Positions 1 to 64,000 of a stretch of DNA of 64,000 bases are shown piece by piece (the first letter of the stretch is position 1; the number at the start of each line of letters is the position of its first letter). The DNA lies in NCBI RefSeq assembly GCF_032118995.1, contig NC_092666.1, positions 13,528,501 to 13,592,500 on the forward strand. Direction: 5' to 3'. Below the pieces are notes generated by a model. The model was not told the DNA's origin and searched no databases. It saw only the letters and a program-made list of their open reading frames with translations. The position numbers were made by a program, and so were the translations under genes. This DNA comes from Asterias amurensis. Taxonomy: Eukaryota; Echinodermata; Asteroidea; Forcipulatida; Asteriidae.

Positions 1-112
1 GGTGGGATTCGAATCCCACCCGAGTAACATGCCTGTGATGTTTTTTCACAGGACTCGGGAAAGTACTGAGTATACAGTGCTAACACACATCGGTGTATGG
101 GTAAAAACCAAA
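1..112 (+). repeat. tRNA-derived SINE fragment (5' end outside window)
   Basis: The first bases carry a B-box-like sequence, GGATTCGAATCC, followed by the same 3' body seen at 46860-47060 (an A/C-rich stretch, then CGGGAAAGTACTGAG and a CACATCGGTG-type ending). This marks a tRNA-derived SINE whose head is cut by the window edge. It is not a real tRNA gene: no full cloverleaf can be drawn. Confidence 0.55.
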
Positions 113-296
113 ATATTAATATTCTTTATCCCCGATGCAAATTTAACATCTATTATACAAGAAAGTTTGTATTAAGCAGACTTCAGTAGGAAGAATATCT
201 TGTCTTGTAAGGCCTTGCCCTTTCAAAAGTGAAACTCCCGGCCTGGACCCACCACTTTAAATAATTGCTGATATACAATGAGTGGCTAAGACCTGG

Positions 297-537
297 GCCC
301 AATTTCATAGAGCTGCTTAAGCACAAAATTTTGCTTAAGCAAAAATTTAATTGCTTAGTAAAATCAGATTACCTGCCAAGACTCCACTCAATTGTTATGC
401 TAAGTAAACAACAGCTAAATACTAGTCATAAGCAAAGTATATGGCATGACATTTTGGCCAGTAACTTGTGTAAAATAAGCGAGCTATTTTCGTGCTTAAG
501 CAAATGTTTTGCTTAAGCAGCTCTATGAAATTGGCCC
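297..537. mobile_element. Foldback/MITE, family M (copy 1)
   Basis: Terminal inverted repeats read GGGCCCAATTTCATAGAGC at the left end and its near complement at the right end, around about 240 bp with internal GCTTAAGCA repeats. The same ends recur at 1553-1750, 2429-2702, 43718-43960 and 62922-63104. No coding capacity is seen. Confidence 0.7.
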
Positions 538-2726
538 CAGGGCCCAATTTCATTGCTCTCCTTACCGTAAGCAAAGAATCAGCGCTTACGGAAGCAGGGA
601 AGTCTGTGCTTACGTCAACGTATGTCAGGGGTAAGAAAGGAATTTTTCCACCTAACTAGGCATTCTACGCTTTACACAGCAAGCGCAGAATTTTGGCACT
701 TGCAGGTAAGCGGCGAATGGTGATCGTAAGCGCACAATTTGGCAGCAAGCAGAGACATGTAAGTTGGCCCTGTACATAACTATGAACAAAGTGTAAAAAG
801 TTTCACCATGTGAAGAGAGTTAGTCGCCGCTTCGTTAACTTTGTAATAAAGTGAGGAAAGTTGAGGTTACAAAATCCTGGAGATAATTATGATATAGACC
901 ATTAGCGCATGACGTCATTTGAGTATTACTCCCTCACCTCGAGGTCAAAATGTTAATTATTGACCAATTCTGTGCGCTTTGCGTTCAAATCTTGTGTCAT
1001 CGTCGGTTCACCTCTAAGATGGTGGCTTGATTTTCCAGATTTTCTTAAGCATTTTTAATCTGTTTATCTTAAATTGTCCAGCATTGTTCTTACTTGCTGA
1101 ACTTTTTTAATAATTGACTTTGGTCGGTTGTAATTTTCTTAACCATTTTTAATCTGTTTGTCTTAAATTGTCCAGCATTGTTCTTACTTGCTTACTTGAC
1201 TTTGGTCGGTTGTAATTTTCTTAACCATTTTTAATCTGTTTTTCGTAAATTGGTCTGTATTAGCTTAATATTTTTTAACCTCTGTGAAGCACCTCGGGAC
1301 CCTTTTGGGGTTAAGGGCGCTGTATAAAAGCCATTTATTATTATTATTATTATTATTGATGACGTCAATGCATAAGGTCTATTAATTCTGAAGATGGGGG
1401 AGCCAGAAGTGGTATCTGTTCACCAATGGGTCAACTTTAGACAACGCGTGACCTATCTACATAAGCGATAGTATGTACAGAAAAATATTTCTGATTATTT
1501 CATAGAGTCTCGATCAAAATGTACTTGAATTGAGGATGAAGTTCACACTGACGGGGAACAATTTCATAAAAGCTGTTTAGCAGAAAAAAACTGCTTGAAA
1601 AAATTTCTTTGCTAAGCAAATATTTAATGGAGCACCAGTCACACCATTGTAAACTCAATGTAATTTTGGCTGGTAACCTGTTTCTGTTAAGCGATACTTT
1701 TCTTTGCTTATCAAGTCTTTGTGCTGACAGGTTTTAATGAAATTGGGCCCAGATCAGTTCCTATCATCACCCCAATAATCTTGGCTGCATCGTTTTGAAA
1801 GGCTTATGTGTTATACAGTGTAGTGCGCATTTTTGGATTTTGCAGCATTACATTATTGGTTATGCTTACCACGATTTGAGTGTGCAATTTGACGCCCAAA
1901 TGGCAAGCGTAGCAGACAGTATAGCCAGTGCAATGCGTCCATTCAAACAAAAACACAGTTTAAAAGGTTGAGGCCAATCCCCCCCCCCCCCCAAAAAAAA
2001 AACAAAAAACACACGCCCAGTACTTTAAAAGCTTTTTCAAAAAGTTCAACAGATGGCGATCTTAACACACTTCAAATTTCTTATAAATGCATATCAACTG
2101 GAGTACTGGGTTTAAAAGATCGTTTACTGTTGCAAGCATTTTATTTGGGGTGGAGGCGGCAATCATAAAAATTGTCCACAAAGGGGAGGTTTTCCATAAC
2201 TTCTTTGCTTGACTCTTCTGAAGGATCAGTAATTTCCTTTCATTACGGTGTATTTTGCTTTCAAAGTACTCAGAAACATTATTTCTTTTTGAACTAATAG
2301 TTTGCAAACTGACAGTGGGCAAAAAGTACAGTCGTAGCTTTAGCAAAATTTACGGTGCTCAGTGGATCTTTAGGCTTATCTCAAATCGGTTGATGATTGC
2401 TATGAAGGAGACTAAAGCGATATGGACCATTTTCATAGCGCTGCTTAACGATAAGCAAATTTTTGTGCTTACTGTTGCAGAATACTACTAGGGTGCAAGC
2501 GTATTTCACAGGTTAGCAGAAAACTCAGGGGGCTATATTGCTCGATCACCATGAATCTGCAATGTGACGTCATTAATTTTCGTGCAGTAAGCACTGGAAG
2601 GTTAACACGCCTTTTCGTGTCTTTATGGTTAGCATCGCTATGAAATGAAAATCCTGCAGTAAGCACAAAATCAGCCGCTAAGCAGCTCTATGAAATTGAG
2701 CTCTGATCTTCAGCTTAGAGTGGTCT
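538..2726. repeat. Repeat-rich intergenic stretch downstream of TOMM70
   Basis: No gene is seen. It holds a second M-like element (539-770), a TIR-bounded element (about 894-1382) containing an 84-92 bp direct repeat (1042, 1134, 1218) and a LINE-type 3' tail ending in ATT repeats (1262-1360), and further M copies at 1553-1750 and 2429-2702. A TTTATT at 2140-2145 would read AATAAA on the minus strand and could be a TOMM70 poly(A) signal about 580 bp past its stop. That assignment is weak. Confidence 0.55.
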
Positions 2727-5700
2727 TTACAGGATTGGAGCTGGTGGTTGAATGTTGTACTTTGTGGTGACGTTGCGCTGAGCTTCAGCTGCCACGCTTA
2801 GAGAGAATAGATGAGCCATTTCCATTTCCGTCCGAGCTAGATCAATTGCCTTCTCGAAATACTCTTTGGCGGAGGACATGTTGCCTCTGAAAATAAAATC
2901 AAATAAAAAAATTGATTTCTTCAACTTTTATCTTGGTCAGCCAAAATCCTACCCAGTTCAATTCAATACTCGCATTTCTTTCCATACTTCATTAAACAAT
3001 TCTAAACAGAACTTTACAAAAACAAAGAAGTAAAAATTAATCCAGTTTTACAAGAAACCAACCAAGCATCTTTAAGAAGCATGGGCAAGTGGTGAAATGC
3101 CGGTCGGACAAACGAAATAAAAACAGAAACAAGAAAGTACAGACACACAGGTTCAACAGACAGAATTGATGAACGCTAATGAGAAATACAAGTTGTCAAT
3201 ATTCTGAAGCCAAGGAATTTCACTTAATCTCCACTTGCAAATGTTTCAGGCATTCCCGCAATTTTATGCCTCAAGGCCTTAAAGCCATTGGACCCTTTCG
3301 GTAAACAGTATTTTCCAAGGCCCAGACTTCGTGTATCACAATTTCTATATCAAATAACAAACCTGTGAAAATTTGGGCTTAATCGGTCATCGAAGTCGGG
3401 AGAAAATAACGGGAACACCCACCCTTGTATCCGCGCGTTTCGCCGTGTCATGACATGTGTTTAAAATAAATCCGTAATTCTCGTTAACGAGAATTGATAT
3501 TGTTTTACTGTTTTCTCAAAAAGTAAAGCATTTCATGGAATAATATTTCAAAAGAAGTATTTCACCACTACCTTCTGTAAACCCTGTAAGTTATTTGTAA
3601 ATCTGTGAACTTTTTTGTTTTTTTCTGTACCGAAAGGGTCCAATGGCTTTAAAAAGAAGTGGGCGGTTTTGCCTTACCTCTGTACTTCAATGGTCCCCAG
3701 TGTCTCATACGCAAAGTCACACTTGCTGTCAATCTCCAAAGCCTTCTTAATCATCCCTATAGCTCCGTCAGCATCCTTCTTCCAAGTTAGGTGTAGAAGT
3801 CTAGAGTAACAAAACAAAACATGAGACAAATGTCATCAGACCAGATTAAGGGCCTTTCTCAAACCTCAGTGGTCTACATCTCCGACTTTGGCACAGCGTG
3901 CTGCGCTCACGCAGTGAAGCGCAGCTCAGCATTTATGCATTTTGGAGTAGCGTGTAGAAAGGCCCTTAATATCTGTGTTTATACCCGGCAACAGAGGGCG
4001 CTGTTTACTGACGTGGGCTCTCCACAATTATTGTTTCAATCTTATGTGTCCCTACAAAGGCTTCAACCCCCATAAGGAGAACCCAATCTTTTAACAAAAG
4101 GTCGAATCCACGGCTTCGGCTTCAAGCTTTGTTCTCTCGTCTGAGGCCCTGTGCAGTGTGCACGCACGCAAAGCAAAACAACCGCGGGCCAAGTTAGCCG
4201 AGCCGAATCTGAAAGGGCCATAGATTACTCCCTCCCAGAAATGACCAAACAAACTTAATTGGTTAGAGGCTCACAGCCGTTGATAGTACAAACTATTTGA
4301 AAAAAAATATGGTTTGGATAATTTGTAAAAAAAGAAAATTCATTTTGAATCTGAGAAACGATTCTTGAAGGAAGTACTCTGCTAAAATCCTCAAAAGAAT
4401 TCCTGAGAAAACCAGAACGAAATGGAGACACAATGGGGAGGGGAGGTGACGCATCATACTCTCGGCCACGACATGCAACTAACAATGTTTCACTTACCCT
4501 CTATGTACATAAGCTGTTGGGTTATCAGGCTCTAAGACTATAGCTTTCTGGAAGTGCTCGTCAGCAACGGAAAACTGTCCCTGATCGCTCTGGGCCTAGA
4601 AAACCAAAAATAATCAACAATTAGAGTTTCCTTGACAGGAAGATCGTCAAGTATTGTCAACCACCGATTCTTTTCAGATTCAACACTACCAAAAATAGAT
4701 TTTTACTCATGGTGCTAATAAGCCATTTGTGAGTTAGATTTGAATAACGTCTGGTACAATGACTCGCTTAGTCACAATGAACCGCTTACATTTGAATTCC
4801 TCAGACTATCGAGACAGTTGCTACGCCACGCGATTAAGGTCCAGCTTTTGCGTAGTTACGTAAGAGACGGTGAACACCCATATACAATTCTGAATGGATG
4901 TGTATGGCACAATGGTACCAGGGTTTGCTCATCCTGGAGGTTGCTATACAAAAGCTTGCCCCGTTCCACGAGGTGTACCAACTGTCTCGATAGTCAGAGG
5001 AATTCAAATGTAAGAGTGCACTGAACTAAGGAAGTCATTGCACCAGACGTTATTCAAATTTAACTTGCAAATGGCTTGTTAAAGATCATCAAAACAACAA
5101 ACAAACAATAAAATGCATTCCAATCACTAACCTGAGCGTATAATGCAAAGGCCTCAGCACACGTAGGAAACGTCTTAGTGCTATTCTCTAGTTGCTGCAT
5201 TGCTGCCTGTAGCTGCATTGGGCTCTGGTGTACGAGGGCCAGTCTGTATTTGGCGTAGCTGTACTGGGCATGGGCCAGGGCAAAATTGCTGTTCAGTTTG
5301 TTGCATTTCTCAAAGTCTTGTGCCGCGTCGTCGATTCTGTCTAGAAGGAGGTTGAGCTGTGGGTGGCAAAAGAGGTATAGTTATGTCATGTTTATTTGTT
5401 ACCAACAGCTCGTGTAAATGAAATGCTAGGATTAATCCTATCTTGAGTTAGGCCCAGTATAAACTCCATTGGCTTCCTGTCAATGCTCGCATACAGTACA
5501 AAGTCCTGCTCCTCACGTTCAATGCTGTCCATGGTCTATCCCCTCATTACATTTCTGAACTGATAACGCCATACACCCCGACAAGGTCACTTATAGATCC
5601 TCTTCACAGCTTCTCTTACAAGTTCCCCCATACAGAACAAAAACGTACGGTAAAAGAGCCTTCGCTTTCAGCGCACCCACACTTTGGAACTCTCTTCCTG

Positions 5701-8700
5701 CTGCTCTCCGTTCCCAGATAAACCCGGACCTCTTCAAATCCCGTCTCAAAACTCACTTATTCACTCAATCTTTTTTGTAATAACTGTATTGTTTAGTTTA
5801 TTTGTTGCTTTCTATTGTTTAATTGTGTTTATTTGTTTTGTAAAGCGCATTGAGAGTACTTGCAGTACTGAATTGCGCTATATAAGCATTTCTTATTATT
5901 ATTATTAAACTCATCCTACCTTAGGATGGGTTCAATGCGTCCTAACATCTATGGTTACAAAACTTAACTCGTCATAAGTCCTTAGATTAATCCCAAGTTA
6001 GGAAGAGATTGGTGAAATTGACAGCTGAACTTGAAATAACCTACGGCACCCACAGTAGTTGCCGTGGTGCTCTTTGCTTTTGCTGTGGTGCCCTTTGCAA
6101 ATTTATTTCCCTCATAGAGTGTCCCTTACCAGAGGAAAATCGCTGTGCCCCCTTAAGAGGGAAGTTCAAGGCCTGCTATACTATAACATGATTTCCCGAA
6201 TACCCCAATTCAAACAAATGTAAAACCAAACAATGGCTTGAAGGGTAAAATAGTCTGATCCCTTTTCAATGTAAGGAGATTTACTAATCAATGTTAGTAG
6301 AGCATACAGGGGACATGACATGACTTTACCTGTCCTCTATGGTGGTAGATGTCAGCATTATCCGGATCAATCCTGACAGCCGTAGCGAAGTCATTCATCG
6401 CATCAGTGGAGTTGCCCTCCTGCATGTGCATGCTTCCACGCTTGATCAGAGCATTAGCTCGCAACTAGGGGAAAAAGTAAGAAAAAAAACTAGACATTAG
6501 GTGTTATATAGTGCATATCTGACACAAACACAGTTATTTGTTTTCTTCCACACTTGATCAGACCTTAATCTCTTAACTAATAAGAAAAGTAAGAAGAAAA
6601 GAAGAAAAATAACTAGACATTATGTGCACGTGCAAATCCACCACAAAACAGTTATTTGTTGTTTTCTTACAAATGCAAATTCATCTTTATTTTGATCAAC
6701 TTTTTGAGCTGAAGATCAGGATGAGAAAAGTAAGAAGAAAAGTAAAAAAAAATTACAAGGCATTGTTTCCATCTGCCACAAAACCGCGTTGTTTTCCTAC
6801 AAATGCAAACTCCTTATTTGGATAAACTTTTTTAGCATAACCACAGAAACGAGATGACATTATACTTTAAAAAAAAAAGCAAAGTACACATCAGTCCTAC
6901 CTTCTTATTCCCGTCTTCCATGTAGATAAGTTTGTCCAGATCGGGTCTAGCCTCAGTGGCTTGTCCCTTCAGCAGGTAGAAAGTCGCTCTCATTAATAAG
7001 GCCTCTGCTAGTTTATCTCCTTCCCTCTGGATCTCGTCATCGCAAGCTTCGAGCACACCCTCGTACTCACCGCTGGTGAAGAGATGTAGGGCCTTCCGGT
7101 ACCCAGTGTTGGTCCTGCAAGACGTTTGATGAGATTGCTTTTACACAGGATTAAGGGTTAAAGGCAGTGGACACTGTTGGTAATTACTCAAAATGATGTT
7201 TAGCATTAAACCTTTCTTGGTGACAAGTAATGGGGAGAGGTTGATGGTATAAAACATTGTGCGAAACGGCTCCCTCTGAAGTGCCATAGTTTTCGAGAAA
7301 GAAGTAATTTTCCATGAATTTGATTTTGGGACCTCAGATTTAGAACTTGAGGTCTCGAAATCAACCATCTTAACGCACACAACATCGTGTGACATGGGTG
7401 TTTTTTTCTTTCATTATTGTCTCGCAAGTTCGATGACCGATTTTGAGAGCTCAAATTTTCACAGGTTTGTTATTTTATGCATTTGTTAAAATACACCAAC
7501 TGTGAAGGCTCGTCTTTGACAATTACCAATAGTGTCCATTGCCTTTAAAGGATTCGGGTATTTTTTCAAAATGTCCACAGATTTACATTAAACTTACAGG
7601 GTTTGAAGATAATGATAGCGGAAAGTTTCCCTTGAAATATTACTTACTGAGGTGCTGTAGTTTTGAAGAAATGAGTAAAACCAGTCCCAAAATAAATTTC
7701 GTCTTAGTTAGACAAAATTATTATATCACGTATTATTATACCATAACACACCAAAACTGGTTAAACGTTTTTTCATGCTACATGTAAAACTGAGACGAAA
7801 ATTATGTTTGTGACATTGTTGTACTCATTTTCTCAAACACTACAGAACCTCAGTTAGTAATATTTCAAGGAAAGCTTTCTACTATCATTATCTTCAAACT
7901 GTGTAAATTTAATGTAAGTCTGTGGACATTGTGTTTTATGTTAGAAAAAATGTGTAGACCATAAAAGGCCTTTTGTCTTCACAAAAGGGAAACTGTACTT
8001 GCATCGTTTTCTTGTCATCATTTAATTGTACAAGCGTGCAATTTGTTTTGCAACTGTTTTTTCAATTGATAAATTTTATGCATAGGCCTAGTACATTATT
8101 GGTGGCTGTAGCTATTGCTGCGGCTGTCACTAAGGTTACTGTTGCTTAGGTTACTGTTGCTTAGGTTACTGTTGCTTAGGTTACTTGCTTAGGTTACTGT
8201 TGCTAAGGTTACTGTTGCTTAGGTTACTGTTGCTTAGGTTACTTGCTTAGGTTACTGTTGCTAAGGTTACTGTTGCTTAGGTTACTGTTGCTTAGGTTAC
8301 TTGCTTAGGTTACTCTTGCTTAGGTTACTGTTGCTTAGGTTACTGTTGCTTAGGTTACTGTTGCTTTGGATCTGATATGCATCAATGCATGCTCACATGA
8401 GGATCCCTTGACCTTACCCATTATCCCCTCCACTTTCTTCGTATCCGTCTTCAGATTTTGAGATGCCATCATCCGAGAAGGATGAGAAGTAGGAGCGGAT
8501 GAACTGCCCTGAGGGTAGACTTGGAACTCGCTCCTGAAAGATGAAACAAATTTATTCTCAGTAAGCTTGGGCGACCAGTGCGATTAGTGTCAAAGTCACA
8601 GCTATTGATTGCGATTACTGTTTTTCAAATACTTGGTTAATCGTGCCGCCACGACTATTACAAAGATAGTCGGAACTACCTGCTAAGTAAACCAGTTGTG

Positions 8701-11700
8701 TCGCTCATAACTATTCACGACAACATAACTTACTTACGAAACACAGTCAGACAACAGCGACACAATGCTTACCTCATATCGCTGCTGTGCTTTTTCCTTG
8801 CCGAGCTCTTTCAGCATTTTATCTGCTAGCATCATGCTTTGGCCGTGAGTAAAGTTCTCCAAGATACACACCGCAGTAGCATCTGTCAGAAATAAACAAA
8901 GATAAAATACAAAAGGGTCATGAACCTGTCTTGCTGTAGTGTACATCACAAGAGAGCGTCGTGGTCGAGTTGGTCTTATCTAGGGCACAGGACTCTAGCT
9001 TTGGTGTGGTCAGAGTGTGAGCTCTAGTGTTGTAGCTAGACAAATTTCAGTGGTGGGCTCTAAATCCAATTTAGTCCACCAAGGGTGAGCAGTTCAACAA
9101 TGATATGGGGGCCATCATTGCTGAAGTGCAATCTGGGAGGTTCTGTAATGGGCAGCAAATTTGTTAGTTCTCGGCAGGCACGCCCGGCATCGCCAATCTT
9201 GGCTATAATATTGGTGGTCTCTGGTGGTCTCTGTTATTGGTAGTTTTAATGGTCAAAGACGACTTGTGACTTGACTGGAGCAAAAGTGACTTGTGACTTG
9301 ACTTGACTTGAGCAATAAGTGGCTTGTGATTTTATGTTAAGCAAAAAGACTTGTGACTTGACTTGACATGAGGAAAAATGACCGGCGACTTCTTCTGACT
9401 TGAGAAAACATTACAGCACTGCAGAATCTTACCTTCCAGACACTGCATCTTCAGATTCATATTCTCAAATGCTTTAGAACGTCTGAATAATGCCTTGACG
9501 TATCGAGAGTTCAGCTCCAGTGCCTTACTGCAGTCAGAGACAACTTGAGCGTAGTTTTTCTGTACGAGGAAAAGACAACAATCTTGATATCAATTTTGCA
9601 AATGGTGAACTGTTGCTTAAAGCCGTTGGACCCTTTCGGTAAACAGTGTTGTCCAAGGCCAACACTTTGTGTACCACAACTTCTATATCAAATAACAAAC
9701 CTGTGAAAATTTAGGCTCAATCGGTCATCGGAGTCGGGAGAAAACAACGGAAAAACCCACCCTTGTTTCCGTGTCATGACATGTGTTTCAAATGAATCCG
9801 TAATTCTCGTTAACGAGAATTTACATTGTTTTGCTGTTTTCTCAAAAAGTAAAGCATTTCATGTGATAATATTTCAAAAGAAGTCTTTCACCCTTGCCTT
9901 CTGTAAACCCTGTCAGTTATTTGTAAATCTGAGAACTTTTTTATTTTTGTCTGAACCGAAAGGGTCCAATGGCTTTAAAACTTTGTGTGTGAGGTCTCGT
10001 CATCAAGCATCTGAAAGCACGCAAAGGTGTTTTTTTTTTATTATATCTCGCAACTTCGCCGGCCAATTGAGCTCACATTTCCACAGGTTTGTTGTTTTAT
10101 GCATTATATACTGAGATACACCAAATGAGAAGACCGGTCTTTGACAACTACCAATAGTGTCCAGTGTCTTCAAGATGCCAATGGGATTGAAAGGATTTTA
10201 AACAACTAATGAACTGAGTAGTTCAACGAGTACCTCAAGCCCTAGATTGTCGCAATTTTATAACCAAAGCTACTGTCGGTAAGGACCGTTAGTTTTCCTT
10301 ACCAACTGCTCATGCGCCGCAGCTCTGTTCTGATAGAAAGTGGAGAGATCTTTGGTATTATCCCGAGGGACGAGGTCAATGGCCTCATTGTAGCAGGCAA
10401 TAGCTTGCTCATAGCGACCCGCTTTGAAGTACTTATTGCCCTTGTTCTTGCTACTCTGGGCTTTCTCTTCGGGAGTCTGCAGGAAGAAAAAACAAATACA
10501 TGAGAGAAAAGATAATTAAATAGGGTTTGTAACATTTATTTGCTGCCTAAATATAGTTATTTATTTGTGTATAATTTCTTTAAATTTAACTAAACTGAGT
10601 TGAGAAGATTTTCATTTCACCAAAACAAAAAAAACTCTCCAAGATTTGATTTTAGTTATTTGTATAACGCAACCCTCCTCTCCATCGGGAGGAGGGTTAC
10701 GTTATAACAACTAGATTTTAGTGACCTTTTTCCTTGAAAACACAACCCTGACAGTCAGCAGTGCCAGTGGACCATTAATAATAGTATTATGGACTAGAAG
10801 CACTAGGCAACCACAGAGAGACTGTGCGTTTGAGTAGGGAGAAACTCTGGATTAGACGCCTCCAGACCATTCAACCCCATGGTCTGAACATCCAAGAAGG
10901 AAAGGACTAATTAACCTTTTGTTTTGCCGTCTCCTTTTTTTCCCCCTAGCCTTTTAGCCTGAGCCTCATTCACTAATTAATTACTTTTTACCCAACCTCA
11001 CCACCCTTGATGTTGTCCTTTGTGTTTCCATCTTCTTGCTTGTGGTCAAGCCAGTCCCTTCCCTCCCCCTTTTCTTGTCCCCCTATTCATTGTTTACCCC
11101 TTGCTTCTTCATGCATGCTTTCTAACCCCATTCATGTATTTCCACTTCACTGCTTTTGTTTCACTTAGTTACCTGTTCATGTTTGTTGTGTTGTCATTTA
11201 GCCTGGAGAAAGACTCTGCTAAGGTCGAAACGTCAGGCCGTTAACTATTTTTTGCATTTATACTCTCGGTCCATTTGGTTGGTAAGTTGTTTGCAACAGC
11301 TAATTTAATTTTCTCATATTATGGACTACAGTACAAGGCCTAAAATAGGCAGTTTCAGTCAAATTTAATGCAGGTGATTTTTTCTCTGACAAGATGTAGT
11401 CTGTTAAGGTGTATTCTTAGAAGTAAAAATCAATTTAAAATTTTGAAATCGGATGTTTGGTTGCAGAGATATACCGTTTTTAATGAGCGTGGATCGTGAA
11501 AAAAACGTACCCGTGTTCAAGTTCAATTCTTATGTTTTTCTTCATATCGGCCACGGCCAAGTTTAATGCACAGGCTATGGCAATAGAGGGCGCACACTAG
11601 GCGAGCGCCCTCTATCTCTTACAAACTGTGCTTTGAGGCGCTAGTATGATTTTTTATGAACGGCAAAAAGTGATATTTTGTGAATCAAACTGAGGAGCGG

Positions 11701-13628
11701 CATCGTGGGGAAAATTGTTAACTATAAAAATTAAATATGTGTTAAGTTTTGCAGGTGTTTGTGTGAATATTCTTTATTAATTATGTCAACAAATAGCATT
11801 ATTGAATTAACCAGAATGGAATAAAATTAAAGAGTTTATGACTGGTGTTTCCTTTAATTTAAGATCAGTTGATCCTTTGATTTAAAATTGTAGCATTAAC
11901 ACAGTAAAACATTAGAACAATCTTTAAAAAACTTGAGGATGAAGGCATTTGTATACATCGATTATTTTTGTTATATTTACAAAGACAATTTCTAAAAACC
12001 AATGGCTATAATTATACTATCAATTTTTTTGTTCAACTTTCGTTTCAATTAGTATAGGCCTTTAAAAGTATATAACAATACTAGTTTCTTTTGACTCAAG
12101 ATGAGCAGTCTGTTATTATCAATTCAGAACGTAGAAATTATCAAAGAAACAAGATCGGGCAGCTTTCCAGCTTTCTATTATTAGAGCCCCGGCCTATCAA
12201 ACTTATTGTAACACACGCCCTCTTGTGGTGGCACATCACGGAAACACGAAGATGTACGAGTACGACGTACATGTACAATCGTGCGTATTTAGGACAACTT
12301 TGCAAGAAATGGTCTAACAAAACCTTTCTGCGGGAGAAGAAAACATAATCAAATTACACCAAATTTTCACAAGTTAAACTTAAAAGTATGGGAATTAGCA
12401 CTGACAAAGTCGCATTCAATTTTGATGATTGTCTCTGGAAGAAATCTTGATTCAAAAAATGGAAAACGCCGACAAAAATAGGTTTTTATGGTAAAAGCTA
12501 TGCGACTAGCTGTACGATGTGCGGAATTTTATCGGCTACACGATGATGTAATCGTTATCTCATTTTGTGTAAACATGTGCTCCCGCATCGCAAAAAACCG
12601 TCTTCGGGCTTCTTCGGCGCTTTCCGAAGATTTCCGAAATCCGTTGTCCACGGGGTTCAAAGTTGACGTCATGCACAAACGAATGGGCGCTGCACGCCAG
12701 GCCAAGCTTCTGTTTTTTGTCGTTGCTCTCTTTTTTTTACAATATCTCCGAAACTATTCATCCGATTTCGAATATTTTTGAAATGTAAGCACGGGGAGAG
12801 AATGCTCCTGCCTGCTGTCAAGTCTCATAGTTGTGAGTTGTACAAAATGTGAGTTATGATTTAATATATTTCGTTCTTTTTTTTCGGGGCTGTGTGTGTG
12901 TGTGTTTTGGTACACGTAAAATCAACTTGATGAAACTGCCTACCTAAAATTACACGAAGGCCTTGGATTAGACAGAGGTCATGGCCTCCCTTTCCCCTCC
13001 CTGGTCTTCACCTTTGCTTTGTATGGTGCCCCTTCAAAAATCTCCCATGGATTTTAAGATGAAAATGGCCAAGTGCCCTCTCGTTCTCAAAGATATATTG
13101 TACTTTTACTACAACTAAAAGTAAGTAGGCCTGTTTATGAAAAAACATGCCCAAACCTAAATTAGTATTTTAATATTACCGGTAATAATTATTAGCCTAT
13201 ATTCAGATTCAGAATCAAATGGAAAAGTGGTTCCATGAGGCAATGGTTAGGTTGATTGAAGGAGTTTGAACAAAATATCCAAGATAAACATGATGAACCA
13301 CCTGTTGTTCAATGTGGGAGGGGCTAGGTTTAGGTAGGGGTGGTCCAATGGTGGACGTGCCTAGTTAGTAGGTGGTTTTGCGGGATTTGGACACTGGATA
13401 GAAATCACATACCCGTTCTTCCGTTAACGGTGCGGGATCGTCCCCGGTCAAATCAGACCCTGTTTTGCCAGCTGTTTCCCCGCCAATTTTGTCAGAACTT
13501 CTCCTGTGATAGAAGTAGGCTCCCACTGCCGCCCCGATTGCCAATGGAGCCCCAATAGCGAGCGCAACTTGCCATGATTTTGGCCAAGAACCACCAACAT
13601 CGGTGCCCGGTTTGCTAGCACCCGCCAT
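2727..13628 (-). CDS. TOMM70: Mitochondrial import receptor TOM70 (TPR protein), 11 coding exons
   Basis: Outer-membrane receptor that takes chaperone-bound preproteins, mainly carriers, and passes them to the TOM channel. Exons in transcript order: 13413-13628, 10303-10476, 9433-9559, 8773-8882, 8418-8533, 6901-7114, 6330-6464, 5130-5356, 4498-4595, 3678-3800, 2727-2886; all have GT/AG borders. The protein is about 565 residues (human about 608). The start has an N-terminal membrane anchor at about residues 20-40 and then an acidic linker. TPR landmarks follow: KNKGNKYFKAGRYEQAI, STFYQNRAAA, YVKALFRRSKA, RSYFSSFSDD, ALLMRATFYLLKG, LRANALIKRGSM, NADIYHHRGQ, CDFAYETLGTIEVQRGN and the C-terminal EMEMAHLFSL. 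Every exon-exon phase agrees except exon 8 (5130-5356). That exon is 227 bp although both neighbours demand phase 0; the extra 2 bp fall in a short CA run near 5157-5163. The introns are packed with foldback repeats. Confidence 0.94.
3279..3652. mobile_element. Foldback element, family B (copy 1)
   Basis: Ends read TTAAAGCCATTGGACCCTTT and its complement CGAAAGGGTCCAATGGCTTT. About 375 bp, in a TOMM70 intron. The inside carries the shared core (CCTGTGAAAATTTGGGCT) and a central TCTCGTTAACGAGA palindrome. No open reading frame of interest. Confidence 0.75.
3846..3970. mobile_element. Short MITE with TTAAGGGCCTTTCT ends
   Basis: About 125 bp bounded by ATTAAGGGCCTTTCT and AGAAAGGCCCTTAAT. It sits in the TOMM70 intron between exons 9 and 10. 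Only one copy is seen in the window. Confidence 0.6.
4719..5078. mobile_element. MITE, about 360 bp, imperfect long inverted repeats
   Basis: The left end AGCCATTTGTGAGTTAGATT, continuing through AATAACGTCTGG, is mirrored at the right end by CCAGACGTTATT and GCAAATGGCT. Inner arms around GACTATCGAGACAG are also mirrored. It lies in the TOMM70 intron between exons 8 and 9. Confidence 0.65.
5451..5904 (+). mobile_element. LINE 3' fragment (L2/CR1-like), inserted in a MITE
   Basis: One frame reads KLHWLPVNARIQYKVLLLTF, then PHYISELITPYTPTRSL, the typical C-terminal end of a LINE reverse-transcriptase ORF, followed by a frame change. A 3' tail (AAGCGCATTGAGAGTACTTG, then GCGCTATATAAGCA and ATT repeats) closes it. 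It splits a GGATTAATCCTA-type MITE whose halves lie at about 5425-5450 and 5905-6005; a relative is at 60900-61030. It is the same family as the fragment at 57278-57969. Confidence 0.75.
7159..7548. mobile_element. Foldback element, family A (copy 1)
   Basis: Ends TAAAGGCAGTGGACACTGTT and the complement AATTACCAATAGTGTCCA. Inside are GAAACGGCTCCCTCTGAAG, TTTTCGAGAAAGAAGTAATT, an inner palindrome of GACCTCA/TGAGGTC and the shared core CTCAAATTTTCACAGGTTTG. Lies in a TOMM70 intron. This is the commonest family in the window. Confidence 0.8.
7548..7940. mobile_element. Foldback element related to families A/B
   Basis: Abuts the preceding family A copy. The arms are mirrored: GTCCACAGATTTACATTAAA on the left against TTTAATGTAAGTCTGTGGAC on the right, with TTGAAATATTACTTACTGAG against its complement. 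The arms resemble parts of family B (CACAGATTTACA, TTGAAATATTA) but the ends differ. A diverged relative lies near 19060-19380. Confidence 0.6.
8131..8366. repeat. 15-bp minisatellite
   Basis: Tandem repeats of GGTTACTGTTGCTTA with a shorter variant GGTTACTTGCTTA, about 17 units. They sit in the TOMM70 intron between exons 5 and 6. Short and long units alternate in a pattern that suggests block duplication. Confidence 0.9.
8945..9240 (+). repeat. Probable tRNA-derived SINE
   Basis: An A-box-like TGGTCGAGTTGG near the start and a B-box-like stretch 40-50 bp further on, within a TOMM70 intron. The body shows no match to the other SINEs here. Immediately after it (9255-9400) is a degenerate GACTTGTGACTTGACTTGA simple repeat. 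Confidence 0.4.
9618..10172. mobile_element. Family B copy 2 joined to half of a family A element
   Basis: 9618-9979 is a complete family B element, with ends AGCCGTTGGACCCTTTCGGT and its complement. 9990-10172 is only the right half of a family A element, starting at GAGGTCTCG and ending CAATAGTGTCCAGTGTCTT. The join suggests B inserted into A and the A left arm was lost, or recombination between related cores. Confidence 0.65.
10797..11290 (+). mobile_element. Penelope-like retroelement, 3' end with hammerhead-like motif
   Basis: An open frame ending at the TAA at 10908-10910 reads VRLSREKLWIRRLQTIQPHG followed by LN. This REKxWI-x-LxTLxPxGLN signature is typical of the C-terminal end of the GIY-YIG endonuclease region of Penelope-like ORFs. 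About 300 bp of 3' untranslated sequence follows and carries a hammerhead-like motif at 11201-11238. The copy is strongly 5' truncated. It lies in TOMM70 intron 1, antisense to the gene. The family assignment rests on the motif only. Confidence 0.6.
11201..11238 (+). ncRNA. Degenerate hammerhead-ribozyme-like motif
   Basis: GCCU pairs with AGGC (stem I). The core reads CUGGAGA where CUGANGA is expected. GAC...GUC forms stem II, followed by GAAACGUC, the conserved strand of hammerheads carried by Penelope-like elements. The A-to-G change in the core would probably stop cleavage. Confidence 0.45.
11346..12944. mobile_element. Long TIR element (about 1.6 kb), non-coding
   Basis: The left end TAGGCAGTTTCAGTCAA is mirrored by TTGATGAAACTGCCTA at the right end. 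Further inward pairing exists (ATCGGATGTTTGG...ATATACC against ATATCTCCGAAAC...ATCCGATTTCGAA). No transposase-like frame is seen. It fills much of TOMM70 intron 1 and carries several GCGCCCTCT words. Confidence 0.5.
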
Positions 13629-13632
13629 TTTG
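13621..13632 (-). promoter_or_regulatory. YY1-like motif over the TOMM70 start codon
   Basis: On the minus strand the start codon lies in CAAAATGGCGGG, close to the AANATGGCGGC pattern bound by YY1 at the 5' ends of many animal housekeeping and mitochondrial genes. Inference only. Confidence 0.35.
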
Positions 13633-14996
13633 AAACCGTGCCTTCCGAGTCAACCTTGTCCGCAAGATGTTATGTCAAGAATATTATGCGTAGCAAACCT
13701 CTAGCAATATTTTCGAACCCGCTTAAAATGAAAACGACGTGAAATGTTCACGAGATTCGGAAGGAAAGGAAAGTGAGCACCAAACTGTGGCAAGTTTAAA
13801 AGCTTGTCAACAACCGTCACTACCTATTTATGATTGACTTCCAAAAACTGGGTAACAAGATTTCACCTGAAACATCTTGACGGCAAAATTAAGCAATTAT
13901 AGGTATTGGTCACATTAAGTTGACTAAAATTATCCTCCTGTTGTTTCTGGGTAAAAAAAAATATTGAAAGTGACCGATGATAGTTGACGGTATTTGACCA
14001 AAACATAACCCTTGTTTCTTGTGCCCATTTTGCTTCAAACTTCAGCCGGTCTCATTGCACAGCACAAGTATCCGAAGTAATTAAACTGGCAACAACAGTC
14101 CTCCCACCAGGTATTTATGTGCTTACAATTATCATACGCTGACATGAGACAAACAGTATTATACTTGGTTCCAAATCTGTGATCATAGTCTACAAAAACA
14201 TTGGCTTGACCTATAACAAAATGCAACAGAAACGATTTTTTTTAACAGTCTCTTAAAACCCTCAAAAAAGTAGAAAAAGTAAGCAGGGGAAATAATTATG
14301 GACATTTGCATATAAATTAAAAATTGTAATTTTTACCTTTATATTTCAACAATGTTTGTGTGCATACACTCTAGAGTAAAATTTAGATAATATTTCCAAA
14401 TCAAATTTGTAAGCAAAAGTCTCTTGAAACCCAACAAAACAAAGTATAAAAAAATAGAGAGAAGTACCCTCGTACGGTAATATTATTTGCATAATTTGCA
14501 TAAATCAAATTTGCCGTTTCGCCTTTGTTTTTACAAATGTATGTGCACCCGCGTGGTATAGTAGTAAAATTGATACATTGTCACATCAAATTTTCATGCA
14601 AATATCTCTTGAAAACCAGGAAACCCTTCCAAACGTAGTATCAAATATTATATTCAAAGTTTCCGTAGAGGAGTGTGGAGTGACTCGTTTTTGCCAGTGC
14701 ATTGACGTCATTTGTGTGACACGAAAACCGATGACGAGCCCCAATAAGTCAGTAATACTAATTTGGAAAAATACGAAAAATTACTCTAAATTAAGCTAGA
14801 TTCTTCAATAATTAATCTGAAGATTGGAACAAGGATCCGTTCTGAGGACTGCTTCTTGAAGAAATAATTCCTAAATAGTGTTACATTAAAGGACTTAGTA
14901 AAGTTTAGTAATAACGCCTGACACTAACGCGCACTATTTCTTTCGGATACTTATTAGTGTGTGGGGCCGGCCGGCAATATAGGCACCAGAAACAAA
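13629..14996. other. Divergent intergenic region between TOMM70 and the DHHC gene
   Basis: About 1.37 kb, AT-rich, with no gene and no recognised TATA box. 14240-14650 holds two or three degenerate copies of an approximately 175-bp unit (TCTCTTGAAA..., TTTGCATAAAT...). It must contain both 5' untranslated regions and possibly a shared promoter. Confidence 0.5.
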
Positions 14997-17900
14997 ATGG
15001 TCGTCTTTCGGAACGATCCTTGTGGAATCGTGTGCCTTTTTATTACTTATGGGGCCGTTTTATATGCGGATTATGTTGTTATACAATGGCTCATCATACC
15101 AACAATGGTGGACAGGTATTGACAGTTTGAATTTTGTAATATAAGCTTTTATTTATCATTAAAATAATGATTGAAAAAAAACAAAAGTAAACTCGTCTGT
15201 CGTATTTTTTGACGATGATGTTGTCAACACAAGAGGGCGCTTTAATTACTTCATATTATCTTGCACAGTTACCGTGATCAAAGCGATGATGTAGTTTCTA
15301 CCTCCATGATGTAGCTCAAGCTAGACAGCTACAGTCAGATATAATGTTATACTATAGGCCCTAGCCAATGACAAAATAGTTTAGAATTAGAGAATAACAA
15401 AGTAGTTGCGATTACTCCTAGAACTATCCTACTACCCTACCTATGACGAGTATGATAATTATGAGGTTTGTTCCGCTAGTGAGACGGTAGCGGAACGAAC
15501 GAAAAAGTTTCCGTATGGCGCCACCACTTTTTCATTCGATCTCAATGAGATTGAGATATCCCTTTTTGTAAAAATGCGTGAAAAAGTGGTGGCGCCATAA
15601 GGATGGTTATCCGAACGAACCTCCATAGTTCTAGGATTTTTAGAAAAAAATTAACCCTTCTCCACCGTTGCGTCGGGTGGACAGTCCTGACAGTTACGAT
15701 TATCGAAGGAGGGTTACCAGATTACGATTATCGGAGGAGGGTTACCAGGTTACGATTATTGGAGGAGGGTTACCAGGTTACAATTATCGAAAACACTGAC
15801 ACTACCATCCTCAGGCCTGTGTGGTCCAGTGTGAAGTTCACGAGGCTTGCTTGAGCCTGGAACTTGTATTTATTTCATGTTTTGTGTTTTTTGTTTACAC
15901 AGCTTATGGGGTGCCTTTCACGGAATGGTATTCAACCTGATTGTGTTGATGATAACAATGTCACACCTCAGGGCCGTATTGTCAGATCCAGGTAAGATTT
16001 CTGAACTCCTCTGGCAGCACAAACACCCCCCCCCCCCCCAAAAAAAAACAAAAAAAAAAAAAACATCCCCAGTCCATTAAAATCCACCATTTGGTTCTGT
16101 TGGACTGAGGACTGGGCTTTGTATAGACTTGATTCAAGTCTTAGATTGCAGTTATTCTTCTGCATCTCAGCCACGAAAAACGCCCCCACATTATAATATT
16201 AGCTATCACGCGCCCTAACTCGTAGGCTAAATGACGAAGAAAGATCACAAGAGGGCGCTGTTTGTAGCAGCTTTCAGGACGACTAAAAAGCCACGATTAA
16301 AGACTTGGAACCAAGTCTAGGCTTTGTACAAAACAAAACGGATTATGCTATGAAAAAGGGGTCAGTAAACCAGAATCAAACGGTCTTGAGAGTCCTTGAC
16401 AGCAGAGATCAACAAGCTTTACAACAGTGTTCGTCTTCAACAGTAATAATTGGATCAACTTTTTCTTGCGTCAAGCGAATTTCACGTGCTTACTCCAGGT
16501 TACTAGGCATTTGCAATCCAACAGATCTTTAAAGGCAGTGGACACTATTGGTAATTCCCCCCCCCCCAAAAAAAAAAAAAAATAATAAATATATATATTT
16601 GCATAAAACCTTAATTTGTACTGAGTAATGGGGAGAGGTTGATATTATAAACATTGTGAGAAACAGCTCCCTCTGAAGTAATGTAGTTTTCGAGAAAGAA
16701 GTAATTTTCCACAAATTTGATTTTGAGACCTTAGAATTGGATTTTGAGGTCTCGAAATCAAGCATCTGAAAGCACACAACTTCGTGTGATAAGGGTGTTT
16801 TTTCTTTCATTATTATCTTTCAACTTCAACAACCAATTGAGCTCAAATTTTCACAGGTTTGTTATTTTATGCATGTTGAGATACACAAAGTGATAAGACT
16901 TGTCTTTGACAATATCCAATAGTGTCCAGTTTAGTGCTGGGCGAATAGTGAAATTTTGTTATTCGGATACCGCTGGCCAACTATCCGAAGTTAACCAGAT
17001 ATTTGAATAAATTTTTTCGCCGCTAAAGGGCCCTATTAAAATAAAAATTTTAAAAAAATTAAAAAAATTGTCGCTAGAGGGCGCTGTTTGTGAATGAGAT
17101 CTTCTTGGCGGATTGATATAAGTTTTAGACAGTGTCACACGGTTCATTCATAAAAACGACTGGATCTAATTTAAAGATGGCGATTTGCTTTTTCTTTTGA
17201 TCGTGGATGACTCTACGTGAAGGAAAACTTGTGAAATCTTTGAACAAATTACGTCAGAAATGTCATTGTTTTAACTCTTCACGGAGGTGAGCATAGTTAA
17301 ATACTTAATTTATGATGTTTTATGCTGTCTTAATAGAAGTTTCAGACAAAAACATCAGGATTCAGACAAAGCATTCATGTCAGTTGTCGCCCGACATCCG
17401 CGGATATTCGGATATTAAAGAATATCCGGTTACTTGGTTGTAATTACAGAACTATCCGGTTTATGAACAACTATTCGCGCCCTATGCGGATATCCGGTTA
17501 AAAAAAAGGCATTTGCGGTTACGGATAGGAAAACCTATTCACCATTAACCGGATACTCGAATAATTCGCCCAGGCCTAGTCCAGTTAAACAGCTAGCGCA
17601 GATATTCAGTGCTATACTTGCCCTGTAACTTACGTGTAAGTGAAGAATGGGGGATGCAAGCTCAGAATTCTGGGTTAAGAAGAGCCAGGAAGTTTGTCCA
17701 AAATTTTGAAGTCCTATTCCACTCATACTTTTAAAGAAATAATCCAGAGTCACTTCTTCATTTTTTCCCAGGTATTGTTCCACTGCCCAGCATTGACTTG
17801 GCAAATATGAGGTCCGGTCAGATTCCGAAAAAGATTGTTCATAAGGTATGGATCCTATAACCAGTTACTTGTTCCTTTTTGGGTATTCTTATCAGTCACA

Positions 17901-20900
17901 CTATGTATGTCGCCTTTGCTGAAATGTTGCCATGTTCACATGCAGTTGAAGGGAAGGTATGGTCATACATGTAGATTGATAACTGATATTATCAAACTGA
18001 TATTTCTGAAACAGGATGGAACAAATTGGACCGTTTGCCAGAAATGTGAAGCATATCGGCCACCGAGGGCACACCACTGTCGTATCTGTCGGCGATGTAT
18101 ACGCAAAATGGATCATCACTGCCCTTGGTAAGGAATAGGATGCGTTACTGACCCCTTCCCATGAGCCCATCCTGTGCTTTTGCTGATGTGCCCGTTGCAA
18201 GGTTTCAATAAAAAATTGAAATTGTCCTCATAGACCTTTTCGGAAATACTGCAGGCATGTGAGACTTCCTCTTTTCAGCTGATTTCTTCCTTTTTGGATT
18301 TTGAGTTTCCTCTTCTTTTCTTCACTTTCTGTGTACAAAAGTATAGGCCAATTATATTTTGCTCTATTTTTCTTGCCTGGTGTTCTTTTTTGTTCTTTTT
18401 TATGGATAGTTACTCACATGCCTGATACTGGGGCGTGCGCGTAAAGCTTGGAATTAGGTGCATTTTGGTCTAGCTGGTGTCCAAATTTGATCCATATCTA
18501 TCCCACAGTGCACCTCATTCAACAGTCTGCGCTTGCGCAATGGTATTTGCGAAAAGGTCTATAGAAGTGGCGCTGTCCTAGACCACAAATTTAGCCCCAT
18601 GGCAGTTTGAATTCTTATAATTATATTGTTAATCAAAGCATGCCAAGTGTTGCATCTACATGTGTATAAATATTAGACTTCAATTTTAGATTTCATAAAT
18701 GTATCTTAAAAAAATTCTTCGTTTTGCAGGATTAATAATTGTGTAGGGGAATTCAACCAAAAGTATTTCATACAGTTTCTATTCTATGTTGGTAAGTTCA
18801 TCGTTTTGATTAAAAACGCTTGATTGGTTCACTGTGTTGTCTGACAGCTTGTGATTGGTTCAATGTTTTGTCTGACAGCTTGTGATTGGTTCAGCAGTTT
18901 TGTTGACAGCTTGTGATTGGTCCAGTGTTTCGTGTGACAGCTTTTGATTGGTACCTTTGTTTTATTGCAAATTTTCATATTATTTCACTGTATAGATTGT
19001 CTGCTTTCTATTGGCCCATAGTTGCCAGTTTTTACTGGTTACAGAAACATTACAGAATTAGTCAAAAACAAAAATCGTGGAGATCAGAGATTAACATAAA
19101 ACTTACACGGTCTAATGATGATGATAGTTGAAAACATCCCTTGAAATATTTCTGTCTGAAATGTCATAATTGATGAGAAACAAATAATCTAAATTCGCAT
19201 TTGGAGTTTATCGCTCTGTGAGCGTTTTGTTTTATTTATTTTTGTTTTGGCATTGATACAATGCAAAATGTGTAATTAGTTTTTCATTATCTCGTGACCC
19301 AGATGGCCGATCGATCTCAAACTTTTCCAGGTTTGTCAGTTCAGGTATATGGTTGATTACATAAAGTGCTTACACTGCCAGCAACGGTTTCGTCATCAAA
19401 AACCAATTAATGTAATGTTCCTTTAACTTTTGTTTGATTGGCATTTTTTGATTGGCTCATATTACCTGATTTTGATTGCTTTTTGTTTGTTTGACATCCT
19501 TTGATCTGTTCTTTTTGAAATGCTGTATTTAACATCCCTTATGTTCGTTAACACTGAGTTTTTAACATGCAATATATTCTTCCCAATTCAATCTGAGTTC
19601 CGATTTTTGTTTTGTTCCCCAGACAAATTATTAAAATTTGTAATAATATTTGCCTGAAAGTATATTGTTTTATAGAGAAGCCCTTGTATTTTGTCTTACT
19701 TTTTTCTAATGGCGAAATATCATTCCTGACTTAATGAGTATTTTAATACCATGGCATTATGTTTTTTTGTTCGTCCCTTTTTGTTGTGTCGTATTGTATG
19801 TTGTCCTGCTAGGGTAGAGTTTCTGCTTAGGCACTGTTTAAGTTTTGTCAGAACTAAAATTTGCTTTTAAAGGTTATTATAATTTATACATTACTCTTCT
19901 TTTGAGCTGTATTAGTACATAGATTTGTGGTTTTTCGTGACTGACCCATAAAGTTGTATTTATATTCAAAATCTATAAAGGAAAACTAGTGTTTTTAATT
20001 TGTCTATATGTTTATAGATTATAGATTATGAAGAAATGACAAATAGATAGAACTTAAGGGTCCCCAAGGGAGAACAGTTCATTGAGCACCTGGTGGGGCT
20101 ACCCTGGTTTAAATAAGACAAAATAAATGAATAATTTATCATTTGTCTTACAGGTGTTGCAGGAATACATGCCATTCTTATTGTAATCATATCCTGGTTA
20201 TATGACTGCCCAATGTGCCACAACATGATCCAGAAAAATGCCAGAATGTAAGTTTTCACTTCTTATACTGGATGCGTTCAAATAGATAGCTTCCCTGGGT
20301 TGACCCTGGGTTGACCCAGGTCCAGTCCCCTGGTGCCTTCAGTGTGGCTGGGCCAATGACTTGGAACAATCTCCCTACTGCCATAAGGGAATTTTATACT
20401 CTATCTGCTTTTCGTAAAGTCCTATTAAGACTCACCTTTTTCCATGTTAATTTCTTTCTAGTGCGCTATGATCTTGATGGGATAGCACCTTATAAATTTT
20501 AATTGTTACATGTATGTCATGTAACAATTTTATGTTTTGAGCTCATTCTACATGGGTTCATCAAGATCAGCCCTAAGTATTCTTGCTTGTGACCTAATAA
20601 ACAAAAAACGTTCTCAATGGCCACAGTTAGGCCACTATACAAAAAAAATTGTTGATCGTCCCCGCCCGACTGTTCAAAACCCCCCAACCCCATTTGTTTT
20701 TTGTTTTTCTTCTTTTTTTATCATAAAAACATGTCTGGATATCTCTTTTACTGCCTAGATTTTTCAGCTGATATTTTTTTCAAAATGTACAGGTTTGAAA
20801 AGATGTTTAAAGAAGGTTTTTATTCATGTTGGCAAAGCAAGAACAATTCTTCAAATATTTACTTGGGCTTACACTGTGCTTAGTTGTTTGAAAAGTTTAC

Positions 20901-22626
20901 AGAAAATGTCATCTAGGAGTTAAATTTGTTTGACAAAACTATTGAAAACATCAAAAACACACAAACCCTCTGTTTTATAGTGATTGTGATGATTTTTAGA
21001 TTTTTTATTTCATATGAAAAAAAAAAACCTCCCTCCCTCTTCCATCTGCAAATAAAAAGAACGATCAACAATTTTTTTTTAATGTGGCCTTAGTTTGACA
21101 CACATTTTTACCCTTTGTGCTTAGCCAATCAAACGCAGCCACTGTTTCAAATACAAGCACAGCGCTGTATGTCATAAATTTACAGAAGATGCTGCTATTA
21201 ATTAATTTATGTTCTCTTTTCTTTTCAGAGCCCATAGCATCGTCTTAGTGGTTCTGTCTCTCCTGTTTGGCCTTTTTGTTATAGCTATTGGGTGTGACCA
21301 GGTAAGATGATCACTTTGAATTTTGTTTTTCCCTCCCCAGCCCTGCGTCTGGGTTTCCCTTGCGGATTCACTCTTAAAATTAATGAAAAAATAGAAATAG
21401 CTGTTGCAAAAAACTTAACCGACCAAAAAAAACTGATGGTGTTAAAGCTAAACAAAATAGTTAATGTAGAGGTTTGCTGAAACGAATGTTTTTGATGACT
21501 CTGTTTTTATAGGTACAAGCAATTTTCGAAGAGGAAACGGCGGTCGAGCAGGTCAAACTAAAAAGTGGCGCTACCAATGGTCATCGGGTCAAAGGTCAAA
21601 AAAACAAAATGACCTTGCTTCGAGAGGTGTTTGGCAAAGGTAAGAGACACCTACTGCAAAGATTTTATTGGGTGCTTTCGAATAGCTTCCCGTGTGTACC
21701 TGGGATTTACACTCTTAGCCACCAAAAACCTGTGGTGGCTGACACTTGGGCAGACACAATTATCACCTGTGAAATAATCAAATGCATCCATTGTTTCAGT
21801 GCTGTTGCACGCCATGCATGTTTCTGTTTGATGTATTTTTAACATGTTATGATGTTTGCTTATTACAGTTCATGCAGTTTCTTAACTGCTGTACATGTTT
21901 TAATAATCAATTTTTTGAATTGAATTAAATTGAATTTGTGAAAGGGCCTTTGGTGATTTTTCCATCGAAATTCATGCCCTAGAATGGAGTCTTCCAAAAA
22001 CCAACGACGTTATTTCCTATTTGGTTATCTGTCATGTGCTTTGTATTTTTGTCTGTTCTGTATGTATTAAAGGCAGTGGACACTATTGGTAATTACTCAA
22101 AATAATTATTAGTATAAAACCTTACTTGGTAATGAGTAATTGGGTGAGGTTGGTAGTATATAACATTGTGAGAAACGGCTCCTTTTGAAGTGGAGTAGTT
22201 TTCGAGAAAGAAGTAATTTTCCACGAATTTGATTTCGAGACCTCAAGTTTAGAATTTACGTCTCGAAATAAGGGTGTTTTTTCTTTCATTAATATCTCGC
22301 AACTTCGGCGACCGATTGAGCTCAAATTTTCACAGGTTGGTTATTTTATATATATGTTGCGATACACCAAGTGAGAAGACTGGTCTTTGACAATAACCAT
22401 TAGTGTCCACTGTCTTTAACTCTACTGTTATTGTTTTTGTTTGGACACTCCCTAACACAAGCTGTGCTTACTCGTTTACGTAGTATTTTATTATGTTGAT
22501 TGAGGAATTTGGAAATAAATGTTGAATTGTTGAATTGAATCTGCAGGGCCCATATTGTGTTGGATCCTACCTTGGCGCTCCAGTCGACGAGTTCCTCTCA
22601 TTCCCCCCAACTGGGAAGTTGTATAA
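14997..22626 (+). CDS. ZDHHC3/7-like: DHHC-type palmitoyltransferase (ZDHHC3/7-like), 9 coding exons
   Basis: Membrane S-acyltransferase that puts palmitate on cysteines of target proteins, usually in the Golgi. Exons: 14997-15115, 15903-15991, 17772-17845, 18015-18127, 18730-18791, 20154-20247, 21229-21301, 21513-21639, 22547-22626. All have GT/AG borders and agreeing phases, giving 276 residues. An in-frame TAG at 14955 supports this start. The zinc-binding cysteine-rich domain begins at Cys102 ([16 protein letters not shown]) and includes the catalytic DHHC at 127-130 (RKMDHHCPW), then [13 protein letters not shown]. Four membrane segments are visible: two before and two after the DHHC domain. 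The motif EETAVEQVK matches the ETGIEQ region of ZDHHC3, and the C-terminus ends in WEVV, like the YVV of ZDHHC3. It is shorter at the N-terminus than human ZDHHC3. Whether it is the single orthologue of both human genes needs a tree. Confidence 0.94.
15500..15605. mobile_element. Family E foldback (GGCGCCACCACTTTTTC arms)
   Basis: TATGGCGCCACCACTTTTTC is mirrored by GAAAAAGTGGTGGCGCCATA around a short centre with ATCTCAATGAGATTGAGATA. Sits in intron 1 of the DHHC gene. More arms of the same family lie at 42826-43140. Confidence 0.7.
15695..15795. repeat. Short tandem repeat, 26-28 bp unit
   Basis: Three to four copies of GGAGGGTTACCAGGTTACGA followed by TTAT. Intronic (DHHC gene intron 1). 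Confidence 0.75.
16530..16931. mobile_element. Family A element (copy 3), target of a hAT-like insertion
   Basis: A full-length family A element, AAAGGCAGTGGACACTATTG to AATAGTGTCCAGTT, with a C/A-rich expansion at about 16557-16580. Its right end is interrupted by the element at 16932-17578. Confidence 0.75.
16932..17578. mobile_element. hAT-type non-autonomous DNA transposon
   Basis: 647 bp with ends TAGTGCTGGGCGAA and TTCGCCCAGGCCTA, flanked by an 8-bp target duplication GTCCAGTT (16924-16931 and 17579-17586). Eight-base duplications and TAG...CTA-like ends fit the hAT superfamily. The inside is rich in GGATATCCGG-type words. No transposase frame is seen. It lies in intron 2 of the DHHC gene and sits inside a family A element. 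Confidence 0.75.
18822..18955. repeat. Tandem repeat, about 35 bp, with ATTGG boxes
   Basis: Four to five copies of GACAGCTTGTGATTGGTTCA joined by a variable TGTTTTGTCT stretch, in an intron of the DHHC gene. Each unit contains an inverted CCAAT box. Confidence 0.75.
20303..20535 (+). mobile_element. LINE C-terminal fragment
   Basis: A frame reads [20 protein letters not shown] followed by [12 protein letters not shown], the common xxxWNxLPxxI...F+..L ending of LINE ORF2 proteins. It follows a foldback remnant (GTTGACCCTGGGTTGACCC at about 20297) related to 33864-34016. Intronic in the DHHC gene. Confidence 0.6.
22069..22418. mobile_element. Family A element (copy 4)
   Basis: Starts at AAAGGCAGTGGACACTATTG and ends CCATTAGTGTCCACTGTCTT. 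Includes GAAACGGCTCCTTTTGAAG and the shared CTCAAATTTTCACAGGTT core. Lies in the last intron of the DHHC gene. Confidence 0.8.
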
Positions 22627-23635
22627 CACCGCCTCATTCAGCTGGTAACAGTCAGTTCATGTCAAGTCTTATTATTATTATTATTATTATTATTAGTTCC
22701 TTAACCCCCATACGTTATGACTCTTTAATATCATCCACTGTGGTTTTGGAATGATAGATCTGCAAATAGTATCATGTGATGAAGGCATGTGTGTACGTAG
22801 AACACAGTCAACCCTCCTACTGTCTGACCATGCAATACTGTGCTTTTGAATGATGGCCGCCTGCAATATGATATCATGTTGTGAATGCATCTTCACAGTA
22901 AACAGATAGTTAATAGTTGTGCAACAATACAACATAAAAACAGTTGAAGGGTTTTGCATACATGTAATTACTCAGAAAACAATTAATTTATTTAAACATG
23001 AAAACTTTGGCTTTAGACTTGCCCCATTGGGAGACTTCAGGACGTCAGGTTTCCATCGAACAAACCACATGCCTTCAATTTAGGGTTCTAGTAGAATCTA
23101 AATTACGGGAATTAAAAAAAACAAGAGTTGATCCTATGGGTTCACTCAATTCAATCACTTTGCTATTAGCATTCATAGTTGAGATTTTTAAAATAACTCA
23201 AGAGTTTTCCTTCATTATTTTTTTTTTGTACAGTAATTTTACTCGGTGATTATCATATGCAATGTTGTGTGTTTATTTTTATTAGAATATAAGAAGTTTA
23301 TTTGTAACGATAATTCAATTTTGGGTGCTCCCCTGTATTGCTTGTTTGGGTCTGGGTTGTTTGCGTGGGGGCTGTCCAACGAGAGAAAGAAATAGTCCAC
23401 ATTGTGACAAATACATTTTTCAAGGACCTTTGACGTTTAGAATAAGAGGGCCCCAGACCTGCGAGTAATTTGTTCAGGGAATGTTCACATTCATCCCTAG
23501 TTTTATGAAAATGGACTCTGGTCATTTGGGTTGACAGTTTGTTTAACAATTTTTTTTTCTTCAGGTTTTTTTCCTTTTTTCTAGCTTGAAATAGTTGCAA
23601 AAATTTATGGTAGTTAATTTGTGAAGCTTGAATTC

Positions 23636-23645
23636 CATTTTATAA

Positions 23646-23676
<31 letters not shown>

Positions 23677-24016
23677 TTTGAGTTTATATAGCGTTTTTTC
23701 ACTCCCGAATGGGTGTTTCAAAGCGCTTCAAATTATTACCCCTGGTCACTGGGCCTTAATTCACTCCTTAAGCCATCTCAGCTCCCTGGGGAGTATACAA
23801 CCTCGTGCAACAAATGTGCTACTCAGCTAAATCAATCACAAGAACCACCTCTGCCCTTACAGGTCCCCATTTACCCCTGGGTGGAGAGAAGCAATAATAG
23901 TTAAGTGTCTTGCTCAGGGACACAAGTGTCACGACCGGGATTCGAACTCACACACTGCTGAACAGAATCAGCAGAGCTTGAATTTGGTGCTCTTAACCGC
24001 TCGGGCATGACACCCC
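23636..24016 (-). repeat. tRNA-derived SINE with AAT-repeat tail
   Basis: On the minus strand it starts with a tRNA-like head: GCCCGAGCGGTTAAGAGC (A box, Ser/Leu-type) and GAGTTCGAATCCCGGT (B box). A body and TATATAAACTC follow, then a tail of nine or so ATT units at 23646-23675. A complete-looking SINE of about 380 bp. Confidence 0.8.
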
Positions 24017-24447
24017 CATAATAATTGTTATAATTTTAATTTGTATATGTTTTATTTGAAAAAATGAAATCCAACCCCCCTTACTGTCTTTAGGTTGAGG
24101 CCTTCCAAAATAATATGCTCAACAACCACACTCTAATATTAGTAATCTGTAGTCACAAAACATCACCAACAGAGGGCGCTATTATGCACAAACTGCCAGA
24201 GCTATGCATAGACCTTTTATTTGTATTGCAATGTTACAGCCAAAGTTTTTTCTAAACAAGGTAAACCCTTTATAGATATTATGTCATTTAAGTGATAGTT
24301 GTTTGGTCTTTCCAGATAATAATAGTATATTTTTGGCAACCTTGTTCTCAGGTTGTTCTGAATCCCATTTAGACGTGATGTGCAATTTAAGAAAAGATAA
24401 GGCAGAAATAAATGTCTTCCTCCATTGTTCTTCAAATAGGCCAGGGT

Positions 24448-24993
24448 TAAAGCCATTGGAACCTTTCGGTACAGAAAACAAAAAAAAGTTCACAGATTTA
24501 CAAATAACTTACAGGGTTTACAGAAGGTAGTGGTGAAAGACTTCTCTTGAAATATTATTCCATGAAATGCTTCACTTTTTGAGAAAACAGTAAAACAATA
24601 TCAATTCTCGATTGCGAGAATTACGGATTTATTTTAAACACATGTCATGACACGGCGAAACGCGCGGATACAAGGGTGGGTTTTCCCGCTGTTTTCTCCC
24701 GACTCCGATGACCGATTGAGCCTAAATTTTCACAGGTTTGTACGGTGGCTGATCTCCGCCAACAAATAAACACCTTTTCAGTAGGGCGTTATAACGCCCT
24801 ATACGGCGTTATAACGCCCTAAATTAGGGCGTTATAACGCTCTAAATTAGGGCGTTATAACGCCCTACTGAAAAAGTGTTTATTTGTTGGCGGAGATCAG
24901 CCACCGTAGGTTTGTTATTTAATATAGAAGTTGTAATACACGAAGTGTTGGCCTTGGACAGTACTGTTTACCGAAATGGTCCAATGGCTTTAA
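24448..24993. mobile_element. Family B element (copy 3) carrying a nested foldback
   Basis: The ends AGCCATTGGAACCTTTCGGT and GGTCCAATGGCTTTAA mark family B. It is enlarged by a 168-bp insertion at 24741-24908. Confidence 0.75.
24741..24908. mobile_element. 168-bp foldback with GGGCGTTATAACGCCC palindromes
   Basis: The arms TACGGTGGCTGATCTCCGCC and GGCGGAGATCAGCCACCGTA are fully mirrored. The centre holds four palindromes of the type GGGCGTTATAACGCCC. A 6-bp direct repeat GGTTTG (24735-24740 and 24909-24914) flanks it, as expected for a transposed insertion into family B. Confidence 0.75.
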
Positions 24994-25143
24994 GTCATAG
25001 AGTTACTCAGTTTAACTATAGATTCCCGGTAAATCTTTACCTTCTCTAATTGACTCAAATGAGATATTCCTTTGGGTGAAGAAAGGTGGTGGCAGGATAC
25101 GGGAATCTGTCCGGTTGTTTTGCCTGCTTTTAACTGCAAACAT

Positions 25144-25532
25144 TAAAGGAACACGTTGCCTTGGATCGGTCGAGTTGGTCTTTGAAAAGCATTCTATAAC
25201 CGTTTGTTATAAAATTGGTATGGTTAGAAAGATGTTGTAATAGTAGAATACAATGATCTACACAAATATGCCTCGAAATTGCGTGGTTTTCGTGTTACCT
25301 CGTCGACAAACACGGTCGGCCATTTATGGGGGTCAAAAACTTGACTCCCATAAATGGCCGACCGTGTTAGTCCGCGACGTAAAATGAAAACCGTACAATG
25401 TTGAGTGCTACTTGTGTGGATCATTATATTCTACTTTTACAACATCTTTCTAACCATATGCATTTCATAACAAACGGTTTCAAACGCTTTTCATAGACCA
25501 ACTCGTCCGATCCAAGGCAACGTGTTCCTTTA
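25144..25532. mobile_element. Family C foldback (copy 1)
   Basis: Ends AAAGGAACACGTTGCCTTGG and complement. The arms pair almost along their whole length (ATGGTTAGAAAGATGTT, AAATTGCGTGGTTTTC), with a centre of CGGTCGGCCATTTATGGG and its complement. A hairpin of nearly 390 bp with no coding frame. Confidence 0.8.
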
Positions 25533-26180
25533 ACAAGTGTTCTAACTTCGATAGGTTCACAAGTTGGTTCACCGACCAATCAAAATAGAATGAGAAAACC
25601 TTTTTTAATTTTACTTATAAGGTGGCGGAGGGATGATGCAAGTGTATGTTGTCTATTTCCAAGGAAAACTTAATTGTACTTGCGCTCTACCAAATAACCC
25701 TCATGTTAGCGCTCTCCCTATTAATTTTTTGTCTATAGGGAGTTTTCGTTTTCGAAGACGGATGGTTCTGCGACGGTTTTTCAGCCAAACGTTGTCGTTT
25801 TCAGCACAACGCAGATTCATCCCAAGTACTGTCGTAGAAATTGAGGAACGACTGTCCTCAAAGCCGACGCATGCGCAGATGACGCCAAATGTCATCATTA
25901 CCGTCGCAGAACCATCAGTCGTCGAAAACGAAACCTCTCTAATATCTTTGCTCAGGGGTGCCAGTTAGAAGCCATTGAACCTATAACTCGAATCCAGTGA
26001 TCACACTCAAGTTTACTGGGAAGTGGCAGCATAGGGATCACCTTCAGGGGATGTCAGTTTTTAATTCAAATAATCAAGTAATAAACCACAAGTGAAACTG
26101 ACGGGGTAAATGTTGATGGGTGACAAGTTTCTGTCACTTCAGTGAAATTGAAGGCTGTTTTATAGGTAGGGACCATTTAT

Positions 26181-26678
26181 TAAAGGAACACGTTGCCTTG
26201 GATCGGTCGAGTTGGTCTTTGAAAAGCGTTTGTAACCGTTTGTTATAAAATGCATATGTAGGATTTGAGGCATTGCATGGTGAGGTATCGATGTATATTT
26301 GTTAGAATAAAGAAGAATAAAGCAAGACAGTTCCCTAAGAACAACTCTACCTGGCAAGTAGATACACAAAATGCATATGATTAGAAATATGTTTTTAAAG
26401 TAGAATATAATGATCCACACAAGTATCACTCGAAATTGCGTGGTTTTCCTCTTACCTCGTCGACAAACACGGTCGGCCATTTATGGGAGTCAACATTTTG
26501 ACATTTCGTGTTAGTTCGCAAAGTAAAAGGAAAACCACGCAATTTCGAGGCAAGTATGTGTGGATCATTGTATTCTACTTTTAAAACATCTATCCAACCA
26601 TATGCATTTTATAACAAATGGTTACAAAACGCTTTTTATAGACCAACTCGTTCGATCCAAGGCAACGTGTTCCTTTAA
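26181..26678. mobile_element. Family C foldback (copy 2) with a retroelement insertion
   Basis: A complete family C element interrupted at 26259-26367 by a 109-bp fragment. The insertion is flanked by a 12-bp direct repeat AAAATGCATATG (26247-26258 and 26368-26379). Confidence 0.8.
26259..26367 (+). mobile_element. Short Penelope-like fragment in family C
   Basis: It shares GACAGTTCCCTAAGAACAAC and CCTGGCAAGTAGATACAC with the hammerhead-bearing element at 54355-54705, so it is a very short copy of the same retroelement. The 12-bp flanking duplication fits retrotransposition. Confidence 0.6.
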
Positions 26679-27033
26679 AGTTTTTTACGTAATAATGTAG
26701 TAACCTTCCTATTTATGTTGTATTTTTAATAGTGCTATAATAATTATTTCCATTTAGTGTTTATGGTTAACTTTTCCATCATGTGGCATTCTGAATATGA
26801 ACGAAAAACAATTTATTAGGTCACTATTTTAAAAGCTTGTTTAAAAAAAAAATGTATAAAATTAAGAAATGTGTTCCTCACGATTAGTGTATGAAACCGC
26901 CTTTGTAAATGTATATGTTGTTGAAAGATTAACTTTAATATTGAGATGGAAGTATATGCAATGTTTTAAAAGAAAAAAATCTTTGTTTATGTGCCATACT
27001 TTGTTTTTCTCTATCGCAAAGTGAGGTTATATC

Positions 27034-27039
27034 AATAAA
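27034..27039 (+). promoter_or_regulatory. Candidate poly(A) signal AATAAA
   Basis: AATAAA within a repeat-free stretch, followed by a T-rich region about 25 bp on. It could end the DHHC transcript, but it lies 4.4 kb past the stop codon. Confidence 0.35.
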
Positions 27040-27396
27040 GAGTTTACACCAGAGTAAAAAGAGATGTTTGATTTATTTGTTTAAGTGAAGGTGGATGATT
27101 GGGTTTGGCTCTTTGAAATACTAAAATGCAAACTCAATTTGTTTTATATAATATTTGGTTTGCGGTGTTGTGTATCTACTTGCCAGATAAAGTTTGTAAA
27201 CTGCCTTGCTATACTACACTACACCGCGGAGTAGATTTATCGGATTTTTCGAGAGACTTGTCAGTTCTGAAAAGAACTGTCCTGCTTTTTATTTCCTACC
27301 TGGGCGGAAGGTATAGAAAAGAAGAAACCACTGGGACTACTACTTTAGCTTAGGATCGTTTTTAACTGCACTACCGCGGAGTCAGTTCTTAAATTG

Positions 27397-27440
27397 GTCT
27401 CAATGTTTCGACTAGCTTGCTCTAGTCATCATCAGGAGAC
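27397..27440 (-). ncRNA. Hammerhead ribozyme motif, unit 1
   Basis: Minus strand: GUCUC, CUGAUGA, U, GACUAG-loop-CUAGUC, GAAA, then CAUU, GAGAC. Stem I (GUCUC/GAGAC) and stem II (six pairs) are perfect and the core matches CUGANGA...GAAA. Stem III is minimal, as in Penelope-type hammerheads; here ACAU weakens it. Confidence 0.75.
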
Positions 27441-27463
27441 TGGCGGAGTCAGTTCTTGGATTG

Positions 27464-27507
27464 GTCTCAACGTTTCGACTAGCTCCCCCTAGTCATCGTC
27501 AGGAGAC
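27464..27507 (-). ncRNA. Hammerhead ribozyme motif, unit 2
   Basis: Core CUGACGA, stem II GACUAG/CUAGUC with a changed loop (GGGGAG), GAAAC, then GUU and GAGAC pairing with GUCUC. The palindromic ACGU could form a two-base stem III or pair between two units. Confidence 0.75.
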
Positions 27508-27530
27508 TGGCGGAGTCAGTTCTTAAATTG

Positions 27531-27577
27531 GTCTCAACGTTTCGACTAGCTTGCTCTTATAGTCACCGTCAGGAGAC
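27531..27577 (-). ncRNA. Hammerhead-like motif, unit 3 (core changed)
   Basis: Same layout, but the core reads CUGACGG (last A changed) and stem II has three extra bases. Probably weak or inactive. Confidence 0.6.
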
Positions 27578-27600
27578 TGGCGGAGTCAGTTCTTAGATTG

Positions 27601-27644
27601 GTCTCAACGTTTCGACTAGCTTGCTCTGGTCATCGTCAGGAGAC
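27601..27644 (-). ncRNA. Hammerhead ribozyme motif, unit 4
   Basis: Core CUGACGA, stem II GACCAG/CUAGUC with one mismatch, GAAAC, GUU, and an intact GUCUC/GAGAC stem I. Confidence 0.7.
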
Positions 27645-27718
27645 TGATTTGTCTTCTTGCAAGCTGTGCACTCCTCATCCGGGACCGAGACCTCAGCCGA
27701 CACTGTTATCGACAAGTA

Positions 27719-28050
27719 TTTAAAAGGCACTGTATGGGCACCTTTGGTAATAATTATAAAAAACCAATATTCTCACCTGGCCTATCCCAACATATGCATA
27801 AAATGAAAAATCTGTGAAAATTTTGACTCAATTGGTCATCGAAGTTGCATGAGTATAATGAAGAAGAAAAAACACCCATTGCACAAGTTTGTGTGCTTTC
27901 ATATAATGCGTAATCTTTCTCAAAAAGTACATTTATTTCAGAGGCAGCCATTTATGCAATGTTTCATACTATGAACAGCTCTCCATTGCTCGTTACCAAG
28001 TACGTTTGTTATGCTAACAATTAATTTGAGCAATATTAGTCTCTGTGAAG
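27719..28050. mobile_element. Diverged family A element (reverse)
   Basis: AAAAGGCACTGTATGGGCAC at the left and CTAACAATTAATTTGAGCAA at the right, with TGTGAAAATTTTGACTCAAT inside. These are the reverse-oriented landmarks of family A with many changes. 28051-28496 is unique sequence with a C-rich run at 28243-28254 and no clear feature. Confidence 0.5.
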
Positions 28051-28496
28051 AATGAGATATTACAGGAACCTTCAACGGTTTGTTTGATGATCTCAGACTG
28101 GTTCGAGGAGTGTACACAACCGTCTCTTATACACACTGGGGCTAGGACCAAGTCAACAGTATATTATAGCATTTAATAATTATTAATTTGTTCTATGGGT
28201 AAACCATTTCTAAAAAGAAGTATAGTTAATAATCAAAACAAGCCCCCCCCCCCCATACCACCACTATCAAACCACGCCCTACCCAGACACTTAACGGGCT
28301 CCTAGTTTTGAAGAAAAAAAACACCTTTTGACTTGCAGTGCCTTTGTTCCTTCTGTTTATACACATTATAAAAGAAAAATACACACTTCAAATTCATCTG
28401 AAGTTGAACTATAGTTGCTACTACACAAGGGAGGGTCCGAACTCCAGTTTTATCTAAACGTCGCTTCCAGACACACATGAAGTGTCAGATTTAAAG

Positions 28497-30151
28497 ATGG
28501 CGCGTTGTTGCAGTCGATGCACAGTGGTAGGCTGTGTGTTACTGCAGCTTCTTCTGGGTCTACCGTCGTTAATTCAAGGTGAGTTTTCCCACTTCCATTC
28601 GGTTGGAAAGACAGTGGAAGTCTCGCAAGTACTCAAACAATTAAGACATGTTGAGACCTACAGTGCGCAAGGTTGATTCCTTGATACAAAAGTAATATGA
28701 TGTTCTCGAATAATGCGCTAGACTTGAGGCCGGTTTATAGTCGGTCGCGCGATGGTCGCGCGATGGAAAACTTGCGCGCGATCCTAAGACCGAGGCCTAA
28801 AAACTGTGGGTTTTTTTATGATTGCGCGTCAAGATTTCAATCGCGCGACTCGGACTATAAAGCCGGCCTTTAGGGACTTGTCACGCGAGGAATATTTTTG
28901 CAGGCAACTTGGAGGCAACCAACTGCAGTTAATGCTACGGAAATTATTTTTGGTAGCACATGGGTATTTTTTATTAACATTGTCTCACGATCCACAATAC
29001 ATGTAATAGTTAATTGAAATATGAATGGCTTATCTTCTTGGAGATTCCCTGGAAATTGGTGCCTGTAAAGTTGTCTCATGTGACATGACGGTGTGTTATG
29101 ACGTCACTTCAAAACGGTCATCGAAGCTTGAAGATGGTACATCATTTCTGACAACTGCAATTTTAGCTTATAAGTTAAACATATCGGTGTATATATTCGG
29201 CTACGATGGAAGAGGGAATGGTAAGGGTAGTGTGGCTTTTTGTGTGTTCTTTTAGAGGAAGCTGCCCTTTTTTAGTTTTCTTAATATTTTTTACTGCAGC
29301 GCCCTCTTATGGCCGAGTGACACAACCTTCCTACGGTCACCACAGTCTGTTTAGTGAGAATGTTGAAGCCCACATCATCGTCGGTGTGACTGCTGGGATA
29401 CTTCTCATGTTCTTGATTGGTGCATGTTGTGTTTGGCATTGCTTGGGCTGTGCTTTATCTGATGAAGACGGTAATTAATAATAGTCTTGCCTCAAGACGT
29501 TCAATTAATACTTTATTCGTTGTTTAGTCTAAAAAAACGCCATGTTTTCGAAACAGTTACTGCTGGGATACTTCTTATTTTCTTGATTGGTGCATGTTGT
29601 GTTTGGCATTGCTTGGGCTGTGCTATCTCTGATGAAGACGGTAATTTATAATAGTCTTGCCTCAAGGTGTTCAATTAATACTTTACTCGTTATTGGTCTC
29701 AAAACAAGCCGTGTTTTCAAAAGAGTTACTGCTGGTATACTTCGAATACTTGGTAATGAATAATAGTCTTGCCTCAAGATGTTCAAATCGGTGTTTTGTT
29801 GTTATCGTTAAAGACACTAGACACATTTTGTAATTTTCAAAGACTAATATTCTCACTTGGTGTATCTCAACATGCATAAAATAACAATTCTGTGACAATT
29901 TTGACTCAATTTATCATCGTAGTTGCAAAAGAATAATGAAAGAATAAACACCACTCTTTGCATAAATCTGTGTGTTTGCAGATGCCTGAGAAAGGCTTCC
30001 GGTCTGAAGTTGTTTCTAAGATTCAAATAATTTCAAACTGAAAACTTGTTTCGTGTTATATCATGTTAGTCTCCAAACAAGTGGAGAGTGTGTAGAGTGG
30101 AACTCATGTTATAGTGTGTTTTCTCTGATAGACATTGGAGACTGGTGTTAA
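28497..30151 (+). CDS. Small cysteine-rich single-pass membrane protein (90 aa), 3 coding exons
   Basis: Exons 28497-28578, 29300-29470 and 30132-30151, with GT/AG borders and agreeing phases (1, 1). Residues 1-27 (MARCCSRCTVVGCVLLQLLL...) look like a signal peptide. A short outside part with two PSYG motifs follows, then a membrane segment (IIVGVTAGILLMFLIGACCV), the cysteine-rich turn WHCLGC and an acidic tail SDEDDIGDWC. The ATG lies in AAGATGGCG. ATTAAA at about 30577 could be the poly(A) signal. I do not recognise the family; the layout recalls small Shisa/WBP1-like adaptors, but no signature proves that. The membrane part of exon 2 is repeated in tandem at 29558-29640. The model rests on splice logic, so the third exon is the least sure part. 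Confidence 0.55.
29389..29775 (+). repeat. Tandem duplication of the membrane exon (about 170-bp units)
   Basis: Units start at ACTGCTGGGATACTT (29389, 29559) and ACTGCTGGTATACTT (29728). Unit 2 keeps an open frame, an AG just before it (GAAACAG) and GTAATT after it. Its borders are in phase 1/1, so it could be spliced in or swapped. Unit 3 has lost most of the exon part. Confidence 0.8.
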
Positions 30152-30731
30152 CGACTACGGGATCCCCAAAACAAGCTCAGTTTCTGACGAACCTGCAGTT
30201 GACACTTTCAAGAAAGGGACTTAGATAGGCGGTTAGTCTTCTCGAAAGTACGGCTTCATAAGCGTCGGCTACGCCACAAGCTCCATTACCCCCGTTAAGA
30301 AAGCACATGATTACCAATTACCTGACAACATACCTAGGTATAGCCGTTACCAATTCCGTAGTTTCGAAAACGGCATGAGTCGATTTTCAGCGGCTTTTTT
30401 TTATGTTGGCGCCCTCTTTTATATATAATTAAAAAATGGTAATTGAAAGGCTATGACGTCATTATTGTTTACCATATAGTTGTCTATTTAATTGTCTTCT
30501 ACCTATTGGTGATGCATCTCGCTTTTATAAAGTAACTGTATGTACATACTGGTCCGCGTGTGTGTGTGAAAAAAAGTATTAAAGTCTCACCATTATGGAG
30601 ATCGATGTTTTTGACCAGTAGAAAACAGTTAATAATACTGTTTATAAGCAGCTTTTAAAGGCAGTGGACACTATTGGTAATTACTCAAAATAATTATTAA
30701 CATAAAACCTTACTTGGTAAAGAGTAATATT
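29808..30731. repeat. Family A remnants around the last exon of the small membrane protein
   Basis: 29808-29990 is a reverse, incomplete family A element. 30656-30731 is only the left arm (AAAGGCAGTGGACACTATTG...). 30152-30655 otherwise holds the presumed 3' UTR. Confidence 0.5.
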
Positions 30732-30957
30732 TCTGAAAAATAATGTTATTCCTCTTTTGGGGCCCGTTTGTAGTGTTTGCATTTCGAACCTAAAACTACC
30801 ATTTCTTTTTTTTTAATTTCGAAATTTTGTTTCACAAATAACCAAAGCAGTCTTATAATGTTTAACAAAAATGAATCTTGCAGATTTGTGCTGCTTTGTA
30901 CATCACAAAGTCAAAAGTATTTCCTGAGCGGTCATGCCCTCTTGTGATAAAAGGTTT

Positions 30958-31262
<305 letters not shown>

Positions 31263-31676
31263 CATTTATATAGCGCCTTTTCCTAAGGTGGTGATATATA
31301 TTATTGGTGCATAAAGACGATTGATGACACTCTTTGAGTACATAAAACAAATTGTACAAGGTACGATAATGGCGCTTTCAGAAAACGTAAATTATGTCGT
31401 CATGTACGGGCGCGGCAATAAAACCTTGGCCCAATTCGTAAATGTGTTGATGAGCACGGAAAGTGTATTGCTTACCAAAAACAGAATACCAGCCAAAATT
31501 ACAGTAAGTTTACATTGTTGTGACTAGTATCCCACTCATTTTTTGCTTAGCAAAGCCAATTAATTGTCAAGCAGAATTTTTAAACAGCTTTTATGAAATT
31601 GGGCTTTGTAATTATTTTAAATGCATTCTTCTAGATAATAAGGCATGTCCTCGCCCTCTGTGGTCATGTGACCTGG

Positions 31677-34600
31677 CTACCATTGATCTTCCGGAGGGGG
31701 TGACGGCCATCTCACCCTCCTCGGGGGCACCGGTGGAGGGGCGCCATCTCCGTCCTCGTCTGAAGATACCTGGAAGTCGCCCTGCTCATTGAAGTTGAAT
31801 CGTGCGTAGACTGTCGGCTCTTCGGCACTTCGATGGACGGTCGGGTTCACATCGGCCCGTTGGTTTAGTTCAAGATCGGCGTACACGAGCTCCGCCGAGT
31901 GACTCCGAACGTCACTTAAAACAGTCGCCTAAAAAGGATCGTAAATATAATTTGAAACTTCGCATCGTGGACTATAATCAGGTGATGTTAGTGGTGACAT
32001 TATTGCGTTCTGTGGATCCATGCCTACGCAGCAGTGACAGGTTCAGATGGCTTTCTGATGACTGATGCCCAGAAAAAAATCTTAAGACTTTTCTTTTGCA
32101 ACGTCACAGCCCGAGTTTTTACCAACCCAGATTGGAAAACTATGGACAGCCATAAGTGCAAATCAAGAAAAGGGCGCTATTTTTGGTAACAAAGTAACCA
32201 AATTTGTTGATTTTGTTTGAAACAAAACAACCCATTATTAGAAGTATTCTACTTAATTGAAAGTTTGCAGAAAATGTTGAATTTTGTTAAAACATCTGTT
32301 TTTACGATTGGGTGTTTTACTAACAATCAGCCGGCCACCCACCAAGGCGGTTTTTTTATCAACAAAAGAAAGGTCAATACTAATAAAGGACGACCAACAT
32401 TTTGGGCTAGATCGCTCAGTTGGTAGATCGCCGGTGTCAGATGCAATTGTGTCCGCCATGCAATACAGTCCGCTCCGGACACTTTTGCATATGCAATCGT
32501 GTCCGGGGCTATGCAAAAACCGTCCGTTGGAAATATGACTGTACATGTACATGTACATGTATGTGCGCGCGTAAGCGAGCGTGCATGCACTGAACCTACA
32601 TACATGCAGCATGAATATCCACGTATGATTGCAGCGTATACCCAACGGCCGAACATTTCCCATGTCATTCATGACATGCACTTAGCTTGTTAAAAAATTG
32701 CGAACGTATTCCGTCGACCAAGGGCGTTTAATTTACTACAAGGACAGTTTTGCACGGGGCGGACACAACTGCATACGCATATATGTGTCCGGGCGGACAC
32801 AATTGCATTATGCAGCAGCGTCCGGGCGGACACGATTGCACATGCAAAACCGTCCGGCGCACATTATTGCATATGCAATAATGTCCTCCGGATAGTATTG
32901 CATAGAGGACATAATTGCATGCGAAACCGGCACACTAATCCGGAGGTGGCATGCTCATATCCCACTCTAACTGTTCTTTCCCAAAACAAAAATAGTAAAG
33001 TTAGTAAAACATTTCGTTGTACCTTCATTTCCACGTTGTTGGTGGCGCTGTTCACGGGAGTAAAGTTGTCGAACAAAACTTGGTGACCTTGAGTAAAAAA
33101 TATGTTTGTGGAATTTAAATAACTGACTTTGGAAGGTTTTTTTTTGTAGCTTAACACATTATAATAATTCTTCACCCCGGCTGCAGGTCTAAAAAAGATT
33201 GAGTATTTCCAATCATTGAACGGTGAATGTTCAATCCAGAAACTTGGATGAAACATCTTTCAACTGAAAATAACTCACCATTGATTGCCCTAAAAATCAT
33301 TCATGACTTAGATCAAAAGTATTTCACACCTTTGTACTATCGCATCACGGTGGTAAAGGGTCATGCGGGAATCAATACAAACCAAACCGAGTCTGGAAGA
33401 GGAAATAGTCTGACCCATTTGACTTGAGGTATCATGAGATTAGCATTCATAACTTCCGTTTTACATGCTGGGGACCACGACTCGCGGATTGAAAAAGCGG
33501 TATAGTAATGGTATACCATTTGCAGAACTTACCATACTGCCGCACAAGCCTGGGATGGGCTCCAAGGACCGCACTCACCGGTTCCTGACTCGGTAGAGGT
33601 GGGGGCGCCCTAGCGGGGATCTCAGGCGCATGATCGGTGATGACGTCACCGCGTTCTTGGTAGTCATTCTCTCCTTTAAAATAAAATAAAAATAAAAAAA
33701 ACTCCTTATGTAGTACTAGTAGACTTTTGGGACAACAGACGTACCAGTTAAATTCCATTGTTCTCGGTGAGATGCGCATGCTAAAAACTATATAAAAAAA
33801 TGTAAAGGCCAACAATGGTAAGTCTGCTGCCACCTAGCAATGGCAAAGTCTCCCATGCATTTAGGGTGCGTTCGTTTAGCTTCCCTGGGTCGACCCCGGT
33901 GTGTGAATGGGGTTTTTTCCAGGGCGAACGTGTGCAGATAATTACCCACGTTCGTCCTGGGAAAAAAAAACCGCCACACACCGGGGTCGACCCAGGGAAG
34001 CTAAACGAACGCACCCATAGTTTAAAACTACGCACGGCGTATAGGATTGGCGAATGAACAACCTCCTTTTGATTTGAACTGTTAATCAAGGTTTCCCCAC
34101 CTGCACTTTGGTTGAAAACAGCGCCCACTACCGTCGGGATCTGTCTGTTGATTCGAGTAGGATCAGTCGGTCTGCTAAAAAAGAAAAAAAGTAAAAAAGA
34201 AAAACTAAATAAGAAAATTATACTGGCTCTTTAATATAAAGGGCGTCAATGAAACAAAAATATTTAGTTAATATGGTGCAAAATGTGTGTAAAGTTTAGT
34301 ACTATCATGTTTTGAAAAATACTATTTACATTAACCTTCGGAATCCAGTTGAGTTGTTTGTTTGAATTTTACTCAACAAATAATTACAATGCCGTTATAG
34401 TTTTGAAGTTGTTCCAAACTTGTCAACTAAAACAATGGATATAACCTTGTTAGCAGTCTTTATATATTTCCTCAAAATTACTACTTACATTCGCTGCGAA
34501 GGAAGTCTTCTACGACCTGCGAAATATAAAATACACGAACCGTTTTTATTGTCTGAAGATCAGCAGAGTATATCCGATTGAAACGTCGAGACCACAAACA

Positions 34601-37600
34601 GCTATTTTCAGAACCAACATTTCTCCCAAAAGAGAATTACATAATAATGGCTGTACCTGCAAGTTTACTTTTTTTTATGTTTTATGTTTCGGGGGTGATT
34701 GTTTTTTATTTTACAGTATATTTTATTCTTCGAGTGTTACCCTTTTTGTTGTGGGTGTGGCTACTGGCTATTATTTGGGTTGCTGGGGCGTTTATTTTGT
34801 TTATTTAGTTTGTCTGTGGCTTAAATTAATAAAAATTTCCATTTACAAAGTTGTCCTTTTATTGAAACTTGTTATTCACAGCTTTAAAGGCAGTGGACAC
34901 TATTGGTAATTACTCATAAAAAAAATTATTGGCATAAAACCTTTCTTGGTGACGAGTAATGGGGAGAGGTTGATGGAATAAAACATTCTGAGAAACGGCT
35001 CCCTCTGAAGTAACTTAGTTTTTGAGAAAGAAGTATTTTTCCACGAATTTGATTTCGAGACCTCAGATTTAGGATTTCGGGTCTCGAAATCAAGCATCTG
35101 GAAGCACACAACGTCGTGTGACAAGGGTGTTTTGTCATTCATTACTCGCAACTTCGACGACCACTTGAGGTCAAATTTTCACAGGTTTGTTATTTTGTGC
35201 ATATTTTGAGATACACCAAGTTAGACAGACTGGTCTTTTAAAAAATACCAAATGTGTGCAGTGTCTTTAAAGCACTTGTTTTGTTTTTACTGCGATTATG
35301 TGAGTGTATTTCTTTATCAAACACATTTTGTTTTACACATTTTCATAACATAAGCTTTTAATTACATTTTTAGTTTTTGTAATGTACATGTGCACCTGTT
35401 ATTTTGGGATTTCGTCCAATATTGGTAGGTACCTTTTTCTACACTTTTATTTAATACTGAAACCATTTCCTGAATAATATCCTCATTTACAGAGAAAAAA
35501 ATTCAAACTTACGTTTCTTCTTCTTTCTCTTTCGGTAAACTACAACAAGAGTGACCAAAACCACGGCTGCAATTGCTACGAAACATGCAGAAACCGAAAT
35601 TGGCAAAACTGTGTATTTTGCTGAGGAAAAACGAAAGTAATAAAAAGGAGAGATTTTAGTCTGGAGTTAATATAAAAATAAAAAAAACGAAATTAAAATA
35701 GTAATAGCTTTTGCAAACTTTGTCCAGACAAAAGAACCTATGAGTATAGCTAGGGTATAAATGCAAGAGTTATATTCTTAGTGGTATAGCGTTTTTAACC
35801 CTAGCAGGGTCTGTCTCGAAGGCTAAATAAAATTAGCGGTTGCAAACTTTTTCCCAACCAAAAAGTTATATTCTTAGTGGTCTAGCGTTTTTAACCCTAG
35901 CAGGGTCTGTCTCGAAGGCTAAATAGAACTAGCGGTTGCAAACTTTTTCCCAACCAAAAAGGACATAAATATTATGGTATAAATGCAACAATTAGTTTGT
36001 GTCCTAATATTTCAACTCTAGCAAGGATCTTTCTCGAAGGCTAAGAAATTACCTCTCACAAATAAAACTCTGCTTCAGTCGAAACATCTGTCAACTATAC
36101 TTTTTGAGTTAATAATACATATATATCAGATGAAACAACTCCATTGACAATTATTGTGTGTAACTGAGATCGACAATAGTTTCCGTGGAAGGTCTAGTTA
36201 TTATTGTTGCAATAGTTTTCAGGGGAGCTATGCCATGGCTTTTGTTTGTTTTTCTTATAGACTGGTCTCGCGCGTATTCGGACTCTGGACCCGTTAAAGT
36301 GTGGGGATTCGTTTCCTCATGCGTATTGTATAGTAAGACCAAGTGGATTCTAAAAATCTTTAATTATTATGGCTTAAAACCGGAACAACTTTTGTCATAT
36401 GCTTGTGTCATAAACTCACCATCAGTTACGTCACCCATCATCGTAGGCTTGGATGTTGAGAATGTAGTCACGTGTGTATAGCTGCTACCTGTAGTATCAG
36501 ATGACGTATGTGTACTTGCCGATGCTTGTTCAGTTTGCAAATCACCTTCAATTTGAAATGGCATGTGGCATTGTTTTAAGCGAAATAGAAAGTCCATTTC
36601 ATTATATAACTCTATCTGAAGTAATGTAGTGTTTGAAAATAGGTTACTCACTGAAATATTTCAAGCCTTTCTCAGACATCTGAAAGCACACACACAATGT
36701 TGTACAACAAGGGTGTTTTTTTCTTACAAAGATTTTCTTGGAACTTCGATGACCAAATGAGCCCAAATTTTCACAATTTGTTAAAATTTGTTAGGATACA
36801 CCCAGTGAGAATCATGGTCTTTGACAATAACAAACGTGTCCAGTACCTTTAACGACTTGATTTCAAATCTACTTATTTTAATGTCTTCGTATTTATTGAT
36901 ATTATTTGACTAGTACCTTGTATATGTAGCTGACGTTTTTGTGGCGGTATGGCAGAGCCAGCAGGGAAGCTTGCCAAACAGACCAGGGATCCACCGTCAA
37001 TTCCCGTCAACTGGCTGTGAGTGTTCCATAGACCCGTGTCTCCACTCTCGACGGTCGTATTTGTCACATTCTCCGTTAAGTTTCGGTCATTCAGGGTCCA
37101 GCGTATCTCAGCGGCTGGTTTGGAGCCGTAGACTGAGCAGTTTAGACGGTATGGACCAGGGTAGGCTAACGTGACGTTGTCAATTTCCGCAAAGTTGTGA
37201 GTTTGGTTTGATAGAACCATGACGGTTGGAGGTACTGTGTTCAAGTTACAAGAAAGTGTGATTTAAACATGATTTTACACCTACTATAAAACGTACTCAT
37301 TTGTAACCTGTTTGTTCTTAGCGTTGTGTGGTGTTTGCTTGTTTGTTTTGTGAAATAGTAGCCTATTACATCGTTAGTATAGGCATACATCATCAAACAA
37401 GTTTAAAGGTCTGTGCACGTTTGGTAATTGTCAAAGACCAGTGTTCTCATCCCAATATAAGCATAAAATAATAAACCTGTAAAAATTTGGGCTCAATTGG
37501 TCATCGAAGTTGCCAGAAAATGATGAAAGAAAAAACACCCTTGTCGGAAGAATTTGTGTGCTTTCATGGGAATAAAAGACTTCTAGAAGTCTTTTAATAT

Positions 37601-39733
37601 TTAGTGAGAAATTACTTCTTTAAAAAAAATACGTTACTTCAGAGGGAATCGTTTCCCACAATGTTTTTATACTATCAACAGCTCTCACTATGCCTGGTAC
37701 CAACTCAGTTTTTAAGTTAATATTTGTTTTGAGTTATTACCAAACGTGTACCTTCACTTTAAGTTTTGAAATGTGATCAAATTATACGGGACTTTGAGGC
37801 CATTGCAGGGCAAATAAATTAGAAAAATGTGTTATGTTTAAAGTCACCTGGAAATAGAACCTTTTTTCTTTCAAACATAAGAGTATATGCTTACGAACAA
37901 TAAAACAATTTTTTTAGTAATTGTTTGTCACGATTTATACGTTAAAAAAATATATGAAGTTGTTTGGGGGGCTGACTCCGCCTACCCCTTTTGTGACGTC
38001 AATCGAGGCAGACTTTGCCTGCAATGCGTATAGTAAGCACACGTGCAAAGTACATGTACGTCCAAGTCGTGAGTTGGTACATTTCAAAAAGTGTTTTTCT
38101 GCATTCAGCAGCAATACACCTGGTCGGCATTGCCGGAAAAAACAAGTACATGTATACTTTGCAATTGTGTTTACTCTACGCATTACAGGCAAAGTCTGCC
38201 TCGATTGACGTCACGAACAGCGCCCTCTCGGGTCGGGTTCTACTCTTAAATTTGTAAATAACATAAGAACTGATATTTTAAAACCTTAGTTAACTGTTTA
38301 TTCACATTCCACTCATCAAAACACATATAATTATTAGTGACAAAAGCTTTATTCAAAAAAAATACCACTTCCAGGTGACTTTAAATGGAAACTTTCTCAG
38401 GCCATTTCCAAATTAGCCGTTGTGTGTGTTTGTATTTGTATCTAAGGCTACTTCTTACCATTAACCACCAGTTCCGAGAAGGACTCTTCAGGTACACAGC
38501 CCGTTACTTGACACTTGTATTTGCCACCATCTTCCAACTGAACGTTTGTGATCGTCCAGTTGCAAATCTTGTGTCCGAGGGTTTTAGTTGAAGCCTCTAA
38601 TTTGCATTCTCGTAAAAATGTTGGATCTGTACAATTTTCATCATAGACAATGCAGTTCAACCATGAAGTTGTTGTTGTACAATTAATATTGTCCTCTTGC
38701 CATTGGCACACGAGTGTGGCGTTTTCGCCAAGCAAGGCAGTCACACTCGGGGTCGATGAAACATTTAACGGCATCAGTACTCCTACGTCAACAAAAATAC
38801 AATGTAAGAACTTACCACCACATCCAATCTAGTTATCGCTAGCTCAGAACTACGAGGTAATTAATGGCATTTTTATTATGAAAGGGGCGTTTAAATTTGA
38901 AGAAAATAAAACCAAAACTAAAAGAAACTAATGATTTCTTAGAACACGTAACACTGTTATCTGTTGTTGCTTTATTCGACATCGGGCCAATGCAGATTTA
39001 ATTTAAAGTCACCTGGAAGTGGTATTTTTTCAAAATAAAGCTTTTGCCACTAATATATGTGTTTTGATGAGTGGAATGTGAATAAACAGTTAACTAAGGT
39101 TTTAAAAAATCAGTTCTTATGTTATTTACAAATTTAAGAGTAGACCCTGACCCGAGAGGGCGCTGTTCGTGACGTCAGTCGAGGCAGACTTTGCCTGTAA
39201 TGCGTAGAGTAAACACAATTGCAAAGTACATGTATACGGACCAAGTCGTGAGTTTGTACGTTTCAAAAACAGATTTTTTTGTTTTTTTCCCGGCAATGCC
39301 GACCAGGTGTATTGCTGCTGAATGCAGAAAAACAATTTTTGAAACGTACCAACTCACGACTTAGACGTACATGTACTTTGCACGTGTGTTTACTGTACGC
39401 ATTGCAGGCAAAGTCTGCCTCGATTGACGTCACAAAAGGGGTAGGCGGAGTCAGCCCCCAAACAACTTTATATATTTTTTAAACATATAAATAATGACAA
39501 ACAATTACTAAAAAAATTGTTTTATTGTTCGTAAGCATATACTCTTATGTTTGAAAGAAAAAAAAATTCTATTTCCAGGTGACTTTAATCCCTAATAAAA
39601 TGAATTGCTCAATTTTCCCTTCAATTACCATAAGGTTTGTATACGGTTGCTAAACAAACAAACAAACAAACAAACAAACAAACAAACAAACAAACAAACA
39701 AACAAACAAACAAACAAACACACCAACAACACA

Positions 39734-39764
<31 letters not shown>

Positions 39765-39861
39765 TTTTATTTTCGCACATAATTTATATGATTGACTTAC
39801 CACCATTGATAATGTTTGCCTGGTAACTTATCAATAGATACGAAATGAAGATGGCGATCAT
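31677..39861 (-). CDS. Two-Ig-domain transmembrane receptor with ITIM-like tail, 10 coding exons
   Basis: Exons in order: 39801-39861, 38459-38782, 36917-37234, 36420-36545, 35513-35620, 34489-34516, 34101-34174, 33533-33670, 33023-33087, 31677-31928. All have GT/AG borders and consistent phases, giving 497 residues. Residues 1-20 are a signal peptide (MIAIFISYLLISYQ...). Ig1 (21-128) has LVCQW and the V-type LEDGGKYKCQV and carries eight cysteines. Ig2 (129-234) has LNCSVYG...IRW and GGSLVCLA. Eleven N-glycosylation sites are visible. A Ser/Thr-rich stalk (235-276) and a membrane helix (about 283-305) followed by RKRKKKK come next. The tail has APPPLP and PPPVPPR (SH3-type), ELVYADLEL (an ITIM pattern, Tyr430) and PTVYARF (Tyr455). 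Each Ig domain is one phase-1 exon, the usual layout of the superfamily. The tail suggests SH2/SH3-dependent, perhaps inhibitory, signalling. The ligand is unknown. The short exons 34489-34516 and 33023-33087 are supported by phase only. Confidence 0.8.
32440..32930. mobile_element. Palindromic element family I (GTCCGG/GCATATGC units), copy 1
   Basis: Repeated alternating words TGCAATTGTGTCCG, GCATATGCAA, GTCCGGGGCTATGCAAAA and GAGCGGACAGTATTGCAT-type complements, with TACATGTACATGTACATGTA at about 32540. A second copy, in the opposite orientation, is at 59368-59570. It lies in the last intron of the Ig receptor. Confidence 0.65.
33864..34016. mobile_element. 153-bp near-perfect palindrome
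   Basis: GGGTGCGTTCGTTTAGCTTC pairs with GAAGCTAAACGAACGCACCC, and GGGTCGACCCCGGTGTGTG pairs with its complement. As RNA it would form one long hairpin. Remnants of related elements are at about 20270-20300 and 21668-21715. It lies in the receptor intron between exons 7 and 8. Confidence 0.8.
34551..34592 (+). ncRNA. Degenerate hammerhead-like motif
   Basis: CUGAAGA (fits CUGANGA), a five-pair stem II with one mismatch (AUCAG/CCGAU), and GAAACGUC followed by GAGACC. Stem I seems partly lost because GUCU overlaps the core. It lies on the strand opposite to the Ig receptor, in its intron 5. Downstream sequence to about 34810 has no assigned role. Confidence 0.4.
34884..35270. mobile_element. 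Family A element (copy 8)
   Basis: Complete ends (AAAGGCAGTGGACACTATTG; GTGTGCAGTGTCTTTAA), with GAGACCTCAGATTTAGGATT and the shared core between. In intron 5 of the receptor gene. Confidence 0.8.
35765..36045. repeat. Tandem repeat, 96-bp unit
   Basis: Two close copies (from 35769 and 35865) of a unit with TATAGCGTTTTTAACCCTAG and GCGGTTGCAAACTTTTTCCC, and a third diverged copy to about 36045. Intronic in the Ig receptor gene. Confidence 0.8.
36664..36852. mobile_element. Family A half element
   Basis: Only the right part (CATCTGAAAGCACACACACA to GTGTCCAGTACCTTTAA) remains. It lies in the receptor intron between the Ig2 and stalk exons. Confidence 0.6.
37402..37762. mobile_element. Family A element (copy 10, reverse, diverged)
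   Basis: Ends TTTAAAGGTCTGTGCACGTT and ACGTGTACCTTCACTTTAAG, with the reverse-oriented core (CCTGTAAAAATTTGGGCTCA). Intronic in the Ig receptor gene. Confidence 0.65.
37838..38384. mobile_element. Family D TIR element (copy 1)
   Basis: Terminal inverted repeats TTTAAAGTCACCTGGAA and TTCCAGGTGACTTTAAA are perfect. The inner arms TGACGTCAATCGAGGCAGAC and GTCTGCCTCGATTGACGTCA also pair. 547 bp, intronic, no transposase frame. Confidence 0.85.
39002..39588. mobile_element. Family D TIR element (copy 2)
   Basis: The same ends and inner arms as 37838-38384 but in the opposite orientation, in the next intron of the same gene. The two copies could pair as inverted repeats around the Ig1 exon. Confidence 0.85.
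39652..39760. repeat. CAAA and TA microsatellites
   Basis: About 17 units of AAAC (39652-39720), then a TA run of about 13 units (39734-39759). Just downstream, in transcript sense, of the receptor's first coding exon. Confidence 0.9.
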
Positions 39862-41016
39862 CTTAATATTCAACGCTACACCTCCGTCGTGATGATAAAC
39901 CTCAACGACCCTTGAAAGTATTCTGAAATAATGCGAAGAACAAAAACTAGTTACAACACTATATAACATAAACTTTGGAACGCGTTTTTCGGGTTTTTAT
40001 TTCAAAAATTACAATTTGTTTTCTTTAATAAAAATGTCATTGTTTAAGTTTAGTTTGACAGCTTACTGATTAGAAAGTTCGTACAAGAAACATTTTCTCC
40101 CCATGTGAATTTCTTTTCTCTTTAATGAAGTAATATTTAAGAAACCTCTCTCTGAAAACCTAAAAAATGCAACATTCGGTTGTTGGTAAGAACACATTAT
40201 TACGGACACTGTGTTCAAATGCTAAAAACTGTGCATAGTTTGTCACTCTTTCCTACCGACTCACACAGCGGGAAGCACACCAAAATGTTCACATCAGATT
40301 TGTTATGTCATGGTTGAGCACACAGGAACAGCATCAGCGGCTATTTTTATCAGCTCTAATAACGATCTTGTATAATACCTAATGTTTAGCGATGAGTCTT
40401 ACCGTGTTCCTTGTTAAGATTATTGACTCATTAATCCTTGTAGACCCGTATGCTTCGCTTAGATCACTCGTTATGAAACCACAGGCTATTCTTAAAATAA
40501 TAATACTTAGACTTCACTGATCACATTTCGTTTTCGTAAGCTAAAGGTTAAAATATCTATAAATTACGTTCTTACACGTGGACTATTAAAGGGACACGTT
40601 GCCTTGGATCGGGCGAGTTTGGTCTATGGAAAGTGTTTGAAACAGTTCGTTATGAAATGCATATGAATAGAAAGATATTTTAAGAGTAGAATATAATGAT
40701 CCACATAAACATGCCTAGAAATTGCGTGGTTTTCCTTTTACGTCGTGAACCACTACGGCATGCAATTTTGTGCGAGTCAAATTTTTGACGGAAATGGCCG
40801 ACCGTATTATTTCGCAAAAAGGAAAACCGCGCAATTTCGAGTCACATTTGTGTGGCTCGTTATATTCTACTTTTAAAACATCTTTCTAACCACCATAATT
40901 ATGCATTTTATAACAAACAGTTTCAAACGCTTTTCGTGGACCAACTCGACTGATCCAAGGCAACTCACCCTTTATAAAAGAAAGGCCTTAATGGTTTTAC
41001 TTTGGTGTAATTGGTT
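39862..41016. other. Region upstream of the Ig receptor
   Basis: No gene is seen. 39862-40585 is unique sequence that must include the receptor 5' UTR and promoter. 40586-40973 is a family C foldback (copy 3; ends AAAGGGACACGTTGCCTTGG and a shortened complement). Confidence 0.5.
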
Positions 41017-41389
41017 GAAGCCATTGGACACTTTCGGCACAGAAAAAAAAAGTTCACAGATTTACAAATAACTTACAGGGTTTACAGAAGGTAATGGTGA
41101 AAGACTTCTCTTGAAATATTATTCCATGAAATGCTTTACTTTTCGAGAAAACATTAAAACAATTATCAATTCTCGTTATCGAGAATTACGGAGTTATTTT
41201 AAACACATGTCATGACACGGTGAAACGTGCGGAAACAAGGGTGGGTTTTTCCCCCATTATTTTCTCCCGACTCCGATGACTGATTGAGACTAAATTTTCA
41301 CAGGTTTGTTATTTTATATAAACGTTGCGATGCACGAAGTTTGGGCCTTTGGACAATACTGTTTACCGAAAGTGTCCAATGGCTTTAAA
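41017..41389. mobile_element. Family B element (copy 4)
   Basis: The ends GCCATTGGACACTTTCGGCA and AAAGTGTCCAATGGCTTTAA, with the core TAAATTTTCACAGGTTTG, mark family B in reverse orientation relative to copy 1. No coding frame. Confidence 0.75.
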
Positions 41390-41844
41390 CAAAACTTAAA
41401 GGTGCAACTTATATCCGATTGTCTTCTTGTTATAAAGATTGTACGCTATAGTTGTAGTAGCATCCTGAGAAGCCATCATCATCTAAGATGACCCGTTGAT
41501 TAGAAGTCAATACAAATATTGGAATCTGAGAGTCGAACAAGCATGAATTGTTTCTCAGATGTCTAAGGGTTGGTGTCCGGTTCGTGAATGCTGCGACCAG
41601 AGATGCGGTTGGTACCCGCTGTCACCTCGATAAACGTACATGGATGCTCCTGCTAAAATACCTTTAGCTGGTTAGGGGTTTTCGCCGTTTTTTTCTCAAC
41701 AACAAGTATAGACACTGTATTCGGCTGAAAATGTCACCATCGTGATTTGTTTATAATTTCTCGATAAATTTGCTTATAAATCAGCATTATACGTTGACAG
41801 AGAGCTATCCCAAACTTAAGTATTTAATTTTAAGGTGGAGTTTC

Positions 41845-42230
41845 TTTAAAGCCAGTGGACACTATTGGTAATTGTCAAAGACTAGCCTTCACAGTTGGTG
41901 TATCTCAACATCTGCATAAAATAACAAACCTGTGGAAGTTTGAGCTCAATTGGTCATCGAACTTGCGAGATAATAATGAAAAAAAAACACCCTTGTCACA
42001 CGAAGTTCTGTGCGTTTAGATGGTTGATTTCGAGACCTCAAGTTCTAAACTTGAGGTCTTGAAATCAAATTCGTGGAAAATTACTTCTTTCTCGAAAACT
42101 ATGGCACTTCAGAGGGAGCTGTTTCTCACAAGGTTTTATACCATCAACCTCTCCCCATTACTCGTCACCAAGAAAGGTTTTATGCTAATAATTATTTTGA
42201 GTAATTACCAATAGTTTCCACTGCCTTTAA
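41845..42230. mobile_element. Family A element (copy 11)
   Basis: TTAAAGCCAGTGGACACTAT to CCAATAGTTTCCACTGCCTT, in reverse orientation relative to copy 1. 42231-42825 shows nothing else but one GCGCCCTCTTG word. Confidence 0.75.
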
Positions 42231-42825
42231 GATCACGTGCCTGATATGCATCCACCATGTGAAAAGCAACATGATGTATCATCATACATTCTTTATCCCA
42301 ATGCAAACCATAACATTGTATGTTGATAAAAATATGAAACGGGGTTATGAGAATGGTAGAATAAACGTTTCAGTCCATAGAGCTATGTAACAGGATAGCT
42401 CTTGGTTCAATCTACACGTAATCGGAAACGCGGAGTAAGTTTTACGGGGCGCCCTCTTGTGAAACTCTTCCTCACAATTTATTTAGATATCTTCAAGGGT
42501 TGGGGTTTAGAGCCTCGCAAAACGCCGATTAATTTTGTACAGATTCATGCTTCGTCAGGGAAGTTTATCATTTTGATAATTTGTACAGTGCTCCTGAATG
42601 GTTGTAGGGGCTATAAGTCCATATGGCCAGGGCCAAGTTTTTATAAAGCCCTATAAGCATAAACGTTTAGTGTTGCGACTGGAGCCCAACTTATTTGTAA
42701 CTTAGCAAATATATTTGGGTGAGCAGTATTTTCTGCTAAAAAATAAACTTCATGAAATTGGGCATAACATGTAGGTGTATTTGATCTTGATTAAGGTGAA
42801 TGTCTTCCGATTGAGCTTTGGGCTT

Positions 42826-43145
42826 ATTTACCTCAATGAGATATCACTTTTTGTAAAAATGAGTGAAAAAGTGGTGGCGCCATACGGAAAGTTATCCTAT
42901 TCAAGTCGTTTTCTTTTAGGAAATGTTTTGATCATTTATTTGCTCTCATACAGTCATTTATTTTAAGTAACTTTGATAATATTTATAGATAACTTTCCGT
43001 ATAGCGCCACCACTTTTCCACTCATTTTTACAAAAAGGGATATCTCATTGAGGTGAATTAGATACTATATAATATACATTATTTCATATCTAATGAAAAA
43101 GTGGTGGCGCCATACGGAAACTTTTCCAGATTTATTGTTAAGTGT
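42826..43145. mobile_element. Family E arms, three copies
   Basis: ACCTCAATGAGATATCACTT...GTGGTGGCGCCATACGGAA, then its inverted copy at 42990-43060, then a third short arm at 43095-43130. Probably two nested or partly deleted family E elements. 43146-43717 holds no supported feature. Confidence 0.65.
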
Positions 43146-43717
43146 TAAAGTTATTCCATAATTCCAATGAAGACTAGACATTATTTAAGATTGATATTAA
43201 AACAGCCCCGAACCCTCATAAGTCTATTACACGACCCATTATTTAAATGAAGGTCACATTCACAAGAAATATTATCAGTAAAATTTGTTCGTGTAAATCG
43301 AAATTACCTGAAACTAGGAATGAAAGCAAAGGTTAAATTCAGTTTCAGTATTAACATTATTTTATTACCTTCATCACAGGGGAATAAACATAATAATTTT
43401 TATTTTTATTTTAATAATTCCAACAACCAGTTTACAATATTTTGCCCACGAAAAACGAGAGCAAAATGGTAATAATTTTAAAATGACGGGCAGACCTTGA
43501 TAGTTGTTGGACCACCGCTTAAAAACAATACAAAACTGCATTTTTCTTTGACAGTGAAATAACCAGTGATGAAATGATATCACTGGATACATTTTTTAAT
43601 GAGGAATAGTACTTTCAGACCAGCAAGCTATTTTGTAGTGACTTGGAAGTATTTTTGTTTCGGAATTTGTATTTATTTAATGCAAAATATGCAGTCTATC
43701 ATTGAACAAACTAATCA

Positions 43718-43960
43718 GGGCCCAATTTCATAGAGCTGCTTAGCACAAAAGTTTGCTCAGCATGAAATTTCTTTCTTGATAAAAACAGGATTACCAACCA
43801 AATTTCCATTTGTTGCATATTGCTTGTTACTGGTATTCAGGTGTTTTTTGCTTATCCTGAAAATCACGTGGAAATTTGGTTGGGTAATTCTGTTTTTATC
43901 AAGGCACAAACTTGATGCTATGGAAATTTTTGTGCTTAGCAGCTCTATGAAATTGGGCCC
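43718..43960. mobile_element. Family M foldback (complete copy)
   Basis: GGGCCCAATTTCATAGAGCT and AGCTCTATGAAATTGGGCCC are perfectly mirrored at the ends of a 243-bp element. 43961-44474 contains only TTTATT at 44204-44209, a possible poly(A) signal of the CXorf65-like gene. Confidence 0.8.
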
Positions 43961-44474
43961 AGGAATTCAACAGTGTAAAACTAGATTTTCAAACGGATAC
44001 AGAAGTATAGACCCATCATCCACCCACTTTACAAAATTGTTAACGTAAGAAACAAAACAACATCAAAATATGCACAAAATTATGACAGCTTCCCTAAACA
44101 CTCAGGTAAGAGATTTTGAGTGGCAGGTTAGACTTGATCTCAAGTCTGAAACAGTACAGTTTTTGTTTGCATCCGATAATAAACACACACAGTGATTTGT
44201 TTGTTTATTTAGATGATCTTCCAAACAAGGGAACTGAGCAAACTCCAACAAGGGGATATAAACACCAAGCTGGCAACAGCCATGTCTCTCTCATACAAAC
44301 ATTGTCTTAACGTCTATGATTATGAATTTTACACAAATCAAGAAATTGTGATCCAGTAACTGGACGACAATACTTATTTCAGTCATTGTGAAATCAGCAG
44401 TTAGCTTGAGGATTCGCACCAACAACCTTGTGATTGCATGTCCTTCAGTCACAAAGTGATTTGGGGGGAGGGCC

Positions 44475-47400
44475 TTAGCGTTTCGACCCCTTCCTTCCAG
44501 TGGGCGTGGTCGACTTGACACCAGGGCGGGAACTTTTATTGGATGCATCTTTCTTCCCATGTTTCCTCCTTGAGCCCTTGGCACTCCCAGAACCGGAGTG
44601 TTCCTTTGTGGAAAGACGTGCTGGGGAGAAAAAAAAGGAACGCAATTACTTAAAGGAACAAAATGTCTTTAGGGTGTCATGGCTGAGTTGTTTAGCACCT
44701 TGACTTCAAGTTCTTGTGGTTGAGTCATCAGAGTGTGGGTTTAATACCCGATCCCTTTGTCTTTGAGCAAGATGCTTTACTATAACTGCTTCTCTTCACC
44801 CAGGAGTATAAATTCGTACATGCGAGGGTAGAGGTTAATATTATTTTTGATAAGCCTTTGGAGTGCCATGGCGGCCCAGTGCTGTATATACTCCCTAGAA
44901 AGCGGATAAATATTACATGAATGTTATTGACCCAATGACCAGGGCACCAATGTAAAGCATTTTTATCTGATTATTTCTAATAATGTGCTATTGTTGAACT
45001 AGTTTTCTAACACTTAAAGGCAGTGGACACAATTGGTAATTCGTCATTTATCTTCATAATTATCATTAGCATCAAACCTTAATTGGTAACAAGTAATGGG
45101 AAGCTGTTGATAGTATAAAACATTGTGAGAAACAGCTCCCTCTGAAGTGACGTAGTTTTCGAGAAATAAGTAATTTTCCAAGAATTTGACTTCGAGACCT
45201 CAGATTTAGAATTTTAGGTCTTGAAATCAACCATCTAAATGCACACAACTTCGTGTGACAAGTTTTTTGTGTTTTTTCATTATTATTTCGCAACTTCAAC
45301 GACCAATGGAGCTCAAATTTTCACAGGTTTGTTATTGTATGTATATGTTGAGATACACTAAGTAAGAAGACTGGTCTTTGACAATTACCAATAGTGTCCA
45401 GTGTCTTTAAAGCCATTGGACCCTTTCGGTTCAGAAAAAAAAATAAAAGTTCACAGATTTACAAATAACTTACAGGGTTTACAGAAGGCAATGGTGAAAG
45501 ACTTCTCTTGAAATATTATTCCATGAAATGCTTTACTTTTTGAGAAAACAGCAAAACAATATAAATTCTCGTTAACGAGAATTACGGATATATTTCAAAC
45601 ACATGTAATGACACGGCGAAACGCGCGGAAACAAGGGTGGGTTTTTCCGTTGTTTTCTCCCGACTCCGATGACCGATTGAGCCTAAATTTTCACAGGTTT
45701 GTTATTTGATATAGAAGTTGTGGTACACAAAGTGTGGGCCTTGGACAACGCTGTTTACCGAAAGGGTCCAATGGCTTTAAGCACACCACAACTCTGGTGT
45801 TTCTGATCAGCAGAGTGGTTCCAGTCCTGGTCGTGGTGCTTGTGTCCTAGAGCAAAAGATGTTTACCGTAATTGTTTTGTCCTTCGGATTAGTGGACATT
45901 AAGCCATAGGTTCCGTGCACAATGAACCGATCCGGCCTGTCAATCAAACTGTGCGCGTTCACCCATTTGACCAATCACAGCAATGATTGTGGTCGGACAA
46001 ACTCGGTCATGCGTGCGCGTATATTTGGCACGCGCGGCTGAATCGTGCAGAATGTCATTGGGAGTGCTCGTACACGTGTCTTGCTCACGTGCGCGGTAGG
46101 TGGAGCTTAGTGGAAAGCCGGAACGGTCCATAACAAACAAAGAACTAAGAAGAAAGATCTTACCCAAAAAGGCTGCATCAATTGCTTGGATGTCGTTTAA
46201 CAGTGGAATGTAGTGGGGTTTCTGGCTGCCTTCGTTTTCTACATTGAGAAAGAAAAAAAAATCAACGATGAACTGGTAAGACATGGGTTGATATAGACCA
46301 TGTGAACTTTGTTTACAATAAGTGTGACCTTGTACATTGTTTGAGTATTCTGGCAGGCACAATACTGCACAGGTCATTAGGGAAAGTTTACATTTTGTGT
46401 CATAATTTCCACATATAGACATACATCCAAGAATTATGAAAGTAAAAGCTGGACAAGTTTTGCGATTTGCCCCCTTTCATCATATCAAAAGTTGATAAGA
46501 ATTAGACAGTGCAAGATTTTATTATTTGTTTCATTAGGCTGTGTACAAATCGTGCCTGCAGGAAGTCTAGGCTTGGTGGCTCTTTTGTAAACAAGTGATG
46601 TCACAGGTCACAACGTCTATACATGTAGTTCAAAGCACCAAAGAAGAAACTCAATTTAACCCTAACTTCGTTATGTTGTTTAGGTTTTTTTGTTTTTTTT
46701 TGCATCATGTTCTAATCCACAGCAGGTCAGCACTTTAAACTCAGTAGTTTCCCATGTCCTGTGAAAAAACACAGGCAAATTACTTGGGGTGGGGGTCGTT
46801 GCTTTGCTAGTTGAACATCTGCTCTAGCAAAACAAAGGTCATGGGTTCAAATTCTAGCAAAGCAAAGGTTGTGGGTTTGAATCCCACCCAAGTGATTTGC
46901 CTGTGGGTTTTTGTTTCACAATTCCAAGTTTTTGAAACCGGGTTTATCTGTGGTGGGGCCTTTGCACAGAATTTGGCAAACCAAAATTGTTTGTTAATTC
47001 CCTTAACAGGTTCGGGAAAGTACAGAGACAGTGCTTAATTCACGTTGGTGCAAAGGTAAAGATAAGTTAAAGTCACCTGGAAATAGAGTTTTTTTGTTTT
47101 TTTTCAAACATAAGAGTATACGCTTATGAACAATAAAAAAAAAAAATTTTTAGTAATCGTTTGTCCTGTTTTCTATGTTTAAAAAATAGATAAAGTTGGT
47201 TGGGGGTCTGACTCCGCCTACCCCTTTGTGACGTCAATCGAGGCACCACAATTTGACATGAAGAGAAAAGTTATTCTAAAACATGACGCCATCCTAACAA
47301 CTTTTCCAGAGTGGGAAGTCAAAGAAGGTACCTAAAAGATGTGACAAACCCAAAGGAGCGTATGCCAAACAGGACAAAATTTGGGTAACTTTGAACTTTG

Positions 47401-49858
47401 AGGGCATGTTTTTAGCTTGCGATTCATCGTATCGTGCAGGGTAATCCGAGTGGACCGTCCGCACAGCAGCCATAGTGCGTGCAGTCTGCTCCGGGACTGT
47501 AGTTCTGTATGTAGGCATCATACCGATCAGGTACCCAGGTGTAGTGTATGGGGGCAGACTACACATTTTCTCTTCAAACATCGCGCCTCGATTGACGTCA
47601 CGAACAGCGCCCTCTCGGGTCGGGGCCTACTCTTAAATTTGTAAATAAAATGAGAACTAATTTTTGAGAACCTTAGTTAACTGTTTATTCACATTCCACT
47701 CATCAAAACACATATCTTAGTGACAAAAGCTTTATTTTGACAAAATACCACTTCCAGGTGATTTTAATACACATCGGTGAAAGGTTAAAAACAATTTCAT
47801 AACCCTAACTTCCCCAAAGTGATTTCCTTTGTATGCCCTAGTCTGATTTCAAGGCTCAACTTACTTTCGACTCGTACAAGTACGAGGGTTTCCCGCTCTT
47901 TCAGCACCTCATTTGCATATCGTAGTGGAGCCTCCCAGAGATGTTTCACATTCCCTTCATTGTCTGACAGGTCAACGTCCACTGCAACAAAACAAAAAAT
48001 TAACATTCATTATGACAAAAATTAATATTCATTATGACAAAAATTAATATTCATTTTGACAACATGGAAACCTTTAAACCTTTTTCAGTCCAGTGATTTT
48101 TGGGACTTGATTACGGCGTTGCGCATACTAGATAAAATAATACTGAATAAAATAATACAAAATTAAAATAAAATATATTAAATTTCTATACTCTCATCTA
48201 CTCCTGGGTGAAGAGGAGCAATTTATGGTTAAATGTCTAGCTCAAGGACACAAGCATCTTGGCCAGGATATGAGCCCCAACTTTAATGACTCAGATACCC
48301 TTGTCCGAGTCTGATGCGCTAGAGCGCTAAGCCATAACATTATACAATTGTTGCACGCTGTGACGGGGTCCATGGCGTTTTGTACACCCGAGGGGGGAAA
48401 TGGCACCCGAGGCGAAGCCGAGGGTGTCATTTTCCCCCGAGGGTGTACAAAACCCATGGACCCCAATCACAGCGTGCAACAATTGTTTTGTTATACCTTG
48501 GTAACATTAATGTTCCTCTTCTCAAAGTTCTGTTGTTATCTTCAAACATTATTACGACGGAGTATTCATTGTTTAATAAGCAGACCAACAAGAAACAATT
48601 CCTGACTGTTCCCTCGAACCCACGGGTGTTTCGTCGTATACAGCGCTGGGCTGGAAATCGACCAACACTGGGAGCGATCAAGATGATGTACACCGGTGTA
48701 CATCACTTTTCATGTAACCCGACCCCCGAGCCATGTAACATGCGTTTTTGTTGCACGTCACATGATTGGTTCTAGACCAATCAAACTTCACAGTTTGTTA
48801 CCGAGGTATAACAAGATTATTTGCAGTCTTACCATCTTCTGCACAATTGCATCTCTGCTTTATGTTCTCAAGAAGCAGCAAGGTCCGGCAGTTTGGGTTA
48901 AACAATGCTTCCTCCTTCTCTGAAATCGGACAGAAAGGGAAAAAAAAAAAAAAAATCAAAAAAATTGTTTTTTTTGCCGGCAGAAGGTAATAATCAAAAG
49001 CTGTTAAGCAGAAAATGGTGCGTATAGCAAATTTCTTGAGTGGGGTACCAGTTCAAACAATGTTATTTTATGAATTTTGGGCGGTAGCCTATTTCTGTTT
49101 AGCAACATTTTTCTGCGCTAAGCAGGTTTTTGTGCATGACAGACGTCTCCTTCATCAGGTCGAAATCCTCTACAAGATACTACATGGCCAAATAAATATA
49201 ACAATTCCTCCAAACATCATCCTAGAGAACAGACGATCAAGCCGACACAACCAGACAAATCAACATAGCCACACCTACAGGCAACCATTCGCCAGAGTTG
49301 ACTGCTACCTCTACAGCCCTTTCCCAAGAGCTGTTAGGATTTGGAACAGGCTACCAGTGGCTGCAGTCACTGCAACCAATCTGAACGGGTTCCAAAGAGA
49401 AGCACTGCCAGCTATAAGAAAGATGGAGCTACCAATCCCTCTTAGGACAAATTGACATTATCACCACCTTATAAGCACTATCTTGAAAGCACAAGCACAG
49501 AGCGCAAATGGAAATTGCAACCCACCCTCTCCAGGACAGCAGCAATGCTTATGGGAGAGTACAACAATGCAAGATGCAAGATGCAAGGTGCTTACAGAGT
49601 CCAGGTTGTTTGGCCAAATACTGAGCATTGCTGAATCTTAATTCTCAATTCCTTTGGGAGTGAACAGCATCGAATGAAAAGTTTCTGTGGCCACTCAAAT
49701 ACTTTCAAAACAAAGTAGGATCTTGTAATTTATTACTATTAATTATATAGTTATTAATTGTTTACACTATTTTTATTTCAAATATAATTACAACAATTGT
49801 AAAAATGAAAGTATACATCACAATAAAACTTACCTCCGAATCGCACTGTTATAAACAT
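44475..49858 (-). CDS. CXorf65-like: CXorf65-like protein (149 aa), 5 coding exons
   Basis: Exons in order: 49834-49858, 48833-48919, 47865-47981, 46164-46238, 44475-44620, with GT/AG borders and agreeing phases. The product starts MFITVRFGEKEEALFNPNC, then TLLLLENIKQRCNC and VDVDLSDNEGNVKHLWEAPL, then YANEVLKERETLVLVRVEKN and HYIPLLND, and ends in a Lys/Ser-rich tail with GSRRKHGKKD and GRKGSKR. The order MFI...G, F..NC..L.LL, .IDL.DE.G..K.L, a Y-x-V-x-V-x-x-E strand, PLL and a basic tail matches human CXorf65 as I recall it (183 residues). Its function is unknown to me; the N-terminal half looks like a small beta-grasp-type fold, which is a guess. The introns carry a SINE, a captured-sequence family D element and palindromes. 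Confidence 0.8.
44676..44900 (+). repeat. tRNA-derived SINE
   Basis: Head with TGGCTGAGTTGTTTAGCACC (A box) and GTGGGTTTAATACCCGATCC (B box), then the body CACCCAGGAGTATAAATTCG. A reverse relative lies at 48190-48340. Intronic in the CXorf65-like gene. Confidence 0.7.
45014..45411. mobile_element. Family A element (copy 12)
   Basis: TTAAAGGCAGTGGACACAAT to AATAGTGTCCAGTGTCTTTA, in the last intron of the CXorf65-like gene. The right end directly abuts a family B element with no spacer. Confidence 0.8.
45408..45781. mobile_element. Family B element (copy 5)
   Basis: TTTAAAGCCATTGGACCCTT to AAGGGTCCAATGGCTTTAAG, joined head to tail with family A copy 12. It has the central TCTCGTTAACGAGA palindrome. 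Confidence 0.8.
46783..47066 (+). repeat. tRNA-derived SINE with a duplicated B box
   Basis: Two B-box-like words (ATGGGTTCAAATTC at 46850 and GTGGGTTTGAATCCC at 46870) follow a tRNA-like head with TTGCTAGTTGAACATCTGC. The body matches that at 1-112. Intronic in the CXorf65-like gene. Confidence 0.65.
47067..47767. mobile_element. Family D TIR element (copy 3) with foreign centre
   Basis: The outer 180 bp on each side match family D (TTAAAGTCACCTGGAAATAG; CCACTTCCAGGTGATTTTAA). The centre, 47245-47584, is unrelated to copies 1 and 2 and replaces their inner arms. Confidence 0.75.
47245..47584 (-). other. Candidate captured sequence inside family D
   Basis: 340 bp of non-family sequence. Its minus strand is open from 47581 to 47294 (95 codons) with a protein-like make-up rich in Pro, Tyr and Thr (for example TTPGYLIGMMPTYRTTVPEQ and HSDYPARYDESQ). 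I do not recognise it. It could be a captured host exon or chance. It lies within an intron on the same strand as the CXorf65-like gene, so a cryptic exon is also possible. Confidence 0.4.
48190..48343 (-). repeat. SINE fragment (reverse)
   Basis: The complement of CACCCAGGAGTA-type body sequence, followed by a tRNA-like head (GCGCTAGCGCATCAGACTCG-like). Same family as 44676-44900. Confidence 0.55.
48345..48487. mobile_element. 143-bp palindromic element
   Basis: CAATTGTTGCACGCTGTGA pairs with TCACAGCGTGCAACAATTG, and TTTGTACACCCGAGGGGG with its complement, around CGAGGCGAAGCCGAGGG. Intronic in the CXorf65-like gene, near its second exon. Confidence 0.8.
48489..48813. mobile_element. TIR element with TTGTTATACCTTGGTAAC ends
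   Basis: TTGTTATACCTTGGTAACA at the left and TGTTACCGAGGTATAACAAG at the right. It directly follows the palindrome at 48345-48487; the two may be parts of one composite element. It stops 19 bp before the second coding exon of the CXorf65-like gene. Confidence 0.6.
49142..49640 (+). mobile_element. LINE C-terminal fragment
   Basis: The frame to 49455 reads RRLLHQVEILYKILHGQINI, then RQPFARVDCYLYSPFPRAVR followed by IWNRLPVAAV: the C-terminal domain of non-LTR reverse-transcriptase ORFs. It follows a truncated family M end at about 48998-49141. It is in intron 1 of the CXorf65-like gene, antisense. Confidence 0.75.
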
Positions 49859-51020
49859 TGTTCAGGTAGTTGTTCAGAACGGCACGGCACAGAAGCTATA
49901 ACTGCATGAGTTCTTTCGGTTACTGTAAAAACAACTGACAAGAATAGAATAGCTATAGGGTTCACAAAACTGTGCACGAAGATGTCAGAATTTCCCCCAT
50001 GGTTGCGATCGTTTGTGTCCAAACCACAAAAAAAAATCAAGTGGAATTAGAAATACGACGGTCTACGGTAGACTGGAAGACACAATCGAAGTCCACTGTC
50101 ACTGCAGTACTCGTTAAGTTCAACTTACAACTTAATTAATTAAGGCGCATTCTTTTTAAAGTGGTACGTCTATTTCTTTGAATTCCTCCAGCACACCGAC
50201 TCATACACACAGTCGTAGTTGAATGGGTACACATCGAAGCCAAAGAATGCCAAATCCTGTCTGCAACATTTCACTATCGTTGTACATAACTCCTCCATCG
50301 ATCCATAGCCCCAGCGTGGGATGACATTGCAGTACGTAAGTCTGTACACAAAAGCCAGTGCCTGGAAACGGAACACAACTGCACGGGCAAAGGTCACAAA
50401 ACAAAATACCGCGACAGGTGTAATGGGTTGGGTTAAATGGTGAGAGCGCCCTCTATAGGCGAAAGTAGCAATTTACTGGTTTCTTTCTTTCTATTATTTG
50501 GAGTAGAGGTGTAAAATAATGCTGTACATCGGAAATTGTAATGCATCAACTGTAAACACGTTTAATAATTATAAAAGTCTTTATGGATTGTCTTTTCTTT
50601 CCCTTTGCCTTCTTCAAATTTGAGAGGGGGGAATTAAAAAATAGATCTATCTTTTTGAACAAAATTATTTATTACACTCAAAGTTATACTGAAACCACAC
50701 GGACTTGGACTTGATGATTGGGTGGGGGGGGGGGGGAGTAAAATATCATCTATCTTTGTTAACAAAATTATTTATTACTCTCAAAGTTATACTGAAACCA
50801 CATGAACTTGCTATAATTGTCTTGAATAGTTTGGGGCTGATCGAAGACAAATTCACTAGAGTGGGATTTGAATCAACGATCTCCAATTTCACGTGGTCCA
50901 TATCCCGCTCTACTTGCATCGCTGCCAGCGTAGAGGGCGACTGATGAAATATCAGTCACCATTCTGCAATGACCGCAGCTGGACGTCGTGTAGATCCGTC
51001 GCGTGTGAAACCGCGGGAAT
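49859..51020. other. Upstream region of the CXorf65-like gene
   Basis: 50170-50397 (minus) is open for 75 codons with a cysteine-rich reading, but there is no splice or family support, so I do not call a gene. 50644-50815 holds a two-copy repeat of about 105 bp (ACAAAATTATTTATTAC, TTATACTGAAACCACA). 50855-50985 has a B-box-like GGATTTGAATC of a minus-strand SINE. Confidence 0.4.
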
Positions 51021-51772
51021 TAAAGGAACACGTTGCATTGGATCGGACGAGTTGGTCTATTAAAAGCGTTTGAAACCGTTTGTTATGAAATGCATATGGT
51101 TAGAAAGATGTTTTAAAAGTAGAATATAATGATCCACACAAGTACCACTCGAAATTGCGTGGTTTTCCTTTTACGTCGCAAACTATCACGGTCGGCCATT
51201 TATGGGAGTCAAAATTTTGACTACCATAATGGCCGACCGTGTTAGTCGACAGGGTAAAAGGAAAACCGTGCAATTTCGAGGCATGTTTGTGTGGATCATT
51301 GTATTCTACTTTTACAACATCTTTCTACCCATATGCATTTTATAATAAACGGTTAAAAACGCTTGTCAAAGACCAACTCGACCGATCCAAGGCAACGTGT
51401 TCCTTTAAAGGAACACGTTGCCTTGCATCGGACGAGTTGGTCTATTAAAAGCGTTTGAAACTGTTTGTTATGAAATGCATATGGTTAGAAAGATGTTTTA
51501 AAAGTAGAATATAATGATCCACACAAGTATCACTCGAAATTGCACGGTTTTCCTTTTACGTCGCGAACTATCACGGTCGGCCAATATGGGAGTCAAAATT
51601 TTGACTCCCATAAATGGCCGACCGTGTTAGTCGACAGGGTAAAAAGAAAACCACGCAATTTTGAGGCATGTTTGTGTGGATCATTGTATTCTACTTTTAC
51701 AACATCTTTCTACCCATATGCATTTTATAATAAACGGTTACAAACGCTTGTCAAGGCAACGTGTTCCTTTAA
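51021..51772. mobile_element. Two family C foldbacks joined end to end
   Basis: Copy 4 (51021-51408) and copy 5 (51406-51772) meet at TTCCTTTAAAGGAACACG, sharing only the TTAAA junction. They are highly similar to each other, more so than to other copies, which suggests a tandem duplication or targeted insertion into an element end. Confidence 0.85.
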
Positions 51773-51979
51773 GAATTATTGGGTTTTTTTCTATACCAAC
51801 TATAGGTCACGTGCTCACATGTAAACGTTGGTAGTGCAATCGGTCTATTGGAACCGCGGGAATTTGGAATTGTTGTGAGGCCGACCACGTAGCACCTGGG
51901 CGGCAGCAGACTTCGAGTCCCGGGCTGCTGTGGCATTCGGCAGCAGAGCGCATTGGTTGGGCGGCTCTACGTTACTTTA

Positions 51980-54350
51980 CTTTACTTTATTTCATCTCAA
52001 GGCATAACAGAATACAGTTTATACTTATTATGATTTATGCATGTTTAAATATAAAGATCAGAATAATAACATTTGAATAACACCACCTAGAGATGCAGGG
52101 GACCCACAAAAAGCAAAGCTTGTCGAGTGCGCGTCCCCTGTGAACATAAACAACAATGAAGATACATGATGACAAGAACGATTATAAACAAACAGTACGA
52201 AAGCTAAATAAAATACGTACATACACAAAAATAACGTAACATAATAGTTAGATTAGAGGTGAATTTTAAATGAAAAATGAATGAATATGATAATAAGCTA
52301 CGCGAGAGTCACAATACGACAAACAATAACAAATGGGTAAATTTCATGAATTCGAATACTTGCTAAGAAGAATCTGTTTAAATTTGTTTTTAAAGTAGAA
52401 ATAGATAACGATTTTTTTGTTGTATTGTCTAGGGAGTTCCACAATTTTGGCCCTTCAAATTTAACACTTTTTTTGGCCAGAGCTGTCCGTACAATTGGTA
52501 AATGAAATTCGGAGGCCTGTCGAGTTAAATATCCATGAAAGTCCCTATTTCTGTTAAACATGGACGAAATGCAGTTCGGTGGATCATTTTTTGTTAACTG
52601 AAACATGAAGATAGCGAGTTGGAAATTGTATATGTCGTTTGCCTTGAGTGTGTTATCTAGTAGAAAAAGCGGGTCGGAGTGAGCTAGATAGCTGCTATGA
52701 TTTATAATTCTTAGGGCCTTTTTTTGGAGTAAAACTAGTCGAGTCATTGATCTTTGAATACAGTTTCCCCAAGCTAAGATTCCGTAATTAATATATGACA
52801 ATATTAAAGTATTGTACAGGGATAAAAGGATATATTTAGGTATATAAAACTTGAGCCTGTTGATAACACCAATGTTTCTAGAAAGAATTTTACATATATA
52901 ATCGATGTGGTTGTTCCAGGTTAAATTATTATCAATATATAAACCAAGAAATTTAGTGCAATCTGTTACAGTAACCTTGTTGTTATCGATGAAAACATCC
53001 CTTGGTAATGAACGTAAAGAATTAGTAAACAACATACACTTAGTTTTTTTTGACATTTAACGAAAGTTTGTTTGCTTTTATCCAGTCTGATATCAGAACA
53101 AGGTCAATATTAACAACGTCAATCAAATCATTAATATTTTTGTTACTATAGAATAAATTTGAATCATCGGCAAATAAGATACAAGACAAACGAATATTTT
53201 TAGCCAGATTAGGGCCTATGTTTGCAAAGAAATTATTAAAACTTTCGGGTATAATTTGGGGGTCATCAGTTAAATTTCCATTAACAGTGATGTCAGGAAT
53301 TTTCGTAGAAGGGAATTTTTATTAATAACCCGGTTTATTATTTTCCAAGTATTCTTAATATTTGCTTTTTCTTTTTCAAATTGAAAGCAATAATACTTCT
53401 TCTTAGCTGTTCGTAAAACACTGGTTAGAATATTTTTCATTAATATAGTTCGCATGATTTATTTCATTACGTTTAGAAAGGAATTTATGATACAGTCTAT
53501 TTTTAAGTTGTATTGATTTCAGGAGGGATAGTGTTACCCAGGGAGATTTAGGATTGGCTTTGTTTTTCTTTTTATTTCTAAGTGGGACATTTTTGTCGTG
53601 ATGTTCATTAAATATATTCGTAAAATTGTTAAAAGCAATATTAGGATCTAGGGTATTAAATACAGGGGACCAGTCGGCTAAATTCAAATCACATGTTAAG
53701 TTCTCTAAATTATCCTTAGTATAACAACGAGAGCTGACATTCTTAGTGATCTTAGGGTGAGCATTGATCATTGGTATCGAAGTTAAAATAGGAAAATGGT
53801 CAGTAATATCTGCAGTTAATATAACAGAGTCTGGTATGGGTAGAATGCTAGTGTAAATATTATCAATTAAAGTTGCCGAATGACGGGTTACCCTTGTGGG
53901 TTTATCTATAAGTGGAATAAAGGAGTATGAAAACATAGTATCAAGAAAATTCTGTGCAGTGGTATTATCATCATAATTTAGAAGATTAATATTTAGATCT
54001 CCAGAGAGAATACAATGTTTATTTTCATTAGAAATGCAGGTAGTTATATTATCGAAGTGGTACATAAAATCATTATATGAAACTTGTGGAGGTTTGTATA
54101 AGACACCAATTATCACGTTTTTTGATGACGTTTGTCTCAATTCAATAAACAGTGATTCAATTGAGTTATTGGAATAGTTGAGATCCTGACGGATATTATA
54201 CTGAATGTCATTCAGCACATAAATGGCAACGCCACCACCAATTTTATCAATTCTGTTATTGGTAATTAATTTATAACCAGGTAACGAAAACATAGTGGAA
54301 TTGTCATCTTTCGTTCCCCTTGATGGATCAAGAGAATGATGACCATAGCC
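51980..54350 (-). mobile_element. Internally deleted non-LTR retrotransposon (APE-type LINE)
   Basis: Minus strand. 54350-53403 encodes an apurinic-type endonuclease domain: NRIDKIGGGVAIYV, VIIGVLYKPPQVSY, HCILSGDLNINLL and ILTADITDHFPILT. 53455-53210 continues with the linker up to FFANIGPNLAKN. The next frame resumes at ILFADDSNLFYSN (the FADD motif of the reverse transcriptase) and CTKFLGLYIDNNLTWNNH, ending near 52298 with PKLWNSLDNTTKKS. The reverse-transcriptase segment before FADD is missing, as is the 5' part. The 3' untranslated region runs to about 51980 and ends in ATAAAGTAAAGTAAAG. Non-autonomous; family within the Jockey/CR1 group not decided. Confidence 0.85.
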
Positions 54351-54354
54351 TCAA

Positions 54355-54705
54355 CTCAACAGTTGGTAAGCGTATCGTTTGGTATCTTGAGCTAACAGTC
54401 TCCTGACGATGACTAGAGCAAGCTAGTCGAAACGTTGAGACCAATTCAGAACTGACTCCGCGGCAGTACAGTTATAACGATCCTATAAGCTAAAGTAGTA
54501 GTCCAGTCTAATTTCTATACCATCCGCCATGGTAATAGTTAAAAAGCAGGACAGTTCTTTTCAGAACTGATAAGTCTCCCGAACCTCCGATTATCTACTC
54601 CACGGCAGTAGAACAAGCAAGACAGTTCCCTAAGAACAACTGTACCTGGCAAGTAGATACACACATGGTGTTACCGCAAACCAAATATACATTGAGCTAA
54701 CAAAC
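54355..54705 (+). mobile_element. Penelope-like terminal fragment with one hammerhead
   Basis: Contains the hammerhead at 54398-54441, then AACTGACTCCGCGGCAGTAC, GGACAGTTCTTTTCAGAACT, GACAGTTCCCTAAGAACAAC, CCTGGCAAGTAGATACACAC and ATGGTGTTACCGCAAAC. The same blocks in the same order occur at 27126-27650 (reverse), and parts at 26259-26367 and 62560-62772. No protein-coding part is present. Confidence 0.65.
54398..54441 (+). ncRNA. Hammerhead ribozyme motif (well preserved)
   Basis: GUCUC, CUGACGA, U, GACUAG-AGCAAG-CUAGUC, GAAA, CGUU, GAGAC. Stem I five pairs, stem II six pairs, core fits CUGANGA...GAAA. Stem III is only AC/GU and palindromic, as described for Penelope-type hammerheads, which may act as dimers. 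Predicted cleavage lies just before GAGAC. Confidence 0.75.
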
Positions 54706-55122
54706 TATGAACTGAGAGGAGTATTCGTACCGTTATTTTACTGTACCGTATAAGTTTTGAAAAGTGTGGCACACGGAATACACAGTTGTCACAATTTATT
54801 ACTCACGGCGGCAGGGTGGAGGCTGAGAAATTTCTAATGCGTACTAAGAGTTACAAAATTGTTTGTCAGTTTAAATGTTGCAGCGGCAACCCCAGGGTGA
54901 GTGTGCGTGTTATTGGTCATACCCGAGTGATCGCGTTCAAAAGCTATAATGACCGGCTTTCAATTATTCCAGTACCTTACTTTCAAAATAAAGGACTTTC
55001 GGGCTTTGCTTTCTTAAAGAATGTATAGGCCTACTATATAATAGCTCGCAATGCTATACAATGCCCGCGTCGACTTTGGCACTGTTTAAACCACATGTAG
55101 GTGCCTATTTCTACTTCCATGC

Positions 55123-55321
55123 TTAAAGGAACACGTTGCCTTGGATCGGACGAGTTGGTCTATAAAAAGCATTTGTAACCGTTTGTTATAAAATGCATAT
55201 GGTTGGAAAGATGTTTTAAAAGTAGAATATAATGATCCACACAAACTTGCCTCTAAATTACATGGTTTTCCTTTTACATTTGACTCCCATAAATGGCCAA
55301 CCGTGTTAGTCGACGACATAT
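55123..55321. mobile_element. Family C foldback, truncated by the satellite
   Basis: The left arm AAAGGAACACGTTGCCTTGG is complete. The element stops after CCGTGTTAGTCGACGACAT, where satellite sequence starts. 54706-55122 before it holds nothing recognisable. Confidence 0.7.
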
Positions 55322-57277
55322 TAATGTCTTAATATGGACAATGTTAAAAGTTGTACCCGATGGGCGGGCTCAAGGTAGCTCAAATGAAAGAATGTTTACT
55401 AAAATGTGCAAAGGTCATAAACAATGACAATGTCTAAAGTTGTACCTGATGAGCGGATGGCTCAAGGTAGCTGAAATGAAAGCATGTTTGAATAATTTGC
55501 AAATGTCTTAAAAATGACAATGTTTAAAGTTGTACCTGAAGAGCGGATGGCTCAAGGTTGCTGAAATGAAAGAATGTTTGAAACATTTGCAAATGTCTTA
55601 AAAATGACATTGTTTAAAGTTGTACCCGATGGGCGGGCTCAAGGTAGCTGAAATGAAAGCATGTTTGAATAATTTGCAAAGGTCTTAAAATGGACAATGT
55701 TTAAAGTTGTACCTGATGAGCGGATGGCTCAAGGTAGCTGAAATGAAAGAATGTTTGAATTTGCAAATGTCTTAAAATGGACAATGTTAAAAGTTGTACC
55801 TGATGAGCTCAAGGTAGCTGAAATTAATCATGTTTGAATAATTTGCAAAGGTCTTAAAATGGACAATGTTTAAAGATGTACCTGATGAGCGGATGGCTCA
55901 AGGTAGCTGAAATGAAAGCATGTTTGAATAATTTGCCAAGGTCTTAAAATGGACAATGTTTAAAGATATACCTGATGAGCGGATGTCTTAAGGTAGCTGA
56001 AATGAAAGCATGTTTGAATAATTTGCAAATGTCTTAAAATGGACAATGTTAAAAGTTGTACCTGATGAGCGGATGCTCAAGGTAGCTGAAATGAAAGAAT
56101 GTTTGAATAATTTGCCAAGGTCTTAAAATGGACAATGTTTAAAGATGTACTTGATCAGCGGATGGCTCAAGGTTGCTGAAATGAAAGAATGTTTGAATAA
56201 ATTGCAAAGGTCTTAAAATAGACAATGTTTAAAGTTGTACCTGATGAGCGGATGGCTCAAGGTTGCTGAAATGAAAGCATGTTTGAATAATTTGCAAATG
56301 TCTTAAAATTGACAATGTTTAAAGTTGTACCTGATGAGTGGATGGCTCAAGGTAGCTGAAATGAAAGAATGTTTGAATAATTTGCAAATGTCTTGAAAAC
56401 GACATTGTTTAAAGATGTACCTGATGAGCGGATGGCTCAAGGTTGCTGAAATGAAAGCATGTTTGAATAATTTGCAAATGTCTTAAAATGGACAATGTTT
56501 AAAGTTGTACCTGAAGAGCGGATGGCTCAAGGTTGCTTAAATGAAAGCATGTTTTAATAAATTGCAAAGGTCTTAAAATGGACACTGTTTAAAGTTGTAC
56601 CTGATCAGCGGATGGCTCAAGATACCTGAATTGAAAGAATGTTTGAATAATTTGCAAAGGTCTTAAAATGGACAATGTTTAAAGTTGTACTTGATCAGCG
56701 GATGGCTCAAGGTTGCTGAAATGAAAGCATGTTTGAATAATTTGCAAATGTCTTAAAATGAACAATGTTTAAAGTTGTACCTGATGAGCGGATGGCTCAA
56801 GGTTGCTGAAATGAAAGCATGTTTGAATAATTTGCAAATGTCTTAAAATGGACAATGTTTAAAGATGTACCTGATGAGCGGATGGCTCAAGGTTGCTGAA
56901 ATGAAAGAATGTTTGAATAATTTGCAAATGTCTTAAAATGGACAATGTTTAAAGTTGTACCTGATGAGCAGATGGCTCAAGGTAGCTGAAATGAAAGAAC
57001 GTTTGAATAATTTGCAAATGTCTTAAAATGGACAATGTTTAAAGTTGTACCTGAAGAGCGGATGGCTCAAGGTAGCTGAAATGAAAGCATGTTTGAATAA
57101 TTTGCAAATGTCTTAAAATGGACAATGTTTAAAGTTGTACCTGAAGAGCGGATGGCTCAAGGTAGCTGAAATGAAAGCATGTTTGAATAATTTGCAAATG
57201 TCTTAAAATGGACAATGTTTAAAGTTGTACCTGAAGAGCGGATGGCTCAAGGTAGCTGAAATGAAAGAATGTTTGAA
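55322..57277. repeat. 90-bp satellite array, left block (about 21-22 units)
   Basis: Head-to-tail units containing TTTAAAGTTGTACCTGATGA, GCGGATGGCTCAAGGTAGCT, GAAATGAAAGAATGTTTGAA and AATTTGCAAATGTCTTAAAA. The first units (55322-55830) are irregular in length; later ones are almost all 90 bp. Unit variants (GTTGCT or GTAGCT; GCATG or GAATG; AAATG or AAAGG) are mixed along the array. No long open frame, since each unit has stops. Confidence 0.95.
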
Positions 57278-57969
<692 letters not shown>

Positions 57970-59357
57970 GAATAATTTGCAAAGGTCTTAAAATGGACAA
58001 TGTTTAAAGTTGTACCTGATGAGCGGATGGCTCAAGGTAGCTGAAATGAAAGAATGTTTGAATAATTTGCAAAGGTCTTAAAATGGACAATGTTTAAAGA
58101 TGTGCCTGATGAGCGGATGGCTCAAGGTAGCTGAAATGAAAGCATGTTTGAATAATTTGCCAAGGTCTTAAAATGGACAATGTTTAAAGTTGTACCTGAT
58201 GAGTGGATGGTTCAAGGTAGCTGAAATGAAAGCATGCTTGAATAATTTGCAAATGTCTTAAAATGGACAATGTTTAAAGTTGTACCTGATGAGCGGATGG
58301 CTCAAGGTTGCTGAAATGAAAGCATGTTTGAATAATTTGCAAATGTCTTAAAATGGACAATGTTTAAAGTTGTACCTGATGAGCGGATGGCTCAAGGTTG
58401 CTGAAATGAAAGAATGTTGGAATAATTTGCAAATGTCTTAAAATGGACAATGTTTAAAGTTGTACCTGATGAGCGGATGGCTCAAGGTTGCTGAAATGAA
58501 AGCATGTTTGAATAATTTGCCAAGGTCTTAAAATGGACAATGTTTAAAGATATACCTGATGAGCGGATGTCTCAAGGTAGCTGAAATGAAAGAATGTTTG
58601 AATAATTTGTAAATGTCTTAAATTGGACAATGTTTAAAGTTGTACTTGATCAGCGGATGGCTCAAGGTAGCTGAAATGAAAGCATGTTTGAACAATTTGC
58701 AAAGGTCTTAAAATGGACAATGTTGAAAGTTGTACCTGCTGAGCGGATGGCTCAAGGTAGCTGAAATGAAAGCATGTTTGAATAATTTGCAAATGTCTTA
58801 AAATGGACAATGTTTAAAGTTGTACCTGATGAGTGGATGGTTCAAGGTAGCTGAAATGAAAGAATGTTTGAATAATTTGTAAATGTCTTAAATTGGACAA
58901 TGTTAAAAGATGTACCTAATGAGCAGATGGCTCAAGGTAGCTGAAATGAAAGAATGTTTGAATAATTTGCAAATGTCTTAAAATGGACAATGTTTAAAGA
59001 TGTACCTGATGAGCTGATGGCTCAAGGTAGCTGAAATGAAAGCATGTTTGAATAATTTGCAAATGTCTTAAAATGGACAATGTTCAAAGTGGTAACTGAT
59101 GAGCGGATGGCTCAAGGTTGCTGAAATGAAAGCATGTTTGAATAATTTGCAAATGTCTTAAAATGGACAATGTTTAAAGTTGTACCTGATGAGCGGATGG
59201 CTCAAGGTAGCTGAAATAAAAGCATGTTTGAATAATTTGCAAATGTCTTAAAAATGACATTGTTTACAGTTGTACCTGATGAGCGGATGGCTCAAGGTAG
59301 CTGAAGAAAGAATGTTTGAAAAATTTGCAAACGTCTTAAAATGGACAATGTTTAAAG
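57970..59357. repeat. 90-bp satellite array, right block (about 15 units)
   Basis: The same unit as 55322-57277, in the same orientation and continuing the phase broken by the LINE, so the LINE split one array. Together about 37 units. It ends abruptly at ACAATGTTTAAAGTTA next to a family I element. Confidence 0.95.
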
Positions 59358-59367
59358 TTACGTGAAT

Positions 59368-59570
59368 ATTCATGCTGCATAATTAATACATGTACATGTA
59401 GGTAGGTTCAGTGCATGGACGCTCGCTTACGCGCGCACAAACTTAGTAGTCATGGACATGTCCGCCCTGACGGTTTTGCATAGCCCCGGACACGATTGCA
59501 TATGCAAAAGTGTCCGGAGCGGACAGTATTGCATAGCGGACATAATTGCATCTGACACCGGTCTCTTGAT
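59368..59570. mobile_element. Palindromic element family I (copy 2)
   Basis: ATTCATGCTGCAT...GGTTCAGTGCATGG, GCGGACAGTATTGCATAGCG and GCATAGCCCCGGACACGATT match the 32440-32690 copy in reverse orientation. 59571-60275 has no repeat I recognise and should include the promoter of the next gene. Confidence 0.7.
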
Positions 59571-60275
59571 CCTTGCGGCTAGTACAGTACCAGAGACATT
59601 ATGCCCGAGTCTTTCTTGGATTGAACATTGATTTTGCGCCATCAAAAATACACATTAAATTGACTGATTAAATACACACCCGAATTAACAAAAATGTTTG
59701 GTCATGATAACTTATAAAGTTAGCTGCACAAAGCCATTCCAGAGGGTCTATCATACACTCACACGATTGTCAATTTATTTTTGTCAAACCTTGGGCAGTG
59801 CCCTATTTCCAATAATATTATCACCATTGGTAATACAAGAAGTCGATTGATTAAAAATAAACTAAACCAGTCGATGATAAAATCCCTTGTTTATCACAAC
59901 AGTTAGATTTTCATTGTTACACAATACTTCACATTCCTTTGTTAAAAGTTGTGTATTTTGCCACCCCATTCAAGACATTGGGCCTGGAAGTCATTACGTG
60001 TGTGTGTGTGCACGAGATAGCGTGGTGGAACCATAACGACAATGACGTAACATGTGACCCCCTAAGCTATTCAAAATAGTTCATTGATAATTGGTGCGTA
60101 AAGTTAGTGCAAGTTTTTTTTAAAACCACCTCACCAAACGGAACTTTTATACAGAAAATCATCGCAGGACGATGGATATTTGCAACAGAAATGGAACCAA
60201 GATGAACTGAAGACACGTGGATATTATAAGTGAAACGTAGAGAGGTGTTTTAACTCTCTGAAACTCAGAAAAACT

Positions 60276-62471
60276 GTGGAGTTGGCCACCAAAAATATGG
60301 AGCCCAACCACCACGTTGAAACGGGAGCCAACGGCTTGCGATGTACCGTGCAAAACACCGCACCGTCCCACACAAATTCGCACAGAAAATGTAAACTTTC
60401 GTCACTGCAAATGAGCCTGTTTTGGAAGATATTTGTCGTTTTGTTCGTGTATGGAGTTGTAGCAACTGGTGGAGTAGATGGTGAGTTATTGTAATGAGAG
60501 AAAATACAGCATTTTAATACGAATTTTAGTTGGAATAGTGTCATGTTTCGTAATGACAACAATAATATGCAATGCAATGGAATGTCAATGACATTGAACA
60601 AGGTACATGTATGTCATGTCAAATCAAATTGCAGTAAAAAGATTTAAAAGCATGGAGGCTCATAAAACCACTGTGCTTTGTTTTTTCTGTTTGTTTGTGT
60701 GGCTGAAGTTCTGGTCGATCTTTTACTGCAAAATAAATTGTCTTTTCATTCAGAGTAAAATTGTACTCAAAGTAATAGGCCCCCTAATTAATGTTGTTAT
60801 TAATATTATTATTATTTATTTACAAAGTGCTAGATCATGCATGAATCAATTCATCTTAATCATTCATCATGTTCATACTTAAAACAACGGTGATTAATCT
60901 TAGGACTTGGGACGTGGAGTTAAGTTCCGTATCCAAAGGCGTAGGACGCATTAAACCCATCCTAAGTTAGGACGGGTTACTCGTCCTAACCTGAGGTAGG
61001 ATTAATCCTCGCGTTTTGTGAAACCGGCTGCAGGTCACTTCATGCCTTGAACACTTTGTACTTCGGACTAGCTTAGGATTTCTGCCTCGTTTCGCGAGGG
61101 TCATGCCGCCACCAAAGTGTGAAAAGGTGAACTCAATGTGTTGGCATGACTGGGCCCCAATTCATAAGGGAGATAATCAGTGATTTGTCAGTGAAATACA
61201 TAAACAAAAAAACAATGTTGATGACGAAAGACAAAATGAATGATAACAAATATTGCAATCAAGTTTTGTGTACACAGTTAAAAAAGAAAGCTTGTTTTTT
61301 TTAAGGACAAAACAGTACAGCCACGCACCAACATTTAAAATCTATGAAGGGTGGCATCAACAAGATTAAAGACAGTGGACACTATTGGGAATTGTCAAAG
61401 ACCAGTCTTCTCGCTTAGTGTATCTTATCATATGCATAAAGTAAGAAACCTGTGAAAGTTTGAGCTCAATCGGTCGTCGAACTTGCGAGATAATAATGAA
61501 AGAAACACCACCATTGTCACACGGAGTTGTGTGCTTTCAGATGCTTGATTTCGAGACTTCAAATTCTTAATCTGAGGTCTCGAAATCAAATTCGTGGAAA
61601 ATTACTTCTTTCTCGAAAACTACTCCACTTCAGAGGGAGCCGATTCTTACAATGTTGTATACCACCAACCTCTCTACTCGATACCAAGTAAGGTTTGATG
61701 CCAATAATTATTTTGAGTAATTACCAATAGTGTCCACTGCTTTTAACAAACAACTGTATAAATCTATTGAAACTTAGCTTTAAAAATCTGAACAAAACAA
61801 GAAGCCTCCAGAAAACAAATCAATTACACTCGTTTGGATTGACAAAAAAGGAAAAAGGGGACTTAAAATTACATTTGATTTGATGAAAAAGAGAGCAATA
61901 TTACAAAGGTAAGATTCTACTGACAAAAAACCAGTAGACTGACGCAGCTATGGAATTTACGAAGTGACTTGTCTGAGGGTACAAAGTTACTCGACTGACG
62001 GTACCAAATGATCATTATTGGCAAGGTAAAAGTGACCAACTTTGTTAGGTACAAAGTGACCCAAAGGTTCAAATTGTCTGACAGTCCAACCGGACACGGG
62101 TCAACTCGTCATACCCAAGTCAACTTGTACTAAAAAAATGAGTACCTTAGTCATATTGGTTTTAAACTCGGTATATATACCCGAGTCAACTCGCACCCAA
62201 CTGTACTGTCTACATATCAATTAGTTAAACTGATTGATATGTCTGAGTAGATGTTGATTATGTATTGATCATAAATGTTTTAAACAATGTTGCATGGTCT
62301 GTAGGCTTTAGAATTTTGTTTAATTACAATTTGTTGTTTATTACTTTTGTCTGTTTTCTTCTGCCTAGGTGTGTGTGACTGTAACAGTGCTGACTGCACA
62401 GCAGGATGTAATGCAGGGAGCTACTGGGATCCCAATGCCACTGCCTGCATACAGTGCTCTGCTGGATACTA
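60276..62471 (+). CDS. Cysteine-rich secreted or membrane protein, first two coding exons (partial)
   Basis: Exon 1 ends at 60480 (GT) with a clear signal peptide MSLFWKIFVVLFVYGVVATG when translation starts at 60411. An in-frame ATG at 60276 would add 45 residues ahead of it and is less likely. Exon 2, 62369-62471 (AG/GT, phase 1 to 2), encodes VCDCNSADCTAGCNAGSYWD followed by PNATACIQCSAGYY. The C-x-C-x(4)-C-x(3)-C spacing and the CIQCSAGYY ending fit a TNFR-like or Ephrin-receptor-like (GCC2/GCC3) cysteine repeat, as in SCUBE-type and related receptors. The rest lies beyond the window, so whether it is secreted or membrane-bound cannot be told. Confidence 0.6.
61367..61745. mobile_element. 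Family A element (copy 13)
   Basis: TTAAAGACAGTGGACACTAT to CCAATAGTGTCCACTGCTTT, in reverse orientation, in the intron of the partial gene. 60900-61030 in the same intron carries a GGATTAATCC-type MITE related to 5425-6005. Confidence 0.75.
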
Positions 62472-62559
62472 GTAAGTTTGCAGATAGTTTGCTTAGTGTG
62501 GAATTTGCGCTAAGCGCTGAAAAACCTTTTTAGAGGAAAACAAATTCCAACACATTAGA

Positions 62560-62772
62560 AGAGTTTGCGGTAACACCATGTAATAACTATCTCTAAATGA
62601 GTTGGGGTGGTTCTGAAAAGAACAGTTGGATTAACTCGACGTTTCGATCAGTATGCTCTGATCGTTTTAAGACGTTCTAAACTCATAAATAACCTAGCCT
62701 TCCTTAAACGTTGCCGAGAACCACCCCCAACTCATTTAGAGATAGTTATTACATGGTGTTACCGCAAACTCT
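62560..62772. mobile_element. Foldback of Penelope-like end with hammerhead remnant
   Basis: 55-bp arms pair nearly perfectly (AGAGTTTGCGGTAACACCAT to GTTGGGGTGGTTCT at 62560-62614, and the complement at 62717-62772). The loop holds the hammerhead-like motif at 62628-62667. The outer GTTTGCGGTAACACCATGT block is shared with 54664-54686. Confidence 0.65.
62628..62667 (-). ncRNA. Decayed hammerhead-like motif
   Basis: On the minus strand, a seven-pair stem II CGAUCAG-AGCAUA-CUGAUCG and GAAACGUCGAG are intact, but the CUGANGA strand reads UUAAAA. Not expected to cleave. Confidence 0.4.
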
Positions 62773-62921
62773 TCTATCTTATTTCCACCATGCAAAGTTT
62801 CAAATCCTACTTAAATTCCAACACAATTCAAAAATTCAATCTGACAGGCTCGATTGCTGTTTTTTACCCACAATGGTGTTTCACTGCCTTTTGACACATT
62901 GGATCAACAGTATTAGGCCTT

Positions 62922-63104
62922 GGCCCAATTTCAAAGAGCTGAGCAAAAAGTAGCTTAGAAGCACAATGAAATTATGCTAACCAGAATTCGGTCAAGCCAA
63001 ACTACCATGTCACATGCAATCTGTGGCTGGTATCCTATTCATCTGCTAAGCAGAAATTTGTTTAAAAGCAATATTATTTTGTGTAGCTCTAAGAAATTGG
63101 GCTC
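62922..63104. mobile_element. Family M foldback (diverged copy)
   Basis: GGCCCAATTTCAAAGAGCTG and TAGCTCTAAGAAATTGGGCT at the ends. Intronic if the partial gene continues. Confidence 0.6.
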
Positions 63105-63267
63105 ACGAAGATGCCACGTAGTGTACAAGCAGTTGTATTTTGATGTCTTATTAGGGTGGGCATTAAGCTTTTTAGTCTTGTCTTTAATTTTGTAGCTCAA
63201 CAAAATAGGCATTTAATGTTGCACTGATCTTGTCCTTGGTGCCCATTCAAAACTTTCCCATAGAATT

Positions 63268-64000
63268 TAAAGGGACACGTTGCCTTGGATTGGGCAAGTT
63301 GTGTGAAGCATTATATCTTTCTAGTGATGCATAAAACGGTTTCAAACACTTGTCATAGACCAACTCGCCCGCTCCAAGGCAATGTGTCCCTTTAATACTG
63401 ATCTTCCAATGGGAAAAACTCTGTTGAATGGCCTTGCCCTCTTAATCAGATAAAACTTGACTGAAGAAGTCCCAGACTTGTTGAAGATAAAATGACTCGA
63501 GGATAAAAGGTTCCAGTCCTACATTGCAGCTTAAAATTGTGGAGGAAAGTGGAACCTTAGGCACTTTCACGTACTCGAGCCCCTTGTTGACTTCCTGCTT
63601 AAGGATCGGTTTGTAGTGGATGCTGTTTTTAGGCTTGCACTAATCTAATCTATTGGACTGCTCAAGTCCGTAAATGTAATATGCTGTGAACAATTTAAAC
63701 CCACTTGGACACTATTGGTAATTGTCAAAGACTAGTTAGTCTCCAAAGTTGGTCAGGGGTCGAAATTGCCACTAGCCCGCTAGCCCGGGACTACCAGATT
63801 TACAGCCGGGCTACTCATTTTTCCAGTTTGATAGCCCGACGGGCTAGTGGAAAAATAATGCAAAAATCATCATCACAAACAATAAAGAACTATGTTATTG
63901 GTGTATTGTAAAGTTTGAGCCGTGACGCGAGACATAATGTGTCTTTCGGGCTACCAAAATCTAATCAGGGCTACTAAAAATTATTGGTCACTAGCCCTGC
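63268..64000. repeat. Short family C element and other repeats at window end
   Basis: 63268-63395 is a family C element reduced to its outer arms (AAAGGGACACGTTGCCTTGG and CCAAGGCAATGTGTCCCTTT). 63704-63750 is a family A arm. 63755-64000 carries repeated words around CTAGCCCG and GGGCTA, part of an unidentified repeat cut by the window end. Confidence 0.55.

Follow-up and report, generated by a model that had tools for sequence, protein, structure and literature searches.

A tandem array of four hammerhead ribozyme units in Asterias amurensis is probably the 5′ end of a single decayed insertion of the Penelope-like element (PLE) type, to which units would have been added by template jumping. 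The array lies in a stretch of 64,000 nt that was analysed as a whole (the window). The insertion that carries it is most likely a short, non-coding member of a dispersed PLE-type family and is today a relic, since only one unit of the four is perfect. As a motif the array is a compact tandem variant of a ribozyme type that is already known, and it more probably represents an uncommon side product of copying than a source of tiny RNA circles. A first-pass annotation of the same DNA had connected the array both with PLEs and with retrozymes that yield small circular RNAs; its observation is sound with corrections, and the PLE half of its interpretation is supported, while the small-circle half is not favoured.

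The units run head to tail through positions 27376-27646 with the hammerhead sense on the (-) strand and a spacing of 67-70 nt (Table 1), in agreement with the tandem first placed at 27377..27646. TRF on the window gives the array a period of 67 and a copy number of 4.0, and repeat family D1 has spacings of 67, 67 and 70 in + order; in (-) order, the lengths of U1 to U4 are 67, 70, 67 and 67 nt. Each unit corresponds to the initial 67 nt of a dispersed repeat of ~300 bp, whose copies start at the 5′ arm of stem I. In standard hammerhead numbering, the unit consists of stem I GUCUC/GAGAC, a CUGANGA-type core, a single unpaired base between A9 and stem II, stem II GACUAG/CUAGUC, GAAA, and CGUU. 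Position 10.1-11.1 is U.C and is not paired, and stem III is a loopless palindrome, ACGU (A15.1-C-G-U16.1). The loopless stem III and the unpaired base after A9 had been overlooked at first, as had the motif in copy B.

All five stem I pairs are found in all four units, as had been described. The CUGANGA core, also ascribed to every unit, is present in U1, U3 and U4 and fails in U2, which from its core is probably inactive as a ribozyme strand. Stem II is indeed present throughout, although U1 carries a mismatch within it. Two to three units had been thought intact; U3 alone is fully intact, and three of the four are defective. In U4, stem III reads ACAU in place of ACGU (GAAACAUU, with CAUU for CGUU) and the pair C15.2-G16.2 is lost, N7 and N16.2 both being changed (C-G to U-A). 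A coding reading of the array was rejected, as the frame SAEVSVPDEE...ETLRPI stops within U1 and the remainder is repeatedly stopped.

Table 1. Array units, related copies and candidate target-site duplications in the window, with predicted ribozyme cuts on the (-) strand.
Feature	Position	Strand	Description	Predicted cut
U1	27580..27646	(-)	minimal hammerhead and 3′ flank; intact core, C.A mismatch within stem II	27606/27605
U2 (70 nt)	27510..27579	(-)	core CUGACGG (A9 to G), 3-nt insertion beside stem II	27536/27535
U3	27443..27509	(-)	core and stems I and II perfect; loop II altered to GGGGAG	27469/27468
U4	27376..27442	(-)	core CUGAUGA, stems I and II intact; runs on into element body	27402/27401
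Copy A	27151..27375	(-)	PLE-type terminal-repeat body; hairpin CAGTTCTTTTCAGAACTG; ends ...ACCGCAAACCAAATAT	
5′ target-site duplication candidate	27647..27654	(-)	AGACAAAT, immediately before U1	
3′ target-site duplication candidate	27137..27144	(-)	AAACAAAT, 6 nt beyond element end	
Copy B	54396..54688	(+)	single hammerhead unit; 9-nt target-site duplication TTGAGCTAA	
Copy D	62632..62678	(-)	related family; stem II GATCAG/CTGATC (compensatory), decayed core	
Copy E	34546..34593	(+)	diverged related motif CTGAAGA...GAAACGTC; weak, model E 0.072	

The motif is not a product of chance: U3, U4 and copy B, three places in the window, satisfy a strict scan for core, stem I, stem II and the U-H site, and 200 Markov-1 random windows yielded no match. 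The hammerhead core letters (C3 U4 G5 A6 N7 G8 A9 / G12 A13 A14 / U16.1 H17) are present in three of the four units and in copy B. The assignment to the hammerhead family with a type I layout, in which stem I is open, is upheld. A single unit does not form the three closed helices of a type I hammerhead, as stem III needs a dimer, nor does the loopless stem III provide the helix III of the canonical hammerheads of retrozymes; the layout is that of the minimal hammerheads of PLEs, with a palindromic stem III (ACGU in three units, ACAU in U4). A search with a hammerhead covariance model had been suggested as a check, and Rfam returned no hammerhead match in the whole window at the gathering level, nor at E≤10 in 27100-27800 or in loci L132, L137 and L148. 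This probably reflects the lack of a model for a loopless stem III, which would make the result uninformative and not a refutation. A 90-bp satellite, which forms two blocks (55323-57277 and 57968-59359) with an open frame without Pfam match and a TTA microsatellite between them, resembles a hammerhead by letters (CTGATGAGCGG...GAAA, 55323-59359) and was discarded after failing the strict stem test.

The repeat that hosts the array occurs again in the window as copy B, which is headed by its own hammerhead (54396-54442 (+)) and is 79% identical over 307 columns to U4 together with the body of copy A. The duplication flanking the array copy is exact over 6 nt only (ACAAAT), and no tail is seen there. 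Beyond the window, a search of the genome (491.5 Mb, 23 contigs) gave at least 40 scored places from 2934 first-look candidates, a partial list in which copy B is absent, and a 5-kb stretch was examined at each of the 39 scored places not in the window. The exact-core pattern of the family, called f1 here, has 570 matches genome-wide (290 and 280 by strand) and 0 and 0 in controls; among the matches listed, 5 of 100 are another subfamily. A variant core, CTGAGGATGACTAGTG..ACTAGTCGAAAC, whose loop II differs, is found at C2:7035953, C2:10051355, C2:20225038, C2:20572766 and C3:5315033, and is probably another subfamily.

The ends of these copies are well defined. When the query was extended 196 bases upstream, the main match at 20 loci began no more than 4 bases from CAGTCTC, the stem I arm, and five loci have 13-30 nt of extra upstream sequence in common. 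In two of these five, L166 and L150, TATA-like letters in that sequence may hint at a promoter. At the other end, the element finishes in ...ACCGCAAACCAAATATA, and a tail with CATGCAATGC-type letters comes next in 12 of 33 copies. Target-site duplications of at least 7 nt accompany 11 of the 33, whereas 500 re-pairings averaged 0.83 and never exceeded 4, two of the 11 being doubtful (L143 and L159; one within the shared upstream sequence, one a TA run); 8 of the 39 loci, without a full 3′ end, were left out of the duplication and tail counts. In addition, 9 of 39 loci have a head-to-head inverted partial copy no more than 30 bp from the 5′ end. We assign the repeat to the PLEs because of the target-site duplications, the optional 3′ tail and the head-to-head inverted fragments, signs of PLE terminal repeats that are seen at the level of the family, and the link to PLEs proposed at first pass is borne out by them. 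Tails, an inverted terminal repeat and duplications of 8-10 bp are described for PLEs in passages of PMC3846280.

Downstream of the hammerhead, a hairpin, TTCTTTTCAGAA, is shared by three families (27151-27375 (-), 54463-54688 (+), and families in L163 and L164); its outer pairs vary (CAGTTCT..AGAACTG, GGCTC..GAGCC, GGTTC..GAACC), and by eye it looks like a retained RNA structure. Around copy D (62500-62740), flanking inverted repeats GAGTTTGCGGTAACACCATG...GGTTCT resemble a head-to-head pair of PLE terminal repeats. A separate repeat of ~150 nt (ACTTCGATGACCAATTGAGTC...) is seen at window positions 27700-27900 and recurs, in either orientation, at no fewer than 16 further places.

The Penelope and Poseidon pseudo-LTRs, as portrayed in parts of PMC3846280 and PMC11167929, share with these copies a hammerhead-bearing terminal repeat, an optional tail, inverted fragments and short duplications. 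They differ in that the copies here are only ~300 bp long and have no PLE gene adjoining, as judged from 10 frames scanned out of the 12 longest among the 202 that the fetched stretches contain; the frame near the f1 copy in L137 is a LINE-type endonuclease. PLE genes are present elsewhere in the genome, where a Pfam search for GIY-YIG gave 64 places from 114 candidates. In L192, a 921-aa frame has both RVT_1 and GIY-YIG, RVT_1 having been tested in L192 alone. All six stretches beside PLE genes contain a loopless hammerhead (CUGAAGA...GAAAGCUA, palindromic AGCU) that appears in none of 300 random sets, in a scan devised after the GAAAGCUA form had been seen there; the scan demanding GAAAC is negative in the same six. 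In L192 this hammerhead is 521 nt beyond the end of the frame, and the 672-nt 5′ flank has no loopless hammerhead. Since model R1 matches in none of the six stretches, the hammerhead at the PLE genes is of another sequence than that of f1. The six represent in effect one family, because the four that were compared are 95-99.7% alike and RVT_1 was tested in L192 only. The matches listed for L192-L197 include five 921-aa open frames, with near-identical flanks where compared, and by its appearance this gene family was recently active. The PLEs of the Asterias amurensis genome therefore carry the loopless hammerhead architecture in a different sequence, and we infer that a PLE drives the f1 family.

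Short tandems of the unit are much less common than the repeat itself. They are absent from 38 of 39 fetched related loci, the exception being L131, which is 262 kb from the array on the same chromosome. With the further searches, f1 tandems were found at three loci (the window, 67/70/67; L131, 64 nt; L181, 58 nt), and all of them restart at CAGTCTC. The junction AACTGACTCCGC/CAGTCTCC, allowing two mismatches, matches four times at two loci (three in the window, one in L131), and the pattern TTGAGACCN{0,30}AGTCTCCTGA adds L181, with its 58-nt units and a third, cut unit; both patterns include the restart letters (AGTCTCC), so that other restarts would escape them. A looser pattern, CGAAACGTN{25,55}CTGANGATG, is free of the restart letters but requires the core, and it matches 11 places, two of which are window junctions, compared with one for a reversed-pattern control. 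Model R1, applied to six of the nine places outside the window (L180, L183 and L189 were left out), matches L181, L184 and L190 and weakly L186, and has no match in L182 or L185. L184 is a different family adjoining f1. L190 (L190:1458-1697; C22, about 12013300) belongs to a second family, whose units are spaced 90 and 96 nt and each join a minimal hammerhead to a CTTTTCAGAG-type hairpin. L183 (C11:3705288) and L189 (C20:1160938) share CGAAACGTTAG.ATTAATCCTATCTCGA.TTAG...CTAACTGA.GATG and are perhaps a repeat family that mimics the pattern. Tandems are undercounted by patterns that need exact letters, and the genome tandem counts do not cover the pattern CTGANGATGN{8,30}CGAAACGT; within the searches made, tandems are rare beside the 570 exact-core matches. 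L131 and the window array may have one origin, because their junction is the same and base 12 is T in the last unit of both. Matches in viral contigs (at least 120 stretches in a first pattern scan) were judged mostly chance and set aside; a second pattern scan gave 2 stretches.

How might such a tandem arise? In the template-jumping reading, target-primed reverse transcription would reach the 5′ end of the RNA, and the enzyme would then jump to an internal site at about base 58-67 of another template RNA. Every jump would add one unit, subsequent slippage might add more, and the array would then decay. Passages of PMC11167929 report internal initiation for a PLE enzyme. The stem I arm is where copies of the family begin and also where the tandem units found restart. 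The same arrays could also stem from plain tandem duplication of DNA, by replication slippage or unequal exchange within an existing insertion and independently of reverse transcription, which we regard as a serious though less likely rival. Short tandem arrays are common in the window (33 TRF rows), the two units of L131 share a private loss of three bases in CAATTTAAG as a local duplication would yield, and the search patterns favoured restarts at the 5′ end. Against it, the three f1 tandem loci restart at the element 5′ terminus, a base that slippage need not respect, and by eye the junctions show no microhomology. Nothing separates template jumping from DNA slippage decisively.

Two further readings give the array a role of its own. 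It could be a small retrozyme-like unit that is transcribed, cuts itself into RNAs of 67-70 nt, and is circularised and copied. The predicted ribozyme sites are 70, 67 and 67 nt apart, and according to parts of PMC7229834, animal retrozymes share with the array type I hammerheads in tandem repeats and form circles. The same source gives them canonical hammerheads, repeats of ~150-450 bp and demonstrated circular RNAs of ~170-400 nt, unlike the array. With three of the four units damaged, unit junctions (CGC/CAGTC) that coincide with the element 5′ end instead of the ribozyme cut site, f1 tandems at three loci set against 570 exact-core matches, and a whole-array fold energy like that of shuffles (z -0.30), we consider this highly improbable. 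The link to circle-making retrozymes made at first pass is accordingly weak, given also the PLE features and the scarcity of short tandems among related loci. Alternatively, the motif could be a long imperfect hairpin that is not a ribozyme but serves, for example, in protein binding, and in which stem I and stem II are joined by pairing of G5A6N7G8 with C15.2-N16.2-U-U. This hairpin is the predicted minimum-energy fold of a family-typical dimer and of U4, three of its four joining pairs are nearly constant, and U4 has both N7 and N16.2 changed (C-G to U-A). Across families, however, N7 pairs with N16.2 in no more than 5 of 12 sequences, 61 of 500 shuffles do at least as well in covariation score, and the core letters of the hammerhead are mostly kept, so we regard such a hairpin as unlikely. 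Template jumping at the 5′ end of a PLE-type insertion remains the reading that we prefer.

Whether structure was held, as had been claimed from the array, is not something that the four units can show, since core and stems are among the parts damaged. The claim finds some support across families in stem II. In the set A2 (12 sequences), both partners are altered in 5 sequences for stem II pair 18-35 and in 4 for pair 19-34 (9 cells). Of the cells, 84.7% pair, a value that none of 500 shuffles attains (77.8% in shuffles), and 2 of 500 shuffles equal the observed covariation score. Two other measures, the 4 pairs changed on both sides and the 10 pair types, do not exceed shuffled data (163 and 383 of 500 shuffles, respectively). 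In the set A1 (30 sequences), four pairs have changes on both sides, with 16 of 500 shuffles as high. Sequences in both sets were chosen for variety and not at random, and kinship between them can inflate all of these pairing statistics. A lower divergence of bases 5-46 than of bases 68-170 (2.9 vs 7.3%) was rejected as a sign of selection, as copies had been ranked by similarity there; in that comparison 13 of 52 rows were left out (4 window units, 2 L131 units and 7 inverted or second copies).

A lone unit cannot form stem III and two units can, because ACGU is self-complementary. In a transcript of the (-) strand, adjacent units could pair in cis as a double hammerhead, with stem III ACGU:ACGU and a 23-nt loop between units. 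The pairing would be nested, the first 5′ arm with the second 3′ arm and the first 3′ arm with the second 5′ arm, so that the stems I are exchanged, and weak cleavage after GUU could follow. For the three neighbouring pairs, predicted double-hammerhead energies range from -14.5 to -20.0 kcal/mol; two separate loopless units come to -17.3 to -27.1 kcal/mol and the best folds to -28.2 to -33.9. The double hammerhead is thus worse by 11-15 kcal/mol than the minimum-energy fold and by 2.8-8.6 than separate loopless units. Low activity is expected because these energies are poorer than those of the alternatives; acting in cis as a double hammerhead, the units may cut weakly.

Minimal hammerheads of PLEs, with a loopless stem III, were reportedly treated by Cervera and de la Pena in 2014 and by Lunse, Weinberg and Breaker in 2017. 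The array shares with them the CUGANGA core, stem II, GAAA, the reduced stem III, dispersed copies, terminal repeats and the logic of tandems and dimers. It differs in that units stand 58-96 nt apart inside one terminal repeat, at few loci, and in that the tandems were made by repetition of the 5′ end of the terminal repeat. As characterised in portions of PMC7761336 and PMC6155905, PLE minimal hammerheads miss helix III nucleotides, are dispersed or lie in pseudo-LTRs, are also found in tandem and possibly cleave as dimers. The PLE treated in PMC11167929 has in vitro ribozyme activity that core mutations abolish, and the reads of that study show no RNA ends at the site. The double hammerheads of amphibian satellites and avocado sunblotch viroid are also similar, in having a weak stem III that is stable only between units, as presented in extracts of PMC7229834, PMC6155905 and PMC6466107. 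The first of these gives the stem III of the amphibian satellites a tetraloop, whereas the array units have no loop. For hammerhead arrays with units of 58-96 nt, no description was found in the open-licence literature, a search that key primary papers fall outside.

Part of PMC7761336 calls it a mystery how active PLE hammerheads are in vivo and what role they have, and it is here that the array bears on the biology of the family. Where tandems restart at the 5′ end, they may record PLE reverse transcriptase switching between RNAs. Compact arrays are also ready substrates, as they would offer a cis double hammerhead at a spacing of 58-96 nt in place of scattered single motifs. It is conceivable, if improbable, that the 5′ ends of PLEs repeatedly grow short arrays and thereby cis double hammerheads, a reading that rests on units of 58-96 nt in two families at four loci. 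If it were true, self-cleaved RNAs of 58-96 nt, perhaps as circles, could be shed, or the arrays could mark a regular restart point of reverse transcription in the PLE cycle. That short arrays recur where PLEs have their 5′ ends is the point worth following.
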